DNA from: Acidimicrobiaceae bacterium
Lineage (GTDB): Bacteria; Actinomycetota; Acidimicrobiia; Acidimicrobiales; Ilumatobacteraceae
DNA: 64,000 bases
NCBI GenBank assembly: GCA_947447175.1
Contig: CANFIM010000004.1
Location: 1-64,000, forward strand
Direction of reading: 5' to 3'
This document shows, in pieces, positions 1 to 64,000 of the stretch. The translations under genes were made by a program, and so were the position numbers. Numbering within the stretch: position 1 is the stretch's first letter; the number at the start of each line of letters is the position of its first letter. The notes under the pieces were generated by a model. The model saw only the letters and a list, made by a program, of their open reading frames with translations. It was not told the origin of the DNA and searched no databases.

Positions 1-233
1 CGCATGAGGCGGCTCTTGCGACGAGCAGCTGCGTTTGCATGAATGATGCCCTTAGAGGCAGCCATGTCGATGCGCTTGACAGCGAGACGAAGAGCTTCAG
101 CGCCCTCGGGTGTGCCAGCAGCTGACTGTGCAGTGCGGACGCGTGTACGCAACTCGCTCTTGATCGCTTTGTTGCGATCGGCGGACTTTGCGTTGGTAAG
201 AATGCGCTTCTTTTGGCTCTTGATATTTGCCAT
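1..233 (-). CDS. rpsT: 30S ribosomal protein S20 (partial, C-terminus off window)
   Basis: Reverse complement reads MANIKSQKKRILTNAKSADRNKAIKSELRTRVRTAQSAAG...AARRKSRLM, a typical S20 sequence. Confidence 0.95.
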   Translation of the reverse strand, partial: MANIKSQKKRILTNAKSADRNKAIKSELRTRVRTAQSAAGTPEGAEALRLAVKRIDMAASKGIIHANAAARRKSRLM

Positions 234-298
234 GAGGGACAAGACTATCGGCGTACGCCCCCGTCCCCAACCGCCGACAGATAGGCTTCTTCTCGCTC

Positions 299-2083
299 AT
301 GGAACTGTCCAAAATCCGAAATTTTTCGATCATTGCCCATATTGATCACGGCAAGTCGACCCTTTCGGACCGCATTTTGGAAATGACCGGCGCCGTGCAG
401 GCCCGAGACATGAAAGCCCAGTATCTCGATTCCATGGATCTAGAGCGCGAGCGTGGCATCACTATCAAGGCGCAAAACGTGCGAGTGGGCTGGAAGGGCT
501 ATACCTACCACCTCATTGATACCCCTGGTCACGTCGACTTTGGCTACGAAGTCAGCCGTTCGCTGGCCGCCTGTGAAGGCGTGGTGCTGGTGGTGGACGC
601 CGCTCAGGGCATTGAAGCGCAAACTCTTGCTAACTGTTACTTGGCGCTCGAAAACAATCTGGAAATTGTGGCCGTGCTGAACAAGATCGATCTTCCTGCC
701 GCCGACCCCGACCGCTACGCCGCTGAGATCGAAAACATCTTGGGTATTCCTGCGGAAGAGATCTTGCGTATCTCGGCAAAAACAGGCGAAGGTGTTCCTG
801 AACTTCTTGATGCCATCGCCGAACGCATTCCTGCACCAACGGGCGATGCAGATGCACCGTTGCAAGCACTCATTTTTGACTCACAGTTTGACCAATATCG
901 TGGAGTTGTCTCCAGCGTTCGCGTGATGAACGGGCGACTCACTACTGGCAGCCGCTTGTTGTTCATGCAAGCCCGCGCTACGCACGACATCATCGAAATT
1001 GGTGCACGTTCTCCGGGCACCACACCAATGCCAGATCTTGGTCCAGGAGAAGTGGGTTACCTCATTGCAGGCATCAAAGATGTTGCTGAGGCTCGAAGCG
1101 GTGAAACTGTTACCACCTTTGCTTCGCCGGCATCAGAACCTCTTGCTGGCTATCGCGATCCGAAGGCCATGGTGTTCTGTGGTTTGTATCCCATCGATGG
1201 TGACGACTTTGAAAACCTGCGTGAGAGTCTTGAGAAACTAAAACTCAACGACGCGTCCATTACGTACGAGCCTGAATCATCAGGTGCGCTCGGGTTTGGC
1301 TTTCGCTGCGGGTTCCTTGGCTTGTTGCACATGGAAATTGTGAAAGAACGACTTGAGCGCGAATTCAACCTTGCCCTCATTGCTACTGCTCCGTCCGTGG
1401 CGTATCGCGTCACCAAAACCGACGGTGAAGTTCTCATTGTGGAGAACCCGGCAGATCTTCCGCCTACTCAAAACATCAATTTCATTGAAGAGCCATTCTT
1501 CAAGGTGAGCATCATTACGCCGAAGGATTACACGGGCACACTCATGGAGCTGTGTCAGTCGCGTCGTGGCGAGATGGTGAAGTTGGAATACTTGTCGCCC
1601 GAGCGTGTGGAATTGCACTATCTCATTCCGCTTGCTGAAGTTGTTGTTGACTTCTTTGATCAAATGAAGAGTCGCACACAGGGTTACGCAAGTCTCGACT
1701 ACGAACTTGATGGGTATCGCCCCAGCAATCTTGTATTGGTCGACATTCTTCTCAATGCCATTGCAGCCGATGCTTTCAGCACCATCGTGCACAGAGACAA
1801 GGCATTTGATTACGGCCGTCGCATGTGCGAGAAACTGCGCGAACTTATTCCGCGCCAAATGTTCGATGTGCCCATTCAGGCAGCCATCGGCGGCAAAGTC
1901 ATTGCTCGCGAAACTGTGAAGGCCAAGCGCAAAGACGTGTTGGCCAAGTGTTACGGCGGCGATATCACTCGTAAGCGCAAACTTCTGGAAAAGCAGAAGG
2001 AAGGCAAAAAGAAGATGAAAGCAATTGGTCGCGTTGAAGTGCCCGGTGACGTTTTCATTAGTGCCTTGAAACTGGACGACTGA
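299..2083 (+). CDS. lepA: Elongation factor 4 (LepA)
   Basis: [28 protein letters not shown], GTPase motifs, 594 aa, LepA C-terminal domain. Confidence 0.97.
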
Positions 2084-3300
2084 TGTCTGAAGAGGCGGTT
2101 GGTGAGAAGGGAAGTGCTTTCCGTTCTTTACGCGCCCGCAACATGCGTATCTACATGGGGGGTTTATTGCTCTCCAATGTGGGCACATGGCTGCAGTTCA
2201 CTGCAACATCTCTGTTGATCTACCGCATTCACAACAAAGCAACTGATGCGGGGCTGAATGCCATGTTCCAGTTTCTGCCCATGTTGCTTCTGGGTGCATG
2301 GGCAGGAGGGTTGGCCGACCGATTCGATCGACGTAAAGTCACCATCTGCACGCAATCAGCATTGGGACTTCAAGCTGTTTTATTGGCGGTGGTTGATGCC
2401 ACCGGTCATGCAACATTGCCCGCGGTGTACACGCTTTCACTCATCCTCGGAATCGCCAATGCCATCGACAACCCTGCACGTCGCGGCTTAGTCACCGAGC
2501 TTGTACCTGCACACGAGATTTCCAATGCAATGTCGCTGAACACCACAGTGATGACCGGGTCTCGCATTGTGGGGCCCGCATTGGCGGCTGCACTGATTGG
2601 GCCTTTAGGTACGGCATGGCTCTTCAGCATGAATGCCGTGTCCTATCTCGCAGTACTTGCATCGCTCTTCATGTTGCGCACCTCAGAGATGCTTCCAAAA
2701 GCGCCTGCTTCACGCTCTGGAAAACCAGTGCGCGAAGGGCTCATGTTTGTGTGGAGAGATCGTTACCTGCGAAACATCTTCATTGTGTTCACAGTTGCCA
2801 GCACCTTTGCGTTCAACTACAGCACAGTGCTTCCGAAAATGAGTGACAAGTTATGGCATGAACCCAATGGATATGCCATCTTGTTGACTGTCACCAGTAT
2901 CGGCAGTGTTGTTGGGGCCATTTCAAATGCGCGATACCGCGTGATGACAGTGCGCCGATTCACAATGGGAAGCATTGTGTTGTCGGTCGCGTGTCTCATC
3001 TTGCCGTTCGCACCGAACTTTACTGTCGCTTGCTTGTTCGCTCTCCCTCTGGGAATTGGCGGAACGGGATTCATGACTGCAATGACGGGAGTCATGCAAC
3101 AACGCACTCCACCTGAAATGCGAAGCCGAATGATGGCGCTTCAGTCTGTGGCGTTCCTTGGGTCTACCCCAATCGGTGGTCCCATCACTGGCTGGATAGG
3201 CGACAACATCGGAGTGCATATGTCAATGATGTACGGCGGAGTTCTTACGCTTCTCGTTGTGCCATTGTTGCGGGGCCTTGACAAAGAGGTTGAAAAATGA
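2083..3300 (+). CDS. MFS transporter (EntS-like exporter family)
   Basis: Multiple hydrophobic helices, ADRFDRRKV motif; TGATG overlap with lepA stop. Confidence 0.85.
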   Translation: MSEEAVGEKGSAFRSLRARNMRIYMGGLLLSNVGTWLQFTATSLLIYRIHNKATDAGLNAMFQFLPMLLLGAWAGGLADRFDRRKVTICTQSALGLQAVLLAVVDATGHATLPAVYTLSLILGIANAIDNPARRGLVTELVPAHEISNAMSLNTTVMTGSRIVGPALAAALIGPLGTAWLFSMNAVSYLAVLASLFMLRTSEMLPKAPASRSGKPVREGLMFVWRDRYLRNIFIVFTVASTFAFNYSTVLPKMSDKLWHEPNGYAILLTVTSIGSVVGAISNARYRVMTVRRFTMGSIVLSVACLILPFAPNFTVACLFALPLGIGGTGFMTAMTGVMQQRTPPEMRSRMMALQSVAFLGSTPIGGPITGWIGDNIGVHMSMMYGGVLTLLVVPLLRGLDKEVEK

Positions 3301-4646
3301 CCGTTGCCGTGTGGTGGGTACGTCGAGACATTCGACTTGCTGACAATAAAGCTCTGCAATCTGCAGCTTCAATTGGGAAAGTTGTGCCGCTGTTTGTGTG
3401 GGATGAAAATCTGCTGGCAACTGCAGGAGACCGTCGCAAGGATTTTCTCTATCAGGCATTGCACTCGCTTGATAACTCCGTGAATCGCGCACTGATTTAT
3501 CGAGAAGGACCAGTTGCTGATGCCGTAGTGGAGTTTTGTCGTCTTGTAGGCGCAGACACCGTGCACATCACTGAAGATTTCGGACCATATGGTCGCAAAC
3601 GTGATGCTGCAGTGGAGGCTGCTCTCGTTGCAGACGGGCGCAGGCTGGTGCGCGCCGATACGCCGTACGTGATTGCACCAGGAACTGTGCGCAAAGACGA
3701 TGGCACTGCGTTGAAAGTGTTTACGCCGTTTTACAAACGATGGCTGAATCATGAGTGGACATCGGCAACGGAAACCAATGTGGAGTTTGCAGACTTCCGC
3801 GATCTATGTGCTGGGCCAAAGAAGAAGGCAGACGAGGGCTGGTCGGCAAATGCGCCCGTTGGTGAGCATCTTGCGATGGATCGATTCAATGAATGGTCGC
3901 ACCGTGCGATCGACGAGTACAAGGATGCACGAAACAATCCGGGAGTGGATGGCACATCCATGTTGTCGCCGTATTTGAAATTCGGCATCGTGCATCCACG
4001 CCAATTACTGCAACGGCTCACAGGTACGCCTGGCTCTGATGTTTTTCGTTCGGAAATCGCATGGCGTGAGTTCTACGCCGATGTGTTGTTCCATCAGCCC
4101 GATACAACGTGGAAAAACTTGCAACCAAAGATGGATGCCCTTCCCGTTGATACTGATGAACTGGCACAAGAACGATTTGCTCAATTCTGTGAAGGCAAGA
4201 CCGGGTATCCCATTGTTGATGCCGGTATTCGACAATTGCTAGGCACAGGGTGGATGCACAACAGAGTGCGCATGATTGTGGCCAGTTTCCTTGTGAAAGA
4301 TTTGCATCTTCCGTGGCAATGGGGAGCACAGTTCTTTATGGAACACCTGCTTGATGCCGATATTGCATCTAATGCACACGGATGGCAATGGACCGCTGGC
4401 ACCGGCACCGATGCCTCTCCGTTCTTTCGAGTGTTTAATCCCACGGGTCAGAGTGAAAAATTTGACCCTGAGGGCGACTATTTGCGTCGATGGGTTCCTG
4501 AAATCGCTCACCTTGATAACAAAAGCATTCATGCACCGTGGGAATTGGGCCTTCTGGCTCCCAGTGACTATCCCGAACCCATCGTGGATCATGCGGTTGA
4601 ACGGAATGAGGCGTTAGCCCGTTACAAAGCCGTCAGCGGAAAGTAA
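3297..4646 (+). CDS. phrB: Deoxyribodipyrimidine photolyase
   Basis: WWVRRDIRLADNKAL N-terminus; GYPIVDAGIRQLLGTGWMHNRVRMIVASFLVKDL and WQWTAGTGTDASPFFRVFNP FAD-domain motifs. Confidence 0.95.
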   Translation: MTVAVWWVRRDIRLADNKALQSAASIGKVVPLFVWDENLLATAGDRRKDFLYQALHSLDNSVNRALIYREGPVADAVVEFCRLVGADTVHITEDFGPYGRKRDAAVEAALVADGRRLVRADTPYVIAPGTVRKDDGTALKVFTPFYKRWLNHEWTSATETNVEFADFRDLCAGPKKKADEGWSANAPVGEHLAMDRFNEWSHRAIDEYKDARNNPGVDGTSMLSPYLKFGIVHPRQLLQRLTGTPGSDVFRSEIAWREFYADVLFHQPDTTWKNLQPKMDALPVDTDELAQERFAQFCEGKTGYPIVDAGIRQLLGTGWMHNRVRMIVASFLVKDLHLPWQWGAQFFMEHLLDADIASNAHGWQWTAGTGTDASPFFRVFNPTGQSEKFDPEGDYLRRWVPEIAHLDNKSIHAPWELGLLAPSDYPEPIVDHAVERNEALARYKAVSGK

Positions 4647-4658
4647 AATTTCCGAATC

Positions 4659-5660
4659 ATGCTCGACGAACGCAAGACCGCCATTCTCCGCGCCGTAGTG
4701 CAGGAATACGTTGCAACGGGCCAGCCTGTTGGCTCTGGTCACATTGCTAATTTGCCGTCGGTCACGGTGTCGCCTGCAACAGTGCGCAATGAATTGGTGG
4801 CGCTTGAGCAAGAGGGCTATCTCGCACAGCCGCACACGTCTGCCGGACGTATTCCTACAGACAAGGGGTACCGACACTTTGTCGACTCCATCACGCCCCA
4901 AGGTCGCTTGCCTGAAGATGAAGCCACACAGATTGGTCAGTTCTTTCAGTCAGCTCACGGCCGCTTAGAAGATCTGCTTCGTCACACCACCACGTTGCTG
5001 GCCAACGTCACTCATCACACCGCAGTAGTAGTGGGCCCTGAAGTAGAAACCACCACCGTTCGTGCGGTGCACATCAGTCGTGTCACATCACGTACAGCAA
5101 CAGTTGTTGTGGTGTTGTCTAACCACAACGTAGAAAACGAAACCATTCAGATTTCTGAAGACATCACCGATGTGCACATTGCAGATGCTGTTGCCCATCT
5201 CTCAAAAGTGGTGGTGGGTCATTCGCTGAGCGATATTGAATCCGTGCCTTCAACGAACGATGCACATCTCGATGCTGTGTGTTTCGCAACTGCCAGCGCT
5301 TTGGCACGTCATCGCAAGGACAAGCCAGTATTTGTTGGTGGAGCAGCGTCGCTTGCCAATGCATTTGATGCTGTTGATGTGGTCCGTGATGTACTGGCCA
5401 CAATCGAACAACAATTTGTTGTTGTTACGTTGTTGCAAGATCTCCTTGACCGCGGACTTTCCGTGGCCATTGGCGCAGAACACGGAATCCAACCACTTTC
5501 TGCGTGCTCGGTCATCGTGGCGCCAGTAGTGGCAGATGGGGAAACAATCGGGTCGGTAGGTGTTCTCGGCCCCACACGCATGGATTATCCGCAGGCGCTG
5601 AATACCGTAGAAGTGGTGAGCGAACAGTTGGGTCGACATATTGCAGAGGGTGCAGCATGA
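4659..5660 (+). CDS. hrcA: Heat-inducible transcription repressor HrcA
   Basis: [29 protein letters not shown]...[39 protein letters not shown]. Confidence 0.95.
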
Positions 5661-6772
5661 GCGCCGACTTCTACGAACTTCTTGGCGTTTCGCGTAACGC
5701 AAATGCAGACGAGATCAAAAAGGCGTATCGCAAGAAAGCTCGCGAACTGCATCCTGATGCAAACCCCGATAACCCGGCCGCTGAAGATCAATTCAAAGAA
5801 GTCAGTCGTGCATATGAAGTGTTGTCAGATGCCGATGCACGCTCTCGCTACGACCGGTTTGGTGAACAAGGTCTAGGTGGCGCAGGTGGCGGCGGAGATC
5901 CATTTGGTGGCGGCGGTTTCGGCGATATTTTCGAAGCATTCTTCGGCGGCAACGGCTTTGGTGGCCAGCGTCAACAAGCTGGCCCACCGCGTGGACAAGA
6001 CCTTGAAGTCACCGCACGTCTCGACTTGCCAGGTGTCATGTTTGGCACACAAATCACTGTCGATGTCAATACAGCCATCACATGTATTGGGTGTGATGGT
6101 TCTGGTGCTGCTGAAGGCACTGAGCCTGTTACGTGTTCCGAATGTTCTGGTTCTGGGCAAGTACGTCGAGTACGCCAAAGCCTGTTGGGTCAAATGGTGA
6201 CCACTGGTCCATGTGGACGTTGTGGAGGCATGGGACAAGTCATTGTGACGCCTTGCGTTACATGTTCAGGTGAAGGACGCCGTTCTTCTCGTGAGTCCTA
6301 CACCGTGGATGTGCCAGCAGGTATTCGCACCGGACAAACGTTGCGCCTCTCTGGGCGTGGTGCAGTAGGCCCACGTGGTGGCGAAGCAGGCGATCTCTAC
6401 GTGCACGTTGCTGTTGCGCAGCATAAAGACTTCGTTCGTGAGGAAGACGACCTCATTTACAACATGGCGCTTTCCATCTCGCAAGCAGCTCTTGGTGTAC
6501 ATACAGTTCTTGAAGCTCTCGATGGCGAACTTGATTTAGTGGTGCCCGCAGGCACTCAACATGGGCGCGAGTTTGTGGCAAAAGGTCGCGGAGTTCCTCA
6601 CGTCAACGGGCGCGGCAGAGGAAATCTTCGCGTACGTGTTGCAGTATCAGTACCCACCAAGTTGAGCGACGAACAAGAAGAGTTGTTGCGAAAGCTTGCA
6701 GAGTTGTCGGGTGATGAAGTTGCTTCAACTGATAAGAAACTGTTTTCACGCATTAAGTCGGCTTTCTCGTGA
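5657..6772 (+). CDS. dnaJ: Molecular chaperone DnaJ
   Basis: J-domain ([31 protein letters not shown]), Gly-rich region, four CxxCxGxG-like repeats; ATGA overlap with hrcA. Confidence 0.95.
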
Positions 6773-7446
6773 TTGATGCGTTGCGCCATTCCGCTGCGCA
6801 CGTATTTGTTGATTCGCCCGCATCGCCAGCGTTGTCAAAAGACGACCAGCATCATCTTGACCGCGTGCTCCGCCTCCGCAATGGCGAGTCGGTGTCATGT
6901 AGTGATGGCAAGGGCACGTGGAGTGTGTGTGAGTGGAATAGCGGAGCTCTTGTTGTTCAGGGCGAGGTGCACACCGTCTCTCGTGAAGTGCCAGAACTCA
7001 CGGTGGCAATTGCGCCAGTGAAAGGTGACCGCACAGACCTTGTGGTGGAAAAACTTGTAGAGATCGGCATCGATCACGTTGTTGTGTTGCAGCCAGTGGA
7101 GCGCAGTGTGGTGCGCTGGAATGCCAGCAAGGTTCCTCAGGTGATGCAGCGATATGAACGCATCATTCGCGCAGCAGCTATGCAGTCTCGTCGCGTGTAT
7201 CTCCCCACGCTTCGTGGCCCCATTTCTCTGGCGGAGCTTTCCGGGCCATCCGTGGCATTCGCCGAACCAGGTGGCAGTGCCACAGGTGACACCTTCACCA
7301 CATTGGTGATCGGCCCAGAGGGTGGCTTTTCTCCCGAGGAAGTAGCGACGGCACCCGCTCTTGCAGACCTAGGCCCGGCCATATTGCGGGCGGAAACAGC
7401 GGCCATGGTGGGGGCAGCCCGCATGGTCGCACACTGGCGGCGTTGA
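6769..7446 (+). CDS. rsmE: 16S rRNA (uracil1498-N3)-methyltransferase RsmE
   Basis: [18 protein letters not shown]...LRAETAA motif; located after dnaJ as in many actinobacteria. Confidence 0.9.
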
Positions 7447-7449
7447 ATG

Positions 7450-7466
7450 CACCACACTGTGTGGTG
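7450..7466. promoter_or_regulatory. Perfect palindrome CACCACAC-T-GTGTGGTG with BldD-box-like core, putative autoregulatory operator
   Basis: Core ACaCTGtGT matches the central ACnC(A/T)GnGT of the published Streptomyces BldD box; 2 nt before the ATG of the BldD-like gene. Confidence 0.55.
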
Positions 7467-7468
7467 AC

Positions 7469-7993
7469 ATGCCTAGTTATACCGACGACGAACTTCTCAA
7501 AGATTCACCCTTCACGCACTTGGTCGGCGAGCGCTTGCGCCGCATTCGCCAGCAGAAGCAATGGTCTCTCTCTGACGTAGAAGCCAATAGCGATAGCGAA
7601 TTTAAAGCATCGGTTCTTGGCGCATATGAGCGCGGCGAACGAGCAATATCCGTGCCTCGCCTTGAGCGCCTCGCGCGCTTCTACGGAGTCAGCATTGACC
7701 AGTTATTGCCTCGCGACTCTCAACGTGAAGATGCAACGTCATCTGCAGATGGTGCTCCGAAGAAGATGCGCATCGATGTGGCGAAATTGTCCACAATGAA
7801 CGGGCCGCAGTTTGAAATGCTTGAACGTTTTCTGCGCATGATCCAAGTACAACGTCAAGACTTCAATGGCAAGGTCATCACGGTGCGCGCACACGACACT
7901 CGCGCAATTGCGGTGATGCTTGATGTTCCCGTTGATGGGGTGGGCGACAAATTAAGCGAACTGGGCTTGATTTTCGTGCCGCCTACGGCATAG
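7469..7993 (+). CDS. bldD-like: BldD-like XRE-family transcriptional regulator
   Basis: N-terminal HTH (LRRIRQQKQWSLSDVEANSDSEFKASVLGAYERGERAISVPRLERLARFYGVSIDQLLP) and BldD-type C-terminal domain with RQD-FNGKVITV-RAHD. Confidence 0.85.
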   Translation: MPSYTDDELLKDSPFTHLVGERLRRIRQQKQWSLSDVEANSDSEFKASVLGAYERGERAISVPRLERLARFYGVSIDQLLPRDSQREDATSSADGAPKKMRIDVAKLSTMNGPQFEMLERFLRMIQVQRQDFNGKVITVRAHDTRAIAVMLDVPVDGVGDKLSELGLIFVPPTA

Positions 7994-8000
7994 TTCAGGT

Positions 8001-9062
8001 ATGTCTGAGTTCGGGGTATACGTTCATATCCCTTTTTGTCGTCACCGATGCGACTACTGCGCATTCGCAACATGGACCGATCGTGATCACCTCATGGAGG
8101 CGTATGTAGACGCAGTGGTGAAAGACATTGGCAACAAGGTGGCATCAGGTATGCCAGTCGCAGACACAGTGTTCTTCGGCGGTGGTACGCCCACTCGTTT
8201 AGCGCCGGATTTGCTCACTCGTATTGTGCGATCTATCCCGGTTTCGAACAATCCGGAGATCACTATCGAATGCAATCCTGATGATGTGACTGAAGAGATG
8301 ATTCATGAGTACGCATCAAGCGGAATTAATCGCATCAGCATTGGGGTGCAGTCAATGGTGCCTCATGTGCTGGAATCTCTCAATCGCACACACAACCCTG
8401 AAAACGTGGAGAAGGCAATTGCTTACGCGCGTGCAGCAGGAATTGTGTCCATCAATCTCGATCTCATTTACGGCGTACATGGTGAGTCGCTTGATGATTG
8501 GCGAGCAACATTGCAGGGCGCTTTGGCGCTGAAGCCAACACACATCTCCGCATACGGACTCACGGTTGAAGCTGGCACACCACTGGCAGAAGACCCAGCG
8601 CGCCATCCTGACGATGATGACCAAGCTGACAAATATGTGTTGGCAGATGACATGTTGGTCGCGGCGGGCATGCACAACTACGAAATTTCTAACTGGGCAT
8701 TGCCTGGTCATGAGTGCCGACACAACAAGGTGTATTGGTCGCAAGGCAACTACGAAGGTTTTGGTTGCGCCTCGCACTCACACAAAGATGGCCGGCGTTA
8801 CTGGAATGTACGCACTCCTGATCGTTACATTGCGTGCATTGCAGCAGGGGAGACCGTGGAAGCCGCAGATGAACAACTAGATGTTGTAACGCGTGCACGA
8901 GAAGCTTTAGAACTTTCACTTCGCACCACCGATGGCGTGCCAGTAGGAACACTCGATGTGGAGCCTCTTGAAGGCCTTGTGGAAGTGCAAGGAGCACGAG
9001 TGGTGCTCACACGTGAAGGACGACTCTTGGCGAACGAGGTAAGTCTTCGCCTCAAGCCATGA
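8001..9062 (+). CDS. hemW: Radical SAM heme chaperone HemW (coproporphyrinogen oxidase-like)
   Basis: VYVHIPFCRHRCDYCAFATW, FFGGGTPTRL, ISIGVQSMVPHVLESLNRTH. Confidence 0.92.
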   Translation: MSEFGVYVHIPFCRHRCDYCAFATWTDRDHLMEAYVDAVVKDIGNKVASGMPVADTVFFGGGTPTRLAPDLLTRIVRSIPVSNNPEITIECNPDDVTEEMIHEYASSGINRISIGVQSMVPHVLESLNRTHNPENVEKAIAYARAAGIVSINLDLIYGVHGESLDDWRATLQGALALKPTHISAYGLTVEAGTPLAEDPARHPDDDDQADKYVLADDMLVAAGMHNYEISNWALPGHECRHNKVYWSQGNYEGFGCASHSHKDGRRYWNVRTPDRYIACIAAGETVEAADEQLDVVTRAREALELSLRTTDGVPVGTLDVEPLEGLVEVQGARVVLTREGRLLANEVSLRLKP

Positions 9063-9412
9063 TTGAACTCATTGGTGTGTACGACGCAGACGGAACAGTG
9101 TGGGGCGAGATCTCATATTGGGTTGGTGCTCGCTTCGGAGTGCGACATTGCAGTTTGTGCGACATCACTCACGGAACATTTCGTCAGAAAGCGCAGTGGA
9201 GAGAGTGTCGAGATGAATTGGGAATTGAATTCTCGACATTCCATCGAAACGATCAACCAGATGACGTGCGGATTTTCCTTAACGGAAATTATCCAGCAGT
9301 TGTTCTTCGCAACAACGATGGAGCGCTTTCGCTGCTTATGAATAAAGAGCAGATTTCTGATTGCGGGCACTCACCGGAACTGTTTTTCGCGGAGATTCAG
9401 CGTCGTTTGTAG
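9059..9412 (+). CDS. Uncharacterised protein with CSLCDITHG motif
   Basis: 117 aa ORF overlapping hemW stop by 4 nt; CxxC followed by conserved-looking THG. Confidence 0.75.
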   Translation: MIELIGVYDADGTVWGEISYWVGARFGVRHCSLCDITHGTFRQKAQWRECRDELGIEFSTFHRNDQPDDVRIFLNGNYPAVVLRNNDGALSLLMNKEQISDCGHSPELFFAEIQRRL

Positions 9413-9462
9413 CCGTAGGTTTTGGCGCAGCAGCCCCGATAACATCGTTCTCGTCCCTTTTA

Positions 9463-9536
<74 letters not shown>

Positions 9537-9566
9537 CTAGTTGTATCGAAAGGCTTGTCACAGGAA

Positions 9567-10403
9567 ATGGAAATTGTTCTTGCCCTGTGTGCTGCCAGTG
9601 TTTATGGCATTGCTGATTACTGCGGCGGCCGTGCTTCACGAAGTGTTAATCCCGTGGTTGTCACGTTTGTGGGGCAGTGCGGAGGCTTTCTCGTTCTCCT
9701 TTCCATTGCAGTGATCTCGCGTGCACCCGTTCCACCCATCAGTGATTGGATCTGGGGCGGCGTGGCCGGTGCAGTTGGTGCAATCGGATTACTCGCGTTC
9801 TATCGCGCCATGGGTAGCGGCTACATGACCGTGGTTGCACCGGTGAGCGCAGTCACTGCAACTGCCATTCCAGTGATTGTTGGTTTGGCTACTGGCGAAC
9901 GCCCTGGAGTGTTGGCACTTCTTGGTATCCCTGTGGCAGTGGTTGCAATCGCGCTTGTTAGTGATGTTCTTGGCCCTAACCATCGCAAGGCGCCACGCAT
10001 CGTTTTGTGGCTTGCCATTGTTGCCGGTTGCGGATTCGGCACCATCTTTGTGATCCTTGCTCACACCACTGATGGCAGCGGCCAGTGGCCTGTTGTTTCA
10101 ATGCGCCTTACATCTATTCCGCTCATGTTCGTGGTGATGCGCTCGCGCAAACAGAAGGCCTCCAGTGCGCGCACAAATCTTCGCATTGTGTTGGCCTCAG
10201 GAATATTGGATAGCGCAGCCAACGGTATTTATTTGTTAGCCGTGCGTGAGGGCATGATGTCCATTGTGTCCACCATCAACTCGTTCTATCCAGCCAGCAC
10301 ATTGATGTTGGCTACAAAGCTTGACGGCGAAAAGATTCACCGGTCACAAGCGGTAGGTCTGTTGTGTGCAGCGGTATCGCTCACACTGATTTCAATGTCG
10401 TAA
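9567..10403 (+). CDS. EamA/DMT-family transporter
   Basis: Ten hydrophobic segments, EamA-like repeats; start uncertain (TTG 9555 or ATG 9567). Confidence 0.8.
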   Translation: MEIVLALCAASVYGIADYCGGRASRSVNPVVVTFVGQCGGFLVLLSIAVISRAPVPPISDWIWGGVAGAVGAIGLLAFYRAMGSGYMTVVAPVSAVTATAIPVIVGLATGERPGVLALLGIPVAVVAIALVSDVLGPNHRKAPRIVLWLAIVAGCGFGTIFVILAHTTDGSGQWPVVSMRLTSIPLMFVVMRSRKQKASSARTNLRIVLASGILDSAANGIYLLAVREGMMSIVSTINSFYPASTLMLATKLDGEKIHRSQAVGLLCAAVSLTLISMS

Positions 10404-10408
10404 CTGGT

Positions 10409-11734
10409 CTATTCGCCCAGAGCGGCTTTGATGATTGCTTCTGATTCACGAGCTGCGCCACGGAAGATGCCCTTGGCCATGAGAGACAGTTCGCTCTTAC
10501 GGCGAGATTCATACACCTCAGCACGTGCTCGGTGAATTTCCGGATCATCTGGTGCAGCCCAACCTGCAAAGTCAGCGAGGTGACATGCGAGGCGTAGGTC
10601 ACCTGATGCAGCCAGTTCTTGTGCGCGACGAATGAGAACTTCTGCACCGCCTGCAAGAGATGCAATTTCGTGCCCCACTGCTTCATCGCGTGCCGGTTTC
10701 AAACGTGATGGCGCACCATCCCACCATCCACCGAACTGACGCCAAATTCCGCGAACAACGAATTCTGGTTCGTCATACAGCGGGCGCAAGTAGGGCTTGC
10801 CAAGGGTTGCCTCTGGGACGCGAACGGTGTGAATGATGGTGTTGAGCGTTTCGCCATCATTCATCATCTGAACTGTGGTGCGCACAAGGTCTTCTAGTGC
10901 AGTTGCAATCTCGTTGAGTACACGGGCAATGCGTTCTTTGCCTGCAATGGGTAAACCATGGGCGGGTAGAAGTAGTTCTGGCTCTTTGGCAATGATGGCG
11001 CGCAGTGCTGCAGCCCATTCGATGGGGAAGCGTTGCACCTTCTGCGGGTTACCTGCGTTGGGAAAATTCCAAATAACGAAGTCGCCAGTTGCAACCCATT
11101 TTTGTTGAGGAAACCAACTCCACAAATGGTCATCGGTTTCGCCTTTGCCGTGATGAAACTCAACAACAGAATCTCCGAATGTGTACGAAGCGAATTTGTC
11201 AACAACATCGGTGGTATCAAGTGTGTCAGAAGGAATGAAATTACTTTGGCGTTGGCCACCCACTGCAGGCCGTAAGTCATTCATCACTGAGTTGAGGTCG
11301 CCGCGAATACCTCCGAATTGGCGTGCGTTGATTGCGACATTCCAATCGTTCGTATAGCGATAGCGATCAAAACGGCGTTGAACGTTTTTGTGTCCGATTA
11401 CTCGTGGTGCCGTATGTCCGAGGGCTGCAGCGTTAGCACCGAAAGCCACGCTTCCACCAACATGGTCGGCATGACCGTGTGTGTAGACCAATGCATTGAA
11501 CGGATCATTTGTCCAGTGACGAATGGACGAAACAACTTGCTCGCCAGTGTTCACATGACTGGTGTCGAAGCAGACAAGACCGTCACCCGAGTTCCAGGTA
11601 ACAACGTGACTGAACGATTCCACCATGGCAAGCCCTGGCGCAATTTCTGACAACTCGCCAGTGGTGCGATTGACTGGCTCGTCAGCACGACCCTCGTCAA
11701 CGACTTTTGTACTGAGTGCAATGAGATCAGCCAT
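10409..11734 (-). CDS. MBL-fold hydrolase, alkyl sulfatase-like
   Basis: YTHGHADHVGGSVAFG metal motif, alkyl sulfatase dimerisation-like C-terminal half. Confidence 0.8.
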   Translation of the reverse strand: MADLIALSTKVVDEGRADEPVNRTTGELSEIAPGLAMVESFSHVVTWNSGDGLVCFDTSHVNTGEQVVSSIRHWTNDPFNALVYTHGHADHVGGSVAFGANAAALGHTAPRVIGHKNVQRRFDRYRYTNDWNVAINARQFGGIRGDLNSVMNDLRPAVGGQRQSNFIPSDTLDTTDVVDKFASYTFGDSVVEFHHGKGETDDHLWSWFPQQKWVATGDFVIWNFPNAGNPQKVQRFPIEWAAALRAIIAKEPELLLPAHGLPIAGKERIARVLNEIATALEDLVRTTVQMMNDGETLNTIIHTVRVPEATLGKPYLRPLYDEPEFVVRGIWRQFGGWWDGAPSRLKPARDEAVGHEIASLAGGAEVLIRRAQELAASGDLRLACHLADFAGWAAPDDPEIHRARAEVYESRRKSELSLMAKGIFRGAARESEAIIKAALGE

Positions 11735-11760
11735 GTTTCCCCCGTTTGAATTGAAGTTGA

Positions 11761-12861
11761 TTACATCTTTGGAAGGCCGAGCACGCGCTCGCCCAAAATG
11801 TTGCGCATCACGTTCGATGTGCCACCCATGATGGTGTAGCCAGGTCCGTAAATAAGACCCTGCACCATGTCATCAAAAATCATGCCGTCGGCACCCATCA
11901 TGCGGAACACAAAACTGTCTACGCGCTGCTGGTGTTCGGTGCAGAAGCACTTTGTAGCCGCAGAGAAACCTGCTGGTGCTTGCTTCAACACTTCACGAAT
12001 CACGAGAATTCGGCCGATGCGGTAACCCATTTCCAGTGATGCGATTTCCTGGCGCACTAACGGATCAGAGGCGTCACATACCGACACTGCATGTTGGAAC
12101 TGTGCATAGTTCGACACCAAACGGTCAATGCCGCCGCGCTCGTGTTCGAGTTGGCGCATCGTTTGACCAAACGCTCCACCTGGCTTACCCACCAAGTTGC
12201 CCTTTGGCACGCGAACGTCAGTGAAGAACACTTCGCAGAAGTGGCGATTGGTTGTCATGTCGGTGATACGACGAATTTCAATGCCGGGCGTCTTCATCGG
12301 CACAATGATTTCGCTGATGCCCGCGTGCGGCGGGCCTTCGTTATTTGTGCGACAAATGAGGTAGCAGTAGTCGGCATCGGCCCCGAAGCTTGTCCAAATT
12401 TTTTGTCCGTTGATAATCCACTCATCACCATCGTCTTGTGCAGAGGTTTTGAGCGATGCAAGGTCGCTACCCGAGTTGGGCTCGCTCATGCCAATGCACC
12501 AGGTTGTTTCACCGGCGAGAATGCCAGGCAAGAATTCTTCTTGTTGTTCTTTGGTGCCGTACTGAATGAGTGCTGGACCCATTTGACGGTCTCCGAACCA
12601 ACTCGCTGCAATCGGTGCGCCTGCCTTGATCATCTCTTCACCCACAATGAGACGGTCAATGGGCGGACGTCCGCCGCCACCAAACTCCTTCGGCCAAATC
12701 ATGCCGAGGTAGCCCTTCTTCGAGAGTTCTTGCGAGAACTCTTTGGAGTATCCGTTCATCCAGGTGACGTTGTGACGGCCATAGCGACGCACACCATCGG
12801 CGGCGAACGCAGCAGCCTCGCGGCGCAACTCAATCTGTTCGGAGCTCCAGACAAAATCCAT
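11761..12861 (-). CDS. Acyl-CoA dehydrogenase
   Basis: WCIGMSEPNSGSDLASLKTSA, GGTSNVMRNILGERVLGLP; start MDFVWSSEQIELRREAAAF preceded by TACCAT-N7. Confidence 0.9.
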   Translation of the reverse strand: MDFVWSSEQIELRREAAAFAADGVRRYGRHNVTWMNGYSKEFSQELSKKGYLGMIWPKEFGGGGRPPIDRLIVGEEMIKAGAPIAASWFGDRQMGPALIQYGTKEQQEEFLPGILAGETTWCIGMSEPNSGSDLASLKTSAQDDGDEWIINGQKIWTSFGADADYCYLICRTNNEGPPHAGISEIIVPMKTPGIEIRRITDMTTNRHFCEVFFTDVRVPKGNLVGKPGGAFGQTMRQLEHERGGIDRLVSNYAQFQHAVSVCDASDPLVRQEIASLEMGYRIGRILVIREVLKQAPAGFSAATKCFCTEHQQRVDSFVFRMMGADGMIFDDMVQGLIYGPGYTIMGGTSNVMRNILGERVLGLPKM

Positions 12862-12899
12862 ACTCCCGATGGTAGGGGGCGTGCTGGCGGGCTGCGCTA

Positions 12900-12923
12900 T
12901 TGTGTACAAGTCCGATACAAGTG
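12900..12923 (+). promoter_or_regulatory. Putative operator TTGTGTACAAGTCCGATACAAGTG upstream of icd
   Basis: 19/24 identical to the motif at 23026-23049 in the acnA/gntR intergenic region. Confidence 0.5.
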
Positions 12924-12961
12924 GCGGCTCCGTTGTGCCGCCGAAGTGAATGAGGTGCCCC

Positions 12962-14179
12962 GTGGCAAAGATCAAGGTTGACAATCCGGTCGTCGAACTC
13001 GATGGTGACGAAATGACTCGCATCATCTGGCAGTTCATCAAAGAACGCCTCATCCTTCCGTACCTCGACATCAACCTTGAGTACTACGACCTCGGCATGG
13101 AAAGTCGTGACGCTACCGATGACCAAATCACCATCGACTCAGCCAACGCCATTCTCAAGCATGGTGTCGGCGTGAAGTGCGCCACCATTACTCCTGACGA
13201 AGCTCGTGTTGAAGAGTTCGGCCTTAAGAAGATGTGGAAGTCGCCAAACGGCACCATTCGTAACATTCTTGGCGGTGTGGTGTTCCGTGAGCCCATCATC
13301 TGCAGCAACATTCCAAAGCTTGTTCCAGGTTGGACAAAGCCAATTGTGATTGGTCGTCACGCACACGGTGACCAATACAAGGCAACTGACTTCAAGGTTC
13401 CTGGTGCAGGTTCTGTCACTATGACATTCACGCCAGAAGATGGCAGCGCACCTATGGAATTCAAAGTTGCTCAGTACGGTGCCGACGGCGGCGTTGCAAT
13501 GGGTATGTACAACTTCAACGACAGCATTCGCGACTTCGCACGTGCTTCGTTCCGCTATGGCCTCTCACGTAATTACCCCGTGTACATGAGCACCAAGAAC
13601 ACCATCTTGAAGGCGTACGACGGTCAATTCAAAGATCTCTTCGAGGAGATCTTCGTTTCCGAATTCAAAGCTGACTTTGATAAGGCTGGTCTCACCTACG
13701 AGCACCGTCTCATCGACGACATGGTGGCAAGCGCCATGAAGTGGGAAGGCGGCTACGTGTGGGCCTGTAAAAACTACGACGGCGACGTGCAGTCCGACAC
13801 CGTTGCTCAGGGCTTCGGTTCGCTGGGTCTCATGACTTCAGTTCTCATGACACCAGATGGCAAGACAGTGGAAGCAGAAGCTGCACACGGCACCGTTACT
13901 CGCCACTACCGCGAACACCAGAAGGGCAACAAGACTTCTACCAATCCTGTTGCGTCTATTTATGCATGGACCGGTGGCTTGAAGCATCGTGGCAAGCTCG
14001 ACAACAATCCCAAGCTCATTGACTTCGCTGAGAAGCTTGAGCAGGTGTGCGTTGAGTGCATCGAAGCTGGTGAAATGACAAAGGACTTGTCGCTTCTCAT
14101 TTCAAAAGATCAGGCATGGCTCACCACAGAGGATTTCCTCGCAGCTATTGACCGTCGCCTTCAGTCGAAGATGGCCTAA
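12962..14179 (+). CDS. icd: NADP-dependent isocitrate dehydrogenase (type II)
   Basis: [44 protein letters not shown], typical of the eukaryote-like/Icd1 subfamily. Confidence 0.95.
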
Positions 14180-14184
14180 TCATC

Positions 14185-15165
14185 ATGAAGGCCGTCGTTC
14201 TCCGCGAGCACGGTGGGCCCGAAGTTCTGCAATTCGAGGATGTTCCTTCGCCCGTATACGGCGCAGAGGACATCCTCGTTTCAGTTGCAGCCACGGCCCT
14301 GAATCGTGCAGATCTTCTTCAGCGAATGGGTTTCTATCCCAATCCGTTTCCACAAGGCCCTGAGATTCCCGGTTTGGAATTTGCCGGCACTGTGAAGGCA
14401 GTGGGCGAGCGCGTCACTACATGGAACGTGGGCGACAAAGTGATGGGCGTGGTCAGTGGTGGCGCATACGCGGAAGAGCTTGTGTTGCACGAACGCCAAG
14501 CAATGGCCGTACCAACTGGCATGTCGCTTCATGATGCTGCTGCTATTCCGGAAGTGTTCATCACTGCATGGGATGCATTGGTGGTGCAAGGCGGCCTCAC
14601 CTCTGGGCGTTGGGCCATGGTGCATGCAGGCGCATCAGGTGTCGGCACCGCTGGTATTCAAATTGCAAAAGCCATTGGTGCACGCATCATTGTCACCTGT
14701 TCTGCAGGCAAGGTGCAATCATGCAAAGACCTTGGTGCAGATGTTGTGGTTGATTACGGGTCGCAAGACTTTGTTGCTGAAGTTGCAACAGCCACCGGCG
14801 GTAAAGGTGTTGATGTCATCCTCGACGTCATCGGCGGAGAATACGTTGACCGTAACGTTGCGTCACTCGCAGTAAAGGGTCGCATTATCCAGGTGGGAAC
14901 AATGGCAGGCAAGCCATTGCCATTCAATGTGGGTTCGCTTCTTGCTAAGCGCGCGAGTATCACTGGCACAGTGTTGCGTGCACGTCCACTCGATGAAAAG
15001 ATAGCCATCACTCAACGATTCATTGCAGAGATGTTGCCATTGTTTGGCACGGGTGCACTGAAGCCGGTCATTGACTCCACGTACGCGTTTGCAGACATTG
15101 CACAAGGCCAGGAGTACATGGCCACCAACGGCAATGTCGGCAAGATTGTGATTGACATTGCCTAG
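14185..15165 (+). CDS. NAD(P)H-quinone oxidoreductase, zinc-binding dehydrogenase superfamily
   Basis: MKAVVLREHGGPEVLQFEDVP, GASGVGTAGIQIAKAIGARIIVTCSAGK. Confidence 0.9.
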   Translation: MKAVVLREHGGPEVLQFEDVPSPVYGAEDILVSVAATALNRADLLQRMGFYPNPFPQGPEIPGLEFAGTVKAVGERVTTWNVGDKVMGVVSGGAYAEELVLHERQAMAVPTGMSLHDAAAIPEVFITAWDALVVQGGLTSGRWAMVHAGASGVGTAGIQIAKAIGARIIVTCSAGKVQSCKDLGADVVVDYGSQDFVAEVATATGGKGVDVILDVIGGEYVDRNVASLAVKGRIIQVGTMAGKPLPFNVGSLLAKRASITGTVLRARPLDEKIAITQRFIAEMLPLFGTGALKPVIDSTYAFADIAQGQEYMATNGNVGKIVIDIA

Positions 15166-15181
15166 GTGAGTAAGAACAATT

Positions 15182-15215
15182 AAAAAAGGCGGTGCCAACA
15201 GGCACCGCCTTTTTT
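15182..15215. terminator. Bidirectional intrinsic terminator between convergent genes
   Basis: AAAAAAGGCGGTGCC-AACA-GGCACCGCCTTTTTT, perfect 15-bp stem with A/T tracts. Confidence 0.95.
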
Positions 15216-15225
15216 CGTTCTGTTA

Positions 15226-16494
15226 TCAGCGCTTAGCGATTGGTGTGTAATCGCGAGCTTCTGAGCCGATGTACCACTGACGTGGGCGGCTGATCTTTTG
15301 TTCCTTGTCCCCAAGAAGTTCTTGCATATGTGCAAGCCAGCCCACGGTGCGAGGAATGGCGAACAATACGGTGAACATGTCGACCGGGAATCCGAGTGCC
15401 TGGTAAATCAAACCTGAGTAGAAGTCAACGTTCGGGTACAACTTGCGCTTGATGAAGTAGTCGTCATTCAGCGCGGCCTTTTCCAACTCAAGGGCAATGT
15501 CGAGAAGTGGGTTCATGCCGGTGACTGCAAATACGTCGTATGCGGTCTTCTTGATGATGGTGGCGCGTGGGTCAAAGTTCTTATACACGCGGTGTCCGAA
15601 GCCCATGAGCTTGCCTTCGCCAGCCTTGACGCTTTCAATGAAAGCTGGAACATTCTTCACGTCACCAATGTCGGCGAGCATGCGAACAACAGCTTCGTTT
15701 GCGCCGCCATGCAGTGGGCCGTACAGCGCAGACGCAGCAGCCGCCGTGGAGGTATACGGGTCAGAGTTCGCTGAACTTACAACGCGCATTGCCGTAGTGC
15801 CACAGTTCTGTTCGTGGTCGGCGTGCAAGATGAACAATGTGTCCATTGCGCGAGCCAGTACTGGGTTCACCTTGTAGTCGTCACCAATCTTGAACATCAT
15901 GTTCAAGAAGTTTTCGCCGTATGACAACGAGTTATTTGGCATCACGAAGGGGAGACCCTGGCTAAAGCGGTAACACATTGCTGCAATGGTGGGGACCTTT
16001 GCAACGAGGCGAAGCACTTGCTTGTCGAATGTGTCTTTGTCGAAGATGTCTTTTGACTCTTCGTAGAAAGTTCCGAGTGCTGCCGTTGCAGAAATAAACA
16101 TGCCCATGGGGTGAGCGTCGTAATGGAAACCGTCAACAAAACGCTTACGCATGTTTTCGTGAATCATGGTGTGGCGCGTGACGTTGTATTCCCACTCGGC
16201 CTTCTGGTCGGAAGTGGGAAGTTCTCCGTTGAGAAGGAGATAGGCCACTTCAAGATACGAAGAGCTTTCAGCAAGTTGCTCAATGGGGTAACCGCGGTAG
16301 CGGAGAACACCGTTGTCGCCGTCTAAGTAGGTGATTGCAGAAGCACACGACGCTGTGGAGAGGTATGCGGGGTCGTACATGAACAAACTGGGATCAAGTT
16401 CGCGTAATGCAGCAGACGAAAAGACGCCGCCGGTGATGGGTACCGTGACCTTTTTTCCGGTGCGATCATCGGTAATTGTGATGGTGTCAGCCAT
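15226..16494 (-). CDS. gltA: Citrate synthase
   Basis: DPAYLSTASCASAITYLDGDNGVLRYRGYPIEQLA, GPLHGGANEAVVRML, MGFGHRVYKNFDPRA; SD AAGGAGAT upstream of MADTITI. Confidence 0.96.
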   Translation of the reverse strand: MADTITITDDRTGKKVTVPITGGVFSSAALRELDPSLFMYDPAYLSTASCASAITYLDGDNGVLRYRGYPIEQLAESSSYLEVAYLLLNGELPTSDQKAEWEYNVTRHTMIHENMRKRFVDGFHYDAHPMGMFISATAALGTFYEESKDIFDKDTFDKQVLRLVAKVPTIAAMCYRFSQGLPFVMPNNSLSYGENFLNMMFKIGDDYKVNPVLARAMDTLFILHADHEQNCGTTAMRVVSSANSDPYTSTAAAASALYGPLHGGANEAVVRMLADIGDVKNVPAFIESVKAGEGKLMGFGHRVYKNFDPRATIIKKTAYDVFAVTGMNPLLDIALELEKAALNDDYFIKRKLYPNVDFYSGLIYQALGFPVDMFTVLFAIPRTVGWLAHMQELLGDKEQKISRPRQWYIGSEARDYTPIAKR

Positions 16495-16603
16495 TGGGGA
16501 TCTCCTTATTACTGACGGGATACAGACGGGGATTTTGTCCCCCACGGCTAAGGCTAGACGAACAGCCCCTACGCCACCGACTCACGCAGGCGTGACAAAA
16601 GAG

Positions 16604-17992
16604 TTACAGCGGTGTGTTGTCGTGTTTGCGCGACACCAAGTGCTCACGCTTGTCTCTGAGCATGTGCAAAGCCGCACAAATCTCAAGACGTGTGTTTGCG
16701 GGGTCAATTACTGCGTCAATGAAGCCACGCTCGGCAGCGATATACGGGTTGAGCAAACGCTCGGAGTAATCGGCCTCGAAAGCGGCACGTTCCTCGGGGC
16801 TGGCGTTGCGCTGAAGAATGGCGGCAGCCTGGCCCGCGCCCATCACCGCAAGTTCAGCCCATGGCCATGCCAAGCACAGGTCGTTGCCCATGTTTTTTGA
16901 GTCCATCACGATGTAGGCACCGCCATAGGACTTGCGCAAGATAACGCAGATGCGAGGAACAGTGGCGCGTGCATAGGCGAACACAAGTTGCGCACCATGT
17001 CGAATCATTCCACGCCATTCAAGATCTTTCCCTGGATAGAAGCCAGGGGTATCAACCAGCGTGAGCACGGGAATATTGAAGGCATCACAGAATGCAACAA
17101 ACCGTGCAGCTTTTTGTGATGCCGGAATATCAAGTGTGCCCGCCAATGCAATGGGTTGATTAGCCACAATGCCAATGGGGTATCCGGCCATGTGAGCGAA
17201 CGCAGTGACCACGTTTCCTGCCCATCGGGGTTTCATCTCCATGTAGATGCCATCGTCTGCGATTGATGAAATCACATCACGCACGTCATAACTACCCGTT
17301 GAAATTTCAGGTATCAGTTCGCCAGCTTCCGGGGTGAGGCGCTCATCGGCGTCATCTGTAAGAAGCATTGGTGGTAATTCGTCAACGTTTGAGGGCAGAT
17401 ACTCCAACAGTTCTTCTACCCATACGGTTGCCGCGTCAAGATCGTGAACAACTGTTGATGCTGCTCCGCTGTGGCGAGCATGAGTTGTGGCACCGCCGAG
17501 TTCATCGGTGGACACTGAGATGCCAGTGAACTCAGCAACCATGGTGGGCCCACTGACGAACGCATACGAGTCTTCTGTCATCACAACAAAGTCAGAGAGT
17601 CCAATGAGTAGCGCGGGGCCAGACACGGCAGGTCCGGTAACAATGCTGATGGTGGGCACAACACCTGAGCATTCAGCAAGCGCCTTGGCTGCTGTTCCCC
17701 AACCGTGAAGTGCGGCAATGCCTTCCACAATGTCTGCACCTGAGGATTCGATTTGAGTGACGAGGGGGAGACCTTTTGTGCGAGCAGTTGTTGCAGCAGT
17801 GGCAATCACATGAGACGCGGCAGCAGAGAGGGCACCCTTGTGGAATTCACCATCCACTTCAAGCCACACAACTTCGCGACCAGTGGTTAATCGAACAATG
17901 GCGGCAGTTGCTGCACCAGGAACATTGTGTTGAAGGTCGATGACTACATCACGGGCGACCGTTGGCTTGGTCGATGATGCGTCAGAACTCAC
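16604..17992 (-). CDS. Acyl-CoA carboxylase carboxyltransferase (beta) subunit family
   Basis: YPIGIVANQPIALAGTLDIPASQKAARFVAFCDAFNIPVLTLVDTPGFYPG, KSYGGAYIVMDSKNMG. Confidence 0.85.
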   Translation of the reverse strand: MSSDASSTKPTVARDVVIDLQHNVPGAATAAIVRLTTGREVVWLEVDGEFHKGALSAAASHVIATAATTARTKGLPLVTQIESSGADIVEGIAALHGWGTAAKALAECSGVVPTISIVTGPAVSGPALLIGLSDFVVMTEDSYAFVSGPTMVAEFTGISVSTDELGGATTHARHSGAASTVVHDLDAATVWVEELLEYLPSNVDELPPMLLTDDADERLTPEAGELIPEISTGSYDVRDVISSIADDGIYMEMKPRWAGNVVTAFAHMAGYPIGIVANQPIALAGTLDIPASQKAARFVAFCDAFNIPVLTLVDTPGFYPGKDLEWRGMIRHGAQLVFAYARATVPRICVILRKSYGGAYIVMDSKNMGNDLCLAWPWAELAVMGAGQAAAILQRNASPEERAAFEADYSERLLNPYIAAERGFIDAVIDPANTRLEICAALHMLRDKREHLVSRKHDNTPL

Positions 17993-18002
17993 TCCCTAGA
18001 GA

Positions 18003-18956
18003 TTAGATGTTCGTTGAACCAAGCGTTCCTTTTGAGGGGGAGACAGGTGTTTTTACTGTGATTCCGGGCTGTTTAGGTGCATGTCGATGAATGACGTCTA
18101 TGGCACGGTCGCGAACTGCCAGCGTGGCCCTGTTCGGACGAGGTCGGGCACGTTGCACCCACCCCACCACGCGTTGTGGAAGGTCGGGCACGGTGATGCG
18201 TACAAAGTCGCCTTTCAGCCATACGGGAATTGCACTGGCAGGAACAATGGCTGCTCCGAATCCTTCGTACACAAGTGATGCCATCAGACGCACGCCATCA
18301 ATCTCTGCTTGCGACTGCAAAGTGCGACCTTTACTTGCAGCCGCACGATCAATGATGCGTCGCGAGGCTGTGCCGCGTGGTGCAAGGAGTAGTTGATGGT
18401 CCGCCAATTCTTCAATAGAAATGCTGCTGTATTGCGCGAGTACATGTTTGGTTGGTGCAATCACGAAGAGTTGCTCGGCGAATAGTTCCGTGACATCGAG
18501 GTCGGTGTCAACAATTGGTAAGTGAACAATGGCGGCATCGATTTCGCCGCTACGAATACGGGGCAATATGGAACTTGTGGAGCCCTCAATGATGGTGGTG
18601 TGTACACCTGGGTGGCGACGCGAGAGAGAACCCAGAAGCGATGGCATGAGCCAACGTGCAGTGGTGCCAATTGTTCCCAGTCGACATTCTCCAGTGGGGC
18701 TGGCGCCTAATGAGTGAATGTCTGCATCGATGTCCTCCACCTCATGCAGAATTCGGCGCGCACGAGCCAGCACCAGTTCGCCTTCGTCGGTAAGCAGGCC
18801 GGTGGAGCGCTCCACCAGTACCGACCCGAGTTCCTTCTCCAGTCGTGCGATGTGGGCCGATACGTTCGATTGCACGGTGTCGAGTGCCTTGGCTGCCCCG
18901 GAGAACGAGCCATGTTCCGAGATGGCAACAAGGCTTTGCAGTTGCTTCATTTCCAT
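18003..18956 (-). CDS. LysR-family transcriptional regulator
   Basis: MKQLQSLVAISEHGSFSGAAKALDTVQSNVSAHIARLEKELGSVLVER plus LysR substrate domain. Confidence 0.92.
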   Translation of the reverse strand: MEMKQLQSLVAISEHGSFSGAAKALDTVQSNVSAHIARLEKELGSVLVERSTGLLTDEGELVLARARRILHEVEDIDADIHSLGASPTGECRLGTIGTTARWLMPSLLGSLSRRHPGVHTTIIEGSTSSILPRIRSGEIDAAIVHLPIVDTDLDVTELFAEQLFVIAPTKHVLAQYSSISIEELADHQLLLAPRGTASRRIIDRAAASKGRTLQSQAEIDGVRLMASLVYEGFGAAIVPASAIPVWLKGDFVRITVPDLPQRVVGWVQRARPRPNRATLAVRDRAIDVIHRHAPKQPGITVKTPVSPSKGTLGSTNI

Positions 18957-19146
18957 GCGTCGCAGCCTCAAATCAGGGTAGGTGACAACTATCACTAAAA
19001 ACGATAGCAAGTATCGCCCCGTTCGACTTGAGTGTTCACTCATTCACGTGCATACTTTCACTTATACAAATCGCGCCGGAGATGCCCCCCATCGTCCGGC
19101 CGAAAGATCCCACAGATACTGCCCCCAGTATCGGGATTCGGTTGAG

Positions 19147-19171
19147 AAGCCCCGCCCCCCGCGGGGCTTTT
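19147..19171 (+). terminator. Terminator-like hairpin in a divergent intergenic region
   Basis: AAGCCCCGC-CCCCC-GCGGGGCTT followed by TT. Confidence 0.6.
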
Positions 19172-19255
19172 CCCATTCTCCGAAAGAACTCCCACTCGAG
19201 TGTGAGTTTTCTGGCCACAGAATTCGGCTCTTGACAACTGGCGTAGCCTCGCCAC

Positions 19256-20680
19256 ATGAGCAACGCCGCATTTTTCGATCTCGATCGAACAATTCTTTCC
19301 GGCGCTTCCGCACATGTCGTGAGTCGCGTGCTTCGCGAAACAGGAGTTGTGAATCGTTCGATTCCGGGCGAATCAGTGTTGTATCAAATCTTCGAAACGT
19401 TCGGCGAAAACTTGCCCTCAATGGTGTTGGGTCGACAAGCCGTGTCGGCAATGCGTGGACACTCTCAACAAGACGTGCGCAACGCAGCTTCTCTTGCTGC
19501 ACCCGATTTGGTGAGCATGCTGCAGCCATATGCGCGCAAAGTCATCGACTCGCATCGTGCAGAAGGTCGCAAGGTTGTTCTTGCAACAACAACTCCACGT
19601 GATCTCATTGAGCCGTTCGCACATCTGGTTGGTTTTGATGATGTGATTGCCACAACGTATGAAGTTGATAGCGAAGGTTTGTACACCGGCTTTCTTGACG
19701 GGCCGTACGTGTGGTCACGTGGAAAGCGCGATGCGGTTGTCGATTGGTCACACAAAAACGAAGTTGACCTCAAGGGTTCGTATGCCTATAGCGACAGCGT
19801 GTTTGATGAACCTTTGCTCGCCACTGTGGGTTTCCCATATTGCGTGAACCCTGATTGGCGATTGCGACTGGTTGCCGCGGCTCGCCGTTGGCCAGTGATG
19901 CATCTCGATGTGCCAATGGGCGTTGCGAAAGTTCCTGTCATCGGACTTGAGGCGCAACAAGCACTCATGAAGTTTGCGCACCCCAGTGTGTTTCCGTATG
20001 CGCGATTCAAAATCAGCGGCACTGAAAATATTCCTCAAGATGGTGCAGCAATTATCTGCGGCAACCATCGCAGTTACTTCGATATTGCTGCCGTTTCGCT
20101 GGCCGTGGCAAAAACTGGTCGGGCCGTTCGCTTCTTGGGAAAGAAAGAAGTATTCGATGCCCCGGTGATTGGCCCACTTGCTGCGGCCTTGGGTGGTATT
20201 CGTGTTGAGCGTGGCACTGGCAGTGACCAGCCACTAGTTGCAGCTACTGAATCGCTTGTTGCGGGTGACCTTGTTGCCATCATGCCGCAGGGCACTATTC
20301 CTCGTGGTCGCGCATTTTTTGATCCGATTCTCAAAGGTCGTTGGGGAGCTGCGCGACTTGCAGCAGAAACTCGCGCGCCAGTAATTCCTGTTGGCATTTG
20401 GGGCACCGAAAAGGTGTGGCCACGTAATGCAAAGTTGCCGAACATCACCAACGTCACCTCGCCACCCGATGTGCTTGTTGTGGTGGGGCCCCCTGTACAA
20501 CTGAGCTACACAGACCCCGATGCAGACACTGCAGCAATCATGTCGGCGATCAGCGCATTGTTGCCACCAGAGGGTCGTGAGTATCGCGAGCCCACAGAAG
20601 ACGAACTGTTGCGCAGTTATCCCTCTAATTACAAAGGAGACCCGAACGCCGAAGATGATCGACGTCCGGGTCTCGATTAA
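19256..20680 (+). CDS. HAD-IB hydrolase / 1-acyl-sn-glycerol-3-phosphate acyltransferase fusion
   Basis: N-terminal FFDLDRTILSGAS HAD motif; C-terminal CGNHRSYFDIAAV (HX4D) and IMPQGTIPRG PlsC motifs. Confidence 0.88.
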   Translation: MSNAAFFDLDRTILSGASAHVVSRVLRETGVVNRSIPGESVLYQIFETFGENLPSMVLGRQAVSAMRGHSQQDVRNAASLAAPDLVSMLQPYARKVIDSHRAEGRKVVLATTTPRDLIEPFAHLVGFDDVIATTYEVDSEGLYTGFLDGPYVWSRGKRDAVVDWSHKNEVDLKGSYAYSDSVFDEPLLATVGFPYCVNPDWRLRLVAAARRWPVMHLDVPMGVAKVPVIGLEAQQALMKFAHPSVFPYARFKISGTENIPQDGAAIICGNHRSYFDIAAVSLAVAKTGRAVRFLGKKEVFDAPVIGPLAAALGGIRVERGTGSDQPLVAATESLVAGDLVAIMPQGTIPRGRAFFDPILKGRWGAARLAAETRAPVIPVGIWGTEKVWPRNAKLPNITNVTSPPDVLVVVGPPVQLSYTDPDADTAAIMSAISALLPPEGREYREPTEDELLRSYPSNYKGDPNAEDDRRPGLD

Positions 20681-20711
20681 GAGAGTTGTGCGCCACTACG
20701 TGGCGAACGAT

Positions 20712-22979
20712 TTACTTCTGGCTTGCAACCTTTGCGCGCACAATGTTCAACGCTGAACCAGCCTTGAACCACTCCACTTGCTCGGGGCTGAATGTGTGCT
20801 TTGCTTCAAAGTCAATGGTGGAACCATCAGCCTTTGTGATGCGGCACTGCATTGGCTTATCGGGCACTGGAGGAAGATTGAGAACGCTGATGCGATCTGA
20901 TTCTTCAATCTTGTTGTAGGTGTCAGGGTCTGAGAAGGTGAGGGGCACAAGGCCTTGCTTCTTCAAGTTTGTTTCGTGAATACGAGCAAACGAGCGAGCA
21001 AAGATCACAACGCCACCGCGGAAACGTGGTTCCATTGCTGCGTGTTCGCGTGATGAACCTTCGCCGTAGTTCTGGTCACCAATTGCGCACCAACGAATGT
21101 TTGCTTTGCTGTAGTTCTTTGCCACGTCTGGGTACAAACGACGCTGACCGTCGGTGATATCAAGACCTTCACCCACTGCTTCGTTGTATGCATTGACTGC
21201 ACCGATGAACAAGTTGCCTGAGATGTTCTCAAGGTGACCGCGGTAGGTGAGCCACTTACCTGCAGCCGAGATGTGGTCGGTGGTGCACTTGCCCTTTGCC
21301 TTCATGAGAACGGGAAGCTCGAGGTAATCCTTGCCGTCCCAAGCGGTGAATGGTTCAAGCAACTGCAAACGATCAGAGGTAGGGCTCACTTCAACGGTGA
21401 TGCCACTGCCGTCTGCTGGGGGAGCAGTGAATGTGTCTTGGCCTGGGTCGTATCCCTTTGCAGGAAGAATGTCGCCGCGAGGAGCATCAAGTTTTACTTC
21501 GGTTCCGTCTGGTGCGGTGATGGTGTCAACCGATGGATCAAAGTCGAGACGACCCGACAACGCAATTGCCATCACGGTGTCGGGGCTTGTTACAAACGAG
21601 AGAGTGTTTGCTGAGCCATCGGCACGCTTTGGGAAGTTGCGGTTGAAAGAGTTCACAATGCTGTTGGGCTTCGCAGTTTTGTCTGCTGCACGCTCCCACT
21701 GACCAATGCAAGGGCCACATGCGTTTGCAAGAACGGTGGCACCAACTGCTTCAAGATCCGCAAGCAAACCGTCACGCTCGATAGTGGCGCGAATCTGCTC
21801 GGACCCCGGTGAGATAAGCAATTCAACTTTCGCCTTCAAGCCCTTTGCAGCAGCTTGACGTGCGATTGATGCAGCACGTGTGATGTCTTCGTAGGAAGAG
21901 TTCGTGCATGAACCAATGAGTGTCGCCGAGACTTCCAATGGCCAATCGTTTTCACGAGCTGCTGCACCAACACCTGCTGCACCAATTTTGTGCGCGCGGT
22001 CTGGTGAGTGTGGTCCGTTGATGAGTGGTGTGAGCTTCGACAAATCAATTTCAATAACTTGGTCGTACTGGGCGCCATCATCGGGGCGAAGGTCGGTAGC
22101 AACCTTGTCGGCCGCAGCTGCAATTGCTTCACGGCCCGTTGCGCGCAAGTAATCACTCATGTTTGTGTCGTATCCGAACACTGAGCAAGTGGCACCAATT
22201 TCTGCACCCATGTTGCAGATAGTGGCCTTGCCTGTTGCAGAGATGCTGTCGGCACCAGGGCCGAAGTATTCAGCAATGGCACCGGTGCCACCTTCCACTG
22301 TGAGTTGGCGCGCAACTTCGAGAATCACGTCTTTGGGGCTGCTCCAACCAGACAATGTGCCGGTGAGTTTGATGCCGATGACCTTTGGCCAACGAACGTT
22401 GAACGGGAAGCCAGTCATCACGTCAACAGCGTCGGCGCCGCCAACACCAATGGCCACCATGCCAAGACCACCAGCGTTGGGTGTGTGGCTATCTGTGCCA
22501 ATCATCATGCCGCCGGGGAACGCGTAGTTTTCGAGAACAACTTGGTGAATGATGCCTGAGCCTGGGCCCCAGAAACCAACGCCGTACTTTGCGCTGACGG
22601 AACGAAGGAAGTCGTACACCTCGCGGTTCACATCGTTTGCATCGCGAAGGTCGAGCTTTGCGCCGGTCTTGGCGAGAATGAGGTGGTCGCAGTGCACGGT
22701 GGAAGGCACTGCTGTTTCTGGCAGACCAGCAGTCATGAATTGCAACAACGCCATCTGGGCTGTTGCATCTTGCATGGCAACACGGTCGGGGTTGAAGTCG
22801 GCGTAGCTGCGGCCGCGCTCCATTTCCTGTGTTGCGGGGTCAACCAAGTGGTTGATGAGAATTTTCTCAGCAAGTGAGAGTGGGCGACCAAGACGCTCAC
22901 GACCCAATTTCGCATTCGCGGTGAGCTTGGCGTACACGCCTTCAACAAGTTCGATCGGGGTTCCAGCGGAAACAGCCAT
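20712..22979 (-). CDS. acnA: Aconitate hydratase
   Basis: [63 protein letters not shown]. Confidence 0.95.
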
Positions 22980-23025
22980 GGGGGCCAACCTTTCGTGGTG
23001 CAAGTAAGACTTGCTTTTCTTCTCT

Positions 23026-23049
23026 ATGTATACAACTCTAATACAAGTG
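23026..23049 (+). promoter_or_regulatory. Putative GntR operator ATGTATACAACTCTAATACAAGTG
   Basis: Overlaps the gntR start codon and lies in the acnA leader/promoter region; 19/24 match to the site upstream of icd. Confidence 0.55.
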
Positions 23050-23778
23050 AGAACCATCCGCTACCACCAGATCGCCGAAGAGGTGAAGGGCCGCATTTTG
23101 TCGGGCGCCTACGCCTCGGGACGTTTGTTGCCCAGCGAATCGGAGTTATCCGCAGAGTTCAACGTGAGTCGAGTGACCGTTCGTCGTGCATTGGAAATTC
23201 TGCGCGAGGAAGGGCTTGCTGATTCTCGTCAAGGGTTTGGTTGGTTCGTTGCGGGGGAGACAGTGCGTCAACCCCTGGCGCGTTTGGCCACCATCGAGGA
23301 ACAAATGCGTAACTCTGGCGCGTCACCAGAACGTCACATTCTGGAATTCGCCTTCGAAGAAGCCCCGCGTGATGTGGCAAATGCATTGGGCACCACAAAT
23401 GTACTGCGTGTGAAACGAGTGAATTTGTCTGATGGTCAACCGTTCGCCATTGTCACAGTGTGGTGTGCAGCAGATCGCGGTCAGCACTTGTCTCGTGCCG
23501 ATGTTGAACGCTCACCGTTTTATGAATTGCTCGATGTTCCCCTTGCTGGTGCAACACAAACAATTGGTGCAGATGCCGCAACTGCTGATGAAGCGGAGTT
23601 GCTCAACATTCCGGTGGGGTCACCTGTGTTGCAATGTCAACGCACCACAACAAGCACCAACGGCGACACGGTATTGGTGTCGCGACACGTGTTTCCTGCG
23701 CACCGCACAGAGTTCGTGGTCGATTTGCCGTTCGTGGACCAATCAATCGCACCAAGCGGTTTGCGTCTCGTTGATTAG
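23047..23778 (+). CDS. GntR-family (HutC/UTRA type) transcriptional regulator
   Basis: [65 protein letters not shown]; divergent from acnA. Confidence 0.9.
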
Positions 23779-24482
23779 GCGAGGAACTGCTTACGCCATG
23801 CTTCGTCGTCTTTGACGAGGCCGGCGCGAATGGCCTCAAGCACTGGCTCGCGAAGTCGTTTCTTGCTCACCGCATGTGCCATTGCATTCAACCCGCTGGT
23901 TGATTGCGCAAATGCCATTGCAGTGTTCATCAGTTCCGTTTCGTCAACAATTACGTCGATCACGCCGTTTTGTGCGGCGTTTTCTGGGGTGAACACTTCA
24001 GCAAGAAGAATTGCACGTGACACAGCCGTTGGTGTGAGGCGTTGCTTCAAAATCTCAATGGTGGAGAACGGCATGGCCATGCCAATGGCTACTTCGTTCG
24101 CGGTGTAACGGAATTTTCCATTGACACCAATGCGGTAATCGCACGACTGCAACAAGAAGATTCCCATTGCGATTGCATGACCAGGGCATGCAGCGATGAC
24201 AGGTGTGGGGAAGGAGAGAAGGCGAATAGCTAATTCGAGTCCGCCGTTCAACATGTCAACGGTGGGTTGACCGCCTGCAGCAATTGTCTTGAGGTCGAAA
24301 CCAGCCGAGAGAAACCCTGGGCGTCCGGTGAAAATGACGGGCACCTTGTCGGCTTCTGCTTTGTCGAGAGCCGCATTGATGTCGTTTTGCATCGCCATTG
24401 AAATTGCATTGGCTTTGCCGTCGTCCATGGTGATGATGCCAACACCATCACGCAGTTCGTATGTAGCGAGCGAATCGCTCAT
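23775..24482 (-). CDS. Enoyl-CoA hydratase/isomerase family protein
   Basis: GVGIITMDDGKANAISMAM, crotonase fold signature. Confidence 0.88.
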   Translation of the reverse strand: MSDSLATYELRDGVGIITMDDGKANAISMAMQNDINAALDKAEADKVPVIFTGRPGFLSAGFDLKTIAAGGQPTVDMLNGGLELAIRLLSFPTPVIAACPGHAIAMGIFLLQSCDYRIGVNGKFRYTANEVAIGMAMPFSTIEILKQRLTPTAVSRAILLAEVFTPENAAQNGVIDVIVDETELMNTAMAFAQSTSGLNAMAHAVSKKRLREPVLEAIRAGLVKDDEAWRKQFLA

Positions 24483-24486
24483 GGCG

Positions 24487-25134
24487 CTACCACTTGTCCC
24501 AGTGGAGAACCTTGCTGAGTGGCTCGCGCTTCGCAGGCTTGAACTCAGTACCGATTGTGTATGCGATAGGGAAGAGTCCGCCTTGAGTGATCTTGTCGTA
24601 GGGAATGCCGAGCAAGTCAGCTGCTTCTTTTTCGCCATCGTTCATGAGGTGGATGGTTGTCCATGCAGAACCCATTGCGCGTTCGCGCAACGCAAGCATG
24701 AAGCTCCACACTGCAGGAAGCAATGAGCCCCATGCGCCAGCGCCCGCAAATGCTGGCAAGTTGTCGAGACGACCATCGATGCATGGAATCATGAGAAGGG
24801 GAGCCTTCTCGAAGTTTTCTGCAAGGAACGTTGCTGAGTCGCGCACAAGTGGCATGCGCTCGCCACGTGAATCGCCGGCTGCAAATTCACGACCGGGCAT
24901 GTTCGCATAGAGCGCCCAGTTCTTGCGATAGATGTCGGCAAGTGCTTTCTTCTTGGCGGCATCTTCGATGATGATCCAGTGCCAGCCCTGGCTGTTTGAG
25001 CCAGTGGGGGCCTGCAGCGCAATTTCAAGGCACTCTTCAACAATGGCGCGCTCAACAGGCTTGTCGAAATCAAGGCGCTTGCGCACCGAGCGTGTGGTCT
25101 TCAGTACTTCGTCGGCAGAGAGGTTCAAATTCAT
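24487..25134 (-). CDS. Nitroreductase family protein
   Basis: TTRSVRKRLDFDKPVERAIVEECLEIALQAPTGSNSQGWHWIIIED. Confidence 0.9.
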   Translation of the reverse strand: MNLNLSADEVLKTTRSVRKRLDFDKPVERAIVEECLEIALQAPTGSNSQGWHWIIIEDAAKKKALADIYRKNWALYANMPGREFAAGDSRGERMPLVRDSATFLAENFEKAPLLMIPCIDGRLDNLPAFAGAGAWGSLLPAVWSFMLALRERAMGSAWTTIHLMNDGEKEAADLLGIPYDKITQGGLFPIAYTIGTEFKPAKREPLSKVLHWDKW

Positions 25135-25196
25135 GGTGGGCAGTCTGCCATGCGTCGGGTGCGATTCGTCACTCGAACATCTGACAAACTGACCAC

Positions 25197-26015
25197 ATGA
25201 GCGACAGAGTCACAATCAATATTTCCGATGGCATCGCCGATGTGCGTTTCAACCGTGCTGACAAGCGCAACGCCCTAGATGGCGCTCAGTTCCAGGCCAT
25301 CGTTGATGCTGGTGAATCCCTGAAGACGAACAAGAAGGTGCGCGTTGTTGTGCTTTCAGGTGAAGGTGCATCGTTCTGCGCTGGCCTTGACCTTGCATCA
25401 ATGGGTGCAATGGCTGGGGGCGGCGAGCGCGACTCCGGCGAGAAGCAACCATCGGCATCCGACATGGAAGATGGTCGCATCACTCACCTCGGTCAGCAAT
25501 CGGCATGGGTATGGCAAGAAGTGCCAGTGCCCGTGATTGCAGCAGTTCATGGTCATGCTCTTGGTGGCGGTTGCCAAATTGCGTTGGGTGCTGACATTCG
25601 CATTGCTCACCCCGACACCAAGTTCTCCGTGCGCGAAACATATTGGGGTCTCGTACCCGACATGGCTGGCACAGTTCTCATGCAGGGCCTTGTGCGCCCG
25701 GACATTATGAAAGACATCGTGATGTCTGCTCGCATCTTTGATGGTCGCGAAGCACACGAAATCGGCATTGTGACTCGCTTGTCGGAGACTCCACGTGACG
25801 ATGCCTTTGCTTATGCCAACGAAATCGTGAAGCGCAGCCCCGACGCCGTGCGTGGCGCCAAAGAACTCTTGAACCGTCTCACCATGGATTTTGCAGCCGC
25901 CCAGTTCGCTGCTGAGCGTCGCATTATCGGCAGCCTCATCGGCGGTCATAACCAGCGTGAGTCTGTAATGAGCGACTTCGAAAAGCGCGCTCCGAACTAC
26001 GTCGACCCCAAATAG
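25197..26015 (+). CDS. Enoyl-CoA hydratase/crotonase family protein
   Basis: VRFNRADKRNALDGAQF, GEGASFCAGLDLASMG, AAVHGHALGGGCQIALGADIRIAHPD. Confidence 0.9.
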   Translation: MSDRVTINISDGIADVRFNRADKRNALDGAQFQAIVDAGESLKTNKKVRVVVLSGEGASFCAGLDLASMGAMAGGGERDSGEKQPSASDMEDGRITHLGQQSAWVWQEVPVPVIAAVHGHALGGGCQIALGADIRIAHPDTKFSVRETYWGLVPDMAGTVLMQGLVRPDIMKDIVMSARIFDGREAHEIGIVTRLSETPRDDAFAYANEIVKRSPDAVRGAKELLNRLTMDFAAAQFAAERRIIGSLIGGHNQRESVMSDFEKRAPNYVDPK

Positions 26016-26168
26016 GGGCATCTTGCCCTGGTGGGGCAATTAATTCCTTTGTGTGTAAGGCCGAAAGTAGGTAGCGTGGCTACTTGCTCGGGTCAGCGTC
26101 GCCCCGGGAGAACATCTTGAATTCTCCGCCGTGCCATTGGCCCGGTTCCTAGAAGGACTTGACGCATC

Positions 26169-29100
26169 ATGAACCCAGACCTCCCCGTGGCCCATGGCCT
26201 GTATGACCCACGCTTTGAACACGACGCATGTGGTGTTTCATTTGTAGCGAACATCAAGGGCATCAAGAGCCGTGAAATTGTCACGCTTGGTCTCACTGCT
26301 CTCACCAACATGGAGCACCGCGGTGCAACAGGTGCAGAAGCAGAAACTGGTGACGGCGCCGGCATTCTCATTCAGGTGCCCGATGCGTTCTTCCGTGCAG
26401 TGGTGCCGTTCGAATTGCCTGCAGCAGGTTCATACGCAACAGGTATGGGTTTCTTGCCGCAAGCTGAGGCAGATGTCGATACTGCCATTGCAACGGTGGA
26501 AAAGATTGTTGCCGAAGAAGGACTTCGTCCACTTGGCTGGCGCGATGTTCCGGTGAACCCTTCGTGCCTTGGCGCATCTGCTCTTGCTGTGATGCCAACG
26601 TTTAAGCAGTTCTTTGTTGATGATCCACAGGGTGCTGCCGGTATTGACCTTGATCGCAAGTTGTTTATTGTTCGCAAGCGCATTGAGCATGAACTCACTG
26701 GCACCATGCGCACGTATTTCCCGTCGTTGTCGGCTCGTACGTATGTGTACAAGGGCATGCTCACCACGCCGGAGTTGGAAGAATTTTTCTACGACCTCTC
26801 GGACGACCGTATGGAATCTGCTCTTGCACTTGTGCACAGCCGTTTCTCCACCAACACATTCCCCTCGTGGCCTTTGGCTCACCCGTACCGCTTCATTGCG
26901 CACAACGGTGAAATCAATACAGTGCAAGGCAACCGCAACTGGATGCGCACTCGTGAGGCGTTGTTGCAGAGCGACCTCATTCCTGGTCTCGATCGCGCAT
27001 TCCCTATTTGTGAACCAGGCATGAGTGACTCGGCAAGCTTCGACGAAGTGTTGGAACTGTTGCACCTTGCGGGTCGTTCATTACCGCATGCACTTCTCAT
27101 GATGATTCCTGAGGCGTGGGAAAACAACGACCGCATGGATCCACGCAAGCGTGCGTTCTATCAATTCCACGCATCGATGATGGAGCCATGGGATGGCCCT
27201 GCCGACGTGTGCTTCACCGACGGAACTCTCATTGGTGCGGTGCTTGACCGCAATGGTTTGCGCCCAGGCCGTTACTGGGTGACCAGCGATGGATTTGTGG
27301 TGTTGGCGAGCGAAGCAGGCGTGCTTGATATTGATCAGTCACGCATTGTGCGCAAGGGCCGCATGCAGCCTGGCCGCATGTTCCTTATCGACACAGAACA
27401 AGGTCGTTTAATCGACGACGATGAAATCAAGTTGCAGCTGGCATCTGAGCATCCGTACGCAGAGTGGTTGGAACAGGGTCTCACCCAACTCGACGATCTA
27501 GTTGAGCGCGAACACGTGGTGCACAGCCACGACAGTGTGTTGCGTCGTCAGCAAATGTTTGGGTACACCGAAGAAGAACTCAAAGTCATTCTTGCTCCCA
27601 CCGCTCGCACCGGAACAGAGCCATTGGGCTCAATGGGTACAGATACACCTATCGCTGTGTTGTCTGACCGCTCACGTTTGTTGTTCGACTACTTCCAACA
27701 GTTGTTTGCTCAAGTAACAAACCCGCCACTTGACGCCATTCGCGAAGAAGTGGTTACTTCCGTGGGTACGGGAGTTGGTCCTGAAGCCAACTTGTTGGCG
27801 CCTGGTCCTGATAGCTGTCGTCAGTTGTCGTTGCCATTCCCCATTCTTGATAACGACGAACTTGCAAAAATCATTCATATCAACGAAGAGGGCACGCATG
27901 GCCATCTCGCAACGCATGTAGTGAGTGGTTTGTATCGCGTTGCCGAAGGTGGCGCCGGCATGCGCGCAGCTCTCGACAAGGTTCGCGCAGAAGTTGCAGA
28001 GGCAATCGACAATGGTGCGCGCATCATTGTGTTGTCTGACCGCAACTCCGACGAAGTGTTTGCACCAATTCCATCGTTGCTCATGACTAGTGCGGTTCAC
28101 CACTTCCTTATTCGTGAGAAGCGCCGCACACAGGTGGGTCTCATTGTTGAATGTGGCGATGCGCGTGAAGTGCACCACATGGCATTGCTCATTGGCTTTG
28201 GCGCGGGTGCAATCAACCCGTACCTTGCATTTGAAACCATCGAATACATGATCGCCACCAACGATGGTGATGGCGCATACATGTTGGGTGGCGTTGATGC
28301 CCACAAGGCAATCAAGAACTACATCAAGGCATCTGGAAAAGGTGTTCTGAAGGTCATGTCGAAGATGGGCGTTTCAACGGTGGCTTCGTACACCGGCGCA
28401 CAGATCTTCGAAGCGATTGGTTTGGCACAGGATTTGGTGGAGGAATTCTTCACCGGCACCGTGTCGCGCCTGGGCGGAATTGGTCTCGATGAAATTGCAG
28501 CTGAAGTGGCATCACGTCATGCAACAGCGCACCCATCACGTCCTGATTTGCGCGCACACCGCAAGTTAGAACTCGGCGGCGAGTACCAGTGGCGTCGTGA
28601 AGGCGAATACCACTTGTTCAACCCTGAAACTGTGTACCGCTTGCAACATGCAACACGTAGTGGTCGATATGACGTGTTCAAGCAATACACAGCAGCGGTG
28701 GACGATCAGTCGCAACGCTTGGCAACTTTGCGTGGTTTGTTTGAATTGCGTACCGATGCACGTCCTGCAATTTCCATCGATGAAGTAGAGCCAGTTTCCG
28801 AAATCGTGAAGCGATTCTCTACAGGCGCAATGAGCTACGGCTCCATTTCGGCTGAAGCACACGAAACACTGGCGATTGCAATGAACCGCATCGGTGGTAA
28901 GAGCAACACAGGCGAAGGCGGCGAAGATCCCGAGCGATTCGTGCCAATGGCGAACGGTGATTCGAAGCGTTCTGCCATTAAGCAGGTTGCCTCTGGTCGT
29001 TTCGGTGTGACCAGCGATTACTTGGTGAACTCCGACGACATTCAAATCAAGATGGCGCAAGGTGCAAAGCCTGGTGAAGGTGGACAGTTACCTGGACACA

Positions 29101-30740
29101 AGGTGTATCCGTGGGTTGCAAAGACACGTCACTCAACCCCTGGCGTGGGCTTGATTAGCCCACCGCCGCACCACGACATCTATTCCATTGAAGACCTCAA
29201 GCAACTGATTCACGACTTGAAGAACGCCAACCCACTTGCACGTGTGCATGTGAAGTTGGTGGCCGAGGTTGGAGTCGGCACCGTTGCCGCAGGTGTCAGC
29301 AAGGCAAAGGCCGACGTTGTGCTTATCTCGGGTCACGATGGTGGAACTGGAGCATCTCCACTCACATCGCTGAAGCACGCCGGTGCACCATGGGAACTAG
29401 GTCTTGCAGAAGCACAACAGACTCTCATGCTCAACGGTTTGCGTGACCGCATTGTTGTACAGGCCGACGGCCAAATGAAGACAGGGCGTGACGTGGTGAT
29501 TGCTGCGTTGTTGGGTGCTGAAGAATTTGGTTTCGCCACAGCACCACTGGTGGTGAGTGGCTGCATCATGATGCGCGTGTGTCACCTGGATACATGCCCC
29601 GTGGGCATTGCTACGCAGAACCCCACGTTGCGTTCACGATTCTCTGGCAAGCCAGAGTTCGTTGTGAACTTTATGGAGTACATCGCAGAAGAAGTACGTG
29701 AATATCTGGCCGCACTCGGCTTCCGCACATTGCAAGAAGCAGTGGGACATGTGGAAATGATTGATCCTCGCAAGGCTGTTGATCATTGGAAGGCACAGGG
29801 TCTCGATATTTCGCCAATCCTTGCTGTGCCACAGAACCCATATAACTCAACGCCATTCAATTCGATTGGCCAAGATCACGGTTTAGGCGATGCGCTCGAC
29901 AACGATCTGATTGTGCATGCAAGCGCAGCAATTGCTGATGCAAAGCCAGTACAAATCACCATGCCCATCAAAAATGTGAACCGCACAGTGGGCACCATGT
30001 TGGGTAACGCGGTGACTCGTGCATGGGGCGGCGCCGGCCTTCCCGATGGCACCATCAAGATTCACTTCACTGGTTCTGCAGGTCAAAGCTTCGGTGCTTT
30101 CGTTCCTGCAGGAATTGAAATGCGCCTCGAAGGTGATGGCAATGACTTCGTGGGCAAGGGCCTCTCGGGCGGACGCATCATTGTGCATCCACACCGTGAA
30201 GCAACTCTTGTGGCCGAAGAGAACGTGATTGCAGGAAATGTCATTGGCTACGGAGCTACGAGTGGAGAAATCTTCTTGCGCGGCACCGTAGGCGAACGCT
30301 TCTGCGTGCGTAACTCTGGCGCTACTGCAGTAGTGGAAGGCGTGGGCGACCACGCATGTGAATACATGACAGGTGGGCGAGTAGTTGTACTTGGTGCAAC
30401 AGGTCGCAACTTTGCCGCCGGTATGTCGGGTGGTATTGCATATGTGTATGACCCAGATGGGGCACTTGCATCGAACATGAACTACGAGATGGTGGAACTT
30501 GAACATGTGAGTGGCGAAGACGAAGAATGGTTGCGCAGCACCATTGAACGTCATCGTGAATTCACTGGTTCCACTGTTGCAGAGAGTGTTCTCAATGCAT
30601 GGACAGTGGAAGTTTCTAGCTTCCGCAAAGTAATGCCACGTGACTACAAGAAGGTGCTCAACGTTCTTGCAGCCGCAAAGGCCGAAGGTTTAGACGAAGA
30701 AGCGACAGCAAACAAAGTGATGGAGGCCGCCCGTGGGTGA
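26169..30740 (+). CDS. gltB: Glutamate synthase large subunit
   Basis: 1523 aa; [17 protein letters not shown]-terminal amidotransferase Cys, [31 protein letters not shown]-terminal GXGXG repeats. Confidence 0.97.
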
Positions 30741-32184
30741 GACAACCGGATTTCTGAAGTGGGACCGCAAAGGTCCACAGCGTCGACCAGTGGAGTTGCG
30801 CTTGAAAGACTGGAAAGAGGTCTACGAGCCATTTCCCGCTGACACTCTGAATGCGCAAGCAGGCCGTTGCATGGACTGCGGTATTCCGTTCTGCAACAAC
30901 GGGTGCCCACTCGGCAACCTCATTCCTGACTGGAATGACTTGGTGTATCGCGAGCACTGGCGTGAAGCAATTGAGCGTTTGCATGCCACCAACAACTTCC
31001 CTGAATTCACAGGTCGTTTGTGCCCAGCACCATGCGAATCTGCATGTGTTCTCGGTATCAGTCAAGACCCGGTGTCCATCAAGCAAGTGGAAGTCACCAT
31101 CATTGATCATGCGTGGAATGAAGGGTGGGTGACACCCCAAATTCCTTCATTGAAGACGGGCAAGCGTGTTGCAGTGATTGGTAGCGGCCCTGCAGGTCTT
31201 GCAACCGCTCAACAGCTCACTCGTGCTGGTCATGATGTTGTGGTGCTTGAGCGCGCAGACCGCATTGGTGGTCTTTTGCGTTATGGCATTCCTGAATTCA
31301 AGATGGAAAAGTCAAACGTTGATCGTCGTGTTGAGCAGATGCGTGCCGAAGGCACCGAATTCCGCACAAACGCAGATGTTGGCGGGGCAGTTGACATTGA
31401 AGTGTTGCGTGCCTCTCACGATGCAATCGTGTTGGCATGCGGCGCCACTGCATGGCGCGATCTTCCTGTTCCCGGTCGCGAACTGAATGGCATCTATCAG
31501 GCGATGGAATACCTGCCACTCGCGAACAAAGTGCAAGAAGGCGACTTTGACATGCCAGAGATTCATGCTGCTGGCAAGAACGTTGTGATCATCGGCGGTG
31601 GCGACACTGGTGCTGACTGTTTGGGCACTGCCTTGCGTCAAGGCGCACAGCAAGTGATTCAACTTGAAATCATGCCTCGCCCTGCAGATACGCGCACCTC
31701 AGGTAACCCGTGGCCACAGTTCGCAATGGTCTACAAAGTCACATCGGCTCACGAAGAAGGTGGAGAGCGCATGTACAGCGTGAACACAGAGCGCTTCGTT
31801 GACGACGGCAATGGAAACGTTCGCGCACTTCTTCTTCATGAAGTGGAAATGGTGAACGGCAAGTTCGAGAAGAAGGAAGGCACCGATCTCGAGATTCCTG
31901 CTGACCTCGTGTTCCTTGCGATGGGCTTTGTTGGTCCTGAGAAAGGTTCATGGCTTGATCAATTGGGTGTTGCACTCGACGAACGCGGCAACGTGGCTCG
32001 TGATGCGCAATACGCCACCAATGTTCCGGGTGTATATGTGGCAGGTGACATGGGTCGTGGTCAGAGCCTCATTGTGTGGGCCATTGCTGAAGGTCGCTCA
32101 TGTGCGGCTGGTGTTGATGCCTACCTCATGGGCGAATCATCACTTCCTGCACCAATTCCGCCAACAGCACGCCCGCTGGTCTAA
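30733..32184 (+). CDS. gltD: Glutamate synthase small subunit
   Basis: [56 protein letters not shown]. Confidence 0.97.
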
Positions 32185-32236
32185 CGAAAGCGAAGCGCCA
32201 CCGATTGGTGTGCGTCAGCCTCTACTGTTGAGTTCT

Positions 32237-32866
32237 GTGTTCACACGATTCGTACGCCCATCTTTCGGTCGCTCTGTAGCGGCCGTAGCGTGCCTCGTTG
32301 TTTTTTCTGCCACTGTTTCTGCTTGCGGCGGCGACACATTAGGTGTTGCAACAACTGTGGTGAACGTGACCCCAACAAACTTCGCCACAATTCCTCCGGT
32401 TGCTAGTACTGCTCCTGGCACCACCTCCACATTGCCTGCTGGTGCAGTCGGTAGCGAACAAACGTATGTGGTGCAATCGGGCGACACGCCCATCAAGGTG
32501 GCCAGTAAATATGGCATCTCGGTGACCGCGTTATTGGCCTACAACGCCATGGTGTCTCCGTCTCAATTTCCGTACCCCGGTGAAACGTTGAAGATTCCCC
32601 CCAGTGCAGTAACGCCTGCATCTACTACCGCTCCCGGGGGAATAGCTACACCTGGTGCAACTACTGCACCTGGTCCGGTTGGTCCAGGATGTGGCACGCG
32701 ACCTGCAGGCACATACATCATTCAAAAAGGTGACTCGTTCTACGCCATCAAAACGAAGTTCTGCGTGTCGTATGCATCATTGCTCACTGCAAATGGCTGG
32801 CCCGACATCAACACTGTGGTGCTGCTCCCCGGAGCCACCATCAATATGCCCGCTGCTGGCAGTTGA
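32237..32866 (+). CDS. Putative lipoprotein with two LysM domains
   Basis: Signal peptide ending VSAC-GG lipobox; QTYVVQSGDTPIKVASKYGISVTALLAYN and TYIIQKGDSFYAIKTKFCVSYASLLTANGW; start uncertain. Confidence 0.8.
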   Translation: MFTRFVRPSFGRSVAAVACLVVFSATVSACGGDTLGVATTVVNVTPTNFATIPPVASTAPGTTSTLPAGAVGSEQTYVVQSGDTPIKVASKYGISVTALLAYNAMVSPSQFPYPGETLKIPPSAVTPASTTAPGGIATPGATTAPGPVGPGCGTRPAGTYIIQKGDSFYAIKTKFCVSYASLLTANGWPDINTVVLLPGATINMPAAGS

Positions 32867-33946
32867 TTAATGCTGTGTGTTGCGTTTGCGACGCGCATAT
32901 CGCTCGCGAGCGTGCATTACTAATTCATCAATGAGCGCTGAGTATTCGAGGCCAGATGCCGCCCACATTTTGGGGTACATCGAAATTGGTGTGAAGCCCG
33001 GAATCGTGTTGATCTCATTACAGAGAAATCCACGACCATTTTCTTCGAAGAAGAAGTCAACTCGCGCCATGCCTTCACAGTGCAATGCCTCATACGCACG
33101 AATTGCTAGTGCTCGCACTTCGTCTGACTGTGCGGCTGTAAGTGTGGCCGGAATAGTAAGCGCTGCCGAATCGGTGACGTACTTGTCTTCGTAGTCGTAA
33201 AACTCATTGCCCGGAGTGATTTCACCGGCTACTGATGCACGAGGTAAGCGATTACCAATGACGGCAACTTCAATCTCGCGAGCCACGACTGCTTCTTCAA
33301 ACACCAACCACTCGTCGTATTCAGCAGCATGGCGAGCAGCTTGTTGAAGCTCTTCAAAATTGTGCGCTTTGGTAACGCCTACGGAAGATCCCATGTTGGC
33401 GGGCTTTACGAACATGGGAAGTCCAATTTCAAGCGCTACTGATTCCAACGAAGAAGGCGACACGGCATCTTCGCGCAACGTGATGTGCCGCACCTGAGGA
33501 ATACCCGATTGAGCAAAAACTGTTTTTGCAACGCCCTTGTCCATGGCAACTGCGCTAGCAAGCACGCCACTGCCGACATATGGCAGATCAAGTAATTCCA
33601 AAAGACCTTGCACAGTGCCGTCCTCGCCGAGTGGACCGTGAATTAATGGCATCACCACCACGTCACTTGACTGTGCAAGTGCGTTAATGGCTGACGGAGA
33701 CGACGATGCTCCAGTTGCTTCAAGATGGTCGGGGAGAGTGGCAGGGTCGGTGCCTCCGGAGGCAAGTTGGGGTAATTGCGGTGAATGCCATTGTCCATTG
33801 CGGTCGATAGCAATGGGTACCGTGCGATATTTCTGTGGGTCTGCAGCACGGAGAACGTGCGCCGCAGTCACGCAACTCACGTCGTGTTCGGCAGATTGAC
33901 CGCCAAAAAGAACCACGAGAGTGCTGCGTGCGCCGGTGGTGTCCAT
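32867..33946 (-). CDS. ddl: D-alanine--D-alanine ligase
   Basis: VLFGGQSAEHDVSCVTAAHVL, ATP-grasp motifs, FLCNEINTIPGFTPISMYPKMWAASG. Confidence 0.95.
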   Translation of the reverse strand: MDTTGARSTLVVLFGGQSAEHDVSCVTAAHVLRAADPQKYRTVPIAIDRNGQWHSPQLPQLASGGTDPATLPDHLEATGASSSPSAINALAQSSDVVVMPLIHGPLGEDGTVQGLLELLDLPYVGSGVLASAVAMDKGVAKTVFAQSGIPQVRHITLREDAVSPSSLESVALEIGLPMFVKPANMGSSVGVTKAHNFEELQQAARHAAEYDEWLVFEEAVVAREIEVAVIGNRLPRASVAGEITPGNEFYDYEDKYVTDSAALTIPATLTAAQSDEVRALAIRAYEALHCEGMARVDFFFEENGRGFLCNEINTIPGFTPISMYPKMWAASGLEYSALIDELVMHARERYARRKRNTQH

Positions 33947-33979
33947 CGATTAGACGGTACTCGCCACTAGGGTCGAGAC

Positions 33980-35296
33980 ATGCGCATCGAGGCCTCGAAT
34001 GTTGCGCGAATCACATCTGGGCGCCTTGTTGGCGCGGATTGTGTCGCTCACGGAATAGCTTTCGACAGCCGTGTTCTCATCAGTGGGCAAGCATTTGCAG
34101 CCATCGTGGCTGATGCCGACGGACATGACTATCTCGAGCATGCCCACCGCGCTGGAGCCACGTTTGCAATCGTGCATCGTGGTCGGGCTGTTGATTTCAT
34201 TCCATGCGTAGAAGTGGACGACACACTTGCTGCGTTAGCCCTACTGGCTACAGAACTTGTAGCCAACCTGCCTGCATTTGCATCGAAACGCATTATTGGA
34301 ATCACCGGATCAGCGGGAAAAACAAGCACCAAAGATTTGGTGGCTGCAGTGTTGGAAGCGGGATTTTCGCATTCGCACGCACCGGTTGGCTCGTTCAATA
34401 ACGACATCGGTGTACCCATCACAATTCTGAATGCACCCGATGATTGTGATGCCTTGGTCCTGGAAATGGGCATGCGTGGGTTCGGCGAAATTGAACGCCT
34501 GTGCAGTATTGCTCAACCCTCAATCGGTGTTCTTACAAATATCGGTGATGCTCACGGCGAGCGAGTGGGTGGACGAGAAGGCGTTGCCCGCGCAAAGTTT
34601 GAGTTGCTTGGTTCGTTGCCTGAAGATGGTGTCGCAGTGCTGAACGGCGACGACGAAGAAATTACAAAGCGCCGCTCGAATGTGTATTCGTCAATCAGCA
34701 CCTATGGGTCGTCAGTGGGTGCAGATATTCGATGGAGTGTGTTGAATACGGACTCTGAGGGACATATCACTGCGTCCTTCGTGTACGACGGTGAAACTGC
34801 GAGCGGAACAGTGCCATTTCCTGGCGAACACATGGTGGCAAATGCCGCCGCAGCTGTTGCCGTTGGTATCGCTTGCGGCATGACATTAGAAACGTGTGTT
34901 TCGGCGCTGGGGCGTGCATCAAAACAACCTGGTCGCATGATGTGGCGAACATCAGTCAATGGACTGCGCATCTTGGATGATTCGTACAACGCAAATACCT
35001 TGTCAATGATGGCTGCATTGCATGTCATTGCGCACAGTGATGGGCATCGCATTGCAGTACTTGGTGCGATGGCCGAAATTCCTGATGCAGAGGCAAGCCA
35101 TCAATTGGTTGCTGACATCGCGCGAGATCTGGGCATCACCGTGCTGGCGTGCGAGACAGATTTGTATGGCGTGCCGTCAATGACTGTTGAAGAGGTTGTT
35201 GTGCAGGTGAAACAACAACGTCCAAACGCGGTTTTGGTGAAAGGCTCACGAGTAGCCGCCACCGAACGAGTCGTTGAAGCGTTGCTTATTGGGTAG
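33980..35296 (+). CDS. murF: UDP-N-acetylmuramoyl-tripeptide--D-alanyl-D-alanine ligase
   Basis: IIGITGSAGKTSTKDLVAAVLE, SFNNDIGVPITILN, LDDSYNANTLSMMAAL. Confidence 0.95.
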   Translation: MRIEASNVARITSGRLVGADCVAHGIAFDSRVLISGQAFAAIVADADGHDYLEHAHRAGATFAIVHRGRAVDFIPCVEVDDTLAALALLATELVANLPAFASKRIIGITGSAGKTSTKDLVAAVLEAGFSHSHAPVGSFNNDIGVPITILNAPDDCDALVLEMGMRGFGEIERLCSIAQPSIGVLTNIGDAHGERVGGREGVARAKFELLGSLPEDGVAVLNGDDEEITKRRSNVYSSISTYGSSVGADIRWSVLNTDSEGHITASFVYDGETASGTVPFPGEHMVANAAAAVAVGIACGMTLETCVSALGRASKQPGRMMWRTSVNGLRILDDSYNANTLSMMAALHVIAHSDGHRIAVLGAMAEIPDAEASHQLVADIARDLGITVLACETDLYGVPSMTVEEVVVQVKQQRPNAVLVKGSRVAATERVVEALLIG

Positions 35297-36554
35297 CAGT
35301 ACTGAGTTCTGCATCATCAATCTTTTTGATGTCACAAAACCACGACAAGAACAGTGCCCACGCCGCACCGATGTAGAGAACGGGTCGCGCTCCGAACTTG
35401 TCCATGAGCGGGCCGAAGATCACATTGCCGATGGGGATCGTGCCTCCGAAGGCCATAAACCACAACGCCATGACTCGTGCGCGAATTTCAATCTCGAGAC
35501 GGCTCTGCATCACTGTCATCAATGAGGTAGTGGTGCCGAAGTATGAAATGCCCAAGATGAATCCGGTGATGAATGCGAGTGGAAGTCCGCGCGCTGATGC
35601 AAACGCAGTCAGTGCAAGTGCGAAGAATGCAAAGCCTCGTTGTGCTGTTTTCCGCTTGTCTGTGCCGGCAAGAACTGTGCCAATGGCTAGTGCCCCAACT
35701 AATGCGCCGCATCCCCACGTGGCATAGAGCCACTTATATGTCACCGACTTGGCAGGAATATCAAAGGCAAGATGTGCAACGGCGGGGAACAGGCCTACAT
35801 ACGGAAGGCTGATCATGGAAAAACTGCACATGGTGAGCAGCATGCGACCAACGGACTTTCGCTCACGTGCCACGCGGAAGCCAGCAGTGAATGACTTCAT
35901 GCCGGGCTCACGATGGGTGTTGTTTGGGGGCAGAGTCACTTGAGTGACTGACCACACCACAAACAAATATGTGGCCGCGTTGAACATGAACACCTGACTG
36001 GTGGTGACGCCCCAACTCATCATGAGCGCAACGAGAATGGGGCCCGTTACACGTGACCCGTTGACAGACGCAGACGACAAACTGATGGAGCCACCGAGAT
36101 CTTCGGGGCGAACAAGACTGGGCATCACAGCAGTAAACGCAGGGGCATTCAGTGCATTGCCGATGCCGACACTTGTTTGGGCGATGAAGAGGCACCAAAT
36201 GGGGGAGTGCCACATGGCGAACAGCCCCAACAAGATGGAGCCCGACAATTGCATCATCTGGGTGAATATCAACCACTTACGTCGATCAAACCGGTCAGCG
36301 ATAACTCCGCCAGGAATTGACAAAAGAAGGAGTGGTCCGAGTTGGGCGAAGATGAACACGCCCACAATGCCAGCGCTCTTCGTGACTGAATAGACATAGG
36401 CCGGAAGCACCACGTTCTGCATCCAAGTGCCGATGCTCGACAAGAAGTTGGAGGTCCAAATGATGCGGAAATCCCGATAGGCGAAGGCAGCACGGGCGGT
36501 GCCGGGCCTTGGGGGCTGCTTGCCTGGCTTGAGATCGGGGGTGGGGGGTGTCAT
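35286..36554 (-). CDS. MFS transporter (EntS-like)
   Basis: FAYRDFRIIWTSNFLSSIGTWMQNVVLPAYVYSVT, GVIADRFDRRKWLIFTQ. Confidence 0.88.
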   Translation of the reverse strand: MTPPTPDLKPGKQPPRPGTARAAFAYRDFRIIWTSNFLSSIGTWMQNVVLPAYVYSVTKSAGIVGVFIFAQLGPLLLLSIPGGVIADRFDRRKWLIFTQMMQLSGSILLGLFAMWHSPIWCLFIAQTSVGIGNALNAPAFTAVMPSLVRPEDLGGSISLSSASVNGSRVTGPILVALMMSWGVTTSQVFMFNAATYLFVVWSVTQVTLPPNNTHREPGMKSFTAGFRVARERKSVGRMLLTMCSFSMISLPYVGLFPAVAHLAFDIPAKSVTYKWLYATWGCGALVGALAIGTVLAGTDKRKTAQRGFAFFALALTAFASARGLPLAFITGFILGISYFGTTTSLMTVMQSRLEIEIRARVMALWFMAFGGTIPIGNVIFGPLMDKFGARPVLYIGAAWALFLSWFCDIKKIDDAELSTATQ

Positions 36555-36611
36555 AAGGGGCGTGTCTGACGCTACTTCCCCTGTGTCCTCCGTGAAGTGT
36601 TGGTACGGGGC

Positions 36612-37832
36612 TTAGTGGCCTGCATCAAAGGTGATGGGCAACTGTGAAGGCCCAAAGATTCCCACTCCGGTTGGTTTGAACACCACTTCGCCAGCAAGAG
36701 CGAGTGAAGGCAGGCGTTCAGCCAACACGTTGAATGACTCTTGCAATTCAGCGCGCGCCAAAGCAGCACCCAAGCAATAGTGAATGCCTGCTCCGAAGCT
36801 CATATGTGGATGTCCTGATGGTTCACGCATGATGTCGAACGTTTCTGGCGTTGAAAAAATAGATTCATCAAAGTTGCCCGATGACATTGAGGTACTCATA
36901 AATGTGCCTTTGGGAAAGAACACGCCGTTGTATTCAATATCTTCGGATGCAATGCGAATGGTGCCTCCGACTGCTCCGGAATAACGCATGACTTCTTCAA
37001 CGGCGCGAGGTGCAAGGGATGGGTCATTGCGAAGTTTTTGCCACTGGTCTGGGTGTTGAGCAAACAGTACGAGGGCCAGTCCGAGTTGGTTGCGGGTTGT
37101 GTCTGTGCCGCCAACAATGATTGCTTCCACCATTGTTTCCAATTCTTCGGTGGTGAGCTTGTCGCCAGCTTCCTCTGACTTGATGAGGTCAGTCAACAAG
37201 TCGTCTCGCGGCACTGAGCGACGCTGTTCAATGAGGCCGCGAGAGTATTCATTGAGTTCGTCACGCGCTTTGACGATGATTTTGGTTTCCTCTGCCACGG
37301 TGTCGCTAAACACACGCAGCACATCGGTTGCCCACACGCTGAATGATTGCCAATCTTCTTTCGGCGCACCAAGAAGTTCACAGATAATGGGAATGGGGTA
37401 GGGCTCGCAGATGTCCTTCACTACTTCCGCGCGGCCGAGAGGCGCGATGGCGTCAACTAATCCGTTCACGGTCTCGCGCATGAAAGGACGCAAACGGTCG
37501 GCACTGCGGGGGGAGAACGCGGGGGCAACGAGGCGGCGCAGACGTACGTGTACTTCGCCCTCGGCGCTCAGAATAGAAACACGGCGATTCGACAGGAATT
37601 CTTCGTCAGTGATGCCCCGTAATTGGGAGATGAGACCCGTAGCTGAATGCCACCGTTTGTCGCGCAAAATGCCCATTACTGCTTCGTATGTGAGAACCGA
37701 GTAGCCAATTTCATTCCGGACTAGCCAATTCTCTTTGGCCATTGTGCGCAATAGAGCCTGACGCTCGTCTCGATTCGCATCAGCGATGATGGGAATAGAA
37801 GGGAGTTCGAGGTCTGCAGCAGGGGTAGCCAT
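36612..37832 (-). CDS. Cytochrome P450
   Basis: IVGGTDTTRNQLG I-helix, HMSFGAGIHYCLGAALARAELQ heme-binding motif. Confidence 0.95.
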   Translation of the reverse strand: MATPAADLELPSIPIIADANRDERQALLRTMAKENWLVRNEIGYSVLTYEAVMGILRDKRWHSATGLISQLRGITDEEFLSNRRVSILSAEGEVHVRLRRLVAPAFSPRSADRLRPFMRETVNGLVDAIAPLGRAEVVKDICEPYPIPIICELLGAPKEDWQSFSVWATDVLRVFSDTVAEETKIIVKARDELNEYSRGLIEQRRSVPRDDLLTDLIKSEEAGDKLTTEELETMVEAIIVGGTDTTRNQLGLALVLFAQHPDQWQKLRNDPSLAPRAVEEVMRYSGAVGGTIRIASEDIEYNGVFFPKGTFMSTSMSSGNFDESIFSTPETFDIMREPSGHPHMSFGAGIHYCLGAALARAELQESFNVLAERLPSLALAGEVVFKPTGVGIFGPSQLPITFDAGH

Positions 37833-37873
37833 GAAATCAATGTAGACGCAAAACTCTCCGCCACTCTGTTCGT

Positions 37874-39331
37874 GTGTCGGGAGGAAATGTGGAAACCTTA
37901 GATATGGCTACTTTTCGTAATTTCATCAACGGAGAATTTGTGGATGCTGCTGACGGGCGCACCACGCCTGTCATTAATCCAGCAACCGGACAGGTATATG
38001 CAGATGCAGCTCTCAGTTCTGTTGTCGACGTTGACAGAGCAATGGCCGCCGCAGCAACTGCTTTTGAGTCATGGAGTCAAACAACTCCATCTCAACGCTC
38101 ATTGGCGTTGCACCGAATTGCTGATGCTGTTGAAGCACGAGCAGAAGAATTAGTGGCCGCTGAAGTGCAGAACACCGGCAAGCCGATTGCGCTCACCACG
38201 AGTGAAGAGATTCCGCCCATGGTTGATCAAATTCGATTCTTCGCAGGTGCTGCTCGAATGTTGGAAGGCAAAGCTGCTGCTGAATACATGCCCAACATGA
38301 CGTCAATTATTCGACGCGAACCAGTAGGCGTGTGTGCACAAGTAGCACCATGGAATTACCCAATGATGATGGCCGTGTGGAAGTTCGCACCTGCTATTGC
38401 GGCGGGTAACACCGTGGTGCTGAAGCCATCAGACACCACTCCCGCAACTACAACTTTGTTGGCTGAGATTGCATCTGAGTTTTTGCCAGCGGGTGTCTTC
38501 AATGTGATTTGTGGAGACCGCGAAACGGGCAAAGCAATGGTGTCGCACGAAACTCCGGCAATGGTCTCCATCACGGGCTCGGTTCGGGCGGGCATGGAAG
38601 TTGCAGAGGCTGCAGCAAAGAACGTGAAGCGCGCACATCTTGAATTAGGTGGCAAGGCCCCGGTGATTGTGTTTGATGATGCCGACATTGAAGCGGCCGC
38701 TGCAGGTATTGCGGCAGCAGGTTTCTTCAACGCCGGGCAAGATTGCACTGCAGCTACTCGTGTCATTTGTGGCCCCAAGGTGTACGCAGAATTTGTGTCA
38801 GCTCTTGCCGAACAAGCAGAAGCTATTCATACGGGCGCTCCGAGTGACGAGGACGCTGCATACGGGCCACTGAATAACGAACGACAGCTTGCACATGTGG
38901 CGGGCTTTATTAATCGTGTGCCAAGTCACGCTCGCATCGTGACAGGTGGGCATCAAGTAGGCACCGAGGGGTACTTCTATGCGCCCACCATCGTGTCTGA
39001 TCTCCGCCAGGACGACGAGATGATTCAGAACGAAATCTTCGGACCTGTGATCACAGTGCAGAAATTCTCAGATGAGGACGAAGCTCTTCGGTGGGCCAAT
39101 GGAGTTGACTACGGCTTGGCATCCTCTGTGTGGACCCGTGACTTCGGAAGAGCCATGAGAATGTCGAAGCGTCTCGATTTCGGCTGTGTGTGGATCAACA
39201 CCCATATTCCTCTGGTGGCGGAAATGCCTCACGGTGGCTACAAAAAGTCGGGATATGGCAAAGACCTGTCTGCGTACGCCCTCGACGATTACACCCGTAT
39301 CAAGCATGTCATGGCCAACATCGAGAGTTAA
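37874..39331 (+). CDS. Aldehyde dehydrogenase (aminobutyraldehyde/betaine-aldehyde type)
   Basis: [57 protein letters not shown]; adjacent to Pot-type ABC genes; start among GTG 37874, GTG 37889, ATG 37904. Confidence 0.9.
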
Positions 39332-39396
39332 CCCTAGAAAGGGGTTGCAAAATGCCCCAGGGTGTTAGCCTTTTCTAGTCCCCGTTTGGAGGTGAG

Positions 39397-40542
39397 ATGG
39401 ACGCAAATGATCCTGTCGTAAAACTCGACCATGTACGTAAACAGTACGGATCATTTGTAGCCGTCCACGAAGCCGATTTTGCTATCGGTCGCGGCGAGTT
39501 TTTTGCCATGTTGGGCCCATCGGGCTGCGGCAAAACCACAACACTCAAAATGATCGCTGGCTTTGAGCAGCCCACCGACGGACGCGTGTTGTTGGAAGGT
39601 GCGGACGTATCGCAGGTGCCGCCGCACAAGCGCAACGTCAATACGGTGTTCCAGCAGTACGCCTTGTTCCCTCATATGTCGGTCTTTGACAATGTGGCCT
39701 TTGGTCCTCGTGCCAAGAAAATCAGCGAGGCTGAAACCACTAAGCGCGTCAACGAGATGCTCGATGTGGTGCGCTTGGGCGAGTTTGCATCGCGTCGCCC
39801 GGCTCAATTGTCGGGCGGACAACAACAGCGTGTCGCTTTGGCCCGTGCTCTGGTGAATTACCCCAGTGCCCTTTTGCTCGACGAACCACTTGCCGCCCTC
39901 GACTTGAAGCTTCGTGAGGCAATGCAAATTGAACTCAAGCGCATTCAGCGTGAAGTAGGCATCACCTTCGTCTTCGTTACCCACGACCAGGGCGAGGCGC
40001 TCACCATGAGCGATCGCATTGCGGTCATGAGTGAGGGTCGTGTTGAGCAGGTGGGTGCTCCACAAGACATTTATATGCGTCCGCAAACTTTGTTTGTTGC
40101 CGGCTTCATTGGTTCAGCCAACTTGTTGCCAGGCACAGTCGCATCGGTTGACGGTGGTGTCATTCGCATTGATCTCGTGGGTGGTGCACAGGTTGCCGTT
40201 TCATCGTCGCAATGTGCTGACTCAGTGGACCTCGCAGTTGGTGCCCGCGTCACCGTGATGGTGCGCCCAGAGCACGCCATTCTTGGCAATGGGTCCGAGG
40301 GTCTTGCTGTGTCGGTCACCGACACAGTGTTCCAAGGCTCGTCAATGCGCATTGTGGGTCGCCTCAGCAACAACACAGAGGTAGTTGCTCTTGCGCCTAT
40401 TGATCCCTCTGCACCAACGCCAGTTCCTGGTTCGCAGTGTTCCATCACGTGGCATGCAACATCGCCGTACGTGCTTGGTGGATGGCCAGAAACAGCGGGC
40501 TCCACCACTACCAATGTCGACTCAATTGAGGCTGCACTCTGA
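39397..40542 (+). CDS. potA: Spermidine/putrescine-type ABC transporter ATP-binding protein
   Basis: GPSGCGKTTTLKMIAGFEQP, LSGGQQQRVALARALVNYPSALLLDEPLAALD; SD GGAGGTGAG. Confidence 0.92.
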   Translation: MDANDPVVKLDHVRKQYGSFVAVHEADFAIGRGEFFAMLGPSGCGKTTTLKMIAGFEQPTDGRVLLEGADVSQVPPHKRNVNTVFQQYALFPHMSVFDNVAFGPRAKKISEAETTKRVNEMLDVVRLGEFASRRPAQLSGGQQQRVALARALVNYPSALLLDEPLAALDLKLREAMQIELKRIQREVGITFVFVTHDQGEALTMSDRIAVMSEGRVEQVGAPQDIYMRPQTLFVAGFIGSANLLPGTVASVDGGVIRIDLVGGAQVAVSSSQCADSVDLAVGARVTVMVRPEHAILGNGSEGLAVSVTDTVFQGSSMRIVGRLSNNTEVVALAPIDPSAPTPVPGSQCSITWHATSPYVLGGWPETAGSTTTNVDSIEAAL

Positions 40543-40582
40543 TTTTCAGAGTGCATAAAAAAGAAATCGCTCAGCAAGGAGA

Positions 40583-41761
40583 ATGAATATGGAAAACAAC
40601 AACAACGTTTCATCATCGCGTGGTGCTCGCTACTCACGTCGTGAATTTCTGATTCGGTCGGGCCTTGTAGGCGCGGGCGCATTGTCGCTGCCTGCATTGC
40701 TTGCTGCATGTGGCGGTGGAAGCAGTGGCGGTGCAGCATCGGGTGGCGGTGCCAAAGAGTTGTATTTCGAGAACTGGCCTGGCTACATCGACACTGAAAC
40801 TGTGAAAGCGTTTGAAACAGCAACGGGCATCAAGTTCAAGTACACCGAAGCTTTCAACGACAACAACGAATACTTCGCCAAGGTGCAGCCATTGTTGGCA
40901 AAGGGCCAAAAGATTGGTCCCGACATTGTTGCTCCAACGTTCTGGATGGCAGACCGCTTCATTCAGTTGGGCTGGGCACAAAAGCTTGACAAAGCCGCCA
41001 TTCCCAACGCGAAGAATCTGCGTGACGACTTGTTGGCACCATCATGGGATCCAAAGAACGAGTACCAGTTGCCATGGCAAACAGGTGTCGCCGGCATTGC
41101 GTACAACAAGAAAGCCACTGGCAAAGACTTAAAGAGTGTTGAAGACCTCTTTGATCCTGCATTCAAGGGCAAGGTGGGCATGCTCACCGAAATGCGCGAC
41201 ACGCTTGGTCTTGTGCTCATGGGAATGGGCAAGAAGTTGTCCGACATCAAAACATACGACGACGCAGTTGCTGCATTCGACAAGATTGAAAAGGCAAAGT
41301 CAGACGGCCAGATTCGTGCATTTACCGGCAACGACTACATGGACGACCTCAACACAGGCAACTTCGCAGCATGTGTTGCGTGGTCGGGTGACGTTATGCA
41401 GATTGCAAAAGACAATCCAGACGTTCACTTCGTGGTTCCTGAAGAAGGCGGCACAAGTTGGTACGACACCATGTTGTGGGTCGCCGGCTCGGAAAACAAA
41501 GACTCCGTTTCTGCATGGATGAACTACATCTACGACCCAGTGAATGCCGCTCGTATCACTGCGTTCACCGGCTACTTCTCGCCAGTCAAGGGCGTGCGCG
41601 AAGAGTTGGTGAAGATGGGTGGCGAGGCTGCAGCTCTTGCTGACAACCCATTGGTCTTCCCTGATAGCAACTCGGTTTCTCGTTTGCAAACATGGGGTTC
41701 TCTTGCTGAAGCAGAGGAGGCAAAGTTTGACGAACGCTTTGCTTCCATCACTGGCGCTTAG
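40583..41761 (+). CDS. potD: Spermidine/putrescine-type substrate-binding lipoprotein (Tat signal)
   Basis: SRREFLIRSGLVGAGALSLPALLAAC twin-Arg plus lipobox; YFENWPGYIDTETVKAFE. Confidence 0.9.
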   Translation: MNMENNNNVSSSRGARYSRREFLIRSGLVGAGALSLPALLAACGGGSSGGAASGGGAKELYFENWPGYIDTETVKAFETATGIKFKYTEAFNDNNEYFAKVQPLLAKGQKIGPDIVAPTFWMADRFIQLGWAQKLDKAAIPNAKNLRDDLLAPSWDPKNEYQLPWQTGVAGIAYNKKATGKDLKSVEDLFDPAFKGKVGMLTEMRDTLGLVLMGMGKKLSDIKTYDDAVAAFDKIEKAKSDGQIRAFTGNDYMDDLNTGNFAACVAWSGDVMQIAKDNPDVHFVVPEEGGTSWYDTMLWVAGSENKDSVSAWMNYIYDPVNAARITAFTGYFSPVKGVREELVKMGGEAAALADNPLVFPDSNSVSRLQTWGSLAEAEEAKFDERFASITGA

Positions 41762-41782
41762 TACTTCTGTAAAGACTTTGGT

Positions 41783-42841
41783 GTGACCACTCCACGCTTT
41801 ATCGAAGAGAAACCCGAGCGCATCGGGATTGCGGTGATGCTCATCCTTGCGGCTGGTGCAATTGCGCTGGGTGCCGGATGGGTCAGTGGCGCCGCAGCAA
41901 TTGCTGTACTCGTCATTATGTTCACGTCTGTTGTGAGCATTGTGTGGACAGCGTTTGTTGGTGGTCTTGAAACTCGACGTGCGTTAGCGCCTTACGGATT
42001 ATTGAAACCAGGCATTATCTGGCTGAGCTTGTTCTTTCTTGCACCGCTGTGGTCAATGTTGGAGATGTCTCTTTCAACGAAGAAGAGTCGCTTTGATTTC
42101 TTTCCATCGTTCTCGTGGCATTGGGGCAACTATGCAACGGCACTCACTGATTTTGGTCCGCAATTCGGCCGTAGTTTTTTCTATGCAGCAACTGCCACAG
42201 TTCTTACCTTGCTCATTGGCTATCCATTGGCATATGTCATTGCATTCCGAGGTGGGAAATTTAAGTCGGTACTGCTGGGTCTAGTGGCCGTGCCGTTCTT
42301 TACGTCGTATCTCATTCGTACGCTGGCATGGCAGAACTTGCTGGCGGACGAGGGTCCCATTGTTGGCATCATCAACAAATTGGGTGTGGAACGTGTCTTT
42401 GAGTTCTTGCACATCATGGACAATGGTCGCCTCATGAATACGCCAGCCGCAGTGATTGGTGGCCTCACGTACAACTTCTTGCCGTTCATGATCTTGCCAA
42501 TCTTTGTCAGCCTCGAAAAGATTGATGTACGTCTCGTTGATGCGGCAATGGACTTGTACTCCACTGCTACTGGTGCGTTCCGCAAGGTTGTGCTACCCAT
42601 GTCTTTGCCAGGTGTCTTCGCCGGAAGTCTGCTCGTGTTCATTCCTGCTGCCGGCGACTTTGTGAATGCTCAATTCCTTGGCAGTCCACAAACAACCATG
42701 ATTGGAAATTCAATTCAAGATCAATTCTTGCGTCAATTGAATTACCCAGTCGCCACTGCAATGTCGTTTGTTCTCATGGCGGTCATCACTGTGTCGGTGC
42801 TGGTGTATGCCAAGTTCATGGGTACTGAGGAGTTGATGTGA
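41783..42841 (+). CDS. potB: Pot-type ABC transporter permease
   Basis: Membrane protein with EAA-like loop (DAAMDLYSTATGAFRKVVLPMSLPG) between potD and potC. Confidence 0.88.
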   Translation: MTTPRFIEEKPERIGIAVMLILAAGAIALGAGWVSGAAAIAVLVIMFTSVVSIVWTAFVGGLETRRALAPYGLLKPGIIWLSLFFLAPLWSMLEMSLSTKKSRFDFFPSFSWHWGNYATALTDFGPQFGRSFFYAATATVLTLLIGYPLAYVIAFRGGKFKSVLLGLVAVPFFTSYLIRTLAWQNLLADEGPIVGIINKLGVERVFEFLHIMDNGRLMNTPAAVIGGLTYNFLPFMILPIFVSLEKIDVRLVDAAMDLYSTATGAFRKVVLPMSLPGVFAGSLLVFIPAAGDFVNAQFLGSPQTTMIGNSIQDQFLRQLNYPVATAMSFVLMAVITVSVLVYAKFMGTEELM

Positions 42842-43674
42842 GCGGCGCGCTCAGCACTCGCCAGCGCAACGGCCGTCGATTTATCAATGGCGTTGCAATT
42901 GCAGCAATGCTGTATCTCTTTGCACCCATCGTGATGATTGTGCTGTTTTCCTTCAATAACCCGAAGGGCAAGTTCAACATTGTGTGGCGCGGTTTTACAT
43001 TGAAGAACTGGAAGCACCCATTCGCTTCACCCGAACTGACCGACGCCCTGTTGGTGAGCTTGAAGGTTGCCGTTATCTCTACGGTGTGCGCCACCATTCT
43101 CGGAACCATGATTGCGTTGTCGTTGAGTCGCTACAAGTTCAAGGGCAGTGGGGTAGTGAACCTGTTCTTGGTGCTGCCACTTACATCGCCCGAAATTGTG
43201 TTGGGTTCCTCGCTTGCCACTTTGTTTATCGCGCGCGGCACAACGTTCGGTTATGTCACTGTGATCATCGCCCACATCATGTTCCAGGTGTCATTTGTGG
43301 CGGTCACATTGCGGGCCCGTATTCGAGGGTTTGACTGGACACTGGAGCAGGCAGCCATGGACCTTGGTGCCACTCCACAACGTGCCTTCTGGAAGGTCAC
43401 ATTTCCACTCATTCTTCCTGGAATTTTGGCTGCTGCTTTGCTGTCTTTCGCGTTGTCAATCGATGACTTCATCATCACGTTCTTCAATGCGGGTTCACTG
43501 GTCACCTTCCCACTGCAAATTTTTGGTGCATCGCGCGTGGCTATTCCGCCACAGATCAATGTTCTTGCAACCATGATTCTCATGGGCAGTATTTCGCTCA
43601 TGGTGGTGGGCTTTGTGTTGGGATTGCGTCGTGAAAAGATAACTCTCGGCACGGCGAAATCGTCAGGGAAGTAA
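42838..43674 (+). CDS. potC: Pot-type ABC transporter permease
   Basis: EQAAMDLGATPQRAFWKVTFPLILPGILAAALLSFALSIDDFIITFF. Confidence 0.9.
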   Translation: MSGALSTRQRNGRRFINGVAIAAMLYLFAPIVMIVLFSFNNPKGKFNIVWRGFTLKNWKHPFASPELTDALLVSLKVAVISTVCATILGTMIALSLSRYKFKGSGVVNLFLVLPLTSPEIVLGSSLATLFIARGTTFGYVTVIIAHIMFQVSFVAVTLRARIRGFDWTLEQAAMDLGATPQRAFWKVTFPLILPGILAAALLSFALSIDDFIITFFNAGSLVTFPLQIFGASRVAIPPQINVLATMILMGSISLMVVGFVLGLRREKITLGTAKSSGK

Positions 43675-43680
43675 TTCGTT

Positions 43681-44598
43681 ATGGAGCATCACAAACGTAT
43701 TGCAGTTGCACCGTCCAATTCTCCTGAGTGGGTTCGTGCTGCAGTTCTTGCCGGTGGTGGAGAGGTAGCAGAACCTGCGGAAGCAAGTGCAGTGGTGTGG
43801 ACCGCAGCACGTGAACCTCAGGGTCTTGCCGACCTTCTTCGTGAGAACGCACATATTGAATGGGTGCAAGTTCCATTTGCTGGCATTGAAAACTTCGTTC
43901 CCGTTATTGATGACTCACGGACGTGGACATGCGGCAAAGGCGTGTACGCAGAACCGGTAGCCGAACATGTCTTGGCATTAGCCCTTGCCGGTATGCGAAA
44001 CATTGCGCAGTACGCTCGCGAAACTTCGTGGAGTGGGCCAGTGGGCCGCAATCTTCTCAATGCAAACGTCACCATTGTTGGCGGCGGTGGCATCACCGAA
44101 TCACTCATTCGATTACTCACGCCATTTGGTTGCAGCATCACTGTTGTGCGGCGCACGGTTGAACACATTGAAGGTGCTGACACTGTGGTGGGCACCGAGA
44201 ATTTGGTGGATGCGTTAGTGGGAGCTGATCTGGTTGTTCTTGCGTTATCGCTCACGCCAGAAACTGAGGGTTTGCTTGGTCGACCAGAGTTTGAAGTCAT
44301 GGAATCACATGCATGGATTGTGAATGTGGCCCGTGGTGCTCATATTGTCACCGACGACCTGGTGTGGGCGTTGCAGAACAACATCATTGGCGGCGCTGCG
44401 CTCGATGTAACTAACCCCGAGCCTCTTCCGACAGATCACCCATTGTGGAAATTGTCGAACTGCATCATCACGCCACATGTGGGCAATACGCCGGAGATGG
44501 CAGTTCCATTGCTTTCCGAACGCATTACTCAGAATGTTTCGCGCTACCTCGCCGATGAGCAACTCATTGGTCTGGTGGACGTAAGAAACGGTTATTAA
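43681..44598 (+). CDS. D-isomer-specific 2-hydroxyacid dehydrogenase family protein
   Basis: NVTIVGGGGITESLIRLLTPFG, INVARGAHIVTDDLVWALQNN-like motif, LWKLSNCIITPHVGNTPEM. Confidence 0.88.
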   Translation: MEHHKRIAVAPSNSPEWVRAAVLAGGGEVAEPAEASAVVWTAAREPQGLADLLRENAHIEWVQVPFAGIENFVPVIDDSRTWTCGKGVYAEPVAEHVLALALAGMRNIAQYARETSWSGPVGRNLLNANVTIVGGGGITESLIRLLTPFGCSITVVRRTVEHIEGADTVVGTENLVDALVGADLVVLALSLTPETEGLLGRPEFEVMESHAWIVNVARGAHIVTDDLVWALQNNIIGGAALDVTNPEPLPTDHPLWKLSNCIITPHVGNTPEMAVPLLSERITQNVSRYLADEQLIGLVDVRNGY

Positions 44599-44652
44599 CA
44601 AGCAAAAGTGGCAGTTTCTCAGGTGCTTAGATAACCTGACGTTCCCATTCAG

Positions 44653-44729
44653 GGGCGCATAGCTCAGCTGGTTAGAGCACTACGTTCACATCGTAGGGGT
44701 CGGGGGTTCGAGTCCCTCTGCGCCCACCA
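44653..44729 (+). tRNA. tRNA-Val(CAC)
   Basis: Acceptor GGGCGCA/TGCGCCC, anticodon stem CTACG-TTCACAT-CGTAG, encoded CCA. Confidence 0.95.
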
Positions 44730-44787
44730 TTTGTCTGGTTCGTTGAAACGAACCACTTCTGCAGCAATCGGAACTAGCGTCTGTCTC

Positions 44788-45267
44788 GTGCGGAGATTAT
44801 GTGAGCGTCCAGGGTGTGCTGCTCAAGCTGAAGTCTCGTACGGCATGGATAAAGCTGCCCTCGTGGTATGGGTTGATAACAAGGCCGTTCCCGAGCGCGA
44901 GCTCACTGGTCGACTCTGTCGGCGTCATGCGAACGCACTTACGGTTCCCCGAGGGTGGACTATCGATGATCGACGAGATGAAATTCCCCGTCTGTTCAAA
45001 GTGCTTGCAGAAGAAGTCGCAGCTCAGGAGGCCCAACCGAAGAAGAAAACTTCGCGAAAGCCAAAGGAACCCGTGAAGGTGGAAGAGGACATTCCCACCT
45101 TGTTCGATCCCGATGAAACGCAAGCAATTCCATGGTCACCTCGTTTGGCTGCATCAGCCCAAGTGGCAGACGACAATCTTGACGACGCACAAGAGAGTGA
45201 TACTCCAAAGTTTGGTCGGCTCTTAGGGCGCGCATTCGGTCAGAAGCATTCGAACGAAGAAGAATGA
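44788..45267 (+). CDS. DUF3499-like protein
   Basis: VRRLCERPGCAAQAEVSYG...LTGRLCRRHANALTVPRGWTIDDRR Cys/His pattern; GTG start preceded by TAGCGT-N7. Confidence 0.75.
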   Translation: MRRLCERPGCAAQAEVSYGMDKAALVVWVDNKAVPERELTGRLCRRHANALTVPRGWTIDDRRDEIPRLFKVLAEEVAAQEAQPKKKTSRKPKEPVKVEEDIPTLFDPDETQAIPWSPRLAASAQVADDNLDDAQESDTPKFGRLLGRAFGQKHSNEEE

Positions 45268-45271
45268 CATC

Positions 45272-45697
45272 ATGAAGTATTCGTCGTCGGTTGATGTACC
45301 GGCACCTACAAGTGTTGTGCTTCCTTTTGTGAATGATATTTCGCAGTACCCGCAATGGATGCCGCTTGTGCATTCAGTTGTTCCTGACGGCGACGCCACG
45401 TGGAGCGTTGAGTTGCGGGCCAAAGTAGGTGTCTTTGCACGTTCGAAAAAGATTCGTATGCGACGAACTGTGAATACGGTTCACGAAGTGGTGTTCGAAC
45501 GTTCTGAAGATGACGGACGATCTCATTCGCCGTGGAAATTGGCGGTGAATATCGCCGACCATGATGCAATAACTCAAGTCACCATGCATCTGGAATATGG
45601 CGGCACTTTGTGGACAGCCGGAGTGTTAGACCGCGTGTTGGCATCGCAAGTAGACGCCGGAAAACAGGGATTGTGTCGCGTGGTTCAGGGCGCGTAG
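45272..45697 (+). CDS. SRPBCC (START-like) family protein
   Basis: SSVDVPAPTSVVLPFVNDISQYPQWMPLVHSV, coenzyme Q-binding/cyclase-like. Confidence 0.8.
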   Translation: MKYSSSVDVPAPTSVVLPFVNDISQYPQWMPLVHSVVPDGDATWSVELRAKVGVFARSKKIRMRRTVNTVHEVVFERSEDDGRSHSPWKLAVNIADHDAITQVTMHLEYGGTLWTAGVLDRVLASQVDAGKQGLCRVVQGA

Positions 45698-46488
45698 GCG
45701 CCAAGACGCCCATTCGGACGTTCTTCAACACGTAATTCAATATCGAAGCATTCAGACAGGGACTCGGATGTGAGCGTGTTGTGAAGTGCGCCTGCAGCTA
45801 ATAATTTGCCTTCTTTGAGAAGAGCACAATGTGTGGTGCTGTCAGGAATTTCATCAACGTGATGCGTCACAAGAACTGATGGCAACTCGGGATTGTCGTG
45901 AGCAAATCCGTTTAATAGCGAGACAAGCCGTTCTCTGCCCCCAAGGTCAAGGCGCGCACTTGGCTCGTCAAGCAAAACTGCAATGGGGTCGTTCATCAAC
46001 ACTCGACCTAGCAAGACACGCTGTTGTTCACCTGACGACAATGAACCAATTGATCGTTGTGCAAAGTGTGCAACACTCATGCGCTCAAGACACTGCAGTG
46101 CCTTCTCTCGATCAGCATCGGTGTATTCATGCCACCACGTTTCTAGGGCTCCGTACCGCGCTGTCATCACCACGTCTTGCGCAGTGAGATCTGAGCGCAG
46201 GTCTGTGGCAAGTGAAGCCGACATGTATGCAATACGCGGTCGCACGGGGCGAATATCAAAAGTTCCGAGTGATTGTCCATTCACTCGAATATCACCATGC
46301 GACGGATGCAAATACAGCGACATGATGCGTAAGAGGGTGGTTTTGCCGCAGCCATTGCCGCCCAAAATGGCCCAACGGTCGGAGGGGGCAACGGAGAGTG
46401 ACACCGAGTCAAGAATGAGACGACCCTCTCGTATCACTGACACGTTCTCGGTTTCGATAACCGGGGAAGACGGTGTTCGCTCTGACAT
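45685..46488 (-). CDS. ABC transporter ATP-binding protein
   Basis: GGNGCGKTTLLRIMSLYLHPSHG, LSSGEQQRVLLGRVLMNDPIAVLLDEPSARLDLGG. Confidence 0.9.
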   Translation of the reverse strand: MSERTPSSPVIETENVSVIREGRLILDSVSLSVAPSDRWAILGGNGCGKTTLLRIMSLYLHPSHGDIRVNGQSLGTFDIRPVRPRIAYMSASLATDLRSDLTAQDVVMTARYGALETWWHEYTDADREKALQCLERMSVAHFAQRSIGSLSSGEQQRVLLGRVLMNDPIAVLLDEPSARLDLGGRERLVSLLNGFAHDNPELPSVLVTHHVDEIPDSTTHCALLKEGKLLAAGALHNTLTSESLSECFDIELRVEERPNGRLGAYAP

Positions 46489-46523
46489 CGGAAACACCGT
46501 AGCGGGCGTGTCAGAGTGTTGGA

Positions 46524-47477
46524 ATGCCACACGATGTGATTGCAGAAATGACCGACGGCATTCGTGCGGTGATGGGGGCAACATCGGTGACCCAATTACG
46601 TCGTCTGTCAGGTGGTGCATCTCGAGAAACGTGGCGTTTCATGGCTGATGAAACTGATTTTGTTTTGCAGCGAGTTCGTCAGGGCACTCCATTGGGTTTG
46701 GGTGCAGAACCGTCGGTACTGAAGGCGGCGTTTGCGGCAGGAGTCCCTGTTCCTGAATTAGTGATTGATGGCTCTCAGAGCGACGTTCTCGAACGTCCGT
46801 TCATGATTGTGCGCGCCGTTGGTGGGGAAACCATCGCGCGCAAGATTCTTCGTGATGATGAATTTTCAACGGCTCGCACAAACTTGGTGGGTCAACTTGG
46901 ACGCGCCGCGGCGCAGCTACACCGCATCGATACCGCCTCAGTTCCAGGGCTCACCGTTGAAGATCAAATTCATCGCTATCGCGTTGCAATGGACACAGTT
47001 GGTGAACCGCATCCTGTCTTTGAGGCGGCATTTCGTTGGCTAGAACAGAACAAGCCCACGTCTACTGGCACATCTGTTGTGCACGGTGATTTCCGCCTCG
47101 GCAATGTGATGGTGAATGGCAACGGGCTTGCAGCAATTCTTGATTGGGAACTTGCTCATCTCGGTGACCCCATGGAGGATTTAGGTTGGTTGTGCGTGCG
47201 GGCCTGGCGTTTTGGCGGTGCTCACCCTGCCGCAGGATTGGGTTCCTATGAGCAATTGTTTGATGCGTATGAAGCAGAGTCGGGTATCCGTCCAGATTTT
47301 GATGTGGTTCGTTGGTGGGAAATCCTTGGCACTTTGAAATGGGGCATTATTTGCATCTCACAAGCCAATACGCATTTATCTGGCCTTGTGCGCAGCCACG
47401 AATTGGCGGCCATTGGTCGTCGCGTCTGTGAGAACGAATATGACCTCATCGAGATGTTGTTGGAAGGTGTTGCATGA
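46524..47477 (+). CDS. Phosphotransferase family protein (APH-like)
   Basis: VVHGDFRLGNVMVNGNGLAAILDWELAHLGDPMEDLGWLCVRAWRFG. Confidence 0.88.
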   Translation: MPHDVIAEMTDGIRAVMGATSVTQLRRLSGGASRETWRFMADETDFVLQRVRQGTPLGLGAEPSVLKAAFAAGVPVPELVIDGSQSDVLERPFMIVRAVGGETIARKILRDDEFSTARTNLVGQLGRAAAQLHRIDTASVPGLTVEDQIHRYRVAMDTVGEPHPVFEAAFRWLEQNKPTSTGTSVVHGDFRLGNVMVNGNGLAAILDWELAHLGDPMEDLGWLCVRAWRFGGAHPAAGLGSYEQLFDAYEAESGIRPDFDVVRWWEILGTLKWGIICISQANTHLSGLVRSHELAAIGRRVCENEYDLIEMLLEGVA

Positions 47478-47815
47478 CTGCCCCACATGATCGCCCGTCC
47501 GCTAGCGAACTGTTGGAATCAGTTCGCGAATGGCTGGAACGCGACGTGCTCACATCTGTTGAAGGGCGTCTGCAATTTCACACACGTGTAGCAATCAACG
47601 CAATGAACATTGTGATTCGCGAACTTGAATTAGGTGCCGATCAAGAAGTGACTCACGCTGAAGTGATGAAAGCTCTTGCCGTAGCGAATGACCGCGAGTT
47701 AGCAGATGCCATTCGCGCCGGAGATTTTGATGCCAATCTCACTGATGTGTTGCAAGCGTTAAAGCCAGTGGTAGAAGACAAAGTACGCGTAGCTAACCCT
47801 GGCTACTTGCGTTAA
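47474..47815 (+). CDS. DUF6285-like protein
   Basis: SELLESVREWLERDVLTSVEGRLQFHTRVAINAMNIVIRELELG; coupled to phosphotransferase by ATGA overlap. Confidence 0.75.
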   Translation: MTAPHDRPSASELLESVREWLERDVLTSVEGRLQFHTRVAINAMNIVIRELELGADQEVTHAEVMKALAVANDRELADAIRAGDFDANLTDVLQALKPVVEDKVRVANPGYLR

Positions 47816-48870
47816 TCCCGCTCGCGTGAGTTCCTAATTCCCACTGATACAGGTTGACCAGCAGCAAGCTGACCACATGCGGCTGCAATTTCGGTTCCGC
47901 GATTTTGTCGCACCGTTGCATTGACTCCGAGGTCGCGCAACAACCGCTGAAAAGCTGCAACGCGCGCTGGGGAACTACCCACGGTGGGCCATCCGGGTGT
48001 GGGGTTGAGTGGAATGAGATTCACATGTGCTGCAGGGGAGAGATCAAGGCATAGCCCCGCTAGTTCTCGTGCGTCACGGTCAGTGTCGTTTACTCCGCTA
48101 ATGAGCGCCCATTCGAAAGTAACCCGTCGACGCTTCTCAAAGAGATAGGTGCGGCACGTGTCCATGAGATCTTCAAGGGGGTACCGGGTGTTGATTGGTA
48201 CAAGTTCGTTGCGCAGTTCATTACGTGCCGCATGAAGTGACACTGCCAAGTTCACGGGAAGTGGGCGCTTAGTGAGGGTTTTGATGCCCGGAATAATTCC
48301 CACTGTTGAGATGGTGAGGTGACGGGCCGAGATGCCAATGTCTTCGTGCAGTCGTTCCACTGCTCCCCACACGGCCTCTTCATTTGCAAGTGGCTCACCC
48401 ATCCCCATGAACACGATGTTGTCAATGCGGCGGTCACGTAGGGCGGCCTCACGTGCAGATCGCACTACTTGTTCAACAATTTCACCGGTGGAAAGATGAC
48501 GGTTAAAGCCAGCTTGTCCGGTAGCGCAAAATCCGCATGCCATTGCGCAGCCAGCTTGAGTGCTGACGCACACCGTTGCGCGATCGTCGTAGTACATGAG
48601 CACGGTTTCAATGGGGTGTTGACCCTCAAGAAGATGCCAAAGAAACTTCACCGTGTCGCCGTCTTCGCTTGTTTCGCGACGAATCTCAATCAGCGACTCG
48701 GGCAATTCGGATTCAATACGTGTACGAAGTGCCGCAGGCAAGTTGCTGATGTCGATTGGGCGTTTGAAATGTGTGTACAGGCCAGTCCACAATTGGTCGA
48801 GTCGGTACTTCGGTTCGCCTTCAAGAATTGTTGCTATTTCGTCACGCGTGGGGTCGTAGAGAGATTTCAC
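47812..48870 (-). CDS. rlmN: 23S rRNA (adenine2503-C2)-methyltransferase RlmN
   Basis: CVSTQAGCAMACGFCATGQAGFNRHLSTGEIVEQV, VNLAVSLHAARNELRNELVPIN. Confidence 0.95.
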   Translation of the reverse strand: MKSLYDPTRDEIATILEGEPKYRLDQLWTGLYTHFKRPIDISNLPAALRTRIESELPESLIEIRRETSEDGDTVKFLWHLLEGQHPIETVLMYYDDRATVCVSTQAGCAMACGFCATGQAGFNRHLSTGEIVEQVVRSAREAALRDRRIDNIVFMGMGEPLANEEAVWGAVERLHEDIGISARHLTISTVGIIPGIKTLTKRPLPVNLAVSLHAARNELRNELVPINTRYPLEDLMDTCRTYLFEKRRRVTFEWALISGVNDTDRDARELAGLCLDLSPAAHVNLIPLNPTPGWPTVGSSPARVAAFQRLLRDLGVNATVRQNRGTEIAAACGQLAAGQPVSVGIRNSRERD

Positions 48871-49799
48871 GTTGAGGCTCCTGCAGCAATGTCGCCAACA
48901 AATGCATGCTCGCCATGATGTGCACTGAAACCCAAAGAGTTGTACACGGAAATGGCTGCTGCATTATCAGCATCGACATACAGCATTGCATTAGTGATGC
49001 CATGAGATGCGAGATGGTGAAGTCCGGCAAGTGTCATCTTGCGCCCCGCTCCATGTCCTGAATAAGCAGGATTCATTGCAATCACATAGATCTCGCCCAT
49101 AGGCATTTGGTGATCAGTATGCACCTTTGTCCAGCAGAAGCCAGCAAGTTCATTGTTCTGCCAGTGCATGCGGAATCCGTCTGCGTCAAACCACGGCTCA
49201 TGTTCGCGCGAAGCAATGGTGTGATGTGTCCAGCCACCTTGTTCGGGGTGCGCTGCAAAGGCTGCGTTATTGACCGCTAGCCACGCATCTTCATCAACGC
49301 CCACCCGAAACGGCACAGTTTCAAAATCTTTGATGGAGTCCACTTCGTCAACAGTGAGGGGCAGAGTGCGTCGCATCTGCAAAAGTTGGCGCCCCGGTTG
49401 AAGCCCGGCTTCTGCAGCGAGTTGGCGGTGAATGTTGTTGGGTTCAAAAACCCACCAGTGCACATGGCCTCCACCCTCGCTTGCCACAATCTGTAACGCT
49501 TCGCGCAACAGTTCAGGCGCAAGTTCCAATGTGTCGTAACGGTGGTGGGGGTGAACAATGAGATCAAGGGACCACGATTCGTTGCCGCGAGACACTTGGC
49601 AATAAGCGAGAATGTGTTTGTGCTCGTCGCTGCGAGCCAAGATTCCGGCAAAGCCCTGCCTGCCGCCTTCGCGGAGGTCAAGCCAGAGATGGTCGTTCAA
49701 TGGACGTGCGCCATCGGCACGCCACGCGGATTGGATGAGTTCGGACACCTCATCCAATGCTGCGGCATCCATTTGTCGCCGAATTTCGAAGGAACGCAC
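48867..49799 (-). CDS. mshD: Mycothiol synthase (GNAT) MshD-like
   Basis: Two GNAT-like halves; HTDHQMPMGEIYVIAMNPAYSGHGAGRKMTLAGLHHLASHG; GTG start preceded by TACCCT-N6. Confidence 0.82.
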   Translation of the reverse strand: MRSFEIRRQMDAAALDEVSELIQSAWRADGARPLNDHLWLDLREGGRQGFAGILARSDEHKHILAYCQVSRGNESWSLDLIVHPHHRYDTLELAPELLREALQIVASEGGGHVHWWVFEPNNIHRQLAAEAGLQPGRQLLQMRRTLPLTVDEVDSIKDFETVPFRVGVDEDAWLAVNNAAFAAHPEQGGWTHHTIASREHEPWFDADGFRMHWQNNELAGFCWTKVHTDHQMPMGEIYVIAMNPAYSGHGAGRKMTLAGLHHLASHGITNAMLYVDADNAAAISVYNSLGFSAHHGEHAFVGDIAAGAST

Positions 49800-49821
49800 G
49801 TGGTCAGGGTACCTTCGGGGC

Positions 49822-50499
49822 ATGGGAAAGCCGAGAACACCAGCGGGCCGCGCCAAGGAAGTTGCTCTTCGCTTGGCCGAGTTATATCCGGGCGCAGAAT
49901 GCGAATTGACTCATTCGAATGCGTATGAATTGCTGGCCGCCACAATTCTGTCGGCCCAGTGCACTGATGTTCGGGTGAACATGGTGACACCAGAGCTCTT
50001 CAAGAAGTACCCCACGCCTCAGGCGCTTGCCAATGCAAACCCTGCTGAGTTGGAAACAATTATTCGCTCCACTGGCTTTTTCCAAACGAAGGCAAAGAAC
50101 CTCATTGGTATGGGTCGCAATGTGATGGAGCGCTTCAACGGCGAAATCCCTAGCGCTCTTGAGGATCTCGTTACATTGCCTGGTGTGGGCCGTAAAACAG
50201 GAAACGTGTTACGCAGCGTTGTGTTTGATTTGCCTGGTCTTGCAGTTGATACACACGTTGGGCGACTTTCCCGCAAACTTGGTCTCACCACTGAAGACGA
50301 CCCTGTGAAGGTGGAAAAAGTTCTCAATGCATTCATCGAGCCACCTGAATGGGGTCGCTTTAGTTTGCGACTCATTCTTCATGGTCGTCGTGTGTGTGAT
50401 GCAAAGAAGCCGAAGTGCGACATCTGTGAACTGGAAGACATCTGCCCTTCGTCGAATATGCCTTCACAGACAAAGCCCAAATCGGCGAAGCCGAAATAG
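49822..50499 (+). CDS. nth: Endonuclease III
   Basis: LAATILSAQCTDVRVNMVTPELFKKYPT, LPGVGRKTGNVLRSVVFDLPGLAVDTHVGRLSRKLG, CX6CX2CX5C Fe-S motif. Confidence 0.95.
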   Translation: MGKPRTPAGRAKEVALRLAELYPGAECELTHSNAYELLAATILSAQCTDVRVNMVTPELFKKYPTPQALANANPAELETIIRSTGFFQTKAKNLIGMGRNVMERFNGEIPSALEDLVTLPGVGRKTGNVLRSVVFDLPGLAVDTHVGRLSRKLGLTTEDDPVKVEKVLNAFIEPPEWGRFSLRLILHGRRVCDAKKPKCDICELEDICPSSNMPSQTKPKSAKPK

Positions 50500-50523
50500 A
50501 AGTCCTCAAGTAGCGTTGTCCGT

Positions 50524-50715
50524 ATGAGTTCTTCCGTTCACGCCGAACTTGGCGCCGCAGCTGATGCCATTGGCCGATATCGCGAGCGGGTGGCGGGCCT
50601 CATTGATGGCCTTGGCCCCAACAGCGAAGATCTTGCCACTGCGATGTACGAGGCAGAACGTGCTTTGTTGTCTGCAGAGCGTTTGCTGACACGTGCCGAA
50701 AAAATCGCTCGATAA
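50524..50715 (+). CDS. Small uncharacterised protein (63 aa)
   Basis: Short ORF preceded by TAGCGT-N7-ATG; helical heptad-like ERALLSAERLLTRAEKIAR. Confidence 0.6.
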   Translation: MSSSVHAELGAAADAIGRYRERVAGLIDGLGPNSEDLATAMYEAERALLSAERLLTRAEKIAR

Positions 50716-50742
50716 TTCGCCTCGGTTGACTAAGTTCTCTGC

Positions 50743-51807
50743 GTGACACATTTCAGTCCTCGCGAACAGATACGCGAAATGAGCGGGTATCACTCCCCGC
50801 AGGTTGATGTGCCTGTTCGTCTGAACACCAACGAATCTCCGTTTCCGCCTCCAACCGACTGGGTGAAGTCCATTGGGGCAATCGCAGAATCAATTGATTG
50901 GAATCGTTATCCAGACCGGGCGGCAACAGAACTGTGTGAAGCAATTGCGCGTCGCCACGGAGTAGCTCCAGAGCAAGTATTCGTTGCCAACGGATCGAAT
51001 GAAGTGATTCAAACAATTCTTCTGGCATATGGCGGTCATGGCCGAATCGTTGCCACATTTGAACCCACGTATCAGATGTACGCGCAGATCGCGCACGTTA
51101 CTGGTGCCGAAGTGGTGGAAGGCGAGCGCAGAGCAGATCTCACGCTTGACCCAATAGAGATTGAACGAGTTGTTGCACGTCACCAACCCGCCGTCACTTT
51201 TTTGTGTAATCCGAATAACCCCACGGGTCTAGTGGAGCCACGTGAAAACCTGGAAGCGCTTCTTGAAGTGGCGTCAGGCATTGTTGTGGTTGATGAGGCG
51301 TATGCCGAGTTCTCTGATTGGTCAGCAATGGAGTTGGTGTCAGAAGACAAGCCCATCGCCGTTACTCGCACTTTTTCCAAAACCCTGTCAATGGCTGCAC
51401 TGCGTGTTGGATATGTGGTGGGGCCAACATGGCTCATTAACGACTTGCGCATTGCTGCCTTGCCGTACCACCTCGACTCGTTCAAGCAGGCTGCAACAAT
51501 TGCGGCATTGCAGTACACCAAAGAGATGGAAGAGCGTGTGGAGTTCATCAAGGCTCAACGCGCTCGACTTGAGGCAGAGATGCGCTCTCTAGATCTTGAG
51601 GTGTGGACTAGTGGCTCAAACTTTGTGCTTTTTCGATCCTCCGCGCATGACGCAAAGACACTGTGGTCTGCAGTCCTTGCCCAAGGAGTCTTGGTGCGTG
51701 ACTGCAGTTCGTGGCCACGTCTTGAAGGCTGTTTACGTGTCACAGTGGGCACGGAATCGGAGAACACGGCGTTCTTAGCAGCCCTTCGGGCGTCTTTGCC
51801 AGCATAA
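50743..51807 (+). CDS. hisC: Histidinol-phosphate aminotransferase
   Basis: VRLNTNESPFPPP, VFVANGSNEVIQTILLAYGG, RTFSKTLSMAALRVGYVV. Confidence 0.95.
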   Translation: MTHFSPREQIREMSGYHSPQVDVPVRLNTNESPFPPPTDWVKSIGAIAESIDWNRYPDRAATELCEAIARRHGVAPEQVFVANGSNEVIQTILLAYGGHGRIVATFEPTYQMYAQIAHVTGAEVVEGERRADLTLDPIEIERVVARHQPAVTFLCNPNNPTGLVEPRENLEALLEVASGIVVVDEAYAEFSDWSAMELVSEDKPIAVTRTFSKTLSMAALRVGYVVGPTWLINDLRIAALPYHLDSFKQAATIAALQYTKEMEERVEFIKAQRARLEAEMRSLDLEVWTSGSNFVLFRSSAHDAKTLWSAVLAQGVLVRDCSSWPRLEGCLRVTVGTESENTAFLAALRASLPA

Positions 51808-51877
51808 ATTCGGCTCCGAAACAGCTTTTTCATAAATTGCCGTCGGTGAACCGCATGTCAGCGGCGAGAATAGATAC

Positions 51878-52471
51878 ATGGCACGTACAGCCCAGGTCAC
51901 TCGCAACACCAAAGAAACCAGCATTGAGGTCTCGATTGATCTCGACGGCACAGGTGTTGCTTCCATCTCCACCGGAATTCCTTTTTACGATCACATGCTG
52001 GAGCAACTTGCTCGTCATGGTGGATTCAATCTCACCATCGCTGCCAAAGGTGACCTGCACATCGACACGCACCACACAGTTGAAGACGTGGCCATCTGTG
52101 TTGGTGAAGCGCTACACCAGGCATTGGGAGACAAGGCAGGCGTTCGTCGCTTTGCAAGCGGATCATTTCCACTCGACGAAGCACTTGTAGAAATTGCCCT
52201 TGACCTCAGCGGCCGTCCATTCGTTGCATGGAATGTTGAACTTCCCGAATGTCTTCCGCTGGGAAATCCAGCTTTTGATCCTTCGTTGGCCGAACACGCA
52301 ATTTCATCCATTGCTACGTCTGCGCTGATGACATTGCATGTGAACCTCACAGCAGGGCGCAACGTGCATCACATCATTGAGGCTGCATTCAAGGGCCTTG
52401 CTCGTTGTTTGCGCGATGCCGTGCGTGTTGAATCAGCCGGAGTGCCTTCAACGAAGGGCGTTCTTTCGTGA
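51878..52471 (+). CDS. hisB: Imidazoleglycerol-phosphate dehydratase
   Basis: STGIPFYDHMLEQLARHGGFNLTIAAKGDLHIDTHHTVEDVAICVGEALHQALGDK. Confidence 0.96.
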   Translation: MARTAQVTRNTKETSIEVSIDLDGTGVASISTGIPFYDHMLEQLARHGGFNLTIAAKGDLHIDTHHTVEDVAICVGEALHQALGDKAGVRRFASGSFPLDEALVEIALDLSGRPFVAWNVELPECLPLGNPAFDPSLAEHAISSIATSALMTLHVNLTAGRNVHHIIEAAFKGLARCLRDAVRVESAGVPSTKGVLS

Positions 52472-53094
52472 CGCAAGGTCCGCGAATTGCGGTCCTTGAT
52501 TACGGCATTGGAAATCTTCGTTCTGCACAAAAGGCTCTCGAGCATGTTGGTGCCCGTGCAGAACTCACTGCAGATCCCACAGTGGCGGCAACAGCAGACG
52601 CAGTGGTGTTGCCAGGCGTCGGAGCCTTCGGAGCCTGTATGGATTCACTACGCACATGTGGACTTGAATCAGTAGTCCACCAAGCAGTGGAAAGCGGAAA
52701 GCCTTTCCTCGGAATTTGTGTCGGTATGCAGATGCTGTTTGATACAAGCGAAGAAGACCCAGGCGCACGTGGGCTTGGGGTCATTCCTGGCACTGTGCAA
52801 TGGATTCCGAACACCGTGCAACGTCCGCAGATGCAATGGAATCAATTGTCCATTTCGCGCGAAGACAGAATGTTTTCCGGACTGGGTGAAAACCCATGGA
52901 TGTATTTCGTGCACTCATTTCACGGAGTTCCAACGGCTACCGAAGATGTAGTGGCAACAGTGGAATACGGCGCAACATTAAACGTGGCATTTCGTCGGGG
53001 CAATGTATTTGCCACGCAATTTCACCCAGAAAAGTCTGCACAGGCAGGGCTTGCATTGTTGAAGAATTTTGTCAACGCAGCAGGTACACAATGA
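52468..53094 (+). CDS. hisH: Imidazole glycerol phosphate synthase subunit HisH
   Basis: IAVLDYGIGNLRSAQKALEHVGA, PFLGICVGMQMLFD, ATQFHPEKSAQAGLALLKNF. Confidence 0.95.
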   Translation: MTQGPRIAVLDYGIGNLRSAQKALEHVGARAELTADPTVAATADAVVLPGVGAFGACMDSLRTCGLESVVHQAVESGKPFLGICVGMQMLFDTSEEDPGARGLGVIPGTVQWIPNTVQRPQMQWNQLSISREDRMFSGLGENPWMYFVHSFHGVPTATEDVVATVEYGATLNVAFRRGNVFATQFHPEKSAQAGLALLKNFVNAAGTQ

Positions 53095-53801
53095 AGTTGT
53101 ATCCAGCTATTGATCTGCTTGATGGCAAGGTGGTGCGTTTGCGTCAAGGCGAGTACAACGACAGCACCGTGTACGGCGAAGATCCGGTTGCTGTGGCTCT
53201 GTCATTTGTTGACCAGGGCGCATCATGGGTGCACATGGTTGACCTGAATGCTGCCAAGAGCGCACTGCCCGTCAATCGCCCCATTATTTCCAATGTTGCT
53301 CGCGCTCTTGAGAAGCGTGCACTGTTGCAAGTAGGCGGAGGTGTACGCACAGTTGGAGATGCTGAAGCTTTGGCCGAGGCAGGTGTTGCTCGTGTAGTTA
53401 TGGGCTCAGCCGCAGTTGCCGAGCCAACGTTGGTGGACGAAGTGGCTCGCTTCATCAACGTGGCCGTTGGTCTCGATCACCGTGAAGGTATTGCCGCCAC
53501 TCACGGATGGACGCAGTCGTCGGGTGAACGAGTGATTGATTTGCTCCAGGCTTTTCCATTGGCGTCTGCATTCATCATCACTGATATTTCTCGTGATGGC
53601 ATGCTGACTGGCCCCGATATTGATGGCCTTGCCGAGGCTGTTCGCTCCACCAAGATTCCTGTGGTTGCAAGCGGCGGCGTCGGCACGTTGGCACATCTGG
53701 AAGAACTGGCCGAAGTACTCGGACTTGATGGCGTCATTGTGGGAAAGGCGATCTACGAGAGCAAGTTCACAGTGACCGATGCATTGAAGGTGTTGCAATG
53801 A
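53091..53801 (+). CDS. hisA: Phosphoribosylformimino-5-aminoimidazole carboxamide ribotide isomerase
   Basis: [52 protein letters not shown]. Confidence 0.95.
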
Positions 53802-54574
53802 GCACAGACATAGTTGCACGAGTGATTCCATGTCTTGATGTCACGAACGGTCGCGTGGTGAAGGGTGTCAACTTTGTTGATTTGCGCGATGCAGGAGATC
53901 CCGTGGAACTTGCAGCCAAGTACGACCAACAAGGTGCTGATGAATTGGTGTTTCTCGACATCACTGCGTCATCTGATGGTCGCGACACAATGATTGATGT
54001 TGTTTCGCGAACTGCTGAACAAGTGTTCATTCCATTCACTGTGGGCGGCGGTGTTCGTGAAGTGTCCGATGCTCGCTCCATCTTGCGAGCAGGTGCTGAC
54101 AAAATCAGCGTGAACACTGCAGCGGTACAGCGACCAGAATTGGTGTCAGATATCGCCGCAGAATTTGGCGCACAGTGTGTTGTGTGTGCCATTGATGCAA
54201 AATGGGATGGGGATGCACAGCGATGGTTGGTGTATCTCCACGGAGGTCGCACACGAACAGACCTTGATGCGGTTGAGTGGGCGGAAAAGATTGTTTCTCT
54301 CGGGGCAGGCGAAATCCTCCTCACCTCAATGGACCGTGATGGAACTCGTGACGGATTTGATTTGGCACTTACCCGTGCTGTTTCAGGTGCAGTGGGAGTG
54401 CCTGTCATTGCAAGTGGCGGTGTCGGCACATTGGGTCACTTGGCAGATGGTGTTACTGAAGGTGGTGCTACCGGTGTATTGGCTGCATCAATCTTTCACT
54501 TCGGCGAACACACCATTGCGGAAGCAAAATCTGAAATGGCGTCACGCGGTATTCGCGTGCGCCCCGTGAGCTAG
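53798..54574 (+). CDS. hisF: Imidazole glycerol phosphate synthase subunit HisF
   Basis: [48 protein letters not shown]. Confidence 0.95.
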
Positions 54575-55201
54575 CTACAGCGCTTCTAAAGCCGTTGACA
54601 GAGCGTGTTGGCACGCTTCGCGCGCACCAACAACAATGAAATGGTCAACGTTCGGTATCTCGATGACCGAGGTGTTTATCCAATCTTTGGTGGCGTCACG
54701 TAACACGGATGGCACGGTGAACTGATCGTGTTCGGGCGCGATCAAAATTTTTGGTCGTGAACTCTGTGCAGAGATTGGTGTGGAAGTCATGAGGGGCAGT
54801 GGAGGCGCAACCGCTATCCACGCTGCAATCCAAGGATTGGTGACGTTCAGAGCCACCATGGAACCAAATGAATAGCCACTCATGATGATGGGGCACTCTG
54901 GTTCAATCATGTCGGCAAGTTCGCACGCAGCTGCTAAATCGAGACGCTCAGAATCGCCGTCGTCGTATGTGCCCCCTGAGTTATTCACGCCGCGAAAGTC
55001 AACGGCAATTGAGTGGCAATTCAGATTTGCTGCGGCCCCTTGTAGGGCGCGTACAACGGGATTGAATCTGTCGCCACCGTGCAAAGGGTGAGGATGCCCA
55101 ATAATCACCACTGCTCGGGCTGGAAATGCGCTGGTACGTACAACATCAGCCTCTATTTGGATGCCATCAATTGTGTCGAGATAAACGGTTTCCACTCCCA
55201 T
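54575..55201 (-). CDS. Alpha/beta hydrolase
   Basis: VVIIGHPHPLHGGDRFNPVVRAL, IMSGYSFGSMVALNV nucleophile elbow. Confidence 0.85.
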   Translation of the reverse strand: MGVETVYLDTIDGIQIEADVVRTSAFPARAVVIIGHPHPLHGGDRFNPVVRALQGAAANLNCHSIAVDFRGVNNSGGTYDDGDSERLDLAAACELADMIEPECPIIMSGYSFGSMVALNVTNPWIAAWIAVAPPLPLMTSTPISAQSSRPKILIAPEHDQFTVPSVLRDATKDWINTSVIEIPNVDHFIVVGAREACQHALSTALEAL

Positions 55202-55226
55202 GGTGCAAGACGGTACCGTGAATGCG

Positions 55227-55616
55227 GTGAGCGCAGATGCAAATAACCCCACCAATGCCCTTCAGGGTCGAATCATCGTGGCCTCTGCCCAAGAACTTGC
55301 TGCTGTGAAGTACAACGCCGACGGATTGGTGCCAGCGATTGCGCAATGTGTGGACACGGGCGACATTCTCATGATGGCCTGGATGAACGCGGAATCTTTA
55401 TCGATGACCTTTGCAGAGGGCCGAATGGTCTATTACAGCCGCAGCCGTTCAGAACTGTGGCGCAAGGGCGACACCAGTGGTGATCGCCAATTTGTTCGCG
55501 AGGCGTATTACGACTGTGATGGCGACACTTTGTTGTTCAAAGTTGAGCAAGAAGGTAAAGGTGCATGCCACACCGGAGAGCGTTCTTGCTTTTATCGCGC
55601 TTTCGGAGAGCAATAG
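55227..55616 (+). CDS. hisI: Phosphoribosyl-AMP cyclohydrolase
   Basis: MMAWMNAESLSMTFAEGRMVYYSRSRSELWRKGDTSG, CDGDTLLFKVEQEGKGACHTGERSCFYR; GTG start preceded by TACCGT-N7. Confidence 0.93.
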   Translation: MSADANNPTNALQGRIIVASAQELAAVKYNADGLVPAIAQCVDTGDILMMAWMNAESLSMTFAEGRMVYYSRSRSELWRKGDTSGDRQFVREAYYDCDGDTLLFKVEQEGKGACHTGERSCFYRAFGEQ

Positions 55617-55619
55617 ATA

Positions 55620-57146
55620 ATGACCACGGCCATTACTCCTACGCGTGACGAATTCATCGCGTTGGCGCAACAGCACACTGTGGTGCCCGTGTGGACACAA
55701 ATTTTGGCTGACTTGGAAACACCCGTTGCGGCTTTCATCAAGTTGGTGGGCGATGGAAATGGTTTCTTGCTTGAATCAGTTGAGCACGGAGAGCGTTGGA
55801 GTCGTTATTCGTTCGTCGGTCGAAATCCGCGTGGCACACTCACATTGCGCAACGGTGTCATCACTACAACCGGAGAAGTACCGTCAAGCGTTCCTCTCGA
55901 TAAGGGCATGCTCGCAGCGATGGAAGAACTGCTGCGTATCTATCGTGCGCCGCTTTTCCCTGATTTACCTCCGTTACAAGGTGGGCTTATGGGCCATCTG
56001 GGGTATGACGTTGTGCGCGAAGTAGAGCATTTGCCACATGTACCGCATGATGATCGTGATTTGCCAGATGCAACCATCAGCATCATTGGTTCACTCGCTG
56101 CTTTTGACCACTGGCGCCAACGTGTCTACATGTTGGAGAGTGTGCCCGTTGCACACCTCTCAACTGAAGAAGTGGGAAGTGCATACGACGCAGCAGTGGA
56201 GAGAGTGCATGCAGCGGTTGCCGATTTGGCTCGACCTCTTGCCTACACCGCAGTTGAACCACCAATTGCGGGCGAAGTGTTGCCCGCCATGCGTTCATCA
56301 ATGCCTAATGGCCAATTCCAAAATGCAGTGGAAGTGGCGAAGGAATACATTCGTGCCGGAGATATTTTCCAAGTAGTTCTTTCGCAACGTTTTGATTTAG
56401 ATCTCACCGCAGATCCGTTTGATGTGTATCGCGTGCTACGTCAGGTCAATCCAAGCCCATATATGTATTTCGTACGTCAGCCTGACCTCACCATTGTGGG
56501 TGGATCACCTGAGCCCATGGTGAAGTTGGTCAATGGGCGAGTCATCTCGCGTCCTATTGCAGGTACGAGACGGCGCGGCGAAACCGATGAGCATGACCGA
56601 CGCATGGAAGCGGAATTGCGAGAGAACCCGAAAGAAATTGCAGAGCATGTCATGCTGATTGACCTTGCTCGCAATGATGTTGGTCGCGTCGCCAAATATG
56701 GCACCGTCACCATGGACGAGCTCATGACACTCGAGCGTTATAGCCACGTCATGCATCTCACATCACAAGTGTCAGGCGACCTGCGTGAGGGACTCAGTCC
56801 TATCGACGTGCTTCGCGCTACATTCCCGGCAGGCACGCTCAGTGGTGCACCAAAGGTGCGCGCAATGGAAATCATTGATGAGTTGGAGCCAGTAAAGCGT
56901 GGACCATATGCAGGCGTTGTTGGGTATGTCGACTTCTCGGGAAATCTTGATACTGCAATCGCCATTCGCACCATGTTTGTCGGCCCCAAAACAGCCAGCC
57001 TTCAAGCGGGTGCCGGTGTAGTGGCCGATAGTGACCCTGCCGACGAAGATCTTGAATGCCATAACAAGGCAAAGGGCGTGCTCGCGGCAATTCCCGCAGC
57101 AACGCGAATGACGCAACGCCGTCAAGAAAGTGGAACAAACGCATGA
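55620..57146 (+). CDS. trpE: Anthranilate synthase component I
   Basis: RPIAGTRRRGETDEHDRRMEAEL, LARNDVGRVAKYGTVTM, FPAGTLSGAPKVRAMEIIDELE. Confidence 0.95.
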   Translation: MTTAITPTRDEFIALAQQHTVVPVWTQILADLETPVAAFIKLVGDGNGFLLESVEHGERWSRYSFVGRNPRGTLTLRNGVITTTGEVPSSVPLDKGMLAAMEELLRIYRAPLFPDLPPLQGGLMGHLGYDVVREVEHLPHVPHDDRDLPDATISIIGSLAAFDHWRQRVYMLESVPVAHLSTEEVGSAYDAAVERVHAAVADLARPLAYTAVEPPIAGEVLPAMRSSMPNGQFQNAVEVAKEYIRAGDIFQVVLSQRFDLDLTADPFDVYRVLRQVNPSPYMYFVRQPDLTIVGGSPEPMVKLVNGRVISRPIAGTRRRGETDEHDRRMEAELRENPKEIAEHVMLIDLARNDVGRVAKYGTVTMDELMTLERYSHVMHLTSQVSGDLREGLSPIDVLRATFPAGTLSGAPKVRAMEIIDELEPVKRGPYAGVVGYVDFSGNLDTAIAIRTMFVGPKTASLQAGAGVVADSDPADEDLECHNKAKGVLAAIPAATRMTQRRQESGTNA

Positions 57147-57913
57147 GTGTTGTGTGGGCGGATGCAGAACGCGACGTAGTTTTTGCTCAGGGCGCAGATG
57201 CGGCGGAGTTTTTGCACTCACAACTGGCACAAGATATTGCGTCTCTGGCGGTGGGGGAATCTGCTCACAGTTTCTTACTCGAACCCACGGGACATATCTG
57301 CACGTTGCTGCGCGTTGTTCGACATTCCGATGACCTATTCACACTTGATACCGATGCGGGTCATGGGTCTGCAATTGTTGAACGCCTCAAGCGTTTTGTT
57401 CTTCGCGCCAGGGTTACGCTTTCAATCAGTGACTGGCGCGTGCGATCATTTCGTGGCGAAGGCGCAGTTGCTCTTGTGGGCGAGGGAATTGGTAGGGCAG
57501 TGCATGGCTGGGGTGGCCCAGATGCCATTGATGTCATTGGTGAGTTCAGCACGTTGCCACTTGTAGGAGAAGAAACTGAGCCTGGCCATATTGATGTGCT
57601 GCGTGTTGAATCCCGTTGGCCACGTGTTGGTGTGGACATTTTGGTGGGTGACATACCTGCAACTGCCGGAGTCACCGCAGTAGCGGTGAGTTTTTCCAAA
57701 GGGTGTTACCCCGGTCAAGAACTAGTTGAGCGTATGGATTCCCGTGGAGCGAACGCGCCCGTCATTCTGCGTGTTATTCCTCGTGAGGGTGTGGGTGTTG
57801 GCATGCGTGTGGAAGAAGACGGAAAATTCTTGGGCACAGTTACTTCAGTGGGAATGACTGTTGCGCTCGCTCGTCTTGATCGCACATCAACTGTGGGTGA
57901 ACCACTCGCTTGA
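57143..57913 (+). CDS. ygfZ: Folate-binding YgfZ/GcvT-like protein
   Basis: FSKGCYPGQELVERMDSRG matches the YgfZ KGCY(T/P)GQE motif. Confidence 0.9.
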   Translation: MSVVWADAERDVVFAQGADAAEFLHSQLAQDIASLAVGESAHSFLLEPTGHICTLLRVVRHSDDLFTLDTDAGHGSAIVERLKRFVLRARVTLSISDWRVRSFRGEGAVALVGEGIGRAVHGWGGPDAIDVIGEFSTLPLVGEETEPGHIDVLRVESRWPRVGVDILVGDIPATAGVTAVAVSFSKGCYPGQELVERMDSRGANAPVILRVIPREGVGVGMRVEEDGKFLGTVTSVGMTVALARLDRTSTVGEPLA

Positions 57914-58882
57914 AACAAGAGGCTCATTGCGTAGTTTTTCGAACTGCAAGTTTTCCGACAGTGCGTGCTTTAACTCATCTTTTTGAATTTGTGAACGCTC
58001 AGCAACGTTGAGCCACGAGATTGCCTCTGACGTTTTCTCGAGATGTAATGCACATATTGCAGCAACAAGAGCGTGATGAAAAGCAGGGCACATGTGATAC
58101 GCCTCACGAGCCAATTCGTATGCTCGGCTGAACTCCCCGCTAGCAACGAGTGCATCAAGAATCATTGAATCGATAGTTGGGTCACCTGATGCTTGTAATT
58201 CTGCATTTTCGAGAAGAGTCTTGAGGCGTCGCGGTTGAACAATTTGTTGGTACTGGATCATCAACATGAAAATGAACAATGGCATGAGGCCAAGTGCGTC
58301 GATGAAGAGGGTGACGCCAGAGATGCCGAGGGTGATACCAAAACTGAGATACAGAACTGCAGTTCGTCCTTTTCCAGGAGCAACGCGCTCTGCAATGGCA
58401 GCAACAATTGCACCACCATCAAGTGGAAGCAAAGGAATGAGATTCAGCAGCCCCAGCGCAAAACCGGACCACCAAATAGCTGCACTGGCCGAACTGCTGG
58501 CAATATCGCTACGGCTAAAAGGATTAACGCCAAGAGCCGTGAGCGTGATGAGGGCAGTGGCAATTTGAAATGCAGGACCAGCGAGAGTGATAAAAACCTT
58601 GCTTCGCCAGTTCAGCTCTCGCTGCGAAGAATATGAGGCATAGGCCACCATGAAATCGAGAGAAATGGAGGCTGTGCATCCTGCACGTCGAGCAGCCAGG
58701 GCGTGCCCCAGTTCATGAATCAATGTGAATACGCCTACTGCCGCAGCTATCCAATAGCCAAGTGGAGCTGGATAGATGAGGAGAAGCAGGAGAAGAAAAA
58801 TGCCAAAGCCGGGGCGAATTTGTGTGGGGAAGCCAAACAACTGAAACGTTGCTCGTAGTTTTTGGCGTGAGGTCGCTCCCAT
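57887..58882 (-). CDS. Site-2 protease family (M50) membrane protein
   Basis: TLIHELGHALAARRAG (HExxH), second-motif-like LLNLIPLLPLDGG. Confidence 0.85.
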   Translation of the reverse strand: MGATSRQKLRATFQLFGFPTQIRPGFGIFLLLLLLIYPAPLGYWIAAAVGVFTLIHELGHALAARRAGCTASISLDFMVAYASYSSQRELNWRSKVFITLAGPAFQIATALITLTALGVNPFSRSDIASSSASAAIWWSGFALGLLNLIPLLPLDGGAIVAAIAERVAPGKGRTAVLYLSFGITLGISGVTLFIDALGLMPLFIFMLMIQYQQIVQPRRLKTLLENAELQASGDPTIDSMILDALVASGEFSRAYELAREAYHMCPAFHHALVAAICALHLEKTSEAISWLNVAERSQIQKDELKHALSENLQFEKLRNEPLVSSEWFTHS

Positions 58883-58912
58883 GTGGTGAGTGTAAGTCAC
58901 TAGAGTCGTGAA

Positions 58913-59899
58913 ATGCCCCTCAGCGCTTTAGCCACTGCCGGACAGTTACTTGCAGCAAGTAGTAAATCTCATGGTGTCGATCTCGACATCGCCGGGTGGC
59001 ACTGGCCCGTTCTCATCGGCATTCTTGCACTTATGTTGCTGGTGGACATTTTGGTGATTCACCGCAAGGCACACGAGGTACATACCCGCGAGGCGCTTAT
59101 TGAATCAGTTGTATGGATCAGCCTCGGTCTCATTTTCTCGCTCTTCATACTGTGGGAATTCGGAACGTCGGCTGCTGGTGAATATCTCGGTGGTTACCTC
59201 ATTGAAAAGAGCCTGAGCGTTGACAACGTTTTCGTGTGGGCCGTGCTCTTTGCTCATTTCCAAGTTCCGAAGATGTACCAACACAGAGTTCTTTTCTGGG
59301 GAATTTTTGGCGCTCTCGCAATGAGAATCTGTTTCATTTTTGCTGGCGTTGCCATTATCAACACCTTCAAGATCACGCTCATTTTCTTCGGACTGTTCCT
59401 TTTGTATTCAGGTATCAAGCTGTTGCAGACCCATGACGAAGGTTTTGATCCTTCGAAGAGCAAAGCAATGAAAATCTTCCATCGCTTTGTGCCCTCTACT
59501 GATGAACTTGACGGCCAGAAGCTATTCACCATAAAGAATGGGAAGCGTCTGGCTACACCGTTGCTAGCAGTGCTCGTATTGGTGGAAATCACTGATGTTG
59601 TGTTCGCTGTTGACTCGGTGCCTGCTGTTCTCGCGGTCACCAAAGAGCAATACATCGCATTTGCATCAAACGCTTTTGCCATTCTCGGTTTACGAGCGCT
59701 GTACTTCCTGCTTGCAGATATGCGAGACCGGTTCAAATACCTACAAACTGGTTTGGGCGTGATTTTGGCTTTTGTTGGCGTGAAAATGACCATTTCTTAC
59801 TGGTGGCACATGCCTATTGCTGCCTCGCTGACGGTTATCGCATTGATTCTCACGGTCTCCATCGTTGCGTCAGTGCGCGATAAATCAGCCCTGCAATAG
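58913..59899 (+). CDS. TerC family integral membrane protein
   Basis: EFGTSAAGEYLGGYLIEKSLSVDNVFVWAVLFAHFQVPKMYQHRVLFWGIFGAL, LVLVEITDVVFAVDSVPAVLA. Confidence 0.92.
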   Translation: MPLSALATAGQLLAASSKSHGVDLDIAGWHWPVLIGILALMLLVDILVIHRKAHEVHTREALIESVVWISLGLIFSLFILWEFGTSAAGEYLGGYLIEKSLSVDNVFVWAVLFAHFQVPKMYQHRVLFWGIFGALAMRICFIFAGVAIINTFKITLIFFGLFLLYSGIKLLQTHDEGFDPSKSKAMKIFHRFVPSTDELDGQKLFTIKNGKRLATPLLAVLVLVEITDVVFAVDSVPAVLAVTKEQYIAFASNAFAILGLRALYFLLADMRDRFKYLQTGLGVILAFVGVKMTISYWWHMPIAASLTVIALILTVSIVASVRDKSALQ

Positions 59900-59928
59900 T
59901 TGACCTCTCCTGGCACTAATGTCAGGAC

Positions 59929-61668
59929 ATGGCGATAGCAGAAGACGACGTAGAGAAAGTTCGTTCGCTCGCCGTCTTATCCGACGTGGTGTCGCCCTAT
60001 GTGCAACTGCGTCGCACTGGTCGCAATCAAATGGGCTTGTGCCCTTTTCATTCAGAGCGCAGTGGTTCCTTCAGCGTGAATGACGAAACCGGGCGCTACA
60101 TGTGCTTTGGCTGTGGCGCAAAGGGTGATGTTTTTAACTTTGTGCAACAAATTGAGCATGTTGATTTTGTGGGAGCCATCGAAAAGCTTGCTGGTAAATA
60201 CGGCGTTGAGCTTCGGTACACCTCTGGTGCAAACACCGGTGAACGAAAGCACCGTAAAGAATTGCAAGAACTCATGGAGCGGGCAGTGGAGTGGTATCAC
60301 CAACGCCTGCTTGAGTCTCCCGATGCCCGAGAGGCTCGTGAATATCTCCGTTCTCGCGGTCTAGCAGGAGACGTCGCTCGTAATTTCAGATTGGGCTGGG
60401 CGCCCGACGACTGGGACGCATTGTCAAAAGCCCTTGGTGCTCCAGCAGCAATGTTGAATGAAGTGGGTCTGGGCTTTTTGAATAAGGCGAATCGCGTGCA
60501 AGATTCCTTCCGTGCTCGCATCATGTTTCCCATTTTTGATGAGAACGGCAATGCAGTGGCCTTCGGAGGTCGTGTGTTGCCGGGTTCTACTGATCCCGCT
60601 AAGTACAAGAACTCCATAGAGACACCCATCTATACAAAGTCGCGCACTCTGTACGGTTTGAATTGGGCTAAAGGCAATGTTGTGAAACTTGATCGCATCA
60701 TTGTGTGTGAGGGGTACACCGATGTCATTGGCTTTCATCGCAGTGGGGAAGTCACCGCAGTAGCCACATGTGGCACCGCACTTACTGAAGAACACGTGAA
60801 ACTCATGAAGCGATATGCGCGCAACGTGGTGTTGGCATTCGACGCAGACTCTGCTGGTCAGGGCGCAGCGGAAAAGTTCTATGCATGGGAAAAGAAGTAC
60901 GACGTCTCGGTGTCGGTCGCTCAGTTCCCTGAGGGACAAGACCCCGGCGAACTTGCTCAGAATCAGCCTGATGCGCTGACGCAAGCGGTTGCATCGGCCA
61001 TGCCGTTCCTTGGCTTCCGATTGAAGCGACTGTTCGATGCCAACCCTGCACGTAACCCCGAGGCTCGATCACATCTGGCAAGTAAAGCCATGGACATTGT
61101 GAATGAACACCCAGATGCCAATGTGCGGCGCCTCTATGCCGGTGAGGTTGCTAGCCATACGGGGCTCCCTGCTGCTGAATTGGTGAGAGTTGCAGAACGG
61201 GGTGGAAAGGGCGCAATGGTCACCCTTGCGCCCGTGCAAAATGCAACTGATGGCGCGGGTTTTGTCGCAATTGCCCTGCTCATTCACGAATGGGACCTCA
61301 TTGCGCCGTGGCTGATTGAAGAACTCTTTCCTGATGAGCCATCGAGAGAGGCGTTTCGCGCCCTGGCAGACCACGACGGCAATGTTCACGAATCACTACA
61401 ACATGTCGCTGGTCCTGCGGCTGACATCATTGAGCGTGCATCGGTCTATGACGGCGACGCCGACCCCGAGGTGGAATCTCGGGCTCTCATTGCTGCTGCA
61501 GTGCGGCGAGAGTTAGCTCAGCGGCGTACAGTCGCGAGTGTGGAGCAAGTGCAACAAGACCGCCAAGTACGTATTGCGCTTGAAGACCTCAACAAGCCCG
61601 ATAAATCAAGCGCGGCCAAATTGCAGTTACTGCAGTGGCTGGCAGCCATAGGTGAGGGCAACGAGTGA
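59929..61668 (+). CDS. dnaG: DNA primase
   Basis: VSPYVQLRRTGRNQMGLCPFHSERSGSFSVNDETGRYMCFGCGAKGDVFNFVQ zinc finger; TOPRIM IIVCEGYTDVIGFHRSG. Confidence 0.96.
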   Translation: MAIAEDDVEKVRSLAVLSDVVSPYVQLRRTGRNQMGLCPFHSERSGSFSVNDETGRYMCFGCGAKGDVFNFVQQIEHVDFVGAIEKLAGKYGVELRYTSGANTGERKHRKELQELMERAVEWYHQRLLESPDAREAREYLRSRGLAGDVARNFRLGWAPDDWDALSKALGAPAAMLNEVGLGFLNKANRVQDSFRARIMFPIFDENGNAVAFGGRVLPGSTDPAKYKNSIETPIYTKSRTLYGLNWAKGNVVKLDRIIVCEGYTDVIGFHRSGEVTAVATCGTALTEEHVKLMKRYARNVVLAFDADSAGQGAAEKFYAWEKKYDVSVSVAQFPEGQDPGELAQNQPDALTQAVASAMPFLGFRLKRLFDANPARNPEARSHLASKAMDIVNEHPDANVRRLYAGEVASHTGLPAAELVRVAERGGKGAMVTLAPVQNATDGAGFVAIALLIHEWDLIAPWLIEELFPDEPSREAFRALADHDGNVHESLQHVAGPAADIIERASVYDGDADPEVESRALIAAAVRRELAQRRTVASVEQVQQDRQVRIALEDLNKPDKSSAAKLQLLQWLAAIGEGNE

Positions 61669-62867
61669 CTACTCGCTCGCGATTGTTGGCGCCCCACCCC
61701 GAGGTGGACGCAACAGAGTGGGCCACCTTGCTTGCCTCGCGTTCTGACGAGGGCACAGTTGATGCAAATATCGTTGCGCATGTTTTTCGAAATGTGGAAC
61801 TAAATGCCGAAATGATTCGTCAGATCGAATCGGTGTTACACGAAGCAAATATCTCCATCACAAAAGTTGAGCCAGACATCTCTGGTCCTATTGAGCGAAA
61901 AGCCCCCATTCCACGCAAACCTTCAGCATCAGGGCGAACAATCACTAGCGATGTTGGTGATGCAGTTCGTATGTATCTGCAGGAAATTGGCCAAGTTGAA
62001 CTGCTCACTGCTGAAGATGAACGTCGACTCGGTCGGTCAATTCGCGAAATGCAGGAAGCGAAGCCACTGCTGGAAAACCCCAACCTTGAGGCCACTGAGC
62101 GTCGTCGTTTGCGGGCCGTTGTGCGCGATGGTGAGCGTTCATTTGAACATCTCATCACGGCCAACTTGCGACTCGTGGTTTCCATTGCTCGCCGCTATGA
62201 CGGACGAGAACTGCAACTGCCAGACCTTATTCAAGAAGGCAACATTGGTTTAATGCGTGCCGCTGAAAAATATGACTGGGAGAAAGGTTTCAAGTTCTCA
62301 ACATATGCAACGTGGTGGATTCGTCAAGCAATGATGCGTGCAATGGCCGACCAAGGACGCACTATTCGCGTTCCAAGCCATGTGGTGGAAATGTTGAATC
62401 GCCTTACCAAAGCAGATCGCGATCTCACTGTTGAACTTGAACGTGAACCAACCTTTGAAGAACTTTCTCAACGCACCATGATTTCGGTGGAGAAGATTCA
62501 AGAGTTGAAACAGATTTCTATTGTCACGTCCAGCCTTGATGAACCTGTTGGTTCTGAATCTGATTCCTCCACCTTGGGCGAACGTGTCACCACCGATGAC
62601 GGCTCAGATTCACCGGTGGAATTAGTACAGCAGCGACAACTTCTTGAAGCCGTTGCCAATGAGCTCAACCATCTACCTGACCGTGACCGACGAATTCTCG
62701 ATAAACGTTTCGGCATCAGCAGTGGCCAGCCACAAACTCTTGATGACGTAGCGAAGCAAGAAGGGGTCACACGAGAGCGCATTCGCCAGATCGAGCAAAA
62801 GACCCTGGCGCGCCTCCGTCACCCCAATAACAGCCAACGCCTGCGTAGTTTCCTCGAAGCTGACTAA
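61665..62867 (+). CDS. rpoD: RNA polymerase primary sigma factor
   Basis: DAVRMYLQEIGQVELLTAEDE, NLRLVVSIARRY, FSTYATWWIRQAMMRAMADQGRTIRVPSHVVE, VTRERIRQIEQKTLARLRHP. Confidence 0.95.
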   Translation: MTTRSRLLAPHPEVDATEWATLLASRSDEGTVDANIVAHVFRNVELNAEMIRQIESVLHEANISITKVEPDISGPIERKAPIPRKPSASGRTITSDVGDAVRMYLQEIGQVELLTAEDERRLGRSIREMQEAKPLLENPNLEATERRRLRAVVRDGERSFEHLITANLRLVVSIARRYDGRELQLPDLIQEGNIGLMRAAEKYDWEKGFKFSTYATWWIRQAMMRAMADQGRTIRVPSHVVEMLNRLTKADRDLTVELEREPTFEELSQRTMISVEKIQELKQISIVTSSLDEPVGSESDSSTLGERVTTDDGSDSPVELVQQRQLLEAVANELNHLPDRDRRILDKRFGISSGQPQTLDDVAKQEGVTRERIRQIEQKTLARLRHPNNSQRLRSFLEAD

Positions 62868-62935
62868 GTTTTGCCTCGCCCACAAGTACTTCTGTTGGGA
62901 GAGTTGGGGTATCGCTGATATTCTGTTGTCTCCCT

Positions 62936-63011
62936 TCCGGGGTAGCTCAGTTGGCAGAGCAACGGACTGTTAATCCGTGGGTCGTGGGTTCGAGCCCCAC
63001 CCCCGGAGCCA
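62936..63011 (+). tRNA. tRNA-Asn(GTT)
   Basis: TCCGGGG/CCCCGGA acceptor, anticodon loop CTGTTAA, encoded CCA. Confidence 0.95.
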
Positions 63012-63039
63012 TATACAAGGCCCCATGTCGGGACCACAA

Positions 63040-63116
63040 GGGCCAGTAGCTCAGTTGGTTAGAGCAGGGGACTCATAATCCCTGGGTCGCGGGTTCGATC
63101 CCTGCCTGGCCCACCA
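63040..63116 (+). tRNA. tRNA with CAT anticodon (Met elongator or Ile2)
   Basis: GGGCCAG/CTGGCCC acceptor, anticodon loop CTCATAA, encoded CCA; identity needs TilS determinants. Confidence 0.9.
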
Positions 63117-63160
63117 TTACGGCAATAGTCCGTTTTCGTATAACAAGTACGCTCGTGCAT

Positions 63161-64000
63161 ATGGATGCACGGGCACAGTGGCAACACGCATTTGAATCGT
63201 CGTCGAAGCGCGATACGCCATTCTCCACCATGTCGGGCATTCCGTTGGAGCCTGTGTATGGGCCTGACAATGCAGAATTTCCCGGTGTGTATCCGTACAC
63301 CCGCGGCCCATATGCCTCGATGTATCGCTCCAAATTGTGGACCATGCGCATGTTCGCTGGCTTCGGTACTGCAACCGACACCAACCACCGCTTCCGTGAA
63401 ATCATCAAGTCGGGTGGCGACGGGCTCTCCACTGCATTCGATATGCCAACTTTGTTGGGCCTCGATTCAGATCACCCAATGTCGCTGGGTGAAGTCGGAC
63501 GGTGTGGCGTTGCGATTGACACTCTTGCCGACATGTCAGATCTCTTTCATGGAATTGATCTTGGGCAAACCACAACTTCGATGACAATCAACTCGCCAGC
63601 TGCACCAATACTGGCGATGTTTGTAGCGCAAGCTGAGCAAGCAGGAGTCGCACGCAAGCATCTTGGCGGCACATTGCAAAATGACATTCTCAAGGAATAT
63701 CAAGCGCAAAAAGAATTCGTGTTCCCTCCGCGTCAATCGATGCGTCTTGTGCGCGACGTGATGTCATTCACCACCGCCGAAATGCCTCGTTGGCATTCAA
63801 TTTCAATTTCGGGCTATCACATTCGTGAAGCAGGGTCCACTGCGGCAGAAGAGCTGGCATTCACGTTGGCAAATGGTTTTGCATATGTGGAATTAGCTAT
63901 GCAAGCAGGTCTGCCCATAGATGCATTTGCTCCACGTTTATCGTTCTTCTTTAATGCTCATATCGACTTCTTTGAAGAGATAGCGAAGTATCGAGCAGCA
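63161..64000 (+). CDS. Methylmalonyl-CoA mutase large-subunit family (partial, runs off window)
   Basis: [81 protein letters not shown]. Confidence 0.92.

Follow-up and report, generated by a model that had tools for sequence, protein, structure and literature searches.

In E. coli and Salmonella, the bidirectional promoters described by Warman and Grainger carry a pseudo-symmetric -10 element that is read on both strands (PMC12825309, PMC10268837), and are defined by divergent transcription starts that lie 7-25 bp apart. In E. coli promoters with a shared symmetric -10, the opposing starts are preferentially 18, 10 or 23 bp apart (PMC12825309). The leaderless promoters of actinobacteria have been described separately and place a TANNNT hexamer about 6 nt before the ATG or GTG start codon, as reported in the available portions of PMC3898074, PMC6448022 (M. 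smegmatis) and PMC3160421 (a survey of leaderless genes). According to the accessible part of PMC3898074, this hexamer occurs in M. tuberculosis with no conserved -35 element and about one quarter of the mRNAs are leaderless; the same part includes the divergent genes prpD and Rv1129c, whose transcripts are both leaderless by 5'-end mapping. Also in M. tuberculosis, the -10 and -35 motifs of the divergent genes lysG and lysE overlap at a palindrome, and a second lysE promoter yields a leaderless transcript (PMC5648196).

The region between mshD and nth, which we analyzed in a 64,000-nt stretch of DNA from an Acidimicrobiaceae bacterium (the window in the following), resembles each of these systems in part. 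Its transcription starts, as inferred from the sequence, are 23 bp apart, which would fall within the Warman/Grainger range and corresponds to the 23-bp class of E. coli (PMC12825309), and the -10 hexamers TACCTT (plus strand) and TACCCT (minus strand) overlap symmetrically on one TA in all 28 same-genus loci compared. As in actinobacterial leaderless promoters, a TANNNT motif is present at -10 distance from the start codon on both sides, with spacers of 6 nt in the window and of 6 or 7 nt in the same-genus loci. In contrast to the Warman/Grainger promoters, both inferred starts fall on start codons, and the -10 element together with two 6-nt spacers makes up the whole intergenic region; no discussion of transcription that begins at the start codon itself was found in the available parts of PMC12825309 and PMC10268837. 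Likewise, the accessible portions of PMC3898074, PMC6448022 and PMC3160421 report no hexamer common to two leaderless genes, and prpD/Rv1129c differs from mshD/nth in that no shared -10 is reported for it in the available text of PMC3898074. The lysG/lysE pair differs in its gap of 108 bp, in being controlled by a regulator and in that its overlapping promoters do not yield leaderless transcripts in both directions (PMC5648196). Bidirectional -10 symmetry and leaderless translation are both known, while a description of their pairing was not found: in the open-licence literature, searches that combined leaderless with bidirectional or divergent promoters returned no account of a shared -10 whose two starts both fall on start codons.

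Layout of the mshD/nth intergenic region

The genes mshD (mycothiol synthase, 48867..49799, minus strand; TIGR03448, 237 bits against a cut-off of 163) and nth (endonuclease III, 49822..50499, plus strand; TIGR01083, 244 bits against a cut-off of 212) are divergent and separated by 22 bp, with rlmN beyond mshD and hisC downstream of nth. Positions 49797-49824 read CAC GTGGTC AGGGTACCTT CGGGGC ATG. The candidate shared bidirectional -10 element AGGGTACCTT (49806..49815), with the core palindrome GGTACC, comprises the nth hexamer TACCTT (49810..49815, plus strand), 6 nt from the ATG at 49822-49824, and the mshD hexamer TACCCT (49806..49811, minus strand), 6 nt from the GTG at 49799-49797, and the TA at 49810-49811 is common to both. 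The nth spacer CGGGGC (49816..49821, plus strand) separates its -10 from an inferred transcription start at 49822, the A of the ATG, while the mshD spacer (49800..49805, GACCAC in minus-strand letters) leads to an inferred start at 49799, the G of the GTG, on the opposite strand and at a distance of 23 bp from the first. The earlier note had read 49797-49824 in the same way, with N6 spacers in the window, a shared TA and a 22-bp gap, and was exact in each of these points. No Rfam match to a structured RNA was obtained for the mshD/nth region.

In the window the mshD frame is open upstream as far as an ATG at 49823 that overlaps the nth start. This ATG was rejected as the start of mshD because several relatives (e.g. 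L007, L008, L011, L013, L014 and L019) carry stops in the mshD frame ahead of the GTG or ATG at the aligned position, and the start was therefore assigned to the GTG (ATG in some relatives) found there. The nth start aligns in the 28 same-genus loci as either ATG or GTG, and all relatives keep it.

The two starts fit a signal that extends across the genome. On a 557-kb contig of the same genus, 13.1% of the called starts have a TANNNT at a distance of exactly 6 nt. The share is 4% for 7 nt and 0% for 5 nt, and the background is about 0.4%. In the aligned sites, position -1 is preferentially C or T and the start itself A or G, a preference to which the mshD/nth element conforms, and no -35 is visible. 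By this motif count the genus appears rich in leaderless genes, in agreement with the available parts of the M. tuberculosis study (PMC3898074) and of the leaderless-gene survey (PMC3160421).

Based on these features, the 22-bp gap is very probably one minimal bidirectional promoter of the housekeeping sigma factor from which both mRNAs are made leaderless. The near-palindrome AGGGTACCTT could be read as a TANNNT -10 from either strand, with one TA used in both cases. Depending on the orientation in which it binds, polymerase would start either with the first base of the nth ATG (A) or with that of the mshD GTG (G), two positions that lie 23 bp apart on opposite strands. Both mRNAs would begin with the start codon and be translated with no leader, and at ordinary low activity the two directions would be expected to fire independently. 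The gene identities, the sequence and its conservation, the genome-wide leaderless signal and the recurrence of the geometry were all observed directly, and it is from these that we infer the use of both starts by the housekeeping sigma factor; the conservation, the genome-wide signal and the recurrence support well what the earlier note had proposed, namely two back-to-back leaderless promoters on one palindrome.

Conservation and history of the shared element

The earlier note had suggested an alignment of the gap across relatives as a check. We aligned 28 same-genus loci (the relatives are labelled freshwater Ilumatobacteraceae of the Acidimicrobiales, some of them acIV) centred on the element and counted the changes per column on the nth tree; since these loci are related to one another, they do not represent 28 independent tests. 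The sequence AGGGTACC[C/T]T was present in 28/28, and nine of the ten element columns had zero changes, while the tenth (C or T) had two. The spacer columns had 1-9 changes each (1-6 on the nth side) in addition to indels. Identity in this set reaches down to approximately 75% for nth and 54% for mshD. The outer bases A 49806 and T 49815 were kept in all 28 species, and the spacers were 6 or 7 nt in every locus, never 5 or 8, with N6 in 20 and N7 in eight loci on the nth side and N6 in 19 and N7 in nine on the mshD side. A nearly invariant element was thus what the suggested alignment revealed, and the N6 spacing on each side stands for the window. A strict N6/N6 rule had to be dropped, as only 12 of the 28 species follow it and the remainder have N7 on one or both sides. 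The conservation and placement of the mshD/nth element are not due to chance.

The N positions of each hexamer are nearly invariant as well, beyond what TANNNT alone demands. The one-way leaderless promoter TAGCGT, located before a small gene that follows nth, is similarly fixed where present, so that fixed N positions look ordinary for -10 elements of this genus. An additional protein-binding role of the mshD/nth element may nevertheless exist.

Related genomes contributed 102 loci, in 72 of which mshD and nth are divergent and each gene has a leaderless -10. The TA is shared in 32 of these 72, comprising all 26 same-genus records and six more distant ones (including L250, an AGGGTACCCT with N6/N6), and the window is a further case. 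Outside the genus, the non-zero offsets between the two TAs were mostly 10, 18-21, 25, 27, 31, 34-37 and 49-53, with one at 6, and sister genera have two separate leaderless -10s. In a tree of both proteins, from which L119 was omitted as a misplaced long branch, the genus forms one clade (96/97), and the shared and separate states are connected by at least six changes (gains or losses), the exact number being unsure because some other distant rows are long-branched. Several groups have an offset of their own: the -10s are exactly 10 bp apart in one clade (L237, L239-L242 and L245), 18 bp apart in another group (L229, L233, L234 and L236) and 25 bp apart in another clade (L208, L213, L215 and L228). 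This history would be one of repeated closing-up of two leaderless promoters, with the shared TA as a tolerated, workable overlap that is left.

The same geometry at other gene pairs

For the 28-base pattern CAY-N6-ANNNTANNNT-N6-RTG, the expectation is 0.18 copies per 64 kb and 4.6 copies for the 1.61-Mb genome, in which four were found. The raw count (4 vs 4.6 expected) was discarded as evidence, and the count for the genus was likewise near that of a reversed-pattern control. The location of the copies is more informative, as three of the four exactly occupy the gap of a divergent pair whose reading frames each exceed 200 codons. We also took a census of six contigs for divergent pairs in which each gene has a plausible start with a TANNNT at 6-8 nt, and recorded the TA-to-TA offset. 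Offset zero, i.e. a shared TA, was observed for seven pairs in four ortholog groups, while other offsets averaged about 0.3 each (P approximately 3e-4 on ortholog groups). When the spacers were set to 1-3 nt as a control, no shared-TA pairs were obtained. Gene starts in the census came from a simple codon-usage script that missed mshD/nth itself in G007, and the counts are therefore underestimates; the census is weak in the high-GC G038 as well as in G033 and G016, where the caller misplaces starts.

The source genome has the same geometry between tesB and a nitroreductase gene, between the genes of an acyl-CoA dehydrogenase/SDR pair and in an inositol-phosphatase pair, in which an inositol-phosphatase family gene shares the element with an unknown gene. 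Across the phylum, the strict N6/N6 form is also found at xseA/ispH, coaE/yigZ and pncB/clpS, with both genes supported by family models, and N6-shared-TA-N6 was recorded for orn/dut, pncB/clpS and xseA/ispH in other Actinomycetota (L037, L270 and L272). Many pattern matches in low-GC members of the phylum were discarded, as they lie between no real genes. The arrangement had been called unusual in the earlier note, a description that survives only in part given that several other gene pairs in the genus and in other Actinomycetota use this geometry.

A second putative shared bidirectional -10, the perfect 10-bp palindrome ACGGTACCGT (55210..55219), lies about 5 kb from the mshD/nth element. 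Here positions 55199-55229 read CAT GGTGCAAG ACGGTACCGT GAATGCG GTG, with spacers of 8 and 7 nt between the element and the divergent genes for an alpha/beta-hydrolase (54575-55201, minus strand; PF12697) and hisI (55227-55616, plus strand; NF000768, PF01502). The hydrolase/hisI pair sits on the same element in six other same-genus loci (L101, L103, L105, L108, L109 and L111). In G001, L104, L114, L115 and L116 a Cpn10/GroES-like gene takes the place of hisI at this element, with hisI next after it, and the G001 copy was accordingly dropped as an instance of hydrolase/hisI. Some species of the genus lack the ACGGTACCGT-type hydrolase element. Similarly, the shared -10 of tesB (ATAGTAGGGTCG; ATAGTAGGGT element) is kept while its divergent partner is either a methyltransferase or a nitroreductase depending on the species, as seen by comparing L042 and L043 with L044, L050, L060 and L290. 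Elements thus outlive partners at two loci.

Two leaderless -10s that lie 10 bp apart and serve a divergent pair (GACGGTACTCGCCACTAGGGTCG) were also observed in the window at 33944-33982 and near 232180 of G001:C10, and are kept in G000, G001 and G007.

On a slightly favourable balance, we regard shared-TA double-leaderless promoters as an end state that genome compaction has reached repeatedly in Actinomycetota. Leaderless genes in divergent orientation would close up until their -10s are either at least about 10 bp apart or fused on one TA, and a single 10-bp element would then be the entire regulatory region of two genes, long kept even after replacement of a partner.

Alternative explanations and implications

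The earlier note had further claimed that mycothiol synthesis and endonuclease III would be mutually exclusive outputs of one DNA opening. An exclusive switch of this kind, with exclusivity itself under selection, would be in line with the fixation of the element in the genus and with the finding that opposing polymerases cannot occupy such an element together (PMC12825309, available part). The claim is not supported, and we consider the switch unlikely: in the same paper, basal activity was too low for the two directions to compete at any of five tested E. coli bidirectional promoters, loss of one direction gave the other no gain at basal strength, and repression of the partner was observed only after strong activation. 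Exclusive outputs would therefore be possible only if one side were strongly induced; nothing here points to strong induction of either the mshD or the nth side, and no activator site was seen at mshD/nth. In addition, sister genera hold mshD and nth with separate -10s, other shared elements join unrelated genes, and the differing partners at tesB and hydrolase/hisI imply that no pair-specific coupling is needed.

The near-perfect palindrome, its nearly invariant N positions and the second GGTACC element 5 kb away would also suit an operator, in which GGTACC mainly binds a dimeric repressor or activator of both genes and the resemblance to a -10 is secondary. This is highly improbable, as the conserved letters are exactly those of two overlapping TANNNT motifs whose distance to either start codon is fixed, and as the N letters vary by gene pair (GGGTACC, CGGTACC, ATAGTAGGGT, ACACTACCGT), which argues against a common operator. 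An operator alone would leave both genes promoterless in the 22-bp gap, and neither MshD nor Nth is a regulator, while regulated divergons have an operator whose regulator is usually encoded by one of the partners. Given the weakness of TANNNT as a motif, and with coding sequence on each flank that could hold another promoter, one might suppose that only one promoter is real, the other gene being read from inside its neighbour and the second hexamer being coincidental. The retention of A 49806, T 49815 and both spacer lengths (6-7 nt) in 28/28 loci renders this very unlikely, as do the sister genera, which have wider gaps and retain a separate leaderless -10 for each gene. Finally, the compared species belong to a single genus and nearby nth codons are also partly conserved, as would be expected if coding constraint or shared ancestry were responsible and the element had no promoter function. 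Its position outside both frames, between spacers with 1-9 changes per column and indels, and its persistence in relatives with mshD identity as low as about 54% make this explanation scarcely credible.

If both starts of the minimal bidirectional promoter are used, start codons, 6-nt spacers and a 10-bp element would constitute a near-smallest control region for two divergent genes, which would unite bidirectional -10 symmetry with leaderless translation, each of them described separately. The sequence signature can be checked in existing (mycobacterial) start-site maps, for example at pncB/clpS and xseA/ispH. With offsets that run from 0 over 6, 10 and 18 to higher values in a single gene pair, mshD/nth would provide a natural series on polymerase interference in relation to promoter spacing.
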